Origin: an uncultured Verrucomicrobia subdivision 3 bacterium
GTDB lineage: Bacteria; Verrucomicrobiota; Verrucomicrobiia; Limisphaerales; UBA11358
Length of the DNA stretch: 64,000 nt
Reading direction: 5' to 3'
NCBI GenBank assembly: GCA_903858275.1
Contig: CAIOIC010000132.1
Coordinates: 1-64,000 of the forward strand
The notes under the pieces were generated by a model. That model did not search any database and had not been told where the DNA came from. It worked only from the letters and a program-made list of their open reading frames with translations. This document shows, piece after piece, positions 1 through 64,000 of this stretch. The stretch's first letter is position 1; each line of letters opens with the position of its first letter. A program made the position numbers and the translations under genes.

Positions 1-3
1 AAA

Positions 4-81
4 TGGTCGGGGCGGGGAGATTTGAACTCCCGACCTCTTGCACCCCAAGCAAGCGCGCTAGCCGGGCTACGCTACGCCCCG
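4..81 (-). tRNA. tRNA-Pro (anticodon GGG)
   Basis: Reverse complement reads CGGGGCG...CTTGC-TTGGGGT-GCAAG...GGTTCAAAT-like T arm...CGCCCCG-A-CCA: 7-bp acceptor stem, 5-bp anticodon stem, 7-nt loop with GGG anticodon, encoded CCA. Confidence 0.93.
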
Positions 82-328
82 AACCATAAATTGATTGGTT
101 GTCCGCCTCTCCGCGCAATAGCATTTAAACTATTTCACATGCCGATACGGAAACCGTAAAACCTTTAACAACTAACTGAAGAAAGATTCCGTCAGGCGAA
201 AACGCCGCTCTTGAACCTGATTTGCAACAAGCTGTTACTAAAAAGATTCTGCCCGATTCACGATTAAGGGCAAGCTCATTCATTCGCCAGAGTTAGCGCA
301 CGAAGGCGCATGTCAAATCAGCGCAACA

Positions 329-1123
329 TTACGGGCTGTAAACATGTGCATAATATTGGCGGTTGGAATCGCTGACGCACCAGAGATTGAGAGGAGCGGT
401 GGAAGTCGGACACTTGTAGTATCGGGCACTGCCATCTGAAAAAGAATGATTAGAACCACCTGAGCCGGATGACCCCGAACCGGAAGTCGCCCCCCTTCCA
501 GAATGCCGGCTTTGCTCAAGCACTAAATCAACATCATTGCCGCCAGTTCCCTCCATTAAATCCATGTAGTAATCAGCTCGATCCGTGCACTTTTCGCCAA
601 GAAGGATTGTATCGCTGGGATATAGAATGACATTTTCTTTAATACCATTGGCGAAATTTGCCACATCCGTCATCGTCGGGTTTGGAACTCCACAGTTGTC
701 AGCAATCCAGTCGTTCCAGCCATTGATTAGATAACTGCGCGGCGCGGCGTCGGCGACATTATTTGTAGACGTTCCAGTTAGCGGCAATTGCCCATAGCCA
801 ACGTCTGTCGGACAAAGGAGCATTTTCACATTCCGACCATAATTATCGTAGAAGCTGCCCGGCCAGCGTTCAATGCTTGACCGTCTGGGGTAATAGCCTT
901 GGTTGTCATCTACATACAGACGCGAGGCGAGACCCAACTGCCGCAGGTTGTTGAGGCAGGCGATGCGTTTGCCCGCTTCTTTCGCCCGGCCCAAGGCCGG
1001 CAAGAGCATGGCCGCCAATATGGCAATGATGGCGATGACCACGAGCAACTCAATCAGGGTAAAAGCCGTGGCGGCGCGATTTTTTTCGCACCGACCAAAA
1101 AATGAATTTTCAAATATTTTCAT
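329..1123 (-). CDS. Prepilin-type N-terminal cleavage/methylation domain protein (DUF1559-like pseudopilin)
   Basis: [47 protein letters not shown] is a classic type IV prepilin/pseudopilin N-terminus of the Verrucomicrobia/Planctomycetes type. Confidence 0.9.
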
Positions 1124-1193
1124 AACCAGCGATCACCAGGATGCGTCTGACATATCATTCGACGCTTGGAACATGTCAGGCGTTACAAGTTTT

Positions 1194-1631
1194 ATGACTA
1201 AAAAAAATGCTATCCTGATTGCGGTCGCAGTGATTTTGGCGGCGGTCTATGTGGTTTATTTCACAGATTGGTTCGCGCCCAAAACGGTTCAAATATATCA
1301 CATTGTCAGAACCCCACACACCCGCAAAGCAAAAGCCAAGAAGGTGGAGCCGCTGCTGATTTTTGGGATCAATCAAAAGCTTAAATTAACCGAAATCAAG
1401 GTCGTTCCGGCTGCCGAATTTAAGACAAACCAGTTTACTCTTCCGCTTTGGCACCTGGTTTCTGATTCAAACTCCGTCGCAGTGGGTTCCATTATCTACG
1501 GCCAGTCCATCCGCGGTTTAAAGCCAGCCATCAAGGGAGCGGTGCCTCAACCTCTTGCAACCAATGTCGCCTATCATCTCATCGTTACGGCGGATGTAAT
1601 CAAGGCGGAACACGATTTTGTATTGAAATAA
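1194..1631 (+). CDS. Small membrane-anchored protein of unknown function
   Basis: Within ORF 903..1631. A start at ATG 1194 gives MTKKNAILIAVAVILAAVYVVYF, a clean N-terminal TM segment. The upstream part of the ORF is antisense to the pseudopilin gene. Confidence 0.6.
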   Translation: MTKKNAILIAVAVILAAVYVVYFTDWFAPKTVQIYHIVRTPHTRKAKAKKVEPLLIFGINQKLKLTEIKVVPAAEFKTNQFTLPLWHLVSDSNSVAVGSIIYGQSIRGLKPAIKGAVPQPLATNVAYHLIVTADVIKAEHDFVLK

Positions 1632-2198
1632 CTTCAGTTCAAAATTCCCTCCACCAATTCAGCGGCACTGGCGATGGCTTACAATTGATCAGGATTTTTA
1701 CAGCACAAGGTTGAGCGCCGTTACAAGCGACTTTATCAGTTGCCATGACCATTTTCCATTGACACGCCCACCGTCCCAAAGACTGGACATAAGCTAGAAT
1801 ACCCAGCCTCCAGACAAGGGGCAAGATTCCCACATTGAAACGTTAACGTTAAGCTATTCTTTACCAAGCTGAGGTCTAATTGTTGTAAGTGCTTGATAGA
1901 GCATCTAAAACTTTACCATTTCTTTACCATTGAAATCTTTTGCGAGTGGTAAAGTTCTGGCGTGGGCACCCATGACCCACACCCTTCTCCCGCAGGAGAA
2001 TGCCCAAATAAAAACTTTGAAAACAGCCACAGCCCCGATCCAGAAGCCCCGCCCCTGAATACGGCCAACACCGCCAGCGGTCGAAACTGTTTTTGCCGGC
2101 CAACCGCCACCACCCAGCGGGGCCGCCGACAAGGAACTTTTTACGCCGAGTGCCGCCGACTGTCAAAAATATTTTAAAATAAAAAAATAGGGGGATCA

Positions 2199-2744
2199 TC
2201 ATCGTCCAACATCTTTCATGGCATCGGCATACGGTCGGCCGTCCACTAACACTTCCTTGATTTTCACGCGACCCGAAGCCGGCACCACCGCCTGCACGGT
2301 GAGTTTGCCGGCGGGATTACCCTGCCCTTCGGGGACGAAATATTTTTCAATACCGTAAACGACGTGAACGGCATTGCTTGCATTCCACCGGTTCCCATCG
2401 CTTCGGCCTTGAACCAAAACCTCCCCGATTCCGGCCGCCAGTTCATTCGTGCTGGCGCGGCTGACCTGGTAAAAATGATTTGTGCCCGGCACCAGGGCGA
2501 CAAAGATTTTCGTGCCGTAGGACAAATCCTTTTTTACGGGCGGCAAAAACAAGTTTGTCGGCACATCGCTGATATTGTAGTCCATAATCATATAATCGCC
2601 GCGCAGCAGGTCGCGCGGGTCCACCCGCCGGGTTTCCAGCAAGATGATTTGGCCATGAGACAGCGCGTGTTCCTGCGTGGCCACGGTATAGGCAATCCAC
2701 GCGCATTGCAGGGCGAGCACCAGGACGAGCAGCTTGAGTTTCAT
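2199..2744 (-). CDS. GDYXXLXY domain-containing protein
   Basis: N-terminal TM and DPRDLLRGDYMIMDYNIS motif; ATGA overlap with the upstream DUF2157-like gene. Confidence 0.8.
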   Translation of the reverse strand: MKLKLLVLVLALQCAWIAYTVATQEHALSHGQIILLETRRVDPRDLLRGDYMIMDYNISDVPTNLFLPPVKKDLSYGTKIFVALVPGTNHFYQVSRASTNELAAGIGEVLVQGRSDGNRWNASNAVHVVYGIEKYFVPEGQGNPAGKLTVQAVVPASGRVKIKEVLVDGRPYADAMKDVGR

Positions 2745-3943
2745 CGAGCCTCCGGCGTGGTTGAATTATTAATTTGCTGCATCAGCTTCCGGCGCTTCTT
2801 TTCGAGATAGACGCCGAAGACGATGAGAAAGATTCCCGACACCAGAAACATGACACCGGTGCGCGCCAGAGAGCCAAACAGACCGATGTAGGCGGATAAA
2901 ATATCAAGCGCGATGAACACGATGCCGAGGTTGACGAGAAACCTGGAGCGGGTTTGCAGCCCCACCTGAATTTGCAGCAGGCAGAACACGAAGAGCGCCA
3001 AGGTGCCGCCCAGATAGCTCCACGAATCGCCCCAGTAAAAACGGCGGGCACCGCCGAGGGAATCCAACTGCCAACAGCCAAACCAAACGGTGGTCATGAA
3101 AACCACCATGCCGACGGCCGCCGAAAACCACGTCCAGCGCCATTGGCGGTTAAGCGCGGGCAAGTTGCGAACGCCCAGCGCGGGCAAAGCCACCGCCAGC
3201 GCGGCTAACGCCAAAAAGATTCCGTGGTGTTTTTCGGATTCCCAGCCGCTAAAAAACATTTTCCATGTCAGGGGATAAAAGAAAACCAGAAAGCCGAGCA
3301 AGCCGAGCCTTTCGGTGACCTCGGCGAATTCCTTGAAACCGCCCCGGCGCAACAGCCAGCCCGCACCGAGATAAATCAGGCCCAGCAGCGAGTAGAGCAA
3401 AATCTGGCGCTGATCGGAGCCGACATAAATCCAGCCGCCGCGTTCGTTGACTTCGAGGCCGAACCACAGGCCAAATGCCAGCAGCAGCAAAACAAATTGC
3501 GCCTGGGAGCGCAGCAGCCACGGCAGCGCGGCGAGGCCCAGCCACCAGAGCAGAAAAGCATTAGGCGTCCGCGAAACCAGATTGTAAATCTGGCCGAGCA
3601 GCGCGATATTCACCAGAAAGAGGCCGGAGCCGATGAGATGCAGCGCCTCGCCGGTTTTGCGGTATTGGCCGTGAACTTCGCGCAACCACCAGCCGCCGCC
3701 ATGCGCCCCCAGCAGGAGCAGGACTCCGGCAGCGATTTTGACGCCGCGCGGGATTTCATTCCAGTGCGCCGAGATGAGCAAAATGATGCCCGCCGTGATG
3801 AGCACCGCGCCGATGATGGAAATGATGGCGAGAAATTTATTCCCGCCGTCCTCCTTGAACTGGAAGTGCTGGATGATTTTCTGCCGCTGCTCCCCGGTGA
3901 TGAGGCCGGCATCGTGAAGCTTTTGAATGTCCGCGTGGTTCAT
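2741..3943 (-). CDS. DUF2157 domain-containing membrane protein
   Basis: MNHADIQKLHDAGLITGEQRQKI...IISIIGAVLITAGIILLISAHWNEIP is typical of DUF2157; multiple TM segments. Start moved to ATG at 3943 from ORF 2741..4036. Confidence 0.82.
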   Translation of the reverse strand: MNHADIQKLHDAGLITGEQRQKIIQHFQFKEDGGNKFLAIISIIGAVLITAGIILLISAHWNEIPRGVKIAAGVLLLLGAHGGGWWLREVHGQYRKTGEALHLIGSGLFLVNIALLGQIYNLVSRTPNAFLLWWLGLAALPWLLRSQAQFVLLLLAFGLWFGLEVNERGGWIYVGSDQRQILLYSLLGLIYLGAGWLLRRGGFKEFAEVTERLGLLGFLVFFYPLTWKMFFSGWESEKHHGIFLALAALAVALPALGVRNLPALNRQWRWTWFSAAVGMVVFMTTVWFGCWQLDSLGGARRFYWGDSWSYLGGTLALFVFCLLQIQVGLQTRSRFLVNLGIVFIALDILSAYIGLFGSLARTGVMFLVSGIFLIVFGVYLEKKRRKLMQQINNSTTPEAR

Positions 3944-4051
3944 TTGAAATAATTGGGCGACGGTGCATTTGTGAACCAAACCGCGGCCGCATTCAATTGA
4001 AATTTCCGCACCGGGCGACAAGCAAACGCATCGCAATGGAAACGACGGCGG

Positions 4052-5926
4052 CTATTCAAAGCGAACCACATACCATCGGCGCGGGCCAAGACTCACGGTC
4101 ATGGTGGCGGAAACGGAAGCCACCAGCGTGGCGCGGTGCTGCCGGAGCCAGGCTTGAATGGTCAGGTGATGTTCGCCCAATACGGTTTCGCCGACCACCG
4201 CGTATCTGATCTGGCGGGCGCGGATTTGCGCCAGCGAATCGGTGAATAAAACATGTTCCACCCGCCGCTGACCGAAGGGGCGCCACAGCGAAATTTCCGT
4301 GTCGTCCGCGGCGCCCACAAATCCCACCACGAAACCATCATCCGGCAAGGCGGCGCGCACTTTGGCCAAGGGATCCGGCCGATCCGCATAGGTGAGATAA
4401 ACCTCCCGGATGCGATTGGCAAAAGCGTGGTTCGCGCCGGCGTTGCCGAGGAAATGGAATACAGTTCGCACCGGCCATAGCGGACGGGCGGGAGTCAGAA
4501 TGACCGCAACGAACGCCAGCAGCATCAACGCCAACGCCAGCCGCCGCCACCAACGGCGTCGGACCAAACCCGATTGAGCGGAACCACAGAGCAGCGCCGG
4601 CAGCAGCAGCGGATAATAGGCGGATACGAGGCGCGCCAGCGTCATCATTCCCGACTTGGCGAAGAAAAACAGCAGGGCCACATACGGCGCCGCCAGCAAC
4701 GCGCGCGGCGGCCCGGCGCGGCGCGGCGATGGACCGGGAGAACGCCGAAGCCACGCCGTCAAAACGGAAACCGCCAGCAGCACACTTAAACCAAAACCCA
4801 AACCGGCGGCCTCCTCGGTGGGAATTTCCCCCAGCCGGTAAAAATACGCTTCGAAATTGGCGGCGAGCAGCGCGTTGATCTTATCCGGCAGGAATGTGAG
4901 GATGGAATGATTCCACCAGCCCGCCAGCGGAAAGAGGGGCGGGACAAAATTACTGGTCAGGAACACGGTTGTGTTGCCGAGAATTCCCACCAGCGGATTT
5001 CGACTGACGATGCTGGTGGCGCTTTCCAAAATCATTCCCGTCCAGTCACCGCAGTGGAGATGGTTCAAGATCGCGGTGGGGAGAAACGAGGCGAGCAGCG
5101 CCAGCAACATCACCGCAAAACTGGCCACGGTTTTGGAAAATAATTTCGGCAGCAGCGGCAAAAAAACGATGAGCCACGGGAGCAGCAGCGGCAGATTGCC
5201 GGGCTTGGCCCCGGTCAGCAACGCGGCGGCCAGCAATGATAACCACACTTCCCAAATCCGGTGGGATTTTTGGGCGCGTAAGGCGAAGTCCACCGCCGCC
5301 AGCGCATAAACCGCCGCGCAGGCGTCGTTGCCGATACTGCCCGCCTGAAGCAAAAAATTATAACCCGTCGGCAGCAGCCACATCCAGGGCCACGCCACCC
5401 GGGCCGAAACACCGAGGCGGGTAAAGACGCTGAAGACCAAGCCGGGCAGCAGGAGGAACGGCAGAAAATTGATCAGGAAAAGGGCGCGGTCGGACCGGGT
5501 GGCGGCAAGGATGGGCGCCATCAACCATTCAAACCCGCAACTGCGGCCGTTCATCCGTTGGTTGCCGGTGTGCAGCCAATGCCATTGCCCGTCCGCCAGC
5601 CAGTGCAGCACGCGCGGCAGCCGGTAGGTCAAGGCGTCGTAATTGCTCGGCGGGTAAAGCGCGCCGCCCAGAAAGACGAGCGCCGCCAGCGCGGTGAAAA
5701 CGAGCGGGAATGGCCGCGCCAGTCGTGATTTGATCCGCGACCAGCCAGAACGCTGTCCATCGCGAAGCAACTCGCTTCGCGCCAGGAAAAGCAGGAGCAA
5801 GCTGAGAGCGGCGAAGAGGGCGTAGCCGATCCGATTCAACTGGCCCAGCGCCGACAAAATCCAACCGGCGGCGCTGGCCAGCGCCGAGACGAGCAACCAG
5901 ATTCGGACGAGCGGCAGGAAGGACAT
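4052..5926 (-). CDS. Polytopic membrane protein, glycosyltransferase family 39-like
   Basis: 624 aa, many TM helices, YPPSNYDALTYRLPRVLHWLADGQWHW motif resembling GT39/PMT-type enzymes. Confidence 0.65.
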   Translation of the reverse strand: MSFLPLVRIWLLVSALASAAGWILSALGQLNRIGYALFAALSLLLLFLARSELLRDGQRSGWSRIKSRLARPFPLVFTALAALVFLGGALYPPSNYDALTYRLPRVLHWLADGQWHWLHTGNQRMNGRSCGFEWLMAPILAATRSDRALFLINFLPFLLLPGLVFSVFTRLGVSARVAWPWMWLLPTGYNFLLQAGSIGNDACAAVYALAAVDFALRAQKSHRIWEVWLSLLAAALLTGAKPGNLPLLLPWLIVFLPLLPKLFSKTVASFAVMLLALLASFLPTAILNHLHCGDWTGMILESATSIVSRNPLVGILGNTTVFLTSNFVPPLFPLAGWWNHSILTFLPDKINALLAANFEAYFYRLGEIPTEEAAGLGFGLSVLLAVSVLTAWLRRSPGPSPRRAGPPRALLAAPYVALLFFFAKSGMMTLARLVSAYYPLLLPALLCGSAQSGLVRRRWWRRLALALMLLAFVAVILTPARPLWPVRTVFHFLGNAGANHAFANRIREVYLTYADRPDPLAKVRAALPDDGFVVGFVGAADDTEISLWRPFGQRRVEHVLFTDSLAQIRARQIRYAVVGETVLGEHHLTIQAWLRQHRATLVASVSATMTVSLGPRRWYVVRFE

Positions 5927-6017
5927 GGTTCAAGCCAATTTAAAATGGCTGAAGGCCAGAATATCGGTTCGATCGGGGAAAGCCAGCCTGACGGCGGAAA
6001 TGGTGGAATCGAAGGCC

Positions 6018-6120
6018 GTGTCCTAATTTCGGAGCGCGGCGCTGTGAGCCGCAGCCCGTCGCCCGGCAAATCAAGCCGCTGCGGGTCACAGACCCGCGCT
6101 CCGTTTTCAAATCAGGACAC
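6018..6120. repeat. Imperfect inverted-repeat element (REP/MITE-like)
   Basis: Ends are gtgtcctaattt...aaatcaggacac, with internal arms ggagcgcggcgctgtgagccgcag / ctgcgggtcacagacccgcgctcc. One arm recurs at 18943-18986 in inverted orientation. Confidence 0.7.
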
Positions 6121-6148
6121 TACCGAATCGAAATTAAATTTGTCATCA

Positions 6149-6164
6149 TGGCATGATGCGTGCT
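6149..6164 (+). promoter_or_regulatory. Candidate sigma-54 (-24/-12) promoter
   Basis: TGGCAtgatgcgTGCT with GG-N10-GC spacing, about 35 bp upstream of the first pilus gene. Confidence 0.35.
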
Positions 6165-6198
6165 AATGTTTTGAAGTTGAGGTAGAATAACTTGTCAA

Positions 6199-6777
6199 AT
6201 GCGCTTTAATTTAAAACAACCCAAGCCGCTTGGCGAAGACCAACCCAAACAAGGCAGAAAACGGGAGGCGGGCCTGACGCTGGTGGAGGTCGTTGTATCC
6301 GTGGCCATTGTGGCGCTGGTGTTTGGGGCGATTCTGAACGGCTATATCTCCACAGCCAAAAAAATTGAATGGACCGGCTACTCTCAAGCCGCCCAATCGC
6401 TCGGGCTGCAGTCAGTGGAACAGGCCCGGGGGGCGGTCTGGGATATTGCGATGGGCAAGAATCAACTGACCAATATTACATTACTGTCCTCTTCCTGGAA
6501 TGAGAGCACGAAGACTTACAGCGGATTTACGACCAATGTTTTGGATGTGCCCATCAAAGGCACGAACGTGGTAATGGCCACCAACTTTATCACCATTCAG
6601 CAAATCAACATCAGCGGTTCGACCAATGTCCAGATTCTGCTTCAGATCATGCGGGTGGACACGGTGTGGCCGTTCACCGGCTGGGGGAATAACAGCATCC
6701 GGTATTACACCAATTCCATCGGCACCTATTTTGCACCGGACAATCGCGATCCCACCACGCTGGGGGTTGGCAGCTGA
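6199..6777 (+). CDS. Prepilin-type protein, PilV/GspI-like
   Basis: GLTLVEVVVSVAIVALVFGAILNGYISTAKKIEW prepilin N-terminus. Confidence 0.85.
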   Translation: MRFNLKQPKPLGEDQPKQGRKREAGLTLVEVVVSVAIVALVFGAILNGYISTAKKIEWTGYSQAAQSLGLQSVEQARGAVWDIAMGKNQLTNITLLSSSWNESTKTYSGFTTNVLDVPIKGTNVVMATNFITIQQINISGSTNVQILLQIMRVDTVWPFTGWGNNSIRYYTNSIGTYFAPDNRDPTTLGVGS

Positions 6778-6783
6778 GGCACC

Positions 6784-7431
6784 ATGAAACTTTCACCACT
6801 CAATCAAAATAACAGGAAACCCCGGCTCACCGGGGCCGGTGGGTTCACCCTGGTCGAGATGATGGTCGCGATGGCCATATTCATGATCGCGGTCGCCGCG
6901 TTATTGAGCGCGCATATGATGGGGTTGAAACAGAATCAACTGATAGAGAGCAAGGCGGGAGCCAGCGACTCCTCCCGCCGGGCGATCAACAATCTCACGA
7001 AGGACATCCGTTCCGCCAAAATGTGGTTCATCGGAAACATGTCCGGTACAAATTTCACCGCCATCAACAGCGGGCGGGAGCAAGGCACGGCCCTGGCGCT
7101 ATGCGTAACCACCAACGGCTCCCAGTTTATTTATTATTATTTTGATTTGGCGGACACCAATAACAGCAACGGCAAATTAATGAGCACCACGAGCACCAAT
7201 TGGAACCCGGTGGTGCTGGCCTCCAATCTGATCAACACTCTGTACTTCACCGCGGAAAATTACAACGGCGTGGTTCAAACCAACAACTGGACCAGCAAGA
7301 GCTATAAAAACGTGATCCACACGACCCTGCAGTTCCGCCAATTCCAATTTCCCACCACCACGGTCGGGTCCAATTGCCTGTACGACTTCTACCAACTGGA
7401 TTACCGGGCCACGCCACATCTACCCGAATAA
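6784..7431 (+). CDS. Prepilin-type protein, PilW/GspJ-like
   Basis: GGFTLVEMMVAMAIFMIAVAALLSAHMMGLKQNQ prepilin N-terminus; 6 bp after the previous gene. Confidence 0.87.
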   Translation: MKLSPLNQNNRKPRLTGAGGFTLVEMMVAMAIFMIAVAALLSAHMMGLKQNQLIESKAGASDSSRRAINNLTKDIRSAKMWFIGNMSGTNFTAINSGREQGTALALCVTTNGSQFIYYYFDLADTNNSNGKLMSTTSTNWNPVVLASNLINTLYFTAENYNGVVQTNNWTSKSYKNVIHTTLQFRQFQFPTTTVGSNCLYDFYQLDYRATPHLPE

Positions 7432-7435
7432 ACGT

Positions 7436-9334
7436 ATGAAAAATCCCTTGTCCACAGCCACCCGACGGCACGGCTTTGCGCTGCTCGGGGTATTAATCAT
7501 GGCCGGAATCAGCATCGCCATCCTCGCCGGCATCATGTACCGCGGATACACCGTTTCCCTCCTCAACCAGCGGAACATCGATTACAACACCTGCTCCATC
7601 GCAGCAGAGGCGGCGGTGGAAAAAGTCTTCACGCGCATGGCCTGGGACTTTCAAAGCTACGGAGTGGCGGGGGTTACCACCCGGCTGTCCACTTATCAGG
7701 CATTTTATCCCACCGCCGCTGAAAACGCCTTTTGGGGCAACTTCGTATTTTCCGACGCGAACGGCCATGTGAACCAGACCTATGTCAGCCAGGTTGGCAC
7801 CTATAGCGGAGCGCTGCCTTCGGCTTACACCGGCTTGTTCACCTCCAACGCGCCGGTCTATCGCATCGTATCAAACGCGAAGCTGGCCACCTCCCAATAC
7901 AATGTCATCGGCACCGCGCAAGAGGATGTGCTGCTGGCGCTGGTGCCATTGACCACCTGGGCGATTTTTTACAACGGCCTGCTGGAGTTCACGCAGTGCG
8001 CCACCATGATCGTGAATGGCCGGGTTCAAGCCAACGGGCCGATTTATGTCGGCACCTCCGCCTCCCTGACCTTCAACAGCGGCGTGAGCACCACCGACAC
8101 TTTGACCGCCCCCTTCGTGGATGGTTTAACCTCGGGCTGGACCCCCGGAACCCCGAGCACCTGGCGCACCACCTTCAATGCCGTACCCAGCTACTCGGAG
8201 CATGTCCAAAGCGTCACGGTTTCGCTGAACATGACCAACTCCCATTTCCTGATCGACGTCCCGCCAGCCAACGAAGACCCGACATCCTCGGTGGGCCAGC
8301 AGCGGCTTTTTAATCAGGCGCAGATGGTGCTAATTGTCACCAACACTGCCAGCGGCCCGAATCCCACCGTGCAACTTAAACTGCAAAACAGTGTCAACGG
8401 CCAGGTGCCGGGCGGAGACCCCTCCCCGGTGATATTGACTTACACCAATGCCACGCCTGATTTTTTGCGCACCAACCTGCCCTTCCTGAGCCTGACCAAC
8501 TCGGCTTACGACCAGCGCGAGTATGACACCAATATCATCACCCAGATCAATGTGACAAATTTTGCGAATTGGATTGCCACCAATGACACCATCCAAGGCA
8601 AGCTGCCCTCCAGCGCGGGGGTTTATCCCACCATCCTTTACGTGGCCGACCGCCGCACCAACAGCGCCCGGCAACTGTCTTCAGTTCGCCTGGTGAACGG
8701 CGCCAGACTACCAGCCAACAACGGGCTGGGCTTTACGGTGGCCACCATGAACCCGCTCTATGTCCAGGGCAATTACAATGTGCAGACCGCCAGCAGCGCC
8801 GCCAATGCCTCCGCCGGCACCACCAACACCGCCAACACAGTGCCCGCCGCCTTATTGTCCGACTCGCTGACCGTTCTTTCCACCCACTGGTCGGATGCCG
8901 TCAGCTTTAGCTCCGTCTATACCACGGGCAATGCCAATTATACCGCCACGGACAACAACACCATCAACGCCGCCATCGTCACCGGCACCATGCCATCCAC
9001 CGGCACCAGCGGCACCACTTTCAGCGGCGGGGTCCACAACCTGCCACGGCTGCTGGAAGACTGGAGCAACAAAAACCTTTATTTGAACACCTCCATCCTG
9101 CGACTGTGGGACAGCAACATGGCCACGAACCAGTTCCGGAATCCCTATGGTTTCAGCCCTGCCCCGGTGAATGGCTATTACAACCCCCCCACCCGACGTT
9201 ACAGTTTTGACCAGAATTTTCTCAACTCCAGCAAGGTGCCGCCCGGCATTCCCGTCGCCCTCGTCCCCATCCGTTTTGCCTGGGTCACGCCGCCGCCAAA
9301 CACAATCAACTACACCAACTACCAGCACAATTAA
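7436..9334 (+). CDS. Large PilX/GspK-like pilus-associated protein
   Basis: HGFALLGVLIMAGISIAILAGIMYRGYTVSLLNQRNIDYNTCSIAAEAAVEKVF resembles PilX/GspK-type N-termini; position in the minor pilin series. Confidence 0.65.
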   Translation: MKNPLSTATRRHGFALLGVLIMAGISIAILAGIMYRGYTVSLLNQRNIDYNTCSIAAEAAVEKVFTRMAWDFQSYGVAGVTTRLSTYQAFYPTAAENAFWGNFVFSDANGHVNQTYVSQVGTYSGALPSAYTGLFTSNAPVYRIVSNAKLATSQYNVIGTAQEDVLLALVPLTTWAIFYNGLLEFTQCATMIVNGRVQANGPIYVGTSASLTFNSGVSTTDTLTAPFVDGLTSGWTPGTPSTWRTTFNAVPSYSEHVQSVTVSLNMTNSHFLIDVPPANEDPTSSVGQQRLFNQAQMVLIVTNTASGPNPTVQLKLQNSVNGQVPGGDPSPVILTYTNATPDFLRTNLPFLSLTNSAYDQREYDTNIITQINVTNFANWIATNDTIQGKLPSSAGVYPTILYVADRRTNSARQLSSVRLVNGARLPANNGLGFTVATMNPLYVQGNYNVQTASSAANASAGTTNTANTVPAALLSDSLTVLSTHWSDAVSFSSVYTTGNANYTATDNNTINAAIVTGTMPSTGTSGTTFSGGVHNLPRLLEDWSNKNLYLNTSILRLWDSNMATNQFRNPYGFSPAPVNGYYNPPTRRYSFDQNFLNSSKVPPGIPVALVPIRFAWVTPPPNTINYTNYQHN

Positions 9335-9535
9335 CACCCTTGAAAGCACCAAGGCAAACCGCGCTTTCGTCGGTTTTGAATTTACGAAACGAAGCGTTTA
9401 CGCACAGGCAAAGCAGGCTTTTAGCATATCCTCCGCGCGCGGCGACATCACCGGATAACGAAGCATCTCCTTGCAGGAGAACAGAAAAATACAATTACGG
9501 CTTGCCATCATCTCAAACAGAGCTATAAAAACGAT

Positions 9536-10630
9536 ATGGTTTTGCAACTGCCAGCATTTCTCAAAGGCAATTCAAGGACACAGCGTGCTCAAATGATCGC
9601 GGTGGATCTGGGCAGCCGCACGACCAAGGCCGTCCTGCTCGAACGCCGCGGCGAAATTTACGCCCTGACACGCTACGCCATGCTGGACGCGCCCATCTTT
9701 GAGAAAAAAATCTCGCCGGAGCTGCTATCCGATCATCTGCACGCCGTGACCGAAGCTTTGGGCAACACCACCAAATATCTCACGATGTCCGTGGGCCTGG
9801 AGGATGCCATTGTGCGGCAGATAGAAATGCCGCAAATTCCGCTGGACGAAATGCGGCTGGTGCTGAAGGTCAACCACAAGAACTATCTGCAGCAGGATTT
9901 GCCCAACCATGTCTTTGACTGCTTCATCATTCCCCCGCGCCCGCTGCTACCCAACGAGAAGGGATTTGATTCGGCACGATCCAGCGGCAGCGCCCCGAAA
10001 TTCAAAGTGCTGGCGGCAGCCGCCAAGCAGCAATTGATAACCGACTACACGCGGGCGGCGAATCAGGCCGGCTTGACGGTGGATTGCATGATCCCGGGAA
10101 TCCTCGCCCCCATCAACACCCTGGAACGGGTATTGCCGGAAGTATTCGCCAATGAAACCGTGGCCCTGGTGGATGTCGGCTTCAAGAACACCTCCGTGTG
10201 CGTGCTGGATCGCAGCGAACTGGCCCTGACCCGCGTGGTGAACATCGGGGGGGACAAACTCACCGCCGGCCTGGCGGAAACGATGAACATCAGCTACGCC
10301 GAAGCCGAAGGCATCAAAGTGGGCATGGCCCCGGAAGTGGAATCCGCCTTGCAGATGCAGGTGATTCCGCTGGGCCGGGAAATTCGCGCGTCGCTGGACT
10401 TCTTTGAACACGAGAATGACCGGCCGGTGACCCAGGTTTATGTGAGCGGCGGGGCGGCCCGGTCGGAAATGATCATGCAGATGCTGCATTCGGAATTGAT
10501 GCTGGAATGCAAAACCTGGAATCCGACCGGCTTTCTGCAATTGGCCCTACCGGGCCAGCAGGCGGTGGAAATAGAACACGTGGGACCGCAACTGACGGTC
10601 GCCATCGGCGCCGCGCTAGCCGCCCTTTAA
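9536..10630 (+). CDS. pilM: Type IV pilus assembly protein PilM (actin-like ATPase)
   Basis: [49 protein letters not shown] actin-fold motifs; followed by PilN/O-like genes. Confidence 0.88.
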   Translation: MVLQLPAFLKGNSRTQRAQMIAVDLGSRTTKAVLLERRGEIYALTRYAMLDAPIFEKKISPELLSDHLHAVTEALGNTTKYLTMSVGLEDAIVRQIEMPQIPLDEMRLVLKVNHKNYLQQDLPNHVFDCFIIPPRPLLPNEKGFDSARSSGSAPKFKVLAAAAKQQLITDYTRAANQAGLTVDCMIPGILAPINTLERVLPEVFANETVALVDVGFKNTSVCVLDRSELALTRVVNIGGDKLTAGLAETMNISYAEAEGIKVGMAPEVESALQMQVIPLGREIRASLDFFEHENDRPVTQVYVSGGAARSEMIMQMLHSELMLECKTWNPTGFLQLALPGQQAVEIEHVGPQLTVAIGAALAAL

Positions 10631-10634
10631 GACT

Positions 10635-11306
10635 ATGCCCATACGAATCAATCTATTGGCCGAGGCGCTGGAAGAAGAGGACCTGCGCCGGAGAGACCCC
10701 GTGAAGCGCGCCATTTATGTGGGCGTGCTGCTGGCGGTGCTGGCCCTGGTGTGGTGGAGCTCAACCCTGGTTGAATACATGCTGACGCGCAGCGGCTACA
10801 ACCAGATTCAGTCGGAAATCAGCTCGCGCACCAACGAATACAGCGTGGTGCAAATCAGCCAGAAAAAAATCAATGACACGCAGAACCGGCTGGAGGCGCT
10901 TCATAAATACAACGCCGCCCGCTTTTTACAGGGCAACCTGCTGAACGCACTGCAGCATATCTATGTGCCCAACGTGCAAATGGTCCGCCTGCGGCTGGAC
11001 CAAATTTACACCCCGAACGCGGGAGTGGCCGCCAAAACCAACAGCTTTGGCATTGTGGCGGGACACCCGGCCACTTCGACCGAACGGAAGCTGCTGACCC
11101 TGGAAGCCAGAGACTTCAGTTCAAGCCCGGGGGAACAGGTCAACACCTTTAAAAACAATCTGGCCGTGCAGGCTTATTTCAGCACCAACCTGAGCGCCAC
11201 CAACGGCTTGAGGCTGTCCAGCCTCTCGCCAACGCAAATCTCGCCCGATATCAAGCCGTATGTCATTTTTTCAGTGGAATGCCGTTTTATAGATAAAACA
11301 CCATGA
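10635..11306 (+). CDS. pilN: PilN-like inner membrane assembly protein
   Basis: MPIRINLLAEALEEEDLRRRDPVKRAIYVGVLLAVLALVWW: short INLL motif then a single TM; between pilM and a PilO-like gene. Confidence 0.75.
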   Translation: MPIRINLLAEALEEEDLRRRDPVKRAIYVGVLLAVLALVWWSSTLVEYMLTRSGYNQIQSEISSRTNEYSVVQISQKKINDTQNRLEALHKYNAARFLQGNLLNALQHIYVPNVQMVRLRLDQIYTPNAGVAAKTNSFGIVAGHPATSTERKLLTLEARDFSSSPGEQVNTFKNNLAVQAYFSTNLSATNGLRLSSLSPTQISPDIKPYVIFSVECRFIDKTP

Positions 11307-11878
11307 AACGCCTACCTCCAGCCAAACGGAACATGCTGATCGTCGTGGCGGCCGCCACACTGGCAATGATTGGCTTGATTTACCTCTTTTTGATTCTGCC
11401 GCAAAACGAAAAGAACACCAAGCTGGCCACGGACACCAAAAACGCCAAGGCCAAATGGGAACAATACAAGACGGTGATCAAACAGGCGAGCGCCACGGCA
11501 AAAAATCTGGAAGAAATCTCCGCGGAGCTAAGCCGCACCGAAAAAGACATCGCCTCCGGCGACGTTTATTCGTGGACTTACGACACCATCCGCCGATTCA
11601 AAGCGGATTACCATCTGGAAATCCCCAGCGTGGGCCAGCCCATTCTGGGCGAGGTTGACCTGCTGCCGGGCATTCCCTACAAGCAGGTCAAGATCACGCT
11701 GAATGGCACCGGGTATTTTCATGACATCGGCAAGTTTTTGGCGGATTTTGAAAACACTTTTCCGCACATGCGGATCGTCGGCTTGCAACTTGATCCCGCA
11801 CCGAGCCCATCCGGAGGCGCCTCGGAAAAACTGGCTTTCCGCACGGATGTGGTGGTGCTGGTAAAACCCAACCCTTGA
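11303..11878 (+). CDS. pilO: PilO/GspM-like inner membrane assembly protein
   Basis: Single N-terminal TM, coiled coil, then a ferredoxin-like C-terminal part (VKITLNGTGYFHDIGKFLADFENTFPHMRIVGLQL); ATGA overlap with the PilN-like gene. Confidence 0.75.
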   Translation: MKRLPPAKRNMLIVVAAATLAMIGLIYLFLILPQNEKNTKLATDTKNAKAKWEQYKTVIKQASATAKNLEEISAELSRTEKDIASGDVYSWTYDTIRRFKADYHLEIPSVGQPILGEVDLLPGIPYKQVKITLNGTGYFHDIGKFLADFENTFPHMRIVGLQLDPAPSPSGGASEKLAFRTDVVVLVKPNP

Positions 11879-12357
11879 ACAACGTGAAAACCCTGGCGAA
11901 ATATTTTTGGGCAATGGCGGGCGGCGCGGCCCTGCTGCAGACCGCGCTTGGCGCAACCGACAAGACCGCCCCCGCCAAAAACACCCCAGCCAAACCCGCG
12001 CTGACCAAGCCGGCGGCACCCAAAGCGGCCCCGGTACGGTCCGTGTTTGTGATGCCCACCAATGCCCGGGAAGGCCGCGACCCGTTTTTTCCGGAATCAC
12101 CCCGGCCGTTTGAAGCCGCCACCGCCGCCGCCACCCGCAATGTGGTGGAAGCCAGCTCGCTGGTTTGCAAGGGCGTGCTCGGCACCCCGGGACAGTTCGT
12201 AGCCATCATCAACAATCATGCTTTCGCGGTGGGCGACGAAGGCGAAGTCAAAACAGCGGGCGGACGCGTGCGGATCCGGTGCGTTGAAATCCGGAAAAAT
12301 CTGGTATCCATTGAAATCAACGGCCAGCGCCGCGATCTGAACATTGAAGCCCGCTGA
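11875..12357 (+). CDS. PilP/GspC-like periplasmic protein
   Basis: Ala/Pro-rich linker then NAREGRDPFFP...CKGVLGTPGQFVAIINNHAFAVGDEGEV...VRCVEI-like PilP/HR-domain pattern; between PilO-like and secretin genes. Confidence 0.6.
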   Translation: MNNVKTLAKYFWAMAGGAALLQTALGATDKTAPAKNTPAKPALTKPAAPKAAPVRSVFVMPTNAREGRDPFFPESPRPFEAATAAATRNVVEASSLVCKGVLGTPGQFVAIINNHAFAVGDEGEVKTAGGRVRIRCVEIRKNLVSIEINGQRRDLNIEAR

Positions 12358-12439
12358 AAAGAAAACAGTTGCCATAACCGATAATATAAACAGAATTTGA
12401 ATCAAGGAGCGGAACCAGACAAATCAACCCAAACGAGCC

Positions 12440-14263
12440 ATGAAAAAAATCGCCATCATCATCCTGCTCGCCGGACTGACCAGCTTACTGGCAGCCAAGG
12501 CGCAAACCAATGCCGGCACCGTCACGCCGCCGGCTGAAGCCAACGCCCTGGCAGCGCCCGTCACCCAAGTTCCCGCCGTGCCCGGCACCAACCCGACGGC
12601 AGTGGAACTGGCCCCGGCCCCGCTGCCAGCCGCGACCACCAATGAGGTTGCGACCACGCCCGGCACCAACACCGTCCCAACCGCCGCCGCACCAACGGCT
12701 CCCGCCGGCACCAATTCCCCAGCCGCCGCCAGCGCGCCGGTGATTCCGTTGATTCATTTCTCGGATGTGCCCATTACCACGGCCATTGAAAGTCTGGCGC
12801 GGCAAGCCGGCATCAATTACATGCTCGATCCCAAGATTGGCTATGGGCTTCCGGATGCCAACGGCCAGATCAAGAGCGAGCCGCAGCTGTCCATTCGCTG
12901 GGAAGCCATCACCGCCGAAAACGCCCTGATGGCGCTGCTGGACAACTACGGCATGCAACTGGTCCGCAACAAGAACACCACCATTGCCCGCATCTCGCTC
13001 AAAGATCCCCTGGCTCCGCCACCGCTGGTCACCCGGGTGGTGCAGTTGAAATATGCCAGCACCACCAACATGGTGGACGCCATCCAGTCGGTCCTCACCG
13101 ACAAGCGCAGCAAAGTTCTCCCCGACAGCCGCACCAGCCAGATTGTGGTATCAGCCACGGAGCCGGAGCAAACCTCGGTGGACACGTTGATTGCCCAGCT
13201 TGACAAGCCAACCAAGCAAGTGCTCATTGAAGCCCGCTTTGTTGAAATCCAGAGCAATCCCCAAACCTCCAAAGGCATAGACTGGTCCGGAACGCTGGCT
13301 GGCCAAAATGTCAGCTTTGGCAATGGGGTAACGGGAGCTAAATCCACTTCCTCTGGTAGCTCCGGAGGTTCAAGCACAATTTCTGGCACAACCACATCCT
13401 TGCCGGGCACCCCGGTCACGACCACCTTTGGCGGACACACCATTACCACCACCCCGGAATCCAGCAGCGCGACCGTTTTGAGTTCACTCGTCCAAGGTTC
13501 CACCCAACCCGGTGGCGTTTCTTGGAACACATTAAGCGGATTGTCACCGGCCATTGGTTTTCTCAACGCCGATGGCGTGCAGGCGGTGATTTCCTTCCTG
13601 AACGTCTCCAAGGATGCCCGGACCATCTCCACTCCCCGCCTCGTGACTTTGGACAACCAGCTGGCCCGCATCAGCGTCACGCGGGGCATTCCGGTGATCA
13701 ATGTCTCCGCTGGCACCGTTCAAACGGCGGGCGGATCTTCCGTAACCTACAGCAATGTCGGCACCGTTCTGGAAGTGACTCCGCGCATCTCCGCCAATGA
13801 CTTCATCTGGCTTAAAGTCGTTCCTGAAATTTCGGTCAATCCCGGCGACAGCACGCGGGTCATTGGCGGCCAAATATATTCCGCCCCGCTGTTTGATTGC
13901 CGCAAAATTGAAACCCAGGTGCTCATCCCGAATGCCAACACGCTCGTCATGGGCGGATTGGTCAACGATAGTCCGTCTTCACAATCCAGCAAGGTTCCGC
14001 TCCTGGGCGACATACCGTATCTGGGCTATGCCTTCCGGAGCGAGACCAAGAGCTTGAACAAGCAAAATCTGATCATCTTCATCACGCCAACCATCGTCAA
14101 AGACAACGACTTTCAGCCAAACTCGAGCGACTATTTAAGCACCGCTCCGAACAGTGCCGATCTAAAATCTCCGGTCAAGTTCAACCCGAATTCCTCGTGG
14201 GACACCACGAAAACTCCCGACTGGAGCAACCCTTCGAACTCCAAGCCGGCGGGTAAACAGTAA
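12440..14263 (+). CDS. pilQ: Secretin (PilQ/GspD family)
   Basis: NolW-like repeats, VLIEARFVEIQ, VPLLGDIPYLGYAFRSETKSLNKQNLIIFITPTIV secretin signature; signal peptide and Pro/Ala/Thr-rich N-terminus. Confidence 0.92.
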   Translation: MKKIAIIILLAGLTSLLAAKAQTNAGTVTPPAEANALAAPVTQVPAVPGTNPTAVELAPAPLPAATTNEVATTPGTNTVPTAAAPTAPAGTNSPAAASAPVIPLIHFSDVPITTAIESLARQAGINYMLDPKIGYGLPDANGQIKSEPQLSIRWEAITAENALMALLDNYGMQLVRNKNTTIARISLKDPLAPPPLVTRVVQLKYASTTNMVDAIQSVLTDKRSKVLPDSRTSQIVVSATEPEQTSVDTLIAQLDKPTKQVLIEARFVEIQSNPQTSKGIDWSGTLAGQNVSFGNGVTGAKSTSSGSSGGSSTISGTTTSLPGTPVTTTFGGHTITTTPESSSATVLSSLVQGSTQPGGVSWNTLSGLSPAIGFLNADGVQAVISFLNVSKDARTISTPRLVTLDNQLARISVTRGIPVINVSAGTVQTAGGSSVTYSNVGTVLEVTPRISANDFIWLKVVPEISVNPGDSTRVIGGQIYSAPLFDCRKIETQVLIPNANTLVMGGLVNDSPSSQSSKVPLLGDIPYLGYAFRSETKSLNKQNLIIFITPTIVKDNDFQPNSSDYLSTAPNSADLKSPVKFNPNSSWDTTKTPDWSNPSNSKPAGKQ

Positions 14264-14290
14264 ATATTCACCTGTAACACCTGATTATTT

Positions 14291-17200
14291 ATGAAAACCG
14301 CAACCCTCAATCGTGTGTGGCGGATTGCCTGTCGGGCACAGGTTCTGCGGGCAGGTATTGCTGTCACGACAGCCTTCATTTGCTTATTATCGGCAACGCA
14401 TCTGTTAGCAATGCCCACGGTAGCATGGCTTAGCGGCGGACCAAATACTGGTTACCTAGACGGTATTGGATACGTGAATGGCGACATCACCCTCGAAGCG
14501 GAATATCACACACCTTGTGGTATCGCAGTTGATCAATCCGGTAATTTCATTCTGGTAGCCGACCGGGACAACAATGCCGTTCGCGTGCTTCAGCTTGACA
14601 TCAACACCACCGCTACGCTTCTGACTACAACCAACTACGTTCCAGTAACTAATCTATTCAACAAACCGGTTGGTGTCGCGATTGATAATTATTACAACAT
14701 CTTTGTTCTTAATTACGCCAAGGGAACCAATGGATATGTTATACAATTCGACTATAACGGCGAATTGGTAGCCACCAACCTCACCAAATTAACTAATGCT
14801 GCTGGAATCGCGCTGGACTTTTCTGGAAACATATATGTTACGGCTAGCAACCGGGTTTTCAAAGTTACGCCCAGCGGTGTCAGCAATGTTGTCGCCACCA
14901 TACCTGGAGCCACCTTGCAAGGGATTGCCGTCAAACATACCAGCGGATTGCTTGCCGTCTGCGACTCCGCCCAAAACGGAGTTTACCTCATCAACCCCAT
15001 CAGTGGTGTCGTCACCACCAATGCCGGGTTCCATGGCGCTGGTGATTTTATTACCGTTGGCAACACCTCAATCAGTAACTCTGCCAAATTTTTTCAACCC
15101 ACCGGCATAGCCGCAACGGGCGATGGAACCCTGATTGTTGCCGATTACGGAAACAACCGAGTAAAGGCCGTGCGGAACGATGGCTCAGTAACAAATATTT
15201 ACGGCGTCAAATCCGATTATTGGATCGACCCATATAAAGGATGGATGGATGGAAAAGTTGCACTTCCTGATAATTACGGCGGCGTTGCCGCCCGTCAGCC
15301 CAATGGTGTGACCATAGCACAAGACGGCACGGTTTATGTCACGGAAGATTACTACCACATCATCCGCAAAGTAACTGGCACCGGCTTGATTCCCCCGCCG
15401 CTCCCGCCGCCCCCACCGCCAGCGGCTCCAACTATCCTGACCATCACCGCCAGCTACGTCACCCTCAATAATGGACAGGTAAGTTTGACTTGGACAGCGG
15501 TGCCCACGGCCACGAATTACATCGTCAAACGCTCGCAGTCGAGCGGAACTGAAAGCCCGATTACCACCACTGGCGGCACAATCTTCACTGATACCAACGT
15601 CATCAACGGGAACACCTATTACTATGTTGTTTCCGCCGTGAACGCCGGCGGCGAAGGCCCCAACTCGGCTGAAGCCAGCATCATGGTGCCGCTGCCGCCC
15701 GTGCCCGACCCGCAAATTGGTTATGTGGAATTCCCGCCCCCGCTTTTTACTTCCGTCTTTCACCCGGTATCCGTGTCTGGCGTTACCTTCAACAATGACA
15801 AACCAATTGTAATTATTGGGACTACCGGAAGTCATACCTATTATAATTATTCGAACACTCCGTCGGTAATCAATGTGCCCGATCCCACGTCAGGTTCTCC
15901 TGAAATTCTAGAGGGCTATGCAGATGGTAATTATGCCCTTTCACCGAATTGGACGGTTAATCAGATCAAGCCGAACCTTGGCATCAAGGCCATCGGCATG
16001 CAAGCCGGTCATTCCAACAGCGCCGTGGTTTCTGCGTTGTTCCAATTTGTAACCGCCAACCCCGTCATCAACGACATCGGCAATGGTGCCGGCGGGTTTA
16101 ACATCAGCGACATAACCGCCGGAGCCCATCTGTATTTCACCCTGGATGGATCCGATCCTTCCTCCACAAACTACGCCGCCAATGGCGACTTGGGGGTGGC
16201 TCCTGCCTCGAATCAATGGTCCAATGTCACCTTCCCCATTACGAGCAACACTTTGTTCAAGGTTCGCGCCTTCAAAGACAATTACCAGCCCAGCTCCATT
16301 GTCAGCAACCTGTTCACCCTTGCCGGCACACGCTACACGGCCATCACCTTCGGCAAGCCCTTTGGCGAACCGCACAGCGCCTTTGTCGCCCGTCCGGGCC
16401 AGTATTTCTATGCGCCGGTGACGCTGCAATTGCTGCCGGGCTTCGACAAAATGTATAGCCTGCAATTCAATGTGGCGGTCACCAACGGATACACCAATAT
16501 CATCAATGGCGCGGCCATTCCGCCGGTCGTAAACGGAGACGGCATTAATTTCCGCTCCATGCTGATGACGCAGGTCGAACCGGCTGAAGGGCTTTATTTT
16601 CCGCCGGCCGACGGCCAATGGTATTTGCCGATTCCCATGTTAATTTCCACGAACAATCTTGGCTCATCGGTGTTTTTAAACAGCACAAACAATCTCCTCG
16701 GGGTTGGCTGGTTATATCGAACCGGGTTTAAATACAAATCGTCGGATACCAACGGCGTCGTTTATCTTGATTTCGACACCGCCAAGCAGGACTTGATCAA
16801 CTCTTCGATTGCCCATGACACTTTGTTCAGCAAAGCCGCCGGAGTGGTGCTGGCCGGGGCCTATTCATTCCACGTGCCGGCAGGCGCCAATATCGGCGAC
16901 CAATATTTCATCCAGCTTGGCAGCCCCTCGGCCACCGCCGACGGCGTGGGCGCACCGGGTGCGAATATTACCATTGCAGCACCAGCCTTGAGCCAGGCGG
17001 TGACCGTGGGTGCGCCGGCATATGTGGTTGGCGATGCCGCCCCGTTCCACTGGTTTAATGCCGGAGATTTCGGCAATACCAACCTGGACAATTCCGACGT
17101 CATGCAGGTCTATCAAGCAGGCATCCTGGTCGATGTAAACGGGAATGGAATCAACATGCCACCAACCAATTCCGACATGTATCTGGCCATGGATTCATCC

Positions 17201-18337
17201 GGCGGCTTTGGTGCATGGGATGGTGTTAATGGTTATTATACCAATGCTGGTCCGGCATCATTGATCCAACAGCAAGCCATGTGGGATGGCAATGACCTGA
17301 CCATCAATACGAATGCGTTTGGTGACGGGCTGCTGGACATCAATGACCTCTACGTCACCTTCCGCCGCTCCCTGGATCCGAGCCTGACATGGTATAAACG
17401 CTATTGGACCAATAACCAATTTGTGGCCGTAACCGCGACCAATCTGGCTTACAACTCCAACAGTCCGCATCTGACCGCCCATGCCGCAGTGGCAGCCAAA
17501 GTTTCCAGCACGAATGATTACCGCCAATCAACCATCAACTTCAGCGCCGGCGACGCGGTGGTGACGGGGAACCAAACCATCCAGATTCCCATCAACGCGC
17601 AGATATTCGGCAGCTATCCCCTGCGGGTGCTGGGCTTGAGCCTCACCGTCGTCCCGCTGGATGGCTCGCCTGCCATCACCACGCCGGTGACCTTTACGCC
17701 GGCGGCCGCTCTCGGCAGCCCGACCATCGAATCACCCAAAGGCGCGGTCAGTTATGCCGCCGCGTGGTTGAATAGCGGCATCAGCGGGCTTACCGGCAAT
17801 GTGCAAATCGGCACGCTCGCAGTGACTTTACCGACAAACGCAACGAGTCTCTCGGCTTATGCTATCCACTTTAACAAGGCGTCTGGTTCACCTAACGGCT
17901 TGGCGGTTTTCCCGAAACAGACGTTGACGGGCCTGATCACCCTGTCCAGTCGCACCAATTCCGGTTACAGCGACGGAATACCGGATTCGTGGCGCCTGCG
18001 CTGGTTCGGCACCACCAACAACATGCTATCCCGCTCCAACGCCTGTCCCACGAGCGACGGCATCAGCAACTGGAAGAAATTCGTGGCCGGGGTTGACCCC
18101 AACACGGCCAACAACTTCCCCAGCGTGAACACCAAGTCGCCCGTTCCGACCGGTTACAACCGATCCATCCACTGGCCAACCGTCAGCGGCAAACAATACG
18201 TGATTGAGCGTTCCACCGGCCTGTTCGCCGGTGACTGGTCCAGCATCCTAACCACCAATGGCACGGGCACGGACATTGAATTTAACGACAACGTCAAAGG
18301 CGGAGCCCACTTCTACCGCGTGCGCATCCTGCCCTGA
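14291..18337 (+). CDS. Large secreted NHL-repeat / FN3 / chitobiase-C domain protein with cohesin-like and dockerin-like segments
   Basis: Repeated NHL units (GIAVDQSGNFILVADRDNNAVRVL, GIAATGDGTLIVADYGNNRVKAV), Pro-rich linker, FN3 (PTILTITASYVTLNNGQVSLTWTAVPTATNYIVKRSQ), DGSDPSSTNY CHB_HEX_C-like motif, GDFGNTNLDNSDVMQVYQAG and FGDGLLDINDLYVTFRRSLD EF-hand/dockerin-like halves. Confidence 0.8.
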   Translation: MKTATLNRVWRIACRAQVLRAGIAVTTAFICLLSATHLLAMPTVAWLSGGPNTGYLDGIGYVNGDITLEAEYHTPCGIAVDQSGNFILVADRDNNAVRVLQLDINTTATLLTTTNYVPVTNLFNKPVGVAIDNYYNIFVLNYAKGTNGYVIQFDYNGELVATNLTKLTNAAGIALDFSGNIYVTASNRVFKVTPSGVSNVVATIPGATLQGIAVKHTSGLLAVCDSAQNGVYLINPISGVVTTNAGFHGAGDFITVGNTSISNSAKFFQPTGIAATGDGTLIVADYGNNRVKAVRNDGSVTNIYGVKSDYWIDPYKGWMDGKVALPDNYGGVAARQPNGVTIAQDGTVYVTEDYYHIIRKVTGTGLIPPPLPPPPPPAAPTILTITASYVTLNNGQVSLTWTAVPTATNYIVKRSQSSGTESPITTTGGTIFTDTNVINGNTYYYVVSAVNAGGEGPNSAEASIMVPLPPVPDPQIGYVEFPPPLFTSVFHPVSVSGVTFNNDKPIVIIGTTGSHTYYNYSNTPSVINVPDPTSGSPEILEGYADGNYALSPNWTVNQIKPNLGIKAIGMQAGHSNSAVVSALFQFVTANPVINDIGNGAGGFNISDITAGAHLYFTLDGSDPSSTNYAANGDLGVAPASNQWSNVTFPITSNTLFKVRAFKDNYQPSSIVSNLFTLAGTRYTAITFGKPFGEPHSAFVARPGQYFYAPVTLQLLPGFDKMYSLQFNVAVTNGYTNIINGAAIPPVVNGDGINFRSMLMTQVEPAEGLYFPPADGQWYLPIPMLISTNNLGSSVFLNSTNNLLGVGWLYRTGFKYKSSDTNGVVYLDFDTAKQDLINSSIAHDTLFSKAAGVVLAGAYSFHVPAGANIGDQYFIQLGSPSATADGVGAPGANITIAAPALSQAVTVGAPAYVVGDAAPFHWFNAGDFGNTNLDNSDVMQVYQAGILVDVNGNGINMPPTNSDMYLAMDSSGGFGAWDGVNGYYTNAGPASLIQQQAMWDGNDLTINTNAFGDGLLDINDLYVTFRRSLDPSLTWYKRYWTNNQFVAVTATNLAYNSNSPHLTAHAAVAAKVSSTNDYRQSTINFSAGDAVVTGNQTIQIPINAQIFGSYPLRVLGLSLTVVPLDGSPAITTPVTFTPAAALGSPTIESPKGAVSYAAAWLNSGISGLTGNVQIGTLAVTLPTNATSLSAYAIHFNKASGSPNGLAVFPKQTLTGLITLSSRTNSGYSDGIPDSWRLRWFGTTNNMLSRSNACPTSDGISNWKKFVAGVDPNTANNFPSVNTKSPVPTGYNRSIHWPTVSGKQYVIERSTGLFAGDWSSILTTNGTGTDIEFNDNVKGGAHFYRVRILP

Positions 18338-18355
18338 AATTTGCTGAACCCACGG

Positions 18356-18385
18356 CGGCGTGTCTCCAAGACACGCCGTTTTTAT
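18356..18385 (+). terminator. Rho-independent terminator
   Basis: cggcgtgtc-tccaa-gacacgccg followed by tttttattttg; 18 bp after the stop of the large NHL gene. Confidence 0.85.
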
Positions 18386-18572
18386 TTTGAAACAGAGCCG
18401 TTTTGGGAAAAAGCACGACATTCCTTCAGCCAGGAAAGCCGCTCCGAGTTGGAGGAATCTCACGCTTGCGGCTACGAGCATAAAAGAAAAAAATCAGTTA
18501 ACGGAAGTTAGAAGCGAGGCGTCAGGAACCGGTAGGCGGAAAGCAAACCAAAAAAAATCAGGACGGAACTTT

Positions 18573-18829
18573 TAACCACGAAATACACGGAACACACTTA
18601 ATGGGGGGAAGGAGACCGGGGTTAACCGCCAAGGCGCCATAAGCGCCAAGACCGGAGACCGGTTAAACAATAAAGGCGCAAGGCGGACACCGATTTTCAA
18701 CCCCGAAATACTCGAACCACACGAAAAAAAACACCGGCCCGGCTTTACAATCGCCTTGTAAAAAACTTTCAGCTTCCCCAGCGGGTTTCAGTGCCTGGGT
18801 TTCGGGTATTTAGTGTATTTCGTGGTTAA
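18573..18829. repeat. Intergenic region bounded by a 17-nt perfect inverted repeat
   Basis: ttaaccacgaaatacac at 18573-18589 and its exact reverse complement at 18813-18829; a degenerate direct copy (aaccccgaaatactcgaa) lies near 18699. Confidence 0.7.
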
Positions 18830-18942
18830 TCTTGTTCCGCCCGTTTCAACATTTAACGCCGAAAGTCCAAGGGACGGGGCCCGACAATCCGGGTGCGCGG
18901 GCAGGCAACCACGCCGGCAGTGGACTACCCACCTTACCCAGC

Positions 18943-18986
18943 CGACGGGCTGCGGCTCACAGAGCCGCGCACCGAAATCAGGACAC
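18943..18986. repeat. Second (half) copy of the inverted-repeat element at 6018-6120
   Basis: cgacgggctgcggctcacagagccgcgcaccgaaatcaggacac matches the reverse complement of 6018-6061 with about 3 mismatches over 44 nt. Confidence 0.75.
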
Positions 18987-18991
18987 TATCC

Positions 18992-19294
18992 TTATTTTGA
19001 ATCCGCCACGCGCTGAAGATAGTCGAAGGAGAAAATCCCCGTATTATGCCCGTCGGCCCAAACCGGCTGGATGGCATAGCCACCGACGCTAACGAACTTC
19101 ACCAGCGCAAACGCATTCGCCGCGTAAGGCTTCGCCGGACTCTGGTAAAGATTGCCAAGAATATCCGTCTCGCCCTTGCAACCAGCGCACGGGCAGGCGC
19201 GGCGCAAATCTTCCATGGGAATAAAATCCTCGCGGCCATCGGCCCACTTGATGGCCAGTTCCGTTCCAATGGGTTGAATGTCGAGCGGTCGCAC
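18992..19294 (-). CDS. DUF971 domain-containing protein
   Basis: [42 protein letters not shown]...[30 protein letters not shown] is typical of DUF971. Confidence 0.9.
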
Positions 19295-19344
19295 GGCGGC
19301 AGGTTATTTTCAAAGCGGCACGGCGTCCACTCTTTCCGGTTTCA

Positions 19345-19372
19345 TTGACTTATCGGCGGCATTCGCTAACCT
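19345..19372 (+). promoter_or_regulatory. Candidate housekeeping promoter for mntH
   Basis: TTGACT-N16-TAACCT, 33 bp upstream of the GTG at 19405. Confidence 0.4.
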
Positions 19373-19404
19373 GCTTTTCGTTGAAAACTGAAGGCGCCAG
19401 TGAC

Positions 19405-20733
19405 GTGAAGCCGGATTCCCGCAGCGACATTCCCAGCCTGCCGGAATCTTACCGCACGATTCCGGTGCCAAAGACCTTCAGCTTCTGGCGCAAGCTGCTC
19501 GCCTTCTCCGGCCCCGGCTATCTCGTGGCGGTCGGCTACATGGATCCCGGCAACTGGGCAACCGACCTCGCGGGCGGATCGGCTTTCGGCTACACGCTGC
19601 TCTCCGTCATCCTACTTTCAAACCTCATGGCGATCCTGCTGCAATCACTTTGCGCCAAGCTCGGCATCGTCACCGGCCGCGATCTGGCGCAAGCCTGCCG
19701 CGATAGTTACTCCAAACCCGTTGCCTTCATGCTTTGGCTGATGTGTGAAATTGCCATTTGCGCCTGCGATCTCGCGGAAGTCATCGGCTCGGCCATCGCG
19801 CTGAACCTGCTGTTTGGCCTGCCGCTCGTGTGGGGCGTGTGCATCACCGCGCTGGACGTCCTCGTCGTGATGTTTCTCCAAAACAAAGGCTTTCGCTATA
19901 TCGAAGCACTCGTCATTACGCTCATTCTGCTTATCGGCGGCTGTTTCCTGCTGGAAATTATTTTTTCCAAACCTGAATTCGCAGCGGTGTTCGCGGGCTT
20001 CATTCCCAAGACGGAAATCGTCACGAATCCGGCCATGCTGTTCGTCGCCATCGGCATCCTGGGCGCGACGGTGATGCCGCACAATCTCTACCTTCATTCG
20101 TCCATTGTCCAGACGCGCAAATACGAGCAGACGCCCGAAGGCAAGCGCGAAGCCATCAAGTTCGCCACCATTGATTCCACCACCGCGCTGATGTTCGCCC
20201 TGTTCATCAACGCCGCCATCCTCATCGTCTCCGCCGCCACTTTTTACACGAGCGGGCAGCACGACATCGCGGAAATCCAAGATGCCTACAAACTGCTTTC
20301 GCCCACGCTCGGCGTCGGCGTGGCCAGCACGGTTTTCGCCGTCGCTCTGCTCGCTTCCGGCCAGAACTCCACGCTTACCGGCACGCTCGCCGGCCAGATT
20401 GTCATGGAAGGCTTCCTCAACATCCGCCTGCGTCCGTGGTTGCGCCGCCTCATCACCCGGCTCATCGCCATCGTGCCAGCGGTCATTGTCACCGTGATCT
20501 ACGGCGAAAGCGGCACCGCCAAATTGCTCGTCATCAGCCAGGTCATCTTGAGCCTGCAGCTTTCCTTCGCCGTCATCCCGCTCGTCCTGTTCACCAGCGA
20601 CCGCCGCAAGATGGGCGAATTCGTGAATCCACCCTGGATAAAAACCCTTGCATGGCTCGTGGCCGGTGTCATTGTCGTGTTGAACGTAAAGTTCCTTTTG
20701 AATTTTTTTGGCGTCACCGGCGGACAACCTTAA
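19405..20733 (+). CDS. mntH: Nramp family divalent metal transporter
   Basis: [31 protein letters not shown] and [14 protein letters not shown] Nramp signatures. GTG 19405 preferred as start because the ORF start at TTG 19345 coincides with a promoter-like sequence. Confidence 0.9.
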
Positions 20734-20740
20734 ACCAGCC

Positions 20741-21169
20741 ATGTATAAAAAAATTCTCATCGCCCTGGAAAACGGGCCGGCGGATCAAACCATCCTGCCG
20801 CACGTCGCCGAACTCGCCGCGAAATTTCAATCCGAGCTGCTTCTGCTGCACGTCGCCGACGGCTTTGCCGCACGTTGCTACGAGCAGTTGAAACTGGCCG
20901 AGTCCGAGGAAATCAAGGGCGACCGCGACTACCTGGAAACCGCCGCCCAGGGATTGCGCCAGCAAGGGCTCGCGGTGAAAACGCAACTGGCCATGGGCGA
21001 TCCGCCCGCCGAGATATTGCGGGTGGCCGACGCGGAAAACTGCGATCTGATCGCGATGACCAGCCACGGCCACCGGTTCTTCGGCGACCTGTTTCACGGC
21101 AGCACCATCACCCAGGTGCGCCACCACACGCAAATTCCCCTGCTCGTCCTGCGCGCGAAGAAGAAATAG
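20741..21169 (+). CDS. Universal stress protein (UspA family)
   Basis: MYKKILIALENGPADQTILPHVAELAAKF...LIAMTSHGHRFFGDLFHGSTITQVRHHTQIPLLVLR is a UspA signature. Confidence 0.92.
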   Translation: MYKKILIALENGPADQTILPHVAELAAKFQSELLLLHVADGFAARCYEQLKLAESEEIKGDRDYLETAAQGLRQQGLAVKTQLAMGDPPAEILRVADAENCDLIAMTSHGHRFFGDLFHGSTITQVRHHTQIPLLVLRAKKK

Positions 21170-21248
21170 TTCTGCCAGCAACCGACATGCGGCACCGGTT
21201 TCACGCAGAGTCGCCGCAGCGGTAAAAGAGAGCGGCGGCGGCGGTGCT

Positions 21249-21638
21249 TTACAATTTGAAATCCGCCGGGCGCTCAACGAAGTGCAGCAGGTTTCCCTCA
21301 CCGTCGGCGAAGAACAAGACTTTTCCGCCACCGGCGGCGGGCCGAACTTCTTCCGTGAACTTCACGCCGCGTGATTCCAGTTCGGCTTTCGCCGCCTCCA
21401 GGGATGGCACGCGGAGCGCGAGATGACGGAAGCCGGCCAGCTTGTTGTTGCCGCGCTCCGGCAAGGGCGCGTCGGCGGGATAGATTTCAAACCAAAGGTT
21501 GGCCAGGGAAATCAGACAGGTGGGCGGATTCTGGCCGTTGTCCCAGACGGCTTGGGCCCCCAGAACGCGCTCATACCAGGTTTTCAATGCGACGGGATCC
21601 GCGGCGGGAATGGCGAGGTGTTCAACATGAATAGTCAT
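21249..21638 (-). CDS. VOC family (glyoxalase-like) protein
   Basis: MTIHVEHLAIPAADPVALKTWYERVLG...RHLALRVPSLEAAKAELESRGVKF...FFADGEGNLLHFVERP. Confidence 0.88.
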   Translation of the reverse strand: MTIHVEHLAIPAADPVALKTWYERVLGAQAVWDNGQNPPTCLISLANLWFEIYPADAPLPERGNNKLAGFRHLALRVPSLEAAKAELESRGVKFTEEVRPAAGGGKVLFFADGEGNLLHFVERPADFKL

Positions 21639-21938
21639 GCGATTTTTATTACACCGCCATAACCCGGCCCGCAACCTTCAAATCGGTTTTTTGAACCACC
21701 CAAAGGCAAATCGCCACATTGAACGCCAGGCCAGCCGGACGGTCAAACGCCAATACGTTGCGGGATTTAATTTTGCCTCATGATCATAGAATTTAAGCGG
21801 TTACGGCGAATAACGGCGGAAGAAGAGCGAGCAAAACGATTGCCGCCGCGTCACTTTTGATTGGACAAACCCCAGTGTTTTCAAGTCTAGTATGGGTTTT
21901 ACATTTTCAGTTAATTTTTAAAATCGAAGAAGCGCCAA

Positions 21939-24900
21939 ATGGAAAAACCGAAATCGAATTCCGCCAAGGGTCCCAAGAGCACCACGGGGAAAAACCAGGA
22001 ACCCGCCAGAGCCGCCACCCCGCCCGCACCGGTGAGGGTGCCACCGCTGTTCCGCAAGAATGACTGGCTAACGGCGGGACTGGTTTTTGGCGTCATCTGG
22101 ATCATTTATCTTTTGACGCTGGCGCCGGAGCTGACCCTGGAAGATTCGGGCGAGCTGTGCACGGCTTCGTATTACGCCGGCATCCCGCATCCGCCGGGCT
22201 ATCCGTTCTGGGCGCTATACAGCTGGTTTTGGACGTGGATTCTCCCGATCGGCAACGTGGCCTGGCGGGTGGAAGTGGGCCAATCGTTTGCCGCCGCGCT
22301 CGGCTGCGGCATGGTGGGGTTGATGGTATCGCGCGGCAGCAGCATGCTCATTGAGGGCATCGAGGAAATCAAAAACATTTCCCGCGGCTGGGAAACCGCC
22401 ATTTGCATGGTATCCGGGTTCGTGGCCGGGACCTTGATGGGCATGGATGGATTCATGTGGAAGGAGTCCGTGGCCATCAACCGCATTTCCCTGTTCGGCG
22501 TCCCCTGGCTGATGGCGGTCATGCTCTTCCTGATGCGCTGGAGCTACGCGCCGCAGCAGCGCCGCTACCTGTATCTGGCCATGCTGTTTTACGGCATCTG
22601 CGCGACGATTCACCAGACGCTGCTCTTGAGCGCCATGGGGGTGGAAATCATCATCGTGCTGGCGCATCCGCGCATCGGCCGCGATTTATTCCTGGGGAAC
22701 TCCTTGATTTATATCGTATGCCTGGTGCTGAAGAGTTCCATCCCAGCGCTGGCGAACATGACGGATGTGGAAGGCGTGCTTTTCCACATGGTGGGATTGG
22801 GATCGATTTTTACCGGCGGCTGGCTGGCGCTAAAAACCCAGGGCGCCGGAACGGAATGGAAAACCCTTTTAGTAATGGGTTTGCTGTGGGTCGCGGGCGT
22901 GTCCTTCTATTTCTACGAGGCGATTTCAGGCATGACGGTTCCGCCCATGCAATGGGGTTACCCGCGCACGGTGGAGGGATTTTTCCACGCGTTGAGCCGC
23001 GGGCAATATGAAACGGCGCGCGGCCTGAATGTGTTTTCCGATCCCAGCCGCTTCATGTTTCAGCTGTGGTATATCGTCCAGGGCTTATCTGAATCCTTTA
23101 GCTGGGTTTACATCTTTGTCGGCCTTTTGCCCTTCCTGTTCCTGCTGAAGATGCACAAGCGGGAGCGCAGCTGGATCATCGGCGTCACCGCCGTGTATAT
23201 TTGCATTTCGGTGCTGCTGGGCATTTTGTTGAACGTCTCGCCCGATCGCCAGTCCTCCGACCTCAACAAGGTTTTCTATACCGCCTCGCACGGACTGTTC
23301 GCCCTGATGATCGGCTACGGTTTAACTTTACTGGCGGCGTATGTGGCGACGCACTACGCGAACTTCCGCCGCTGGGGATTAATGGGCGGGGCCGTGGCCG
23401 TGATCCTGGCGGTTTACTGCCTGCTCGATGCGACGGGCAAACTTTATTACGGCCCCGCGGGTTCCATCAGCCTCTCGCAACTGCCGCAGCACATCGCGAT
23501 GGCGTTTGACAAGGATCAATTTGGCAATCCCGTGTTTGCCAACCTGATCCTGCTCGCCCTGTCGGTCATTTTCATCGCGGCCCTGTTCCTCTACCGCAGC
23601 CGCGGCCCGGTGCTGATTCTCCTCGGGATTTTCCTGATGATGCCCGTCTGCTCCGGCCTGACGCACTGGTATAAGAGCGAGCAGCGCAACCACTGGTTCG
23701 GCTACTGGTTCGGGCACGACATGTTCACGCCGCCGTTCCTGGACACCACCGGCAAGCTGAGCTACGACAACGACCGGCGCGCGGCGCTGCTGAAAGACCC
23801 CAAACAGGCCAAGCAGATCTACCCGGAAATGGCGCGCAATACGGTGCTCTTTGGCGGCACGGATCCCGGCCGTTTCTGCCCGACTTACATCATTTTCTGC
23901 GAGAGCTTCATTCCGCACCGCTGCCAGCCGGCGCAGGATCAAAAATTTGACCGCCGCGATGTATATATCATCACGCAAAACGCGCTGGCCGACGGCACCT
24001 ACCTGAGCTATTTGCGCTCCCAATACAACCGCTCCAAGCAGATTGACCCGCCCTTTTTCAGCCGGCTGTTCAAATATGTTTCCAGCCTGATCCTGGGGGC
24101 CAACAAGTCCGGCAACGTGGTCATGAGCGGCATTGACACCGGCAGTGGCGACTCGGGAAATTCGCTGATTGAAGGCGTGGCCAAGCTGCTTTATTACACG
24201 CTCGATGTACCGTTCACCAAATGGGGCACGCATGTCGAAAAAAAACGCCGGGCCGAAGGGGTTTATCCGCCCAGCGAAATTTACATCCCCTCGCCGGAAG
24301 ATTCGCAAAAATGCTTTGAGAATTACACCCAGGACGTCGCCCGCCGCTCCCAGCTCAATCAACTGCGCCCCGGGGAAGACGTGCGCATTGAAAACGGCCG
24401 CGTCCAGGTTTCCGGCCAGGTGGCCGTGATGAACATCAACGGCCTGCTGTGCAAAGTCATCTTCGACAACTGCCCGACCAATGATTTCTACATTGAGGAA
24501 AGTTTTCCGCTCGAATGGATGTATCCCCACGAAACCCCGTTTGGCATCATCATGAAGATCAACCGGAATCCGGTGACCGAACTTTCCCAGGAGGTCTTTG
24601 ATCTCGATCACAAATTCTGGAGCGATTTCTCCACCCGGCTGTGCGGCAATTGGATCACCTACGACACCACCGTCCAGCAAATCGCCGATTTTTGCGAGCG
24701 GACCTATGTGCGCAACAATTACAAGGGCTATACCGGCGATCGCGCCTTCGTTCGTGACGACGACGCGCAAAAAGCCTTCTCCAAACTGCGCAGCTCCCAG
24801 GCCGGCATGTATGCCTGGCGGCTGGGACAACAATGTCCGCCGGAGTTCCGCCAAAAATCGGCAGCAGCGCAAGCCGCGCTCATCCGCGAAACCGATTTTG

Positions 24901-25574
24901 CCTACAAGCAGGCGTTTACCTTCTGCCCATACAGCCCGGAAGCCGTCTATCGCTACATCAATTTTCTGATGCAATACGGACGTTTTGACGACGCCGTCAT
25001 CGTCGCCAAAACCTGCAAAAAGCTGGATCCCTACAATAATTCCATCACCGAACTCATCCGCCAGCTCGAGGGTTACAAAGCCCAATCCGCCGACCGGACC
25101 CAGGCGATCAACCAGATCAACACGATGGAAGCCATCGCCCGCACCAACCCGAGCAATATCGCCAACCTCCTCACGCTCGGCGGGGCTTATCTGCAAATGC
25201 AGCAGACCAACCGCGCCGCGGAACTTTTTGAGCTGGCGCTGAACAGCCCCGCCATCAAATTTCCGGATGCGGCCGCCATTGCCCAAAGTTTTGCCGGGAT
25301 GGGCAATCTCGGCAAACTGGAGACGGCGCTTCAGAAGCTGGTGGCGTTGGCGCCGGATCAACCCGAGCCACGCTACGACCTGGCCGCGCTGCAGGCCATC
25401 GGCGGGAAAACCGCCGAATCCCTGCAAAATCTTAAAAGCGCGTTGGAAATCAGCGCCAAAAGACTGGCCAGCAACCCCACCGCCAATGATTTGCTGAAAA
25501 CCGCGCGGACCGACCCCCGTTTAACCGCGCTGCGCGCCTTGCCGGAATTTCAAAAACTGGTTCCACCCAAGTAG
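21939..25574 (+). CDS. DUF2723 domain-containing membrane protein with C-terminal TPR-like region
   Basis: LTLAPELTLEDSGELCTASYYAGIPHPPGYPFWALY is characteristic of DUF2723; C-terminal helical repeats. Confidence 0.9.
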   Translation: MEKPKSNSAKGPKSTTGKNQEPARAATPPAPVRVPPLFRKNDWLTAGLVFGVIWIIYLLTLAPELTLEDSGELCTASYYAGIPHPPGYPFWALYSWFWTWILPIGNVAWRVEVGQSFAAALGCGMVGLMVSRGSSMLIEGIEEIKNISRGWETAICMVSGFVAGTLMGMDGFMWKESVAINRISLFGVPWLMAVMLFLMRWSYAPQQRRYLYLAMLFYGICATIHQTLLLSAMGVEIIIVLAHPRIGRDLFLGNSLIYIVCLVLKSSIPALANMTDVEGVLFHMVGLGSIFTGGWLALKTQGAGTEWKTLLVMGLLWVAGVSFYFYEAISGMTVPPMQWGYPRTVEGFFHALSRGQYETARGLNVFSDPSRFMFQLWYIVQGLSESFSWVYIFVGLLPFLFLLKMHKRERSWIIGVTAVYICISVLLGILLNVSPDRQSSDLNKVFYTASHGLFALMIGYGLTLLAAYVATHYANFRRWGLMGGAVAVILAVYCLLDATGKLYYGPAGSISLSQLPQHIAMAFDKDQFGNPVFANLILLALSVIFIAALFLYRSRGPVLILLGIFLMMPVCSGLTHWYKSEQRNHWFGYWFGHDMFTPPFLDTTGKLSYDNDRRAALLKDPKQAKQIYPEMARNTVLFGGTDPGRFCPTYIIFCESFIPHRCQPAQDQKFDRRDVYIITQNALADGTYLSYLRSQYNRSKQIDPPFFSRLFKYVSSLILGANKSGNVVMSGIDTGSGDSGNSLIEGVAKLLYYTLDVPFTKWGTHVEKKRRAEGVYPPSEIYIPSPEDSQKCFENYTQDVARRSQLNQLRPGEDVRIENGRVQVSGQVAVMNINGLLCKVIFDNCPTNDFYIEESFPLEWMYPHETPFGIIMKINRNPVTELSQEVFDLDHKFWSDFSTRLCGNWITYDTTVQQIADFCERTYVRNNYKGYTGDRAFVRDDDAQKAFSKLRSSQAGMYAWRLGQQCPPEFRQKSAAAQAALIRETDFAYKQAFTFCPYSPEAVYRYINFLMQYGRFDDAVIVAKTCKKLDPYNNSITELIRQLEGYKAQSADRTQAINQINTMEAIARTNPSNIANLLTLGGAYLQMQQTNRAAELFELALNSPAIKFPDAAAIAQSFAGMGNLGKLETALQKLVALAPDQPEPRYDLAALQAIGGKTAESLQNLKSALEISAKRLASNPTANDLLKTARTDPRLTALRALPEFQKLVPPK

Positions 25575-25619
25575 TCCACCAATTTGAAGTTTCAAACATT
25601 GAGCCGACCGGCTTGCCCG

Positions 25620-25648
25620 TTGCCGGAACTCCGCGGATCTGCTAGTTT
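25620..25648 (+). promoter_or_regulatory. Candidate promoter upstream of grpE
   Basis: TTGCCG-N17-TAGTTT preceded by GC (extended -10-like). Confidence 0.35.
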
Positions 25649-25678
25649 TCTCACTTAATGTTTGGACGCAAAAAACCT

Positions 25679-26236
25679 ATGAGCAAAACCAAAAACAATT
25701 TGCCCGAGCCCGAAGCCGCCGCCGCGGCGACGGCACCCGCGCCGCCGCCCACGCCGGAGCAAAAGGAAGAACTCCAGAACCGCGTCGCCAAAGCGGATGA
25801 GAACTGGGAGCGCCTGCTCCGCACCACCGCGGATTTTGACAATTTCAAAAAACGCGCCGCCCGCGAAAAAATCGAAGCCGCGCAATACGCCAATTATTCG
25901 CTGATCCAGAAACTACTGCCCGTGCTCGACAATTTTGAGATGGCCCTCGCCGCCGCGCAAAACGCCGAAGGCGACAAGCTCGCCGCGCTCCAATCCGGCG
26001 TCGGGATGATCCAGCAACAGCTCAAGGCCGCACTCACCGAGGCCGGCCTGGAAGAAATTGACGCCGCCGGCAAGCCGTTCGACCCGAATCTGCACGAGGC
26101 CATTTCCGAACAAGAATCCACCGAAGTCGCCGAAGGCAACGTGCGGCAACAACTCCGCAAGGGATACAAACTCAAAGACCGCCTGGTGCGCCCCGCCACC
26201 GTCATCGTCGCCAAAAAGCCGGCGACAAATTCGTAA
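25679..26236 (+). CDS. grpE: Nucleotide exchange factor GrpE
   Basis: [26 protein letters not shown]...[12 protein letters not shown]...[14 protein letters not shown]; followed by dnaJ. Confidence 0.93.
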
Positions 26237-26262
26237 TTCAACCGGCGTCATCCGAAATCACC

Positions 26263-27369
26263 ATGGCCAAACGCGACTATTACGAAATTCTCGGCGTGCC
26301 GCGCGGCGCGAACGACGACGAAATCAAAAAAGCCTACCGCAAACAGGCGGTAAAATTTCATCCGGACAAAAACCCCGGCGACAAGACCGCCGAGGAAAAT
26401 TTCAAGGAGCTCGGCCATGCCTATGAGATTTTGAGCGACCCCCAAAAGCGCGCCGCCTACGACCAATACGGCCACGACGCCTTCGACCCGCGCGCCCGCG
26501 CCCGCGGCGGCAGCGGCGGCGGGTTCCACGATCCGTTTGATATTTTCCGCGAGGTTTTTGGCGGGGGCGGAGGCGGCCAGGATCCAAACGCGCCGCAGCG
26601 CGGCGATGATTTGCGCTACGACATGCAGATCACGCTTGAAGAATCGGCGCTGGGCTGCGAAAAAGAAATTTCCATCACCAAGCCCGACAAATGCGACAGC
26701 TGCAACGGCTCCGGGGCGGAGGCGGGCTCCAAAATGCGCCAGTGCGGAACGTGCGGCGGACACGGGCAGGTGCTCACCGCCCGCGGCATTTTCAGCATCG
26801 CGCAAACCTGCCCGCACTGCAAGGGCGCGGGGCGCATACTGGAAAAGCCGTGCAAAAAATGTGCCGGCAACGGCAAACAGGAGCGCACTTCAAAAATCAA
26901 ATTGCGCATTCCCGCCGGCGTGGAAGCCGGCTCCCGCCTGCGCTCCGCCGGCAATGGCGAGGCGGGCGCGCGCGGCGGCCCGGCGGGCGATCTCTATGTT
27001 TTCCTGCAGGTCAAACCTCACGAGGTATTTTCCCGCGAGGGCGACGATTTGCTGTGCGAGGTCCCGGTAAGTTTTGCGCAAGCCACGCTAGGCGCGGAGC
27101 TGGAAGTGCCGACGCTGGAAGGCCGAGCCACGATCCGGATTCCCGCCGGGACGCAACCGGGGACATTACTCCGGATCAAGGGGCGCGGCGTAAAAAATCT
27201 CCAAGGCTACGGACAGGGCGACTTGCATATCCGCGTCCAAGTCGAAGTGCCGACGCATTTAAATTCCGAGCAAAAGCAAAAAATCCAGGAATTCGCCGCC
27301 CTGTGCGACGGCAAGGAAGCGCCCCTGGCCCAGGGATTTTTTGAGAAGGCAAAAAAGTTCTTCAAGTGA
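26263..27369 (+). CDS. dnaJ: Chaperone protein DnaJ
   Basis: J domain [35 protein letters not shown], Gly-rich region, four CxxCxGxG-type zinc motifs. Confidence 0.97.
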
Positions 27370-27376
27370 TCCCGCC

Positions 27377-28126
27377 ATGCACCGCTTCTATCTGGCGCCC
27401 GAAAACTGCCGGGGGGACTCACTGCACCTCGACGAACGCGAAGCGCACCATGCGCGGCACGTCCTGCGCTTAAAACCCGGCGACTTCGCGACGGTTCTGG
27501 ACGGCGCCGGCAGTGAATTTCTCGGGGCCGTTGTAAACACCGAAAAAAAGTCCGTAACGCTGGCCGTAAAAGAAAAGAAATCCACGCCGGTCCCGCCCTG
27601 CCCCGCCAGCTTGTTGATCGCCATGCCCAGGGGGAAAATCATCGAAGACATAATACAAAAAGCCACGGAACTCGGGGTACGGCGCATCGTTCCGCTATTG
27701 ACCGAACGCGTGGTGGCGCAACTGGACAGGGAAGGCGCGGAAGCCAAGCGAAACAAATGGCAACAGGTCGCCATCGAAGCCATCAAGCAATGCGGCTCAC
27801 CTTGGCTGCCGCGCGTAGAAACCCCAGTGGCGCTAAAAGAATTTCTCGCGCAGGGCGGATTGCCCGAACTGACCCTGGTCGGCTCGCTGCAGACGAAACG
27901 GGTCCATCCGCACAAGGTTTTGGCCGCATTTTCATCCCAACACGGACGACCGCCCCACAGCGCGGGCCTATGGATCGGGCCGGAAGGCGATTTCACGCTG
28001 GCGGAATTGCAGGCCATCGAAGCGGCGGGTGCGCAGCCGGTGACGCTCGGCAAGCTGACCCTGCGCGTAGAGACCGCGGCGATCTACGGCCTGTCGTTTT
28101 TGAATTACGAGCTTCAGCGCGACTGA
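27377..28126 (+). CDS. rsmE: 16S rRNA (uracil(1498)-N(3))-methyltransferase
   Basis: EREAHHARHVLRLKPGD...KATELGVRRIVPLLTERVV...GPEGDFTLAELQAIEAAGAQPVTLGKLTLRVETAAI. Confidence 0.93.
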   Translation: MHRFYLAPENCRGDSLHLDEREAHHARHVLRLKPGDFATVLDGAGSEFLGAVVNTEKKSVTLAVKEKKSTPVPPCPASLLIAMPRGKIIEDIIQKATELGVRRIVPLLTERVVAQLDREGAEAKRNKWQQVAIEAIKQCGSPWLPRVETPVALKEFLAQGGLPELTLVGSLQTKRVHPHKVLAAFSSQHGRPPHSAGLWIGPEGDFTLAELQAIEAAGAQPVTLGKLTLRVETAAIYGLSFLNYELQRD

Positions 28127-29202
28127 ACCAGCACCCGAAAGGCGCGCCCCAAGTGGTCCGGATGCGTGAGGGTTTGAAACTGCCGGATTTGTTTCGCATC
28201 GAAATTGATGAAGTCGCCGCGCTTCACGGCCGCGCTTAATATCCGGGTGAGGAATTGCGGCTGGGGGCAGCAGCGCTCCGTTTGCAATCCGACTTCCGCC
28301 CCAGCTTTTTGAAGGGCGGAGAAATCAACGTGGGCGGTCAAGTCCTGCTCGCCGGGACGCGCCAGCAAATCGCCGCTCACCTGGTGACGATGATAGGCGC
28401 GCAGGGTGCCATTGATTCGCGAAGGGGAAAACTGCTCTCCGGCGGCAAACCCGTAATCAATCGCCACCAGCTTGCCACCAGCCAAGGTTTGGGCAGCGGC
28501 GCGCCACCAATTTTCAGCGGCCGGTGATTTTTCGATAGTGTAGCCGTCAGGCAGAACCGCCAGGAGTTCCGGCGGAGCGTGGCGGGGGGACAATGAATCA
28601 TGGACCGGTTCCGGCAGGCGCGTCCAGACGAGCTTTTCCCCGGCGAGAGCGACGCCCCACTCGAACCAGTCCCCAGCCGGGGCATCCCAACCCAGGCGAT
28701 GAACCGGCAGGGCATCCAGCAACTCATTGCTAAAGATGATACCGCGGGATCCGGCAAGCGCGGGATCGCCCAAACCGGAAATCCAGCGAACGCCCGACGC
28801 CAATCCTTTCAACGTTTCCCGCTGCCATTGCTGCCGGACCGACGACGGTTCCAGGAGGATATATTCCAATTCCGCGAAAAGCCCAGGACGGTGAAGCTGA
28901 AGCCAGCCCAAAACATCGGCGGCGAGTTTTCCATCGTGCGCGCCAGCCTCGATGATTCGCAAGGGGCGATCCGGAACACGCAATTCGGCGAGCCATTCGG
29001 CAAATTGATACGCGAGCAATTCGCCGAACAAATTCCCCACGCTGACACTGGTAACAAAATCCCCGCGCCGACCGACGCCGCCCGGCGGCTTTTCGTAATA
29101 GCCGGTGGCGGGGGAATAAAGCGCCAGCTCCATGAAGCGCGCAAAGGAAATTGCGCGATGGCGAAGGATTTCCCCGCGGATATTTTCACCCGGCATTTTC
29201 AT
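28114..29202 (-). CDS. Class I SAM-dependent methyltransferase, MidA/NDUFAF7 family
   Basis: ISFARFMELALYSPATGYYEKPPGGVGRRGDFVTSVSVGNLFGELLAYQFAEW...GIIFSNELLDALPVHRL. Confidence 0.9.
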   Translation of the reverse strand: MKMPGENIRGEILRHRAISFARFMELALYSPATGYYEKPPGGVGRRGDFVTSVSVGNLFGELLAYQFAEWLAELRVPDRPLRIIEAGAHDGKLAADVLGWLQLHRPGLFAELEYILLEPSSVRQQWQRETLKGLASGVRWISGLGDPALAGSRGIIFSNELLDALPVHRLGWDAPAGDWFEWGVALAGEKLVWTRLPEPVHDSLSPRHAPPELLAVLPDGYTIEKSPAAENWWRAAAQTLAGGKLVAIDYGFAAGEQFSPSRINGTLRAYHRHQVSGDLLARPGEQDLTAHVDFSALQKAGAEVGLQTERCCPQPQFLTRILSAAVKRGDFINFDAKQIRQFQTLTHPDHLGRAFRVLVQSR

Positions 29203-29205
29203 TGC

Positions 29206-29234
29206 TTGCAGATAAACATGGCTTGCGCTAGTGT
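29206..29234 (+). promoter_or_regulatory. Candidate promoter upstream of pilT
   Basis: TTGCAG-N17-TAGTGT preceded by GC. Confidence 0.35.
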
Positions 29235-29254
29235 CGAATCAACGAGAGGACTTT

Positions 29255-30352
29255 ATGGCTAAAATTGACGCATTTTTCAACCTGATGTTTGAGCAGAAGG
29301 CCTCCGACCTGCACATGGCTTCCGGCAATCCCCCGATGATGCGCATCAACGGAGAGCTGCAACGGGTAGATTATCCCCCGCTGGATAACGATACGCTCAA
29401 GGCCATGCTCTACGAAATCGCGCCGGATTACAAAATCAAACAGTTTGAAGAAACCGGCGATGTGGACTTCGGCTATGAAATCCCGAACATCTCGCGCTTC
29501 CGCGTGAACTTCTTCAACCAGAAAAACGGCGTCAGCGCGGTGTTCCGGCAAATTCCGAGCCGCGTGCTGTCGTTTGAAGATTTCGAAAAATTAGAAGCCC
29601 CGCTGCCCTCGGTATTAAAAAAGTTTGCGATGCTAAACCGCGGGCTCGTGGTCGTCACCGGCCCCACCGGCTCCGGCAAATCCACCACCCTCGCGGCCGT
29701 CGTGGATTACTGCAACCGGAACCGCAAAGATCACATCATCACCGTGGAAGACCCGATCGAGTTTGTCCACGAAAGCAAAAACTGCCTGGTCAATCATCGC
29801 GAGGTCGGCGTGCATACGAAGTCATTTGCCTCGGCGCTGCGCGGCGCCTTGCGCGAAGACCCGGACATCATCCTCGTCGGCGAAATGCGCGATCTGGAAA
29901 CCATCGAACTGGCGATCACGGCGGCCGCAACCGGCCACCTGGTTTTCGGCACGCTGCACACGCAAAGCGCCGCCAAGACCGTGGATCGCATCATTGACGT
30001 TTTTCCCGCCGACCAGCAGAACAAGATCCGGCAAACATTGTCCGAGGCGTTGAAAGGCGTCGTGGCGCAAACATTGTTCAAGCGGTCGGATAAGAAAGGC
30101 CGCGTGGCGGCATTCGAAGTCCTGGTATTCAACACCGCGGTGGCCAACCTCGTACGCGAAGGCAAGACGCATCAGATTCAAGGCATGATCCAGATCGGCA
30201 AGAAATTCGGCAACCAGCAATTGGACGACCACATCATGGAGCACGTCCGCATGAAGCGCATCACCCCGGAAGACGCCTTTGACAAGGCGCTCGACAAGAA
30301 AAAATTCCGCCCGCTGTTAGCACACCCGCCGGAAGACGAAGATGCCCTGTAA
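29255..30352 (+). CDS. pilT: Type IV pilus twitching motility ATPase PilT
   Basis: DLHMASGNPPMMRINGELQRVDYPPL; Walker A GPTGSGKSTTLAAVVDYCN; ILVGEMRDLETIELAITAAATGHLVFGTLHTQSAAKTVDRIIDVFP. Confidence 0.95.
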   Translation: MAKIDAFFNLMFEQKASDLHMASGNPPMMRINGELQRVDYPPLDNDTLKAMLYEIAPDYKIKQFEETGDVDFGYEIPNISRFRVNFFNQKNGVSAVFRQIPSRVLSFEDFEKLEAPLPSVLKKFAMLNRGLVVVTGPTGSGKSTTLAAVVDYCNRNRKDHIITVEDPIEFVHESKNCLVNHREVGVHTKSFASALRGALREDPDIILVGEMRDLETIELAITAAATGHLVFGTLHTQSAAKTVDRIIDVFPADQQNKIRQTLSEALKGVVAQTLFKRSDKKGRVAAFEVLVFNTAVANLVREGKTHQIQGMIQIGKKFGNQQLDDHIMEHVRMKRITPEDAFDKALDKKKFRPLLAHPPEDEDAL

Positions 30353-30354
30353 TT

Positions 30355-31551
30355 ATGCGAAAACCGGAACTGGATCAGATTCTGACAACGATGCTGGCAG
30401 CGCAGCCGGAAGTATCCGATTTAAATTTCACCGTAGACCGCCCGCCCCAAGTCGAAGCCTACGGCGAACTCAAGCCGGTCGTTCTGGATCCGCCGATAGC
30501 AAAACTGACACCGTTCCAGATTGAGAGCATCGCGCTCAACATCATCGGGGACAACCTCTGGCATATCGAGGATTTACTGCGGCACGGCTCGTGCGACGCC
30601 TCGTACGCGCTGAGCGACAAAGCCCGGTTCCGCGTAAATATTTTTTCGCAGCGCGGCAATTATTCCATTGTCTGCCGCCAGTTAAACGCGGCAATCCCGA
30701 CCCTTGAACAATTAAAGTTTCCGCCCATTCTAAAGGATATACCCCGCGAAAAAACCGGGCTGGTGCTCGTCACGGGGGCCACCGGCTCAGGAAAATCCAC
30801 CACCCTGGCGGCCATCCTAAATGAAATCAACCGGCACAGTCCCGTCCACATTGTGACGCTGGAAGACCCCGTGGAATACCTGCACACCCATGACAAAGCC
30901 ACGTTCAACCAACGGGAACTGGGCATTGATTTTGATTCCTATGCCAACGGTTTGCGCGCCGCGCTGCGCCAGGCGCCGAAAGTGATTCTCGTCGGCGAAA
31001 TGCGCGACCAAGACACGGTTAAGATCGCCTTAAGCGCCGCCGAAACCGGCCATCTGGTCTTGAGCACGCTACATACCATCAACGCCGGGGAGACCATTAA
31101 CCGCATTCTGGGCATGTTCGAGCCGGAGGAGCAGGAGCAGATTCGCGTCCGGCTGGCTGACTCACTGCGCTGGGTGGTAAGCCAGCGGCTCGTGCCCAAG
31201 ATTGAAGGCGGGCGGTTTGCCCTGCTGGAAATCATGGGCGCCAACCTGCGCACCCAGGAAAGCATCCGGCTGGGCGAGAGCGAAGGAAAAACTTTTTATG
31301 AAATCATCGAAGCCAGCTATCCCTTTGGCTGGCGGAATTTTGATCAGAACTGCATTGAAGCCTATGACCGCGGCGTCATCACGGAAGACACCGCGATGCT
31401 CTATTGCACCAAGCGCAGCGTCGTCTCCCGCGCCATTGACAACTTAAAAAAGGCCCGCGGCGAGCAAACCAGCGATGTGAACACCCTCCGAATGAAAGCC
31501 GGCAGCCATGGCGGAACGGCGGCGGCACCACCCGTCTTAAAAATTAAATGA
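30355..31551 (+). CDS. Second PilT/PilU-type retraction ATPase
   Basis: Walker A GATGSGKSTTLAAILNEIN; VILVGEMRDQDTVKIALSAAETGHLVLSTLHTINAGETINRILGMF; 2 bp after pilT. Confidence 0.93.
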   Translation: MRKPELDQILTTMLAAQPEVSDLNFTVDRPPQVEAYGELKPVVLDPPIAKLTPFQIESIALNIIGDNLWHIEDLLRHGSCDASYALSDKARFRVNIFSQRGNYSIVCRQLNAAIPTLEQLKFPPILKDIPREKTGLVLVTGATGSGKSTTLAAILNEINRHSPVHIVTLEDPVEYLHTHDKATFNQRELGIDFDSYANGLRAALRQAPKVILVGEMRDQDTVKIALSAAETGHLVLSTLHTINAGETINRILGMFEPEEQEQIRVRLADSLRWVVSQRLVPKIEGGRFALLEIMGANLRTQESIRLGESEGKTFYEIIEASYPFGWRNFDQNCIEAYDRGVITEDTAMLYCTKRSVVSRAIDNLKKARGEQTSDVNTLRMKAGSHGGTAAAPPVLKIK

Positions 31552-32021
31552 ACGATGCCTTTGATTTTGTCAGCAACGGAGACGCGCCCGCGCTCATCGC
31601 CTTTTCCACGCCCGAATGGCTGGATTCCGCCAAGGCCGCCCTGAATGAACTCGGCTACAAGGTTCACACCGCCGCCACGCACAGCGATTTCCTCCTGCGT
31701 TTCGGCCAGGCACATTACCAGGTGGTGCTGATCGAGGAACTCTTCGGGGCCAATACGCCAGGCGAAAACCTGGCACTGAAAACCCTGCAAAACATGCCGG
31801 TCAACCAGCGCCGCCACGCCACCCTCCTGCTCATCGGCGACTCCTTTCAAACTTTCACACCAATGGAGGCGTTCAAAAACAGCGTCCACGCCGTCATCAA
31901 CAGCTCCGAGCTGTTCCTGCTCAAGCAACTCGTGGAGAAAGCGGTCGCCGACAACACCACCTTTCTCCATAGCTACCGCGAAGTTCAGCACCGCGTGCTC
32001 ACCAGCGGCACCCGCAACTAG
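31548..32021 (+). CDS. Receiver-like (CheY-fold) protein of unknown function
   Basis: Alternating beta/alpha pattern (ALIAFSTPEWLDSAKAALNELGYKVHTAATHSDFLLRF...YQVVLIEEL...ATLLLIGDS); overlaps the pilU-type gene by 4 bp. Confidence 0.6.
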   Translation: MNDAFDFVSNGDAPALIAFSTPEWLDSAKAALNELGYKVHTAATHSDFLLRFGQAHYQVVLIEELFGANTPGENLALKTLQNMPVNQRRHATLLLIGDSFQTFTPMEAFKNSVHAVINSSELFLLKQLVEKAVADNTTFLHSYREVQHRVLTSGTRN

Positions 32022-32023
32022 AC

Positions 32024-32758
32024 GTGACCCGACTGGATCAAGCCCTGGTCGAGCGCGCCCTCTGCGCCAGCCGCGAAAAAGCCAAGCGACTGATTCTGGC
32101 CGGGGCCGTTCGCATCAACGGCCATCCCGCCAAAAAAGCCAGCGACAGCATCAAGCCGGCGGACGAAATCACCGTGGACACACCGGAAAAATTCGTCAGC
32201 CGCGGCGGCCACAAACTCGAACACGCCCTCGTCCATTTCCAACTCAACGTCGCCGGCCTCACCGCCATTGACATCGGCGCCTCCACCGGCGGGTTCACCG
32301 ACTGCCTGCTCCAGCGCGGGGCGGAAAAAGTTTTCGCCGTGGATGTGGGCCACGGCCAGATCGCCTGGAAACTTCGCAGCGACCCGCGCACCGTGGTGAT
32401 GGAGAAAACCAATGCCCGCTTCCTGAAGCCAAAACACTTCCCCATGCCGGCCGACCTGATCGTCGCTGACTGCTCCTTCATATCGCTGACAAAAATCCTG
32501 CCCCCCGCCGGGCCCCTGCTCAAACCGAAGGGGAAGATCGTAGCGCTCATCAAGCCGCAATTCGAAGCCGGCAAGAAAGAGGTGGACAAGGGCCGCGGCG
32601 TCATCACCGATGCCGCGATCCACGCCCGCGTCCTGGCGGAGCTGAAAGATTTTGTCTCGGCACAGGCTGGCCTTTGCTGGCGCGGTGTGGTTGAATCTCC
32701 CCTGCTGGGCCCGGCCGGCAACAAAGAGTTTTTAGCACTGATTGAAAAAAACGGCTGA
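32024..32758 (+). CDS. tlyA: TlyA family RNA methyltransferase / putative hemolysin
   Basis: S4 domain RLDQALVERALCASREKAKRLILAGAVRING then FVSRGGHKLEHAL...AIDIGASTGGFTDCLLQRGAEKVFAVDVGHGQ. Confidence 0.93.
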   Translation: MTRLDQALVERALCASREKAKRLILAGAVRINGHPAKKASDSIKPADEITVDTPEKFVSRGGHKLEHALVHFQLNVAGLTAIDIGASTGGFTDCLLQRGAEKVFAVDVGHGQIAWKLRSDPRTVVMEKTNARFLKPKHFPMPADLIVADCSFISLTKILPPAGPLLKPKGKIVALIKPQFEAGKKEVDKGRGVITDAAIHARVLAELKDFVSAQAGLCWRGVVESPLLGPAGNKEFLALIEKNG

Positions 32759-33626
32759 ACATTTCCAACGCATCGGACTGGTCGGCAACGCGGAAAAACC
32801 CGCCGCCGCCGCCAGCGTCCGCGCGGCGGCGCAGCTCCTGCGCCGATCCGGCCGCGAGGTTTTCTGCGACGCCATTACCGGCGCCTTCGCCAAGATCAAG
32901 GGCCGGGTTCTGCCCGACACGGCCACGCTGGCGCGCGCGGTGGATTTGCTCATCATTTTCGGAGGGGACGGCACGATGCTCCACGTCGCGCGGCAGATTG
33001 CCGGATCGCACACGCCAATGCTCGGCGTCAACATCGGGGGGCTGGGCTTTCTCACCGCCGTGCCATCAGAGCAACTGGCCACCGCGCTGAAACTGCTCGG
33101 GCAGGGAAAATTTCGTTTCGAATCCCGGGCGCTGATTGCGGCCACCGGCAACGCCAACGGAACCCCCATCCAGGCCACGGCGCTCAACGACATCGTCATC
33201 AGCCGCGGCGCCGCCTCGCGGCTCATCGCGCTGGATGTCAGCGTAGAAGGCGAGCCCATCACGCGCTACCGCTGCGACGGCCTGATCATCAGTTCGCCGA
33301 CCGGTTCCACGGCCTATTCGCTCGCGGCGGGCGGCGCGATCGTTTTGCCGACGGCGGAAGTCTTCGTCCTGACACCGATTTGCCCACACGCATTGTCCAA
33401 CCGCTCCATCATTTTGCCGCTGTCGGCCACCCTGCGCGTAAAGGCCATCAAAACCGAGCCGGCAACCTTTCTCAATGCGGACGGACAGATTGCAGGCGAA
33501 CTGATCAACGGCGACGAAATCACCATCCGCCGCAGCCGCAGCACCGTGCGCCTCGTGCATCTGGGCAACGGATCTTTTCTGGAAGCTTTGCGACGAAAAC
33601 TTCATTGGCGCGGAACGTATCTTTAA
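32742..33626 (+). CDS. nadK: NAD kinase
   Basis: LLIIFGGDGTMLHVARQIAGSHTPMLGVNIGGLGFLTAV and DGLIISSPTGSTAYSLAAGGAIV. Confidence 0.94.
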   Translation: MKKTAEHFQRIGLVGNAEKPAAAASVRAAAQLLRRSGREVFCDAITGAFAKIKGRVLPDTATLARAVDLLIIFGGDGTMLHVARQIAGSHTPMLGVNIGGLGFLTAVPSEQLATALKLLGQGKFRFESRALIAATGNANGTPIQATALNDIVISRGAASRLIALDVSVEGEPITRYRCDGLIISSPTGSTAYSLAAGGAIVLPTAEVFVLTPICPHALSNRSIILPLSATLRVKAIKTEPATFLNADGQIAGELINGDEITIRRSRSTVRLVHLGNGSFLEALRRKLHWRGTYL

Positions 33627-33691
33627 CATGCCATCGTTGAAAAATTACAACGTCAAATTGTTGAAGCGGATTTCGCTGCCGCTCAACCTAC

Positions 33692-33715
33692 GGTTCAACG
33701 GTTCAACCATTCAAC
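33692..33715. repeat. Three tandem 8-bp units upstream of the LacI-type gene
   Basis: ggttcaac|ggttcaac|cattcaac, ending 7 bp before the ATG at 33723. Confidence 0.6.
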
Positions 33716-33722
33716 GAATCAC

Positions 33723-34733
33723 ATGGTTAGATTAAAAGACATTGCCCAAATTATCGGCGTCTCGGTGATGACCGTCTCCAAAGCATTGCGCGACGAACCG
33801 GATGTCTCGGCCGCCACGAAGGCCAAGATCAAAAAACTGGCCCTGGACATGGGCTACGTGCCCGACTCGAGCGCCCAAGGACTGCGGACCAAGACCACCA
33901 AATTGCTCGGTCTGGTCATTCCCGCCACAACGAATCCCATTTATGCCCGGATCGTATTAGCCATTGAGGAGCGCGCCCAGGAACTGGGCTACGACATCCT
34001 GCTGGCCCAGACGCAGAATCTGGCGGAACGCGAGGACGCCTGCCTGCGCCGGCTGCTGGCGCGACGGGTGGACGGGCTTTTCATCACGCCAGTATACCGC
34101 TTTGAAGCCGAAGCACGGATTTACCAGGAGATTATTGCGCGCAAAATCCCCACGGTCCTACTCGGCTCGCCGGCGCCATTTTGCAAAAGTTTTCCCGCCA
34201 TCGAAATTGAAGACCTGGTGGCCAGCTACAACCTCACGAAGCATCTGCTCGCCTTGGGCCACAAGAAAATCGCCTACTTCACCGGCCCGCCCGCGGCACC
34301 CTGGGCACATGAACGCTTCGAAGGTTTCCGCCGGGCGCTGCGCGAAGCGGGATTGACCGTGGACGACAAACTGGTTTTCCAAGCGGGCAGCACGATTGAA
34401 GACGGCGCCAAAGCCGCCTTGCAAATGCTCAACGAAAACAGCCAGCCCACGGCCATCCAATGCGTCAGCGACCTGATTGCCATCGGCTGCGCGGAAACCC
34501 TGCTGCAACAAGGCCTCAAGATTCCCGGAGACATTTCCCTGACCGGCTACGGAAACATCCTCGCCGCCGAATTTTACCGGGTGCCGCTGACCACGATCAG
34601 CCAGCCCAAACATCGGCTCGGAGTGGCGGCCATGGACGCCTTGATGCGCCTGATTCGCGGCGAAACCATCCAGTTGAAGCGTCTCGCCGCCGAACTGGTC
34701 ACCCGCCAAAGCACCGCGCCGCCAAAAGCCTGA
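33723..34733 (+). CDS. LacI family transcriptional regulator
   Basis: MVRLKDIAQIIGVSVMTVSKALRDEPDVSAATKAKIKKLALDMGYVPD LacI HTH plus periplasmic-binding-like domain. Confidence 0.95.
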   Translation: MVRLKDIAQIIGVSVMTVSKALRDEPDVSAATKAKIKKLALDMGYVPDSSAQGLRTKTTKLLGLVIPATTNPIYARIVLAIEERAQELGYDILLAQTQNLAEREDACLRRLLARRVDGLFITPVYRFEAEARIYQEIIARKIPTVLLGSPAPFCKSFPAIEIEDLVASYNLTKHLLALGHKKIAYFTGPPAAPWAHERFEGFRRALREAGLTVDDKLVFQAGSTIEDGAKAALQMLNENSQPTAIQCVSDLIAIGCAETLLQQGLKIPGDISLTGYGNILAAEFYRVPLTTISQPKHRLGVAAMDALMRLIRGETIQLKRLAAELVTRQSTAPPKA

Positions 34734-34800
34734 CCGGCGCCAGCCGAGTCACGATTGAAATCTGATTGAAAACACCGCGCACAAACGGCAGATTCAGCGC

Positions 34801-35352
34801 ATGACGAAATCTGTTTTCACCGGTCCGGTTTATGTGGTGCGCGACAACATAGACACCGACCAGATCATCTCCGCGCAGTTTCTTAACCTCGTGCCGACCA
34901 TCGCCGAGGAATACGAGAAGCTCGGCAGCCACGCGCTCGACGGCCTGCCCGCCTCACTCTATCCCAACCGCTACGTCAAGGCCGGCCAGCTTGACAGCGA
35001 ATATCCCATCGTCGTCGCCGGCAAAAACTTCGGCTGCGGCAGCTCCCGCGAACACGCGCCCATCGCCATGGGCTCGGCCAACTGCGAAATCGTCCTCGCG
35101 GAAAGCTTCGCGCGCATCTTCTTCCGGAACTGCGTCGCCACCGGCGAACTTTATCCCTGCGAATGCGCCGACCGCCTGTGCGACGTGCTTAAAACCGGCG
35201 AAGTCGTGACCGTGGACCTCGACGCCGCGACCGTGACCGCCAAGGCGACGGGCAAGGTCTATAAATTCAAGCCGCTGGGCGATGTGCGCCCCGTGGTGGA
35301 TGCCGGCGGACTGTTCAATTTTGCGCGCAACAGCGGCATGATTGCGAAGTAA
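34801..35352 (+). CDS. leuD: 3-isopropylmalate dehydratase small subunit
   Basis: [16 protein letters not shown]...[49 protein letters not shown]. Confidence 0.93.
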
Positions 35353-35361
35353 CCTTCGCAA

Positions 35362-37161
35362 ATGAATCTGCTGCCAACTCCCCGCTCGCTGATCAAGCGA
35401 CCGGGGAGTTTACTTTTACCAAGGAAAAAATCGCTCCGGGCCGGCGTCATCAGACAACGTCGCAGCCAATCGGCGCCGAAACATCCCGAAGGTTACACGC
35501 TGGCGATTTCCAAACGGGGAATATTCATTTCCTCCCGCGACTTACTCGGTTGGCGGGCAGCACAATCAACGCTGCGCCAGCTGATGCGCGAATACGGACA
35601 CAAACTGCCATGCCTGAAAATCCGGGATTGGCCGGATTTCGCACGGCGCGGCGTGATGCTCGACATTTCGCGCGGGCGCGTGCCGAAGCTGGAAACCTTG
35701 CTTGACCTGGCGGAGAAGCTCGCCGATTTCAAGATCAACGAGCTGCAACTTTATACCGAGCACACCTTCGCCTATCGTAAATACAAGCGCATCTGGCAAA
35801 GCTGGGGCGCGCTGACGGCCAAGGAAATCCAAATCCTCGATGCGCGGTGCCGCGAACTCGGCATTGACCTCGTGCCGAACCAGAATTCCTTCGGCCACCT
35901 GCGCTATTTTCTGGAAGATCCGAAGCTGAAAAAACTCGGCGAAATCTCCGAGCCATTCCCCGCCGAGACGAAGGATTTCCTCCGACGCCCGACCACACTG
36001 GCGCCCAATCATCCCGGCACCCGGCCCTTTCTGCGCGGACTCCACGATGAGTTGCTGCCGAATTTCTCCAGCCAATTCTTCAATGTTGGTGGCGATGAAA
36101 CGTGGGACTTGGGCAAAGGCCAGAGCAAGAAGTTGTGCGAGAAAAAAGGCAAAGGCCGGGTGTATCTGGATTTCCTGAGGCAAATCCACCGCGAAGTTTC
36201 CCAGCGCGGCAAGCGCATGATGTTCTGGGGCGACATCATCTTGAAGTATCCGAAGCTGATTCCAGAGCTGGCCAAACTTGGCAAAGCTGACCGGCAGGTC
36301 AGCCATACCATCATCGCGCTGAACTGGGGTTATGAAGCCGGTCATCCCTTTGCCAAGGAAGCGGCACAATTCGCCAAGGCAAAGATTCCGTTTTATATCT
36401 GCCCCGGCACCTCGACCTGGCAAACCCTCCTTGGCAAGCACGACAATGCGCTGGCGAATCTGCGCGCGGCCGCCAAGGCAGGAAAGAAGTTTGGCGCGAT
36501 CGGCCTGCTCAACACCGATTGGGGCGATGGCGGACATCCACAGCCACTCGCCGTGAGCTGGCCGATGTTGGCCGCCGGAGCGGCGCTGGCGTGGAAGGCA
36601 AAGTCGCTCGACACAAAGAAGCTGGCGGCGGTTTTGAGCCGCGACGTGTTTTTAGATGCCTCCGGCAAAATTGCGGACATCGCATTCAAACTCGGGTTTG
36701 TTCACCAAAAGCTGGGGGTCAAAGCGCCCAACGAAACCCCGCTGGGCACGGTCATGGCCGCCCCAAAACCGGAGGAACAAGAGCTGTTTTGCCGCAACGG
36801 GCTTAAATGGTTCACAAAAATTCCCGCCGCAAAAATCCAAGCGGCGCTTCGGGAGATTGAAAGGCAGCGAAAAGTTTTAAGCCGGGTAAAAACAAAACCA
36901 GGTTCCGCCAAGGTTTTGGCGCAAGAGCTGGATTTGGCAGCACGCATGGCAGCACAATCCTGCAAATTCATGTTGTGGCAGCAGGCGGTGGCGGCCAAAA
37001 ACACAATCACAGCGAGCCAGCTGAAACGGCAAGGCATTCAAGAACTGCGCCAACTGGAAAAGGATTTTAATGGGTATTGGCCGCGGCGAAACAAGGCAAC
37101 CCCACGGCACTGCTCGAGCTTCCTCCGCTGGCGGATCGAGGATTATCAGGCAGAACGTTAA
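35362..37161 (+). CDS. Glycoside hydrolase family 20-like beta-N-acetylhexosaminidase
   Basis: ARRGVMLDISRGRVPKLETLLDLAEKLADFKINELQLYTEH; NVGGDETWDLGKG catalytic D-E pair context. Confidence 0.8.
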   Translation: MNLLPTPRSLIKRPGSLLLPRKKSLRAGVIRQRRSQSAPKHPEGYTLAISKRGIFISSRDLLGWRAAQSTLRQLMREYGHKLPCLKIRDWPDFARRGVMLDISRGRVPKLETLLDLAEKLADFKINELQLYTEHTFAYRKYKRIWQSWGALTAKEIQILDARCRELGIDLVPNQNSFGHLRYFLEDPKLKKLGEISEPFPAETKDFLRRPTTLAPNHPGTRPFLRGLHDELLPNFSSQFFNVGGDETWDLGKGQSKKLCEKKGKGRVYLDFLRQIHREVSQRGKRMMFWGDIILKYPKLIPELAKLGKADRQVSHTIIALNWGYEAGHPFAKEAAQFAKAKIPFYICPGTSTWQTLLGKHDNALANLRAAAKAGKKFGAIGLLNTDWGDGGHPQPLAVSWPMLAAGAALAWKAKSLDTKKLAAVLSRDVFLDASGKIADIAFKLGFVHQKLGVKAPNETPLGTVMAAPKPEEQELFCRNGLKWFTKIPAAKIQAALREIERQRKVLSRVKTKPGSAKVLAQELDLAARMAAQSCKFMLWQQAVAAKNTITASQLKRQGIQELRQLEKDFNGYWPRRNKATPRHCSSFLRWRIEDYQAER

Positions 37162-37193
37162 GCCGAATCCCGCATTGGACCTGAAAACAAAAA

Positions 37194-37220
37194 CGCGCCC
37201 GGCAGTTTCCTGCGGGCGCG
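37194..37220 (-). terminator. Rho-independent terminator of the secG operon
   Basis: cgcgcccggcag-tttc-ctgcgggcgcg (one bulge), followed on the minus strand by gtttttgtttt. Confidence 0.75.
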
Positions 37221-37237
37221 CTTAAAAAAACGGCTAA

Positions 37238-37657
37238 TTATTTTGCGGCGGGCGGATTCGTTCCAGCCGTTGCCGGCGCCGTGGCAGGAACGGTCGTGAG
37301 CAGGTTATTCGCCGGCTGAACCGCAGCTTTGGGCGCCGGCGCGGCGACCGGCGTCTGCATTTGTTTTTGCTGAACCTGCTTCATGAAGTCAGTCGCGCTG
37401 CCGCCGTTGCTGCGCTGCGCCCGATCTTGCAGATAGCCCAGCACCAAGGCCATGACAAGAAAAGCCACCGTTGCGTATTTCGTGACCTTGGTCAGGACGT
37501 TGCCCGATCCAGAACCGAACAACGCGTCCGCCGTGCCGCCGCCGAATGCCAGTCCCGCGCCCGCGTCTTTTTTGGGCAGCTGAACGAGCACCAGCAAAAT
37601 CAACAGCAGACAGTTGATGACCAGTAAAAATGTAAGAACGCCAACGAGAAAACTCAT
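37238..37657 (-). CDS. secG: Preprotein translocase subunit SecG
   Basis: LLILLVLVQLPKKDAGAGLAFGGGTADALFGSGSGNVLTKVTKYATVAFLVMALVLGYL; followed upstream by tpiA and pgk. Confidence 0.92.
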   Translation of the reverse strand: MSFLVGVLTFLLVINCLLLILLVLVQLPKKDAGAGLAFGGGTADALFGSGSGNVLTKVTKYATVAFLVMALVLGYLQDRAQRSNGGSATDFMKQVQQKQMQTPVAAPAPKAAVQPANNLLTTVPATAPATAGTNPPAAK

Positions 37658-37669
37658 AGTGATTTAAGT

Positions 37670-38434
37670 TTAGATGGAATTTTTGATAATGTCAGCAAAA
37701 CTTCTTGCCTCCAACGAGGCACCGCCGACCAACGCGCCATCCACATCGGGCTGGCTCATCAATTCCTTGGCATTGCCCGGCTTGACGCTGCCGCCGTATT
37801 GAATGCGCACCTTGCGCGCCACTTCGGCGTCGAACAGCGAGGCGAGCACGCCGCGGATGAACTTGTGCGCATCCTGCGCCTGCTGCGTGGTGGCGGTCTT
37901 GCCGGTGCCAATGGCCCAGACAGGCTCATAAGCAACGACGGTTTCCACCATCTGTTCCTTGGTCAAACCCGCGAGGCTGCCGCGCACCTGGGTTTCCAAA
38001 ACCTTTTCGGTCAAATTGCCTTCGCGTTCGGCGAGGGTTTCGCCCACGCAAACAATCGGCTTCAGCGCCGCCGCATGAGCCGCCGCCGCCTTCTTGGCGA
38101 TGAGCGCGTCGGTTTCCTTCTGGAACTGGCGACGCTCGCTGTGGCCGAGAATGACGTAGCGCACGGAAAATTCCTTCAACAGGCCCGCGCAAATCTCGCC
38201 GGTGAAAGCGCCGAAATTATTCTCGCTCATATTTTGCGCCGCGAGCCGGATATTGGAATCGAGGATGGACTTGGAAACTTCGCTCAAGGCAGTGAAAGCG
38301 GGGGCGACCACAATGTCCACTTCCTTCACGCCCGCGAGGTCGCGCTTGAGATCGGCGACGAGGGTCAGCGCCTCGGCGACGGTCTTGTTCATCTTCCAGT
38401 TACCGGCAATGATTAATTTGCGTTCTTTGTTCAT
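37670..38434 (-). CDS. tpiA: Triosephosphate isomerase
   Basis: IIAGNWKMNKTVAEA...YVILGHSERRQ...VVAYEPVWAIGTGKTAT...IQYGGSVKPGNAKELM. Confidence 0.97.
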   Translation of the reverse strand: MNKERKLIIAGNWKMNKTVAEALTLVADLKRDLAGVKEVDIVVAPAFTALSEVSKSILDSNIRLAAQNMSENNFGAFTGEICAGLLKEFSVRYVILGHSERRQFQKETDALIAKKAAAAHAAALKPIVCVGETLAEREGNLTEKVLETQVRGSLAGLTKEQMVETVVAYEPVWAIGTGKTATTQQAQDAHKFIRGVLASLFDAEVARKVRIQYGGSVKPGNAKELMSQPDVDGALVGGASLEARSFADIIKNSI

Positions 38435-38463
38435 GGTTAAAGTATTTTAAAGGATTAATAAAT

Positions 38464-39735
38464 TTAGTGGGAGCAACTACAGCCGCAGCCGGCTTTCTCG
38501 CTCAACGCCGCCACGCCGGGCAGCACTTTACCTTCGAGGAATTCCAGCGACGCGCCGCCGCCGGTAGAAGTGTGGGTCACTTTCTTGTCCGCGCCGTATT
38601 TTTTCGCCGCCGTCGCGGTGTCGCCGCCGCCGATGACGGTCGTCGCGCCGTTCTGCGTAGCCGTCACAATCGCTTCCGCCATGGCCTTGGTAGCCTGCTC
38701 GAACGCCGGGAATTCAAACACGCCCGCCGGCCCGTTCCAGATGATGGTCCTGGCACGCTTGATGGAGTCGAGGAACAAGGCCGTTGACTTCGGCCCCACG
38801 TCCAGGCCCAGCCATCCGTCGGCAATACCGGAGGCATCGTCGGCCACCTTGACCTGCGCGTCCGCCGCGAACTTGTCGCCGCAAACATAATCCACCGGCA
38901 GGATAATCTTGCGGCCCTTTTCCTGCGCCTTCTTCATGAGGTCGGGCACCAGCTTGGCCCCCTCGGCGTCATAGAGCGAATTGCCGATAGCCATGTGGTT
39001 AAGAACTTTTTTAAAGGTGAACGCCATGCCGCCGCCGATGATGATCTCGTCAGCCTTGTCGAGCAGGTTGTTGATGAGTTGAATCTTGTCGGCAACCTTC
39101 GCGCCGCCGAGGATGGCGAGCAACGGGCGTTGCGGGTGGTCGAGCACGGCACCGAACGCGTCGAGCTCCTTCTTCATCAGATAGCCACAGGCCCGCTGCG
39201 GCAGCTGCACGCCGGTCATGGAGCTGTGATCACGATGGGCGGTGCCGAACGCGTCATTGATATAAACGTCGCCGAGCTTCGTCAGGCTGGCGCGAAAGGC
39301 TTTCACCTGGTCGGCGTCGGCCTTGAGCTTCGTGCCGTCTTCCAGTTTCACCTTGCCTTCTTCCTCGATGTGGAAGCGCAGGTTTTCGAGCAAAATCACA
39401 TCGCCGGGCTTGGCCTGGGCGCAGGCAGCCTCGATTTCGACGCCGACGCAGTCGTTGAGGAAATGAACCGGTTTGCCGAGCAGTTTTTCCAACGCCGCCG
39501 CCACGGGCTTCAGGGAGAACTTCTCGATGCGCTTGCCATCGGGACGACCAAGGTGGCTCATCAGGATAACCGACGCCCCCTTATCGAGCGCATAGCGGAT
39601 GGTCGGCAACGCCGCCTCAATGCGCTTGGTGTTGGTGATGGCACCAGTTGCCTTGTCCTGCGGAACGTTAAAATCCACGCGAATCAAGGCTCGTTTGCCT
39701 TTCAATTCGATATCTTCAATAAAGAGTTTTGCCAT
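38464..39735 (-). CDS. pgk: Phosphoglycerate kinase
   Basis: [14 protein letters not shown]...[12 protein letters not shown]...[16 protein letters not shown]...[42 protein letters not shown]. Confidence 0.97.
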
Positions 39736-39876
39736 AAAATTGATTTGCTATACGAAAAAAATTGAACGCTGATAATAATACGGACGGGCGTTTAGTAAAG
39801 TGAATTTGATGAGCAAGCGAGGTTGTTTCGCGCCAAAAGCTCAGTCAGACATTCAAAACATTTTAGCAATAGAGAC

Positions 39877-39917
39877 GAAAAAAAGGCAGTGACGCCAGTG
39901 CATCACCGCCTTTTTAA
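39877..39917 (-). terminator. Rho-independent terminator downstream of the symporter gene
   Basis: aaaaaaaggcagtga...tcaccgccttttta stem with one mismatch and T runs on either strand. Confidence 0.65.
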
Positions 39918-39927
39918 AAGTGTCGGC

Positions 39928-41745
39928 TTAGAAGAACGCGATGTAAAACCAGATCACACAAGCCACGACGATCAAGCTCAACCCCACGTCGAGCGCATTC
40001 CAACTGGCACGGGTGGCGGCTTTCTCTTCGGGCGTCGCCCCATACCAAGTATATTTGGCAGTCTGAGGATCGGGCGCCTTGGTCATCAAACTGATGATGA
40101 TCATCAACGCGGCCGTCAGCACAAACAGTCCCTGACAGAAATAGAGCCAGTGAATATTCCAGAAGTCGAAGATGAGGCCGTGCTTGGCTTTGATGGGGGC
40201 AATGCCGGAAGCATATTGATCGGCGGTGATAATCCCTTTGTATAGCTGCTGCTTGAGCTCCTTCACCACACCGCCGTCATTGCGCATGATGAGGTCAGAA
40301 GCGAGCCGGGCAAATCCGGCCACCACCCCCACCACAAACGCCCATAACGCCGCCGGGGCGGTGGCGCGTTTCCAAAAGACGCCAATGCCGAACAGAACGG
40401 CTATGGCTGGCGATAAATACGCCTGCACGCTTTGCAGATATTCATACAGGTTTGAATGCAGCGCCTTAATCACCAGCACCCAGCATATGCCCAGAAAGAC
40501 GATGACCGCCGTGGCGATGCGCCCAACCAGCACTTCGGTTTTGCCGGAGGCGTTGGGATGCCATTCGCGGTAAAAATCCATCGTGAACAAAGTGGCTGAA
40601 GCGTTGAACTTAGACGCCAGCGACGCCATAAGCGCAACAATCATGCCGCAAGCGACGATACCTTTAACACCGTGAGGCAAAATCTGCGCCACAAGCGAGG
40701 TGTAGGCGGCGTCACCGCTGGTGGTGAAACCGCTGCCCGGCTTCTGGGTGAGCGCAAAGGCCACCATGCCGGGAACCAGAAAGATGAACACGGGAGTCAG
40801 CTTGAAATAGCCGGCGAGAATAGAGCCGCGGCGCGATTCCTTCTGATTTTTGCCCGCCAGCACGCGCTGGACGATGTATTGGTCGGTGCACCAATACCAG
40901 AAGCCGATGATGGCCGAACCGGGCAGCACTGCGAGCCACGGCCATTCCGGATCGGCGTTGGAGCGGATAAGGTGAATGTTGGCGCCCACCGATGCCTTGG
41001 TGACATTCCAGCCTTCAATCAGACTGCCGCCGCCGAGCTTTTGCAGCCCGACGTAAAGAATGGCCAGCGAGCCAAAGATCAGCACCGGCGTTTGCAGCAC
41101 CGCCGTATACATGATCACCCGCATGCCCCCGAAAATCGTGTAAAGACCCGTCGTGAAAGCCAGGCCCAAGGCGATGACCCAAAAAACATCCACGGTGTGC
41201 CCGAACAAGCTGACGGACTCCACCCCCAGCAAAGTGCGGATGACCACGTCACCGGCATAAATGGTCGCCGCAATTTTGGTCAGAACCAAGCTGGCAATGG
41301 TGAGCAGGCTTAAAACATTTCGCGAACCACGGCTGAAGCGCAGTTCCAGAAATTCCGGCATCGTGAACACCTTCATGCGGTCATAGAGCGGCACGAAAAC
41401 CCAGCCCAGGATCAGGATCAGCCAGCCGTGCATTTCCCAATGCGCCATGGCCATGCCGGTGACAAAACCGGCGCCGGCGAGGCCCACGAGATGCTCGGAG
41501 CCGATGTTCGAGGAGAAGATCGAGGAGCCGATCTGCAGCCAGTTCGCGTCGCGACCGGACAAGAAGTAATCCTTGCCGGACTCGTTTTTTTTGCGCATCG
41601 AGAACAACACCACGGCCAGCATGCCGACGATAAACAACGCAATCACAAACCAGTCCAACCCGTTAAATACCGGCTCCTGCCGGATCCCGGCATTGGCCGC
41701 AATGGCATTGGTTGCTGCGACAATTTTATTCGTTATTTCATTCAT
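39928..41745 (-). CDS. Sodium:solute symporter (SSS/SGLT family)
   Basis: YFLSGRDANWLQIGSSIFSSNIGSEHLVGLAGAG...; WYWCTDQYIVQRVLAGKN is an SSS signature. Confidence 0.93.
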   Translation of the reverse strand: MNEITNKIVAATNAIAANAGIRQEPVFNGLDWFVIALFIVGMLAVVLFSMRKKNESGKDYFLSGRDANWLQIGSSIFSSNIGSEHLVGLAGAGFVTGMAMAHWEMHGWLILILGWVFVPLYDRMKVFTMPEFLELRFSRGSRNVLSLLTIASLVLTKIAATIYAGDVVIRTLLGVESVSLFGHTVDVFWVIALGLAFTTGLYTIFGGMRVIMYTAVLQTPVLIFGSLAILYVGLQKLGGGSLIEGWNVTKASVGANIHLIRSNADPEWPWLAVLPGSAIIGFWYWCTDQYIVQRVLAGKNQKESRRGSILAGYFKLTPVFIFLVPGMVAFALTQKPGSGFTTSGDAAYTSLVAQILPHGVKGIVACGMIVALMASLASKFNASATLFTMDFYREWHPNASGKTEVLVGRIATAVIVFLGICWVLVIKALHSNLYEYLQSVQAYLSPAIAVLFGIGVFWKRATAPAALWAFVVGVVAGFARLASDLIMRNDGGVVKELKQQLYKGIITADQYASGIAPIKAKHGLIFDFWNIHWLYFCQGLFVLTAALMIIISLMTKAPDPQTAKYTWYGATPEEKAATRASWNALDVGLSLIVVACVIWFYIAFF

Positions 41746-41763
41746 GATTTCAGGAGGTCGTGG

Positions 41764-42915
41764 TTATGGCTTAACACTAAATTTGTAGATGATCGTGTTG
41801 TGAAATGTCTGGCCGGGCTTGAGAACCACGGACGGGAAATTCGCCTTGTTGGGTGAATCCGGATAATGCTGCGGCTCCATGCAAAAACCCGTGCGCGCCT
41901 GATAGGTCACACCGCCTTTGCCAATAATGCTGCCATCCAGAAAATTACCGGCGTAAAACTGCAAGCCCGGCTCGTCGCTCCAGACTTCCATCACCCGGCC
42001 CGTGGTGGGTTCCTCCACGCGAGCCTGCAATCCAAGCTGGCCAAGCGGTTTGTTAATGACCCAGTTATGGTCGTAGCCGGGGCCGTATTGCAAAACAACA
42101 TCCGGCTCGTTGATACGCGCGCCAATCGCGGTCGGATTGCGAAAATCAAACGGCGTGCCAGCCACCGATTTCAACTCGCCCGTGGGAATCAAGCCGGCAT
42201 CCACCGGCGTGGTTTGGTCGGCATTGATATAGACGATGTGGCCAAGAATATCGCCATTCCCCTGCCCCGACAGATTGAAATAGGAATGATGCGTAAGATT
42301 CACGACCGTCGGCCGATCGGTCACGGCGGTGCATTCTAATTTCAAAGCATTGTCATCCGTCAGCGTGTAAGTCGCCGTCACCATCAAGTTGCCGGGGAAA
42401 CCCTCTTCGCCGTCCAAACTCGCATAAGTCAAAATCAGCGCCGGTCCCTGCGCCGTGTGCATCGGCCGCGCCGTCCACACCACCTTGTCGAAACCCTTCA
42501 AGCCGCCATGCAACGAATTCGGGCCGTTGTTCGTGGCCAGCGTGTAGGTCTTGCCTTCGAGCGTGAATCGGGCGCCGCCAATGCGGTTGCCGTAGCGTCC
42601 GATGAGCGCGCCGAAATAGGGTGTTTTGTCGATGTAGCCCGTCAAATCGTCAAAGCCGAGCACGACATCGGCGAACCTGCCGTTTTTGTCCGGCATGGTC
42701 AGCTTCTGCACAATGCCGCCATAGGTCATGATATTCGCCTCCATGCCGTTGGCGTTTCGCAGCGTGTAGATTTCAACCGCCTGACCTTCAGTCGTCTTGC
42801 CGAAGTCAGCCTTCGTGATGGTTCCTTTGGATGTGTTCATAGTACTGCAACCGGTAAAACACGCCGCCGCAATGCTGGCGGACATGACGGTAATGAGTTG
42901 GGCTAGTTTATTCAT
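41764..42915 (-). CDS. Aldose 1-epimerase (galactose mutarotase), predicted lipoprotein
   Basis: GALIGRYGNRIGGARFTLEGKTYTLATNNGPNSLHGGLKGFDKVVW; N-terminal SIAAACFTGCSTM lipobox-like motif. Confidence 0.92.
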   Translation of the reverse strand: MNKLAQLITVMSASIAAACFTGCSTMNTSKGTITKADFGKTTEGQAVEIYTLRNANGMEANIMTYGGIVQKLTMPDKNGRFADVVLGFDDLTGYIDKTPYFGALIGRYGNRIGGARFTLEGKTYTLATNNGPNSLHGGLKGFDKVVWTARPMHTAQGPALILTYASLDGEEGFPGNLMVTATYTLTDDNALKLECTAVTDRPTVVNLTHHSYFNLSGQGNGDILGHIVYINADQTTPVDAGLIPTGELKSVAGTPFDFRNPTAIGARINEPDVVLQYGPGYDHNWVINKPLGQLGLQARVEEPTTGRVMEVWSDEPGLQFYAGNFLDGSIIGKGGVTYQARTGFCMEPQHYPDSPNKANFPSVVLKPGQTFHNTIIYKFSVKP

Positions 42916-42934
42916 GTTGGGTTTCGGTTGAAAT

Positions 42935-43654
42935 TCATTTCTGCCCGTAAGTTGCCTTCGGCCCGTGTTTGCGAAGAAAATGTTTATCCAACAACACGCC
43001 CTGCATCGGCTTGAGCTTGGGATTGATGCGCAGCGTCTCGCTGTTCAGCTTCGCGATGAATTCCAGCACGCCCGCGTTGTGAACCGCAGCATGCACGTCC
43101 GCGCCCCACGTGAACGGCCCGTGGCTCGCCACCAGCACGGCGGGATGCTGCAACGGATCGAACTTAAATTTCTTGAAGGTCTCCACGATCACGTCGCCCG
43201 TGTTCGCCTCATAATCGGTTTTGATTTCCGCCGCCGTCAGCTTGCGCGTGCAGGGCACTTCGCCATACCAGTAATCCGCCTGCGTCGTGCCGTAGGCCGG
43301 CAACGGCTGGCACGCCTGCGCCCACGCCGTCGCAAACAGGCTGTGCGTGTGCACCACGCCGCCGATTTTGGGGAAGGCGCGATACAGCACCAGATGCGTG
43401 GCCGTGTCCGAACTGGGCTTGAGCTGGCCCTCAACGACCTCGCCGGCCTTCAATGACACGCAAACCATGTGCTGCGGTTTCAGCTCCGCATACGGCACGC
43501 CGCTCGGCTTGATGACCATCACGCCACTCGCGCGATCCACCGCGCTGGCGTTGCCCCACGTCTGGATGACCAGACCTTCGGCGACCAGATCCAGGTTCGC
43601 CCGGCACACTTCAGCTTTTAATTTTTCGAGCATAACAAATTTTCTTTTTGCCAC
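42935..43654 (-). CDS. araD: L-ribulose-5-phosphate 4-epimerase
   Basis: TWGNASAVDRASGVMVIKPSGVPYAELKPQHMV...GGVVHTHSLFATAWAQACQPLPAYGTTQADYWYGEVPCTR. Start may be at the inner ATG (MLEKLK). Confidence 0.93.
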   Translation of the reverse strand: MAKRKFVMLEKLKAEVCRANLDLVAEGLVIQTWGNASAVDRASGVMVIKPSGVPYAELKPQHMVCVSLKAGEVVEGQLKPSSDTATHLVLYRAFPKIGGVVHTHSLFATAWAQACQPLPAYGTTQADYWYGEVPCTRKLTAAEIKTDYEANTGDVIVETFKKFKFDPLQHPAVLVASHGPFTWGADVHAAVHNAGVLEFIAKLNSETLRINPKLKPMQGVLLDKHFLRKHGPKATYGQK

Positions 43655-43717
43655 AGAGCCACCGAAAGCACGGAGAAAAACTCAAAACGGACTCTGTGTT
43701 CTCTGTGCCTCTGTGGC
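43650..43717. repeat. Hairpin-forming intergenic repeat element between araB and araD
   Basis: gccacagag (43650-43658) ... ctctgtgttctctgtgcctctgtggc (ends 43717): perfect 9-bp terminal arms and internal ctctgtg units. Confidence 0.65.
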
Positions 43718-43728
43718 TAATTAAATTT

Positions 43729-45417
43729 TTACTTCCGCACCCGACTACGAATCTCAATCAACTTTTTCATCACGCCATACAGATTACCGTTCCACTGCAT
43801 CGTGCCGAAAGCATCGTGAAGCTGTTTGTAAATGGCGTAAAGTTCTTTGTAAACCGCGTGCGCCTTTGGATTCGGCTTATAGACGGCCGGCTTGAGGCCG
43901 GTCATCTTCTTCTGCGCGGTGGCGAAGTCCTTGTGCGCACCCGCAACGACCGCCGCCGCGATGGCCGAGCCAAGCGCGCAGGTCTGCGCCGAGCGGCTGA
44001 TTTTCATCGGCCGGCCGGTGATGTCCGCGTAGGTCTGCATGACGAGCGCGCTCTTGTCCGCAATGCCGCCGCAGTTCACCACTTCGGAAATCTTTACGCC
44101 GTATTCCTCGTAGCGATTGATGATGGTCAACGCGCCGTAAGCCGTCGCCTCGATGAGCGCGCGATACACTTCCGCCGGCGTCGTGTAAAGCGTCTGGCCG
44201 AGGAGCAGGCCGGTGAGCTGCTGATCTACCAGCACGGTGCGATTGCCGTTGTTCCAGTCGAGCGCAAGCAGTCCGCTTTCGCCGGGCTGTAGTTTCAAGG
44301 CGCCCTTCGTGAGTTCTTCGTGCGAAGCAACTGCGTTGCGACTACCACTTGCCGCCGGGCGGATATAGTTTACCCACCAATTAAAAATGTCGCCCACGGC
44401 GGACTGTCCGGCCTCAATGCCGAAGTAGCCGGGAACAACGCTGCCATCCACGATGCCGCAGACGCCCGGGATGTCGGCGAGCTTGGCGGTGTTCACGCGC
44501 ACGCTGATGTCGCACGTGCTCGTGCCGATGATCTTCACCAGCGTGCCGGGCTTCACGCCCGCGCCAATCGCGCCGGTGTGCGCATCAAACGCGCCGACCG
44601 TCACGGGAATGCCCGCCGAGAGGCCGGTGCGCTTGGCCCAATCCGCCGTGAGCGTGCCGACGGCGGAGTCCACCGCGAGCACGCGCTTGGGCAGACGATC
44701 GCGCAACGCACTAAGTTTAGGGTCAAGTTTAGACAAAAACGCCTTGTCCGGATAGCCGCCCCAAGTCGCGCTATACATCGCCTTGTGACCAGCGGCGCAG
44801 ATGCCGGCGACAAACTTGTCGGGAGGCAACGTGTCCGTCAGCGCGGCGGGAACAAGGTCGGACAGCTCAATCCATGAATGCGCGGCGTTGAAAACCTCCG
44901 GCGCGGCGCGGAGGCATTTCAGAATTTTGCTGAAGAACCATTCACTGGAATAGGTGCCGCCGCATTTAGCGAGATATTGCGGACGCATCTTTTTCGCGAG
45001 TGCGGTGATCTCGGCGGCTTCGGCGATGCCGGTGTGGTCCTTCCACAGCCACGCCATCGCGGCGGGATTGTTGGCGAACTTTTTCTGGAACACAAGCGGT
45101 TGGCCGTTCGCATCCACGGGCAATGGCGTGCTGCCGGTCGTATCCACGCCAATGCCGATCACCTGACCGGCGTTAAAACCTTTGATGGTTTTCTTCGCGG
45201 TGGCGAGCGCCTGCCGGATGGTGATTTCCGCGCCCTTGAGATAATCGGCGGGATGCTGCCGGGCGAGATTCGGGTCGCGACTCAGGATGACGCCGGCGGT
45301 GCCGTGTGAATATCCCCAGACGGCAGCGGCGACTTCCGCCCCGTTGGCGACATTGACGATGAGGGCGCGAACCGAGTTCGTGCCGTAGTCCAGACCGATG
45401 GTGTATAGTTGGCTCAT
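43729..45417 (-). CDS. araB: Ribulokinase
   Basis: YTIGLDYGTNSVRALIVNVANGAEVAAAVWGYSHG; GVDTTGSTPLPVDANGQPL; between araD and araA genes. Confidence 0.95.
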   Translation of the reverse strand: MSQLYTIGLDYGTNSVRALIVNVANGAEVAAAVWGYSHGTAGVILSRDPNLARQHPADYLKGAEITIRQALATAKKTIKGFNAGQVIGIGVDTTGSTPLPVDANGQPLVFQKKFANNPAAMAWLWKDHTGIAEAAEITALAKKMRPQYLAKCGGTYSSEWFFSKILKCLRAAPEVFNAAHSWIELSDLVPAALTDTLPPDKFVAGICAAGHKAMYSATWGGYPDKAFLSKLDPKLSALRDRLPKRVLAVDSAVGTLTADWAKRTGLSAGIPVTVGAFDAHTGAIGAGVKPGTLVKIIGTSTCDISVRVNTAKLADIPGVCGIVDGSVVPGYFGIEAGQSAVGDIFNWWVNYIRPAASGSRNAVASHEELTKGALKLQPGESGLLALDWNNGNRTVLVDQQLTGLLLGQTLYTTPAEVYRALIEATAYGALTIINRYEEYGVKISEVVNCGGIADKSALVMQTYADITGRPMKISRSAQTCALGSAIAAAVVAGAHKDFATAQKKMTGLKPAVYKPNPKAHAVYKELYAIYKQLHDAFGTMQWNGNLYGVMKKLIEIRSRVRK

Positions 45418-47774
45418 TTTTTTGAATTGGTTGGGGCTTTCAAAATCCGGACACCAAAAACTCCGCCGGCCTTATTACCGGAGGGCGCAGCGAACTTCAC
45501 TACAACGGTGTTTTTGCCATGAGTCAGTTCGATCGGAATCGGATAAGTCGCTTCAAAGAACTCCCCCGGCCGGTCATTGTTTAATTTTTGCGTGACAATA
45601 ATTTTTTCATCCACCAGCACATCAAACTCGCGCCGGCCGCCATCGCCGCCCCAGAATGTGCAGGCCAGTTGCAGCGGCTGGTCGGGCAGAATTTTTACTT
45701 CGTAGCTGAACCAGTCGGATGCATCGCGCCATTTGCGGCTCTTGAAGTCGCCGCTGTGGGTGACGCCGCCCTGGAAATTATGATCCGTCTCCGATTGTGA
45801 TTCGCCGGGATTGACGGAATCCACCACGCGAGTTTCCTCCGCGATCCGCTGCGCTTCCGCCGCCGCCAGTCCCGCCTGATGCGCCTGCCAGCCGGTTTCA
45901 GACATCTGTTTCCAATAGACCGAGTAGCGCTCGCGGTGCAGCCGGTAAAACGGAATCAAGGTCACGTCGTCCGGACGGCCGATGCCATGCGTGCGAAATG
46001 TCAACGCCTTGCCGGACACCGGCTGAACATGTTCGAGAAGTTTTCCGGCTTCGCAAACCAACACCGGTGCCGCCGGCGCGGGAAGCCTGCTCAAATCGGT
46101 CTGCCGCTTCACAAATGGACTTGGCATCGCGTTCGTGCCCAGCTTGCCAGCCAGCACAATCGGACCGTAAAGCAAGGCGACCTGATTGCTTACGCCGGGC
46201 AGCGGCTCGGTGTGCAGCCGCATCGGCATACGGATTTCAATTTTATCGCCGTCATGCCACTCACGCGACACGGCAATGTAACTTCCCGGCGCGGATTTCA
46301 CCGGTTGTTTTTTACCGTTGATGGAAAGGAACAGGCCGTCGGTCGCCCAGGCCGGCTGCCGGATTTTTAACGCGAAGCTCACAGGCTTCTTGGCTTTGAT
46401 TTTTAGAATCGTCGTATCGCTTACGGGAAACCCGGTTTCCTGTCGGACCACCAGTCCTTTTTCCTTCCACGACAATTCCGAGGCAACGAACAAGTTCACG
46501 AACAGCGAATTGGCATCATGAAAATAAATCGTTTCGCCATATTTGGAATGGTTTTCCATGCCGGTGCCGACACAGCACCAGAAGGAATCTTCCGGCGTGG
46601 AATACACCTTAAAGTGTCCCGGCTTCAGCGACGGGAAATAGACAAACATGCCGGTCTCCGGATCCTGTGACGCGAGGATGTGGTTGAAAAGCGCGCGCTC
46701 ATAAAAATCCATCTTCGCCGCATCCGGCTTCAGGGCGAACAGCTCGCGCGTGAGCTTGAGCATGTTGTAGGTATTGCACGTCTCGCAGGTGTCGGGGCTC
46801 AAATGGCTGGCAAAATCATTTGTGGAAAAGAAATGCTCGCGGTCGCTATGCCCGCCAATGACGTAAGAGCGGCGCAGGACAACGGAGTCCCAAAACGTGT
46901 TTGCCACCGCGAGATATTTTGGGTCGCCGGTAAGTTCATATTCACGTGCCGCGCCGATGATTTTTGGAATCTGCGTATTGGCATGAATGCCGTCCAGCCG
47001 GTCTTCGCCGTGCGCCAGCGGTTCCAAAACCTTCGCATGATTGAAGGCGGCGGAAAGCGCGAGATAATTGGTGTTGCCGGTCACGGCATACAGATTGGCC
47101 AGCACTTCATTCATGCCGCCGTGTTCACAGTTGAGCGACGTCTGCATCTGCCCGGATGAAAGTTTTCCCACGCGAGATTTCACCCAATCGGCATTTTTCC
47201 GCAACACCTCGAGAGCTTGGGCATTGCCGCAGAGCTGGCTGGCATCCAACAGCCCGGCCATGATTTTATGCAGCGTATACCACGGGGCCCAGACTTTCTT
47301 GGCTTGCTCCACTCGATCGATAAACGATTCGGGAAATGCGGACAAATAACCCTCATGATAACCAGCGCCGACAGAATGGTCCTGGCAAATTGCCAGTTCG
47401 GCAACAATGTGATCCACGCGCCGCTTGAATCGCGCGTCACCCGTACTGGCATACATCAGCGACAGCGCGGAGAGATAATGGCCGAGGCTGTGTCCGCGCA
47501 GCTCGCATTTCGGCTCCTCCCAGCCACCGAGCGGCTGGGCGCTGGATGGCAGGCCGACATTCAAGCGAAACGTATGGAGCAGCCGGTCGGGTTCGAGCGC
47601 GAGCAAATATTTTTGATCGCGCAACATTGCATCACGAAACGGCCCGTCCAGCAGCCGCACATCCGTCAGTGAAAACGGCTCGATAACGGGCGGAACCTTG
47701 AGCGCAGGCGCATCCGACCATGCCGAAAAGGCCGACAAGGCAATGGCGACAACAATAAGTTTTTCAAGCTTCAT
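45414..47774 (-). CDS. Glycoside hydrolase family 127 (DUF1680, beta-L-arabinofuranosidase-like), secreted
   Basis: RLLDGPFRDAMLRDQKYLLALEPDRLLHTFRLNVGLPSSAQPLGGWEEPKCELRGHSLGHYLSALS; ETCNTYNMLKLTRELFAL; N-terminal signal peptide. Confidence 0.93.
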   Translation of the reverse strand: MKLEKLIVVAIALSAFSAWSDAPALKVPPVIEPFSLTDVRLLDGPFRDAMLRDQKYLLALEPDRLLHTFRLNVGLPSSAQPLGGWEEPKCELRGHSLGHYLSALSLMYASTGDARFKRRVDHIVAELAICQDHSVGAGYHEGYLSAFPESFIDRVEQAKKVWAPWYTLHKIMAGLLDASQLCGNAQALEVLRKNADWVKSRVGKLSSGQMQTSLNCEHGGMNEVLANLYAVTGNTNYLALSAAFNHAKVLEPLAHGEDRLDGIHANTQIPKIIGAAREYELTGDPKYLAVANTFWDSVVLRRSYVIGGHSDREHFFSTNDFASHLSPDTCETCNTYNMLKLTRELFALKPDAAKMDFYERALFNHILASQDPETGMFVYFPSLKPGHFKVYSTPEDSFWCCVGTGMENHSKYGETIYFHDANSLFVNLFVASELSWKEKGLVVRQETGFPVSDTTILKIKAKKPVSFALKIRQPAWATDGLFLSINGKKQPVKSAPGSYIAVSREWHDGDKIEIRMPMRLHTEPLPGVSNQVALLYGPIVLAGKLGTNAMPSPFVKRQTDLSRLPAPAAPVLVCEAGKLLEHVQPVSGKALTFRTHGIGRPDDVTLIPFYRLHRERYSVYWKQMSETGWQAHQAGLAAAEAQRIAEETRVVDSVNPGESQSETDHNFQGGVTHSGDFKSRKWRDASDWFSYEVKILPDQPLQLACTFWGGDGGRREFDVLVDEKIIVTQKLNNDRPGEFFEATYPIPIELTHGKNTVVVKFAAPSGNKAGGVFGVRILKAPTNSKK

Positions 47775-47809
47775 TGTGGGGGATGCATGGTTAGATCAAT
47801 TGATTTGGT

Positions 47810-49324
47810 CTAGGAAACCCAGCCGCTTTTCAGAGCGTAGGCGCAGTCGTTCCAAACGAGTTCCTGCTTAAATTGACGCAGCTTCGTGTCTTCATCAATC
47901 ACGACCGTTTCGAGACCGGCGATGGCGGCGAAGTCTTCGAGCATTTCGGTGGTGACGGCCTGGCTGAAGCCGGTGTGGTGCGCGCCGCCCGCGTAAATCC
48001 ATGCGGCGCACGCATCCTCGAAATTCGGACGGCACTTCCAAACCGCCTGCGCGACCGGCAACTTCGGCATCGGCTGTTCGGGTTTCACGACCTCCACCTC
48101 GTTGATGAGCAGGCGGAAGCGGTTGCCGAAATCCATCAATGCCGCATTCACCGCCGGACCGGCGGGCGTGTTGAAAACCAGCCGCGCCGGATCAGCCTTG
48201 CCGCCGATGCCGAGCGGATGCACCTGCAACGACGGTTTGCCGTCGGCGATGCTCGGACATATCTCCAGCATGTGCGCGCCGAGGACGACCTGATTGCCGG
48301 GCTGCAAATGATAGGTGTAATCTTCCATGAACGACGTGCCGCCTTTGAGGCCGCTCGCCATGACCTTCATCGCTCTCACCAGCGCGGCGGTTTTCCAGTC
48401 GCCCTCGCCAGCGAATCCGTAGTTGTCCGCCATCAACCGCTGCGGCGCGAGGCCGGGCAATTGCACAAGGCCGTGCAAATCCTCGAACGTCGTGGTGAAG
48501 CCCTTGAAATTGCCGTCGGCCAAAAATATACGCAGACCAAGTTCGATGCGTGCAGCTTCGCGGATGGATTTGTGGCGCTTGCCGCTCTTTTTCAAATCGC
48601 CGGCCACTTCATAAACGGCTTCGTAAGTTTTGCAAAGCGCTTCCACTTCCTTTTCGGAAATTCCGCCGATGACTTTCACGAGATCGCCGACGCCGTGCGT
48701 GTTGACGGAATAGCCGAACTTGATTTGCGCGGAGACCTTGTCGCCTTCGGTCACAGCGACTTCGCGCATGTTGTCCCCAAAGCGGACAAACCGCGCATCC
48801 TGCCAATCGGCCCAGGCGGCGGCGGCGCGCGCCCACGCGCCGAGTTTGGCTTGAACAGCTTTCTCCTGCCAGAAGCCGACGATGACTTTGCGATTGATGC
48901 GCAGGCGGCTCATAATGAAGCCGTGCTCGCGATCACCATGCGCGGCCTGATTCATGTTCATGAAATCCATGTCAATCGTGGCCCAAGGAATGTCGCGATT
49001 GTATTGCGTGTGCAAGTGGCAGATGGGTTTGCGGAGCTGCTTGAGGCCATTGATCCACATCTTCGACGGTGAAAACGTGTGGCACCAGGTGATGAGGCCA
49101 ATGCAGTTCCTCGCGTTGTTCGCGGCCTGGCACAGTTCCGTCACCGCCTCCGGTGAAACGAGCACGGGCTTGAAAATGACTCTCACCGGAATCGCCGGCG
49201 ACAGATTGAGTGCCTTGGCGATTGCCTGCGAATGGAGCGCGACTTGCTTCAGTGTTTCCGGGCCGTAAAGATGCTGGCTGCCGGTGACGAACCAGACTTC
49301 CGATTGCTTGAGGTTAATTTTCAT
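47810..49324 (-). CDS. araA: L-arabinose isomerase
   Basis: [31 protein letters not shown]...[15 protein letters not shown]...[33 protein letters not shown]. Confidence 0.97.
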
Positions 49325-49356
49325 AAAAGTTTTTTACGTAGTCGCGCCGTGGAAAA

Positions 49357-49386
49357 GAGGGAGCGGATGAATTCACCCGCTCCCTC
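49357..49386 (-). terminator. Rho-independent terminator between xylA and araA
   Basis: gagggagcgg-atgaattcac-ccgctccctc 10-bp perfect stem; minus-strand 3' flank ttttcc. Confidence 0.7.
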
Positions 49387-49405
49387 TTCCCAGCCATGAA
49401 GGTTA

Positions 49406-50719
49406 TCAAATGAATTCGTTGATCAGGTTTTCGAGGTATTCCTGGCGGCCGCTCGTGTTCGGAGAAACTTCACCTTTCTTAAGAATGTAGGCTTCAATTT
49501 CTTTCAACGAGGCTTTGCCCGCTTCAATCTTGGCACCGATGCCGGAATCCCACGAAGCATAGCGGTTCTTCACAAATTCGCACAGGCGCCCGTCTTTGCG
49601 GATCGCTGCCGCGATTTTCAGACCGCGCGCAAACGCGTCCATGCCGCCGATGTGCGCGTAGAACAGATCCATCGGCTCGAAGCTCTCGCGACGAACTTTC
49701 GCGTCGAAGTTCACGCCGCCTGTGGTCAGGCCGCCGTATTTCAAGATGGCCAGCATCGAGTAGGTCGTGAGATAAATATTGGTCGGAAATTGATCTGTGT
49801 CCCAGCCGAGCAACTCGTCACCCGTGTTCGCGTCAATGGAGCCAAGCGCATTCGCCGCACCCGCAACTTCCAGTTCGTGCTGCATGGTGTGACCCGCAAG
49901 CGTAGCGTGGTTGGTTTCGATGTTCAGCTTGAAGTGCGGCAACAAATCAAACTCACGCAGGAAGTTCAGGCACGCCGCCGCATCGGAATCGTATTGGTGC
50001 TTGGTCGGTTCTTTCGGTTTCGGCTCGATGTAAAACTGGCCCTTGAAACCGATCTGCTTTTTGTAGGCAACGGCAAGGTGCAGCAGCTTGGCCAGATGTT
50101 CCTGCTCACGCTTCATGTCCGTGTTGAGCAGCGTCATATAGCCTTCGCGGCCGCCCCAGAAAGTGTAGCCTTCGCCGCCAAGTTCGTGCGTCACTTCCAT
50201 CGCCTTCTTGACCTGCGCGGCGGCGTAAGCAAAGACGTCGGCGTTGCAACTCGTGCTGGCACCGTGGACGAAGCGCGGATTGGAGAACAAGTTCGCCGTG
50301 CCCCACAGCAGCTTGACGCCGGTGCGCTTTTGCTCTTCCTTCAAAACTTTCGCCACGGCGTCAAAATTCTGGTTGGATTCAGCCAGCGTCCGGCCTTCCG
50401 GCGCGACGTCGCGGTCATGCCAGCAATAATACGGCGCGCCGAGCTTGGCAATGAACTCGAAAGCCACCCGCGCACGCTTCTGGGCGTTCCTGACGCTGGC
50501 GCTGCCGTCGTCCCACGGCCGCTGCATCGTGCCGGCGCCGAAGGGATCGCTGCCGGTTCCGCGAAAAGTGTGCCAATACACGACCGCGAAGCGCAGATGG
50601 TCGCGCAGGGATTTGCCTTCGACGATTTCGGCGGCGTTATAGTGTTTGAACGCGAGCGGATTTTTGGACTTCGGGCCTTCGTAAGCGATGGTTTCTATGT
50701 TCGGGAATGCAGCTTTCAT
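49406..50719 (-). CDS. xylA: Xylose isomerase
   Basis: [85 protein letters not shown]. Confidence 0.97.
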
Positions 50720-50746
50720 TTTTGTGGTTTGTTATTTTGTTGATGT

Positions 50747-51964
50747 CTAACTCTTCGGTTTCAACGCCACCTGCTGGCGTCGGGAGATTTTGGGTGAAAA
50801 TTCATTTTCTTTGGCATCCGGCACCACCAGCCGGTCAATGCCGATCGCGACCAAGCCGGCGGTGCGGCGGCGCGGGGCGGGAACACATTCCACGGTGCCA
50901 AACTTGGCCCACATCGAACCGTTCTGAACCGCCTGGGCGAGGTGGGCCATCACCACCGGTGGAAGCTCCGTGAGCGTGCCGGTGATGACGACGCGGCGCA
51001 GGCCGATGACATTCAATGCGCCCGCAATAGCCACTGCCGCGGCTTCCAGCGATTTCGCCAGCCACAACGGCAGCCCGTGTTTGAAAATATATTCCTGCAA
51101 TTCGGTCCAGGAAGTTTTTTGCCCGCGCTGATCTTGGGAGAAACTTTCCAGCAAGCCGCGCAGGGAGACGAGCGTTTCCATGCAGCCGGTCGCGCCGCAG
51201 CCGCAACGCCGCTGGTTGCCGAGGACGGGCGTATGACCGATTTCCCCGCTGATGGGCAGCGAATTTGCCAGCGGCTTGCCGTCCAAAATGACCGCCCCGC
51301 CCACGCCTTCGCCAAAATCCACGAGCAAAAAATTATCGCAATCCGGATTCGCAGCATGATGACCGAGCGCGAGCGCCCGCTCCTCCTGCACCAGCAGCAC
51401 CGGCACTTCCCACACGCTCCGGACAATGGCGGCAAGATCGGCTTTTTCCGTCCAGTGGATATTGGGCGAGAATAAAATCCGGTTCTGAGCATCATCCACC
51501 AGACCGGGAACGCTCAACAGCACGCCCAGCAAATTGGAGCCGCCGATTTTGGCCGCCGCCCGCCGCAATTGTTTTTCCCAGGCCTTGGCGGGATTGGGTT
51601 CATTCCGGCCCAGTAAAAAAGAAACCTGCCAGACATCCGCATCCGCCGCCCCCAGCGATAATCCGGCCACGGTGGTTTCCAGCAAGCCAAGCTGGACCGC
51701 GAGCAGACGGGATTGCGATTGGTTCAGCCGCAACTGCCGGCCGGGTCGTCCGCGCGCCACCGATTCCGCACCGGCGGTTTCCAGCGGTTCGATTTCTTCC
51801 AGCACCCGAATCGCCAGCAGTTCGTCCACAATTTTCCCGGCGGTGGGCTGGCTCATGCCCAGCGACTTGGCGAGTTCCGCGCGCGACGCGACGCCAAGCC
51901 GCTGCAGTCGCCGGAGCAAGGCGCGCCGGTTGAACTGGCCCATGCGGGAGGGAACGTAGATCAT
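50747..51964 (-). CDS. ROK family transcriptional regulator (XylR/NagC-type)
   Basis: HTH LGVASRAELAKSLGMSQPTAGKIVDELL then ROK domain GHTPVLGNQRRCGCGATGCMETLVS; adjacent to xylA. Confidence 0.9.
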   Translation of the reverse strand: MIYVPSRMGQFNRRALLRRLQRLGVASRAELAKSLGMSQPTAGKIVDELLAIRVLEEIEPLETAGAESVARGRPGRQLRLNQSQSRLLAVQLGLLETTVAGLSLGAADADVWQVSFLLGRNEPNPAKAWEKQLRRAAAKIGGSNLLGVLLSVPGLVDDAQNRILFSPNIHWTEKADLAAIVRSVWEVPVLLVQEERALALGHHAANPDCDNFLLVDFGEGVGGAVILDGKPLANSLPISGEIGHTPVLGNQRRCGCGATGCMETLVSLRGLLESFSQDQRGQKTSWTELQEYIFKHGLPLWLAKSLEAAAVAIAGALNVIGLRRVVITGTLTELPPVVMAHLAQAVQNGSMWAKFGTVECVPAPRRRTAGLVAIGIDRLVVPDAKENEFSPKISRRQQVALKPKS

Positions 51965-52067
51965 TAAATTAAGAAAGTTACGGAAATGATTCCGACTGTC
52001 AAGCTGCTGATGAAATAAATTTGCGCTGCCGATAAAAAAGTGAAATTGTCAGTCGAATCCAATTACA

Positions 52068-52916
52068 ATGAAAAACAAATCTTTTCTCGCCTTGCTGGCG
52101 GCCGCAGCGATATTCGTCCCGGCAGGCCTATCCGCTCAAACCACAAACCACGCCACCGGAGGCATGGATCCGGAATTGCAAACCCTGGTCCAAAACATCC
52201 AAACCAAGTTGAAGGCCGGCAAGAATACCGAAGCCGCACTGGCCATCGATCTGGCTGGATTTGACAAATTGCTGGCCAAACACACGGGTGAAAAAACCGA
52301 GGCCGTGGCGCAAATCGTTTACATGAAAGCCATGCTCTATTTGCAGGTGCTCGACAACGCAGACAAGGGCAAGGCTTTGATCAAGAAACTCAAGACCGAT
52401 TATTCTGAAACCAAGCTGGGCAAGAACGCCGACCGCATGTTGCAAATGATGGAAAAACAGGACGAGGCAAAAAAAATCCAGTCCACCCTCGCGCCCGGCA
52501 CGACATTCCCCGATTTCAGCGAAAAGGACTTGAACGGGAAGCCCCTGTCCGCTTCCGCCTTGAAGGGCAAAGTGGTGCTGGTGGATTTCTGGGCAACCTG
52601 GTGCGGGCCGTGCGTGCATGAACTCCCCAACGTCATCGCCACCCACAAAAAATTTCATGCGCAGGGCTTTGAAATTATTGGCGTGAGCCTGGATTCCGAC
52701 CGCGAAAAGCTTGACGCCTTCCTCAAGAAGCAGGACGGCATGGCTTGGCCGCAATACTTCGACGGCCAAGGCTGGCAAAACAAACTGGCGGGCAAATACG
52801 GCGTGGAATCCATCCCCTTCACCGTGCTCATCGGGCGCGACGGCAAAATCATCGGCACCGACTTGCGAGCTGAAAAACTGGAAGCGGCCGTGGCCGCCGC
52901 CATCGCGAAAAAATAA
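52068..52916 (+). CDS. TlpA-like thioredoxin-fold protein, exported
   Basis: Signal peptide; ALKGKVVLVDFWATWCGPCVHELPNVIATHKKFHAQGFEIIGVSLDSD. Confidence 0.93.
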   Translation: MKNKSFLALLAAAAIFVPAGLSAQTTNHATGGMDPELQTLVQNIQTKLKAGKNTEAALAIDLAGFDKLLAKHTGEKTEAVAQIVYMKAMLYLQVLDNADKGKALIKKLKTDYSETKLGKNADRMLQMMEKQDEAKKIQSTLAPGTTFPDFSEKDLNGKPLSASALKGKVVLVDFWATWCGPCVHELPNVIATHKKFHAQGFEIIGVSLDSDREKLDAFLKKQDGMAWPQYFDGQGWQNKLAGKYGVESIPFTVLIGRDGKIIGTDLRAEKLEAAVAAAIAKK

Positions 52917-52918
52917 AA

Positions 52919-53722
52919 TCAGGAACTCGCGCTGGTGTAGCGGCGGAGGGAGATGCGCCAGAACCATTCCGCCACCGCCGCCCAAAAGACACCGACGCCC
53001 AGCAGCACCAACCAGGCGGAGGGGGAATTGATTTTATCCGCCAATACCCGGGTGGGGACGTTGCTCACCAGCAGCACCGGGAGCGCAAAGGTAAACACCG
53101 CCTTAAACGCGCCCCGGAACGCCTCGTCCGGCATCCGCGCGATGTTGAAGAGGTTGTAATAACCCCAGACGATGCCCTGGGCCCGCACCGTCCAGAAACA
53201 GATTGTGGCGAGGATGAACATGAGCGAGTAGTGAATCAAGATTCCCACCAGGCACAGGGCGCCGAAGCCGGCGAACTGCCCGGCGGTCGGATGCAGATTT
53301 AATTTACCCGCCGCGAACACCATCACGCCCACGGCCAATAGCGCATTCACAAAGGCGCCAAGATCCACAACGCGGAATGAGACCAGAAAACGCGTATTGA
53401 CCGGCAACAACAGGAAAAAATCCATTTTTCCCGTGCGGACCAGTTCGGAAAGATTGGTGCAGTTGGTCAGAAAGAACGCCTGATAAAGCTGCTGGATGAA
53501 ATTGCTCACGCCAACCAGGAACACCATCTGCCATTTTGTCCACGAGCCGACCGCGTCCGTCTGTGAAAAGATGACGGAGACAAAGCAGATTTGCAGGCCG
53601 AACCAGAGCAGCTCCACCACAATCCACAGGATGAAGTTGCCCTTGAACCCCATTTCGCGCGACACGGAATTTTTCCATAGCGCGGCGTAGAGGGCGAGAT
53701 AACGCTTGATATTCGCGGTCAC
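52919..53722 (-). CDS. ABC-2-type transporter permease
   Basis: Six-TM protein with pattern of the two-permease ABC-2 systems (NCTNLSELVRTGKMDFFLLLPVNTRFLVSFR). Confidence 0.75.
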   Translation of the reverse strand: MTANIKRYLALYAALWKNSVSREMGFKGNFILWIVVELLWFGLQICFVSVIFSQTDAVGSWTKWQMVFLVGVSNFIQQLYQAFFLTNCTNLSELVRTGKMDFFLLLPVNTRFLVSFRVVDLGAFVNALLAVGVMVFAAGKLNLHPTAGQFAGFGALCLVGILIHYSLMFILATICFWTVRAQGIVWGYYNLFNIARMPDEAFRGAFKAVFTFALPVLLVSNVPTRVLADKINSPSAWLVLLGVGVFWAAVAEWFWRISLRRYTSASS

Positions 53723-53786
53723 GGTAATCGGTGTAAAACATTGAGCCGCCAGCGGAGGGCTGTCCAGATCGCACGAAGGGCGAGAA

Positions 53787-53984
53787 TCATTTGATCCGGT
53801 TCATCAGCTTCATCACCTTCCAGATAATGACCCCCACCACCAGACTCACCGCCATCACGGACAGCATGATTTTTACGCTGCGACTGCGTTCCCAGTCCTG
53901 CTGACGCGGGAAAAAAATCTTTCCAATCAAATTAAACAGCCACAGCATTTGAGACATTTCGACATAAGAATGCAGACATGACAA
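53787..53984 (-). CDS. Small membrane protein of unknown function
   Basis: 65 aa (or 56 aa from an inner ATG), one strong TM segment VKIMLSVMAVSLVVGVIIWKVMKLM; lies between the two permease genes. Confidence 0.45.
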   Translation of the reverse strand: MSCLHSYVEMSQMLWLFNLIGKIFFPRQQDWERSRSVKIMLSVMAVSLVVGVIIWKVMKLMNRIK

Positions 53985-54013
53985 TCAGAATCAGCTTGCA
54001 TAAACCACACCCT

Positions 54014-54820
54014 TCAGCCGCCAAACGCGGAATAGCGCCTTATCCCCCGCCGCCACATCAGGCGCGCAAAAACATACGCCACCAGCACCCAGAACAGCTG
54101 CATCGCCAGCCCGCGCCACATTTCCGCGCCAGCCGCTTTGCCCAGATAAATGCTGATGGGAAAATAAAGTTGATACGGGAATGGCGTGAGATAGAGAAGC
54201 TGCTTCAGCATCGGCGGCAAAATATCGAGCGGAAACAAATGGCCGCTGGCTAGATATTCAAAGGCAAACAAGATGAAGATGAAGGTGGAGATTTCCAGCA
54301 GCCAAAACGCCAGCATCGCCATGGCGTAGGAAATGAAAAATTGCAGCAGCGCCGTGAGCACCAGCGACAAGGAAAAAACCGCCATGGCTTCAGCGCTCGC
54401 CGGCCACAGCCAGTATCCGCGGAACCCATAGAGGAAGACGGCCAGGGGCCCCACGGCCATCGCGATAAAGGCGATTCGACCGGCAAAGAACAAGCTGAGC
54501 CGATACCAGAGATAATCCACCGGTTTTAAAAGAAATTGGCTGATGTTGCCATCGCGAATATCGGCGGCGATTTGCCAGTCATCTTCATTGACCGCCGTCA
54601 ACACATCCACGACCGCCACCAGCAGATAGTAAAACAACATCTGCGCCTCCGAAAAACCGGAGGCATCCCCCGTTCCGTTGCGGTGGCTGTAAATCGTCCG
54701 CCAGAGCGACAGCATCGCGAACAAGGGGATGAAACCAAACAGCGTCCGGGTCAGATAATTAAACCGATACTGCAAATTATTTTGCAGGCCGATGTTGATG
54801 ACATGGAGGTATTTTTTCAT
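54014..54820 (-). CDS. ABC-2-type transporter permease
   Basis: DGNISQFLLKPVDYLWYRLSLFFAGRIAFIAMAVGPL: second permease of the pair, polytopic. Confidence 0.75.
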   Translation of the reverse strand: MKKYLHVINIGLQNNLQYRFNYLTRTLFGFIPLFAMLSLWRTIYSHRNGTGDASGFSEAQMLFYYLLVAVVDVLTAVNEDDWQIAADIRDGNISQFLLKPVDYLWYRLSLFFAGRIAFIAMAVGPLAVFLYGFRGYWLWPASAEAMAVFSLSLVLTALLQFFISYAMAMLAFWLLEISTFIFILFAFEYLASGHLFPLDILPPMLKQLLYLTPFPYQLYFPISIYLGKAAGAEMWRGLAMQLFWVLVAYVFARLMWRRGIRRYSAFGG

Positions 54821-55003
54821 TTCCGCCTACCAGCAATAATTCACCCGCATTGAAATGGCTAAATAAAAATCTGCCCTATGGGCACGCAAACCAAAAGATT
54901 TGATGCTGAGAGCAAGATTTTCAATTGCCTGACAACTGATTGTGAATTAGCATTGGAAATCGTCGACATAAAGTCGGCCCCTAATTAAGGAGAACTTTTA
55001 CAC

Positions 55004-57184
55004 ATGAAGAAACCTCTCACCGGCGCAGAAGTGAATGAATTGATTACCGGCCTAAACAAATTGTCCCGCAATCTCTGGTGGACGTGGAATCAGGAGGCTC
55101 AAGACATCTTTCAACGACTCTCGCCGCGCGGGTGGATGAACCTCTACCACAACGCCGTGGCCGTGCTGCACGAGGTGTCGGAATACGAACTGCGCGTGCA
55201 CTTGCAGGACAGCGAATTCTCGGACCGCGTCCGCGCCGTGCTCAAGGATTTCGAAAATTATTTAAGCGAACAGAACACCTGGGGCCACAAACACGCGCCG
55301 CAGCTGCACAAAAATCCGGTGGCGTATTTCTCAGCGGAGTTTGGCTTCCACGAATCACTCCCCATCGCCGCCGGCGGCCTCGGCATGCTGGCCGGCGACC
55401 ACACCAAATCCGCCAGCGACCTCGGCTTGGGGTTTGTCGGCGTGGGCTTATTCTACCGCGAAGGTTATTTCCAGCAGGCCATTGATTCAAACAACTGGCA
55501 GACGGAATATTATAATCCCGTGGATCCGAAAAACGTGCCGGTGGAACCCTTGCGGGATGCCGACGGCGAACGCCTCGTCTGCAGCGTGGAAATCGGTTTG
55601 AACGTCGTGGACTTCCAGGTCTGGCGGGTCAATGTCGGCCGCGTGCCGGTGTATTTGCTCGACACCAACCTGCCCGCGAACGAGCAACATTTTCGCGACC
55701 TGACCTGCCGCGTCTATGGCGGCGACAGCACCACGCGCATCATGCAGGAAATCCTCCTGGGCATCGGCGGCGTGCGACTATTGCGCGCCCTGGGACTCGC
55801 GCCCTCCACGTTCCACATGAACGAGGGTCACGCCGCTTTCCTCACGCTGGAACTGATCCGCGAAAAAATGGCGACCGGGAAATCTTTTGCTGAAGCGCAG
55901 GCGCTGACCAAGCCGGAATCTATTTTCACCACGCACACGCCGGTTGAAGCCGGACATGACCGGTTCAGCCCCGACCTGATGAACTACGCCATGCAGCGGT
56001 TCTGCACCCAGCTAACCGTGCCGTTCAAAGAATTGCTCGCGTTGGGCCGCGTGAAGGCGGGCGATGAACACGAGCTATTTTGCATGACCGTCCTGGCGCT
56101 GAAACTTTCCCGCTCCGCCAACGCGGTCAGCGAACTTCACGGCCAGGTGAGCCGCCAGATGTGGCAGCACCTTTACAACGTCCCGGAAAAAGACGTTCCC
56201 ATCGGCCACATCACCAATGGCATTCACCTGCTCGGCTGGATGAAAGGCTCCGTCCGTCATTTCTGGCGCCGAAAACTCACCGACAATAAAAACGGCGAAG
56301 CCAAATTTTTCCGCGAAAAATTTGGCGAAGACTGGGCCTCCGCCATCAATCATGCCTCGTTCTGGGAAAAGATGACCGACCCGGCTTTCGTTACCGACGA
56401 GGAAATTTGGGCCTTGCGTTACAAGCTACGCCGCGAGCTGATCGAATTTGCCCGCCGCCGGCTGCTGCTCCAGAACCAGCGCATGACGCAAGGCGATTTC
56501 ATCCGCTTCGACCACCTGCTGAATCCCGACGCGTTGACCATCGGCTTCGCCCGCCGTTTTGCCACCTACAAACGCGCGCCGCTGGTTTTCCAGCAGTTTG
56601 AAAACATTCTAAAACTCGTCCACGAAAAGCATCGCCCCGTGCAATTCGTATTTGCCGGCAAGGCGCACCCGCGCGACGACGAAGGCAAGCGCTTCATCCA
56701 GCAGATCATTCATTTGAGCAAGCACAGCGAACTCGCCGGCCACCTTGTATTTCTGGAAAACTATGACGTCCACGTCGCCCGGCAAATGGTGGCCGGCTGC
56801 GACATCTGGCTGAACAACCCGCGCCGTCCGCTCGAAGCCTCCGGCACCAGCGGCATGAAGGCGAGCTGCCACGGCTGCATGGGATTGAGCATCATGGACG
56901 GCTGGTGGCGCGAAGGCTACGACGGCCAGAACGGATTCTCCATCGGTGAAGACTCGCATCCCGACAACATCGAGGAGCAGGACCGCGTGGACAGCGCCAA
57001 CCTTTACAAGACGCTCACCCAGCAGGTTGTGCCGATGTTCTTCAACCGCGACGTGAACGGCATTCCGCGCGAATGGATCAAGCGCATCCGCCACGGCATG
57101 GCCACGCTCGTGCCACAGTTCACCACCGACCGCATGGTCAAGGAATACACCAACAAATACTATTCCTATTGGGGAAAGAAATAA
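55004..57184 (+). CDS. glgP: Alpha-glucan (glycogen/starch) phosphorylase
   Basis: ISAEFGFHESLPIAAGGLGMLAGDHTKSASDLGLGFVGVGLFYREGYFQQ; FTTHTPVEAGHDRF; NNPRRPLEASGTSGMKASCHGCMGLSIMDGWW. Confidence 0.95.
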   Translation: MKKPLTGAEVNELITGLNKLSRNLWWTWNQEAQDIFQRLSPRGWMNLYHNAVAVLHEVSEYELRVHLQDSEFSDRVRAVLKDFENYLSEQNTWGHKHAPQLHKNPVAYFSAEFGFHESLPIAAGGLGMLAGDHTKSASDLGLGFVGVGLFYREGYFQQAIDSNNWQTEYYNPVDPKNVPVEPLRDADGERLVCSVEIGLNVVDFQVWRVNVGRVPVYLLDTNLPANEQHFRDLTCRVYGGDSTTRIMQEILLGIGGVRLLRALGLAPSTFHMNEGHAAFLTLELIREKMATGKSFAEAQALTKPESIFTTHTPVEAGHDRFSPDLMNYAMQRFCTQLTVPFKELLALGRVKAGDEHELFCMTVLALKLSRSANAVSELHGQVSRQMWQHLYNVPEKDVPIGHITNGIHLLGWMKGSVRHFWRRKLTDNKNGEAKFFREKFGEDWASAINHASFWEKMTDPAFVTDEEIWALRYKLRRELIEFARRRLLLQNQRMTQGDFIRFDHLLNPDALTIGFARRFATYKRAPLVFQQFENILKLVHEKHRPVQFVFAGKAHPRDDEGKRFIQQIIHLSKHSELAGHLVFLENYDVHVARQMVAGCDIWLNNPRRPLEASGTSGMKASCHGCMGLSIMDGWWREGYDGQNGFSIGEDSHPDNIEEQDRVDSANLYKTLTQQVVPMFFNRDVNGIPREWIKRIRHGMATLVPQFTTDRMVKEYTNKYYSYWGKK

Positions 57185-57564
57185 CTAGTGAACAAATCAG
57201 GCAGGGGCAAGCGATGAATGGTCGAAGCCGCCAAGCAATCACAAAGTGAAATATCGGCCAGAGCGAATAGGCAAAAGCGAACCGCGCCGCCCAACTATTT
57301 AAGTTTAAGCGGCAGCACCGAGCTAAACAAATAAGTGAATGGTCTCGACCTCGACCGGATACAACGGGTCAGACCCGTTCCGGCCAGGATTTTTGCGTGG
57401 CGCCCTGTCATAAATTGGTTCACGGCAGCGTTGTTCATAAGTTTGCAGATAAAGGCCCGCACCAATGTCCGATTCAGGACCCTTTTCCATTGCCAGCTTC
57501 ATCCCCGACTCAAAAAATAACAGCATCCAACAACCTGCAACCCACGGCCGGCCGAACTGGAAAA

Positions 57565-60500
57565 CTACCGCATCCGGACCCGATAGAAGCAGCTGCCCAG
57601 ATTTGCCGCGCTCGTGTCCTGCAGAGTGGCAGTGGTGTTCTGCGGCTGGAAAACGCTGATGGTTTGCCAGTCATTGATGCCAAGTTGGGTGGCGCGGATC
57701 AGTTCATTGGTGAACCCCGGCGTGAGGTTGGTCACCGTTAACTCAACCGTGTTCTGCGTACGCTTTACTTGATTGATTGTCGGCGGCAAAACCAGCGGCG
57801 TGTCACGCTGCAGGATAATGCCGTCCATGGGCGGCAAAAGAACGCCGGCGGCGGGCTGCCCGTCGTTGTAACGGGCGGCGGAAGTGACATGCACGGCATC
57901 CGCCACGCAAATCCCCATGGTGTTGGTTATCCGCACGAAGGTGGCGTTGGAGGCGGCGAGCGGCAGGGTCGCCAGCGGGTGCCATTGATCCCCGCCGGTG
58001 GACTGATCCAAGTTAGTCATCGCCACCACCACCCCACCGGAGACGATTGCAAAGCTGGCGCTGTGCGTCCAGTTAGTGGCGGCGGCGGCGGCCGGCCACC
58101 AGGCGGAGAGGGTGTAAATGTCATCCGCTGCGATCGGCACCGCCCACTGCGCCTCGCCGGTCGCGCTCGTCCGCACCTGCGTCGTTCCCGCCCATCCGTG
58201 ATAGAACGGGCCGATGGCCGTCCAATTACCGCTGTCAAAGGGGGTGTTGGTCCAGATGCCGGTGGTGCTGAAGCTGGCATCGGTGTTGTCGAGGATGAAT
58301 TCGTAGCGCGGCGCCTGCGTTCCGGCCAGCCGTCGCAAGCCCGGCTCGAGCGCCACCGACTGGGTTTGCCGCGACGCGTTAAGCAGAGCGATGCCGCGAT
58401 TGAAATCGCGCCGGTAAACATCGGCCGGATGCACCTGCAGCCGCACGTCATCCAACCAGACCGTGCTGTTGGTGGCGCCCACAAAAAACTGGATGCGAGC
58501 GTCGGCCACCGTTTCATTGGCCATAAAAGTCGCCGTGTATTCCTGCCAGTTCGTGGTGAGATTGACTTTCTGCGACAGGCCATAATTCCGCCAGTCGGCG
58601 CTGCCTTTTTGCGAACTCAACGTGATGGCGCGCGGGACGCTGCTCCGCGCATAAAAAATCATATCGTAGGTGGTTCCCTTGACCAGCAAACGATTCCATT
58701 GGGACAGATCAAGATGCCAGTCCGTGCCATCGGAATAGGTGATGTCCAGGCGGGCGCAGGCGGTGCCGGCGGCGGCACCGGCCGTGGCCCGCGTGACGGT
58801 GGCGGTGGCAGCACCGGATTTCCCCAGCCGCCAGGGATCGACGATGGAGCTTTCAAAACTGCCGTTGACGAGGCTATTCGTGGGGTTGAATCCGGCCAAC
58901 TCCACACGCCGCATCGGCCCCAGGGGATAGCCGAGATTGAAATCCAGCTCGTCATACCACCAGAAGTTGCCGTGCCAGGTATCACCATACTCTTGCGCGA
59001 AGTAGCCGTCGCCCATCAGCGCGGTGGCCAGCCCGAAACGCACCCAGGGATAATAGGTGCGGGCAAACTCCAAAGTCGCCGCCGGAATCTGCTGGATCGG
59101 CGAATAGCCGTAGCCATAGGCAATCTGGTCGGTGGGCGAGGATTCAATCATCACCGTCACCGGCTGGACGGCCTGACTGAACCAGGTCTGGTATTCCGTC
59201 GCAAAGCTGCTGTAACCCAATTTCCCCTCGATGACATCGGCGGTGCGGAACCCGAAACTGATTCCGTTGAACAGGTCCGCAATACCGGGCTCGGTGATGT
59301 TCAAGGAATGCCCGCTCACGATGGCGTAGGGCATGAGCTGGCGGAAGGTTTGGATTTCATGGAACACCCCGGCTTTCCAGGCGGCGTCCAGCACGGCCGG
59401 GTCGTCGGGAATGCCGTCTTCGTTCGCGTCCAGCGCCACCGGGTTGCCGTAGATGTCGTGGTTCTGCCACGACTGCGTGGTCATCACGTTGTCGAAAAAT
59501 ACGCCGTCGGCCATCATGCCGGAATCAAGCATGGTCTGGTAGGCAAACTGCGCCTGATATTCCGCCACGTAATTCTTGGTCAGGTTCAGCCGGTATGACC
59601 CCGGCCACACTTCAACGCGACTGCCGTTGGTGCCCTTGAGATAATAGTCATCCGGCAGGCCGCTGTTTTCGACGCAGTTGATTGAAGTCAGGATGCGGAT
59701 GTGCGGGTTCAGCAGGCGCAGGCTGCGGATGGTGCCGGGCGGCAGAGCCACACCCAGCCAAAGGTCCACTTTGGCGCAGTTGGTCAGCCCGCTGGCCTGC
59801 CATTGCGACCATCCCCACAGGTTGCCCGTGCGCGGATAAGGCGGGTTCGCCTCCGAATAAGCGCGATACTGGAGGTGGATCGGGTAATCGGGATAGCTGG
59901 CGCAGCGCAGATAGATGTCGTTCACCACGTTTGGATCCGTGCTTAGGCCGGTAATCCGCGTTTGATGATTGGTCGTGCCCGCCCCCTGGCTGAACGGGGT
60001 CATCCGGGCATAAGCCAGCGGCTGGCCGAGCGCATAGGCGCAAGTGCCGGGAAGCACGGTCTGGACCGAGAGATCCAACTGCGTGGTTCCCGGCGGCAGG
60101 ATGGTGCTGGGCGGCTGCGGATTGATGATGGGAATCCCTGGGTAGATTGAAGGCGCGCTTTGGCAAACCGGTCCCGTCTGCGCCGGCGTGACCGGGGTGT
60201 ATTCAAATACCAGCGAATCGCCCGGTGAGATATTGGTGGCAGACAGCCAGACCTCGTTAGGCTCCATGGCACTGGACCGGTTCACTCGCGCCTTCAACTC
60301 CGCCGCGTCCGTCACCCGGCTGGAAATCCTCACCGCATCAAGATAATAATGCGCGTTCGTGCCACTAAGATTGCCGCCAATGCTAAACACTGCGCCATCC
60401 CCGGCCGGCATCCAATAATGGCCCTCGTTGTTTTCCGCCACCTTCACGCCATCCACATAAAAGCGCATGAAATTTTGCGGCGCGGAAAAAGTGAAGGCCA

Positions 60501-61113
60501 GGTGATGCCACTCGCCCGCCACCCAGGTTTGCATGTAGCCCCCGCCGCCATAGGCGCTTTCCCATTGGTTGCTGACGCTGCCGCCCGCATTGATGATTCC
60601 TGTCCCTTTGGACTGGTTGATCCGCATATAGTCGCTGGTGCCGGCGCTCTTATAATGAAACAGCGTGTGATCCTGGTTGGTGTAAATGACGTTGGTTCCG
60701 TCCGCGCGCAGCGCCACCCACATCTCAATCGTTCCTTGATCCAGGTGCAGGTTGTTGGTGCGCGAATATTGCAGCTTGCCCGCCGCCGGCAGGGCCAGGC
60801 CGGAAGCCCATTTGCCGGCGGCATATTGCAGGGCTGGCGCAGTGCCGGGCGTTTCCCCGTTTGCCCCGTTGACGGTGGCATCGAAATTCAGCAGCAAATC
60901 TTCACCCACCAACCCTGAAGCAAAGCTCGCCCCGTTGGTAAGCCAGCAGTAGGCGCTGCCGGATTCGGTGCCGCCGTAAAATAGTGAGCTGCCTATGAAG
61001 TAACCGGAAGTGAATGAAAGCTTGGCCTGGTCGCATGTTGGCGACGCGGCCTGGCCAAGCAGTGAAGACAGCCCGATGGCGATTAATGCAAATATGGGTC
61101 TGACTGAATTCAC
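57565..61113 (-). CDS. Secreted modular protein: LamG-like domain, putative glycoside-hydrolase-like barrel, CBM4/9-like module, C-terminal golvesin-like module
   Basis: Signal peptide; LHLDQGTIEMWVALRADGT...EWHHLAFTFSAPQNFMRFYVDGVKVAENNEG (LamG); DGVFFDNVMTTQSWQNHDIYG; LVNGSFESSIVDPWRLG...TTNWQEYTATFMANETVADARIQFFVG...VWLDDVRLQ (CBM4/9-like). Confidence 0.75.
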   Translation of the reverse strand: MNSVRPIFALIAIGLSSLLGQAASPTCDQAKLSFTSGYFIGSSLFYGGTESGSAYCWLTNGASFASGLVGEDLLLNFDATVNGANGETPGTAPALQYAAGKWASGLALPAAGKLQYSRTNNLHLDQGTIEMWVALRADGTNVIYTNQDHTLFHYKSAGTSDYMRINQSKGTGIINAGGSVSNQWESAYGGGGYMQTWVAGEWHHLAFTFSAPQNFMRFYVDGVKVAENNEGHYWMPAGDGAVFSIGGNLSGTNAHYYLDAVRISSRVTDAAELKARVNRSSAMEPNEVWLSATNISPGDSLVFEYTPVTPAQTGPVCQSAPSIYPGIPIINPQPPSTILPPGTTQLDLSVQTVLPGTCAYALGQPLAYARMTPFSQGAGTTNHQTRITGLSTDPNVVNDIYLRCASYPDYPIHLQYRAYSEANPPYPRTGNLWGWSQWQASGLTNCAKVDLWLGVALPPGTIRSLRLLNPHIRILTSINCVENSGLPDDYYLKGTNGSRVEVWPGSYRLNLTKNYVAEYQAQFAYQTMLDSGMMADGVFFDNVMTTQSWQNHDIYGNPVALDANEDGIPDDPAVLDAAWKAGVFHEIQTFRQLMPYAIVSGHSLNITEPGIADLFNGISFGFRTADVIEGKLGYSSFATEYQTWFSQAVQPVTVMIESSPTDQIAYGYGYSPIQQIPAATLEFARTYYPWVRFGLATALMGDGYFAQEYGDTWHGNFWWYDELDFNLGYPLGPMRRVELAGFNPTNSLVNGSFESSIVDPWRLGKSGAATATVTRATAGAAAGTACARLDITYSDGTDWHLDLSQWNRLLVKGTTYDMIFYARSSVPRAITLSSQKGSADWRNYGLSQKVNLTTNWQEYTATFMANETVADARIQFFVGATNSTVWLDDVRLQVHPADVYRRDFNRGIALLNASRQTQSVALEPGLRRLAGTQAPRYEFILDNTDASFSTTGIWTNTPFDSGNWTAIGPFYHGWAGTTQVRTSATGEAQWAVPIAADDIYTLSAWWPAAAAATNWTHSASFAIVSGGVVVAMTNLDQSTGGDQWHPLATLPLAASNATFVRITNTMGICVADAVHVTSAARYNDGQPAAGVLLPPMDGIILQRDTPLVLPPTINQVKRTQNTVELTVTNLTPGFTNELIRATQLGINDWQTISVFQPQNTTATLQDTSAANLGSCFYRVRMR

Positions 61114-61212
61114 TTTTTCAGTTCAGTCCACGAGTTATTTTGGGACATGGTGAAGTTTATATTGCTGTTTGCTCTTTGTCCATTACCGGCATCTTCCGAG
61201 GTTAACAAAAAG

Positions 61213-61926
61213 CTACCTTAACCGCTTGGCATGCTGTTTGAGCCATCGTTCCGCCACCGGATAATCGGGACACAAACGTTCCACCTCCCGCCAGAACAGG
61301 TCCGAATGATTCATCTGCCGGCGATGGGACAGCTCATGCAGGATGATGTAATCGCGCACAAAATCCGGCGCCTGGATCAATCGCCAGTTCAATGAAATTG
61401 TTCCCCGCCGCGAACAGGATCCCCAACGGGTTTTCTGGTTCCGGACGGAAACCCGAGTCACCTCAACGCCATGCTCTGCTGCCAAATCCATGACCCGCGC
61501 CGGAAGCACTTGAGTGGCAAGCTGGCGAAGATGCTGTTGAATCGCCGGACGCAAATCCGCCGCCGCCTCAGAATCTTTGATCCGCTCCGAGCCGAACCGA
61601 ATCTGAGCGTCTACAACTTCAATTTCAACCAACTCACCGCGAAAATAAATTTTGGTTCCATTGTTCCAGGCCAACGGGGTATTGGGCTGGTCTGCCAGCC
61701 GTTGAAATTGTTGCTCCAGCCAATCAATGTTCCGGTTTACGAAATCTCGGGCTGCTGAAATTGAACCGCTTCCCGGGATTGTGACCCGGGCAATGCCATC
61801 CTGCCGCAAGCGCAAAAGATAACGTCGGGCTCTCGGCTGATGCACAAACAACAGCGGCACGGATCTGGAACCGACTTGCAACTGGTCGGGCTGGGGTTCG
61901 ATTGGCTTGAAGAATCGGGCGAACAC
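61213..61926 (-). CDS. YgjP-like / M48-type zinc metallopeptidase
   Basis: RWGSCSRRGTISLNWRLIQAPDFVRDYIILHELSHRRQMNHSDLFWREVERLCPDY. Confidence 0.92.
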   Translation of the reverse strand: MFARFFKPIEPQPDQLQVGSRSVPLLFVHQPRARRYLLRLRQDGIARVTIPGSGSISAARDFVNRNIDWLEQQFQRLADQPNTPLAWNNGTKIYFRGELVEIEVVDAQIRFGSERIKDSEAAADLRPAIQQHLRQLATQVLPARVMDLAAEHGVEVTRVSVRNQKTRWGSCSRRGTISLNWRLIQAPDFVRDYIILHELSHRRQMNHSDLFWREVERLCPDYPVAERWLKQHAKRLR

Positions 61927-62003
61927 AATAATGGCAACTCAAACTGACCTAGTTTTAACACCCAGCCGCCGCATAAATTGTATGCGCCTGGCGGACTATC
62001 CGC

Positions 62004-63248
62004 CTACCGCATCACCTTGCCGACTACCAGCACTTGGCCGGCATAAAAGGACATTCCGGCGGGCAGGTTTTTCACCCGCAAGACGGCCGTGTGGTCGCCT
62101 GGCGCTTGTTCCGGGAGATAGAAGAAGCGGGCGAATTTGCCGCGCAGTTCTGTCTGGGGACGTTTGATGACCACCGGAGGTTTATTATCCATAACGCACT
62201 CAACTTCCATCTCACCACCCTGGGGAATATCGCTGAAGCCAATGGTGGTCCCATTCCATTTCACGGTGATGGTCTCGCCGGCATGGTCACACTTCACCCC
62301 GCCCCGGAGCATGGCATGAGTGCGCCCGAAATTATCCCGGTAAACCGCATCTTTCTCCGGATTGACGACCGTCCAGCCCGCGCTTAATCGGGCATTGGTG
62401 ATAGCGAGCAATCCAGCCGTTTCCCAGCAGCGCGATTCCATCGGCACTGGCAAACGATGGTCGCGAACTGGTCCCGCCGGCTTCATGGTGAGCATGGAGC
62501 GGGCGATCACCTCGCAATAAACATCATGTCCGGCGTCGCCCGGATGCGTGCCATCGGCCGAAAAGACCAGCTTGCCCGGCACCGGCTCACTCGCTTTGAA
62601 AATGAGCGAGCCAGCCTGCTCGCGCCGGGCGATTTCAACCCCGAGGTCAATCGAGGGAAGGCCATAGACATTGGCAATGTTCTCCATAATCGCGCCAAAC
62701 CGCGGCGTTTTGCCCGCCTGCAAATCTTTGAGCATCGGCTGATTAATAGTGTAGATCAAACAGATGTCGGTGCGCGGATTGTTTTTCCAGATTTGCCGGA
62801 CCACACCTTCCACGGATTTGGCTTCAAACCCGCCGCCGCCATTGACCCGATGTTCCATAAACACCAGATCGGGATGCTGGGCGAGCACATCGCCGGCGAT
62901 TCGACAGGCGCCGTAGTCGGAACCGGTGCCGGAAATGGCGGCATTGATTTCAATCACTTCCGCCTTGGGAAAATGCTCCTTGAACCACGCCAGAGTTTTG
63001 GGCCGCCAGCCATTCGCCGCGGTTATGCTGCCGCCCAGATAAGCAATCCGCACCGGACCGCCGGCTTCCAGTTTGGCAAAGAAATTAGGCAGCCCGTCGC
63101 GAACCCGCAGTTCCTCGGCGGCAGTTGCATTGAAATCATAGACCTTCTGCCCATTTTGGGTGGCAACTACAGTCGCAACCCCGTTCTGAGCCGGCGATGG
63201 AAAGAAGGCGGACAAGGTCAGCGCGGTAAAAAGAATTTTTGCTTTCAT
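62004..63248 (-). CDS. SGNH/GDSL hydrolase family protein, secreted
   Basis: Signal peptide; VRIAYLGGSITAANGWRP; INAAISGTGSDYGACR; FSADGTHPGDAGHDVYCEVIA. Confidence 0.88.
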   Translation of the reverse strand: MKAKILFTALTLSAFFPSPAQNGVATVVATQNGQKVYDFNATAAEELRVRDGLPNFFAKLEAGGPVRIAYLGGSITAANGWRPKTLAWFKEHFPKAEVIEINAAISGTGSDYGACRIAGDVLAQHPDLVFMEHRVNGGGGFEAKSVEGVVRQIWKNNPRTDICLIYTINQPMLKDLQAGKTPRFGAIMENIANVYGLPSIDLGVEIARREQAGSLIFKASEPVPGKLVFSADGTHPGDAGHDVYCEVIARSMLTMKPAGPVRDHRLPVPMESRCWETAGLLAITNARLSAGWTVVNPEKDAVYRDNFGRTHAMLRGGVKCDHAGETITVKWNGTTIGFSDIPQGGEMEVECVMDNKPPVVIKRPQTELRGKFARFFYLPEQAPGDHTAVLRVKNLPAGMSFYAGQVLVVGKVMR

Positions 63249-63672
63249 ATTAGAATCTGGCGTTCCCCGATTGTGTGGACTTTAAGATATAACTCAACAA
63301 AAATGGCCAGAACCGACAATTGAATTTTTTCACTTCATGCGAAGCGAGGCAAGGCCACTTTGCCGGGGGCCAGCGCTTTTATAGACGGAGCGGTATCTGG
63401 TTTGCCCCGCCCCAGCCAGACGAAATGGCCGTTGGGCGACAACCATTTGACAAAAAGTTAATTAATTTCAAAAAACGTCCAACAGATAGGAAGTTTACCG
63501 CCGCAGGTAACGGAAGCACAACCTTGTCCGGAATCCCGAAACATCAGACAGATATACGCCAAGGCAAATCCGGATCCACCAGAACAGGATGCACACGGAC
63601 GCAACAATGATGATGTGGAGAATATACTGTGGGAGCAGCTCATGGTAAAAAGCGATCAACAGGTGGAAATAT

Positions 63673-64000
63673 ATGAAATACAAATCAATCATCCACTGGG
63701 TATTGTTTGTCTCATTATTGTTCCTCATGGCCGCGACGGGCCGGGCACAGGTGACGGACTGGTCCACCGAGGGTTGCGACGGAACCGATACCATCAACGA
63801 TTTACAATATCGAACCATGGCGTTCACACCGAACGGGAGCGCGAATTTTTATTATGCCCGCCCAGTGCCGGCCACCAATTTCCCGACGGATCCCACCGGC
63901 GGCACGGTAGTGACGCTGGGGGATGACGACTTCGCGCAAGCCACCTTGAGCGGCGCTCAAACAGTGGCCATTTACAACACACGCACGAATGTGTTCAGCT
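63673..64000 (+). CDS. Secreted protein of unknown function, truncated by the window edge
   Basis: ATG at 63673 opens MKYKSIIHWVLFVSLLFLMAATGRAQVTDWSTEGCDGTDTINDLQYRTMAFTPNGSANFYYARPVP..., in frame to the last base; AGGTGG upstream. Missing from the ORF track because it has no stop. Confidence 0.7.
   Translation, partial: MKYKSIIHWVLFVSLLFLMAATGRAQVTDWSTEGCDGTDTINDLQYRTMAFTPNGSANFYYARPVPATNFPTDPTGGTVVTLGDDDFAQATLSGAQTVAIYNTRTNVFS

Follow-up and report, generated by a model that had tools for sequence, protein, structure and literature searches.

A modular beta-propeller protein encoded directly after pilQ in Limisphaerales, a candidate accessory of the type IV pilus

We describe a gene, here named TIP, that lies directly 3' of the secretin gene pilQ in Limisphaerales, a little-known order of Verrucomicrobiota, and that encodes a large modular protein with an N-terminal beta-propeller. 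TIP genes are mosaics, in which the propeller and the C-terminal module have been exchanged between species at a proline-rich linker, and intact TIP does not outlast the pil cassette, whereas the cassette persists without TIP. Our preferred reading, which we consider evenly poised between right and wrong, is that TIP is an accessory surface protein of the Limisphaerales type IV pilus (T4P), resembling PilY1/PilC in action but not a homologue of it. Among the non-pilin partners of type IVa pili, PilY1 is the best known; PilY1/PilC proteins are soluble and exported by a type I signal peptide, are encoded with the minor pilins pilV/W/X, sit at the pilus tip and prime assembly, and their function depends on a calcium-binding loop. 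The original prediction, made from the letters of the DNA, had read TIP as a pilus-associated protein filling the PilY1 niche, and the results below support it in part. Literature searches found no description of the TIP gene.

The window, that is the whole 64,000-nt stretch of DNA analysed, carries the following pilus genes around TIP, all on the forward strand:

6199..9334, +: prepilin-like genes (6199-6777, 6784-7431 and a 632-aa gene at 7436-9334), optional neighbours; N_methyl in the first two
9536..10630, +: pilM (Pfam PilM_2, E 9e-28)
10635..12357, +: pilN-, pilO- and pilP-like genes (gene order, weak T2SSM/GspM similarity; conserved in relatives)
12440..14263, +: pilQ-type secretin gene (Pfam Secretin, E 2e-43; NCBIfam gspD 1e-63, PilQ 2e-55)
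14291..18337, +: TIP, 1348-aa modular propeller protein, probably secreted (ORF; relatives at the same site)
18354..18380, +: intrinsic terminator (12-pair stem, then a T run)
29231..31551, +: two pilT/pilU-family retraction ATPase genes (NCBIfam pilT_fam, both over cut-off)

PilM, N/O/P, a secretin and PilT, the components of a type IVa pilus locus, are all found here. The upstream genes had been read as pilM, N/O/P-like genes and a secretin, and this holds: PilM and the secretin are certain, and N/O/P rest on gene order and weak similarity. The secretin scores about equally against the gspD and PilQ models of NCBIfam, both under the curated cut-offs. Of the three upstream genes taken for prepilin-like, two carry N_methyl; the third, the 632-aa gene, has a prepilin-like N-terminus that lacks Glu5 and gave no Pfam N_methyl match, with a weak match to HpsA in NCBIfam. 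PilX homologues likewise lack Glu5.

The TIP frame is open from the ATG at 14291 to the stop at 18337 and starts 27 nt past the pilQ stop (14263), as had been claimed for a secreted protein following the secretin gene; the strong terminator placed after it is also there. The protein was divided as follows:

14291..14410, +: putative Sec-type signal peptide, residues ~1-40 (read from the sequence)
14417..15388, +: six-bladed NHL beta-propeller, residues ~43-366 (Pfam NHL E 5e-17; AlphaFold pLDDT 85; Foldseek)
15389..15427, +: Pro-rich linker, where the modules are exchanged (identity switch in two genome pairs; junction sequences)
15428..15688, +: FN3 domain, residues ~380-466 (Pfam fn3 0.0037, weak; PDB phmmer; AlphaFold strands)
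16103..16306, +: Fn3_assoc / CHB_HEX_C_1 domain, residues 605-672 (Pfam E 3e-8 / 3e-7)
16340..17035, +: cohesin-like domain 1, residues ~684-915 (profile vs PDB)
17048..17425, +: dockerin-like module of two acidic loop-helix units, residues ~920-1045 (invariant residues; model)
17522..17956, +: cohesin-like domain 2, residues ~1078-1222 (profile vs PDB; Pfam in relatives; Foldseek)
17966..18334, +: C-terminal domain (DGIPDSWRLR...FYRV), residues 1226-1348 (occurs by itself in many proteins of the class)

TIP is probably exported: its N-terminus reads as a basic N-region and a hydrophobic core ending in ...HLLA/MPT, a Sec-like signal peptide, and no lipobox was seen in this region. Pfam found no outer-membrane anchor or peptidoglycan-binding domain in the protein. 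An AlphaFold model built with 13 aligned relatives gave a propeller of six blades with four strands each and, after it, an FN3 domain (pLDDT 85), and the closest solved folds to the propeller in Foldseek were the designed Pizza6 and the TRIM71 NHL domain (E to 1e-16), so that Pfam, AlphaFold and Foldseek all identify an NHL-repeat propeller. The FN3 region matched the Fn3-like protein 3mpc in the PDB (phmmer, E 5e-11). The NHL propeller, FN3 and chitobiase-C-like segments that had been proposed were all recovered, FN3 weakly by Pfam (E 0.004). Across relatives the number of propellers per TIP varies from one to about four, with three in G029 and about four in G025.

Pfam assigned no domain covering residues 680-1348, and the AlphaFold model of the C-terminal 883 residues was moderate (pLDDT 69). 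A profile of residues 684-925 built from 28 relatives matched cohesins best in the PDB (E 0.004-0.09), as did a profile of residues 1078-1226 from 38 relatives (E 6e-4). The Pfam Cohesin model gave weak matches to the second of these domains in 5 of the 38 relatives (best E 0.0066) and none in the TIP of the window itself. When the C-terminal model was searched with Foldseek, several cohesins were returned with TM 0.70-0.76 over ~150 residues, which recovers the cohesin jelly-roll fold at a position in the model that we infer. Matches of the full-length model to complement/alpha-2-macroglobulin-like proteins were discarded as generic beta-sandwich strings (TM ~0.1). Between the two cohesin-like domains lie the acidic loops of TIP, D926-D936 and G1011-D1019. 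All 33 aligned relatives share D936, D962, D968, G1011, D1012 and D1019, and in the model each loop is followed by a helix, the loop region having mostly pLDDT <60. The acidic loops noticed originally are therefore present with their key residues invariant, but residues ~680-1222 also hold the two cohesin-like domains, which had been missed. The Dockerin profile (PF00404) matched none of the 33 relatives, and Pfam and PDB profile searches returned no match and no known family for the module, so that a dockerin identity by profile was rejected; we call the module dockerin-like because it resembles a dockerin yet fits no dockerin model. By their composition the acidic loops may bind calcium. Finally, the last ~120 residues form a standalone domain in many proteins across the class, among the matches listed for the class sample.

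These modules were compared with known systems. Like cohesins (PF00963, the non-cellulosomal 2xdh included), the two flanking domains have a beta-sandwich fold and give profile matches that are specific, if weak, and like dockerins the unit between them has two acidic loop-helix units. Unlike dockerins, this unit is unrecognised by Pfam and its first loop is apparently one residue shorter; unlike cohesin/dockerin systems, TIP holds both modules in one chain, and neither a catalytic domain nor an S-layer anchor was seen in it. The NHL repeats also match ScyF, an NHL protein of scytonemin-producing cyanobacteria (NF035926, E 2e-9), but at 37 bits, where the cut-off is 350, and the generic repeat alone aligns. 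TIP could alternatively be no part of the pilus but a soluble cargo, exported through the PilQ machine acting as a type II-like system, that builds an extracellular matrix or a cohesin/dockerin scaffold. This is a serious rival, because the secretin scores for GspD and PilQ are nearly equal and the cohesin-like and dockerin-like modules in one chain, in one to three tandem paralogues, would suit self-assembly; two other proteins of the genome also match Dockerin_1. We nevertheless think it unlikely, given that PilM stands in the cassette, that two PilT/PilU ATPases are encoded in the same window, and that two Dockerin_1 matches in the genome leave little cargo for a scaffold. A cellulosome-like scaffold serving many partners is weak for this last reason.

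To define the distribution of TIP, we surveyed 59 genomes of the order (that of the window included), mapped the closest secretin in each genome and annotated the fetched regions of relatives with profile HMMs. Long TIP matches were frequent. A single-sequence scan of genome contigs returned no TIP matches, and an alignment-based scan of named genome contigs returned 72 TIP loci, overlapping with the survey genomes; the titles of these loci were Limisphaerales, Pedosphaera, Limisphaera or Verrucomicrobia subdivision 3, some records being evidently misnamed. No TIP relatives were found in viral contigs. After removal of duplicates 81 TIP contigs were obtained, of which 59 were assessable (>=600 nt upstream). 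In 57 of these 59 distinct contigs pilQ was followed immediately by TIP in the same orientation, and the adjacency holds over many families of the order. The first TIP start lay -122 to +86 nt from the pilQ stop in the 57 contigs, where the negative gaps may reflect over-long starts because start calls were mechanical. TIP was present as one copy in 29 of them, as two tandem copies in 17 and as three in 11. Both exceptions look like damage: in G034 (L057), pilQ is gone and TIP residues 853-1219 are left as a broken match, and in G147 (L162), the end of pilO runs straight into mid-TIP coding sequence without pilP and pilQ, through either a deletion or a join made in assembly. Among the matches listed for a sample of 286 genomes from the whole class, the TIP core was confined to its own order, and the other orders matched in the C-terminal domain only. 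With a propeller predicted and the homologues lying right after pilQ rather than away from pilus genes, the outcome favours the original prediction.

Of the 43 genomes that have a pilQ orthologue, 24 carried the TIP core, versus 2 of the 16 without one (Fisher p 0.003, a value that ignores kinship). The two positive genomes without pilQ were G006, in which a contig edge truncates the region, and G034, with its decayed remnant. Genomes lacking TIP kept pilMNOPQ, and the next gene downstream was often the Nramp gene that the window also carries. When TIP presence and absence were placed on the PilQ tree, 9 changes were needed, 7 of them forced by well-supported branches; with so many losses, TIP as a fixed component of the whole order was rejected. 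G016, the sister genome of the window (PilQ 81% identical), has a pilQ-nramp spacing of 489 nt and is alignable with the window to ~14349, which falls within the first 20 codons of TIP; the alignment resumes at ~19017. This looks like a TIP deletion leaving a 5' remnant, although the first of the two alignments is weak over its final 80 nt. PilY1 is required for pilus extension in Myxococcus (PMC7541494); the many TIP losses with pilMNOPQ retained suggest that TIP, unlike PilY1 there, is dispensable.

The V/W/X-like neighbours had been put forward as part of the argument for a PilY1 niche, and this part did not stand, since the minor-pilin module and TIP occur independently across relatives. 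The 632-aa prepilin-like gene occurs without TIP in G016, G017, G045, G051, G052 and G057, and TIP occurs without it in G008, G030, G037, G038, G039 and G058. TIP does not track the three prepilin-like genes and is therefore tied to pilQ, not to the minor pilins.

Comparison of close relatives revealed the mosaic structure of TIP. The PilQ tree places G030 and G031 as sisters, and PilQ and propeller are both 90% identical between them. The Pro-rich linker and all of TIP after it are ~49-50% identical, and DNA identity is ~93% on both flanks, restored just past the TIP gene. On the tree of the C-terminal core their sisterhood was rejected (AU p 3e-5). The opposite pattern was observed between the window and G002, for which identity was 70% in PilQ, 39% in the propeller and 81% in the rest of TIP, and the pairing of the two was rejected on the propeller tree (AU p 4e-8). 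The propeller of the window is closest to that of G030/G031 (66%) and its core to that of G002 (81%). Both AU p-values are optimistic, as the pairs were chosen after the identities had been seen; given how large the switch in identity is and how clean the flanks are, chance is nevertheless improbable as the cause. This mosaicism is a new observation. Module exchange, duplication and loss would also be expected of secreted non-pilus proteins merely housed in an operon.

Two further readings start from the place of the gene. One is that TIP works in the envelope, periplasmic or in the outer membrane, where it would serve the secretin as a ring, a gate or an anchor, and that its 3' position reflects contact with PilQ. 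pilQ is indeed the tightest partner of TIP, and intact TIP was never found without the pil cassette among relatives, the contig edge excepted; its frequent loss with pilMNOPQ kept, its large size and its varying propeller number are unlike an assembly factor, and the lack of an anchoring or peptidoglycan-binding domain in Pfam also speaks against this reading, which we find improbable. Least probable of all is that TIP is a passenger, a secreted non-pilus protein held in place by operon inheritance: many genomes do without it and its domains are generic modules of secreted proteins, but the adjacency survives across many families, tandem duplication and internal exchange, and the sole clear case of pilQ loss retains merely a decayed TIP. 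A surface-exposed pilus accessory fits the pattern better than either.

TIP itself is not a member of the PilY1 family. PF05567 had no match in TIP at E<=0.1 and was absent over cut-off from its own genome and 58 relatives, in agreement with the non-homology proposed earlier. It was found in 1 of 289 sampled Verrucomicrobiota genomes and not in the other 288; this one match is the sole positive control for the search, because 14 control genomes gave none. 3HX6, a seven-bladed modified propeller of the PilY1 kind, was not among the 50 listed Foldseek matches of the TIP propeller, which has six NHL blades, not seven. Membership was rejected on the absence of PF05567 and on differences in fold, blade number and domain order. 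In PilY1, the seven-bladed propeller is C-terminal and carries an EF-hand-like site (PMC13190605), whereas that of TIP is N-terminal, six-bladed and of NHL type. TIP also follows pilQ rather than lying in a minor-pilin operon, and is evolutionarily dispensable while the pilus cassette stays. Like PilY1/PilC, TIP is large and probably soluble, with a putative Sec signal, a beta-propeller and acidic, putative calcium loops, and it lies in a T4P operon, with variable modules and with paralogues in some species; Myxococcus has three PilY1 paralogues (PMC7541494). The cassette is related to the Verrucomicrobiota PilM/secretin cassette of the Akkermansia T4P (Amuc_1098 secretin, Amuc_1101 PilM-like): PilM, the PilO-like protein and PilQ of the window match the Akkermansia T4P families of NCBIfam weakly, all far under cut-offs. 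No TIP core occurs outside the order among the matches listed for the class sample.

The fixed place after pilQ, the loss together with pilus genes and the swapping of halves make TIP a probable surface or adhesion protein with a link to the pilus. As a pilus accessory, TIP would be made together with the PilMNOP-secretin cassette, would cross the inner membrane via its signal peptide and would end up at the surface of the cell, associated with the secretin or the pilus, possibly at the pilus tip. The NHL propeller, swapped and multiplied between species, may be a variable ligand-binding or adhesive head, and the cohesin-like/acidic dockerin-like/cohesin-like half may serve as a calcium-stabilised stalk and docking module. 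We propose more tentatively, as possible rather than probable, that in Limisphaerales a non-homologous, two-module TIP family replaces PilY1, with an exchangeable NHL head and a cohesin/dockerin-like base recombined between species at a fixed linker beside pilQ, so that the pilus could change its binding specificity while the machine stays the same.

Pilus genes occur in Verrucomicrobiota, where PilY1 is nearly absent (1 of 289 sampled genomes). For one order, a conserved propeller protein linked to pilQ is a concrete candidate for a PilY1 replacement, and one whose residues and modules can be tested; its mosaic genes provide a natural domain-swap experiment on the roles of the propeller versus the C-terminal module.

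Upstream of pilM, the gene at 7436-9334 encodes a 632-aa prepilin-like protein without Glu5, which weakly matched HpsA, the hormogonium polysaccharide protein of cyanobacteria (E 9e-12, far below the cut-off). The gene at 6784-7431 also gave a weak match (E 1e-4), in this case with the Verru_Chthon cassette protein C family, TIGR02599. Another gene was found near the pilus genes in the window:

21939-25574, TMEM260-like O-mannosyltransferase with TPR repeats, 1211 aa

For the PilY1-like family PF05567, the sole match among 289 genomes of the phylum was locus L166 of genome G106, and it was partial, covering model positions 1-157.

The locus of TIP, the 1348-aa NHL-propeller protein, was also detected in several public entries (L112, L115, L128, and L107) whose titles name Akkermansia muciniphila, Klebsiella pneumoniae or Proteobacteria; these are probably misnamed metagenome bins. 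In the sister genome G016 (L058), a long GC hairpin lies just 3' of pilQ, at the expected TIP start, and may be a new terminator that arose after TIP loss. In G147 (L162, 2700-3000), pilP and pilQ are absent and mid-TIP coding sequence is joined directly to the end of pilO, a junction that is either a deletion or an assembly join.

The last domain of TIP (residues 1226-1348) is apparently missing from the TIP genes of three relatives (L042, L044, and L046). This C-terminal domain (DGIPDSWRLR...FYRV, 17966-18334) was found alone in many other large proteins throughout the class, and sorting or anchoring is a possible role for it.
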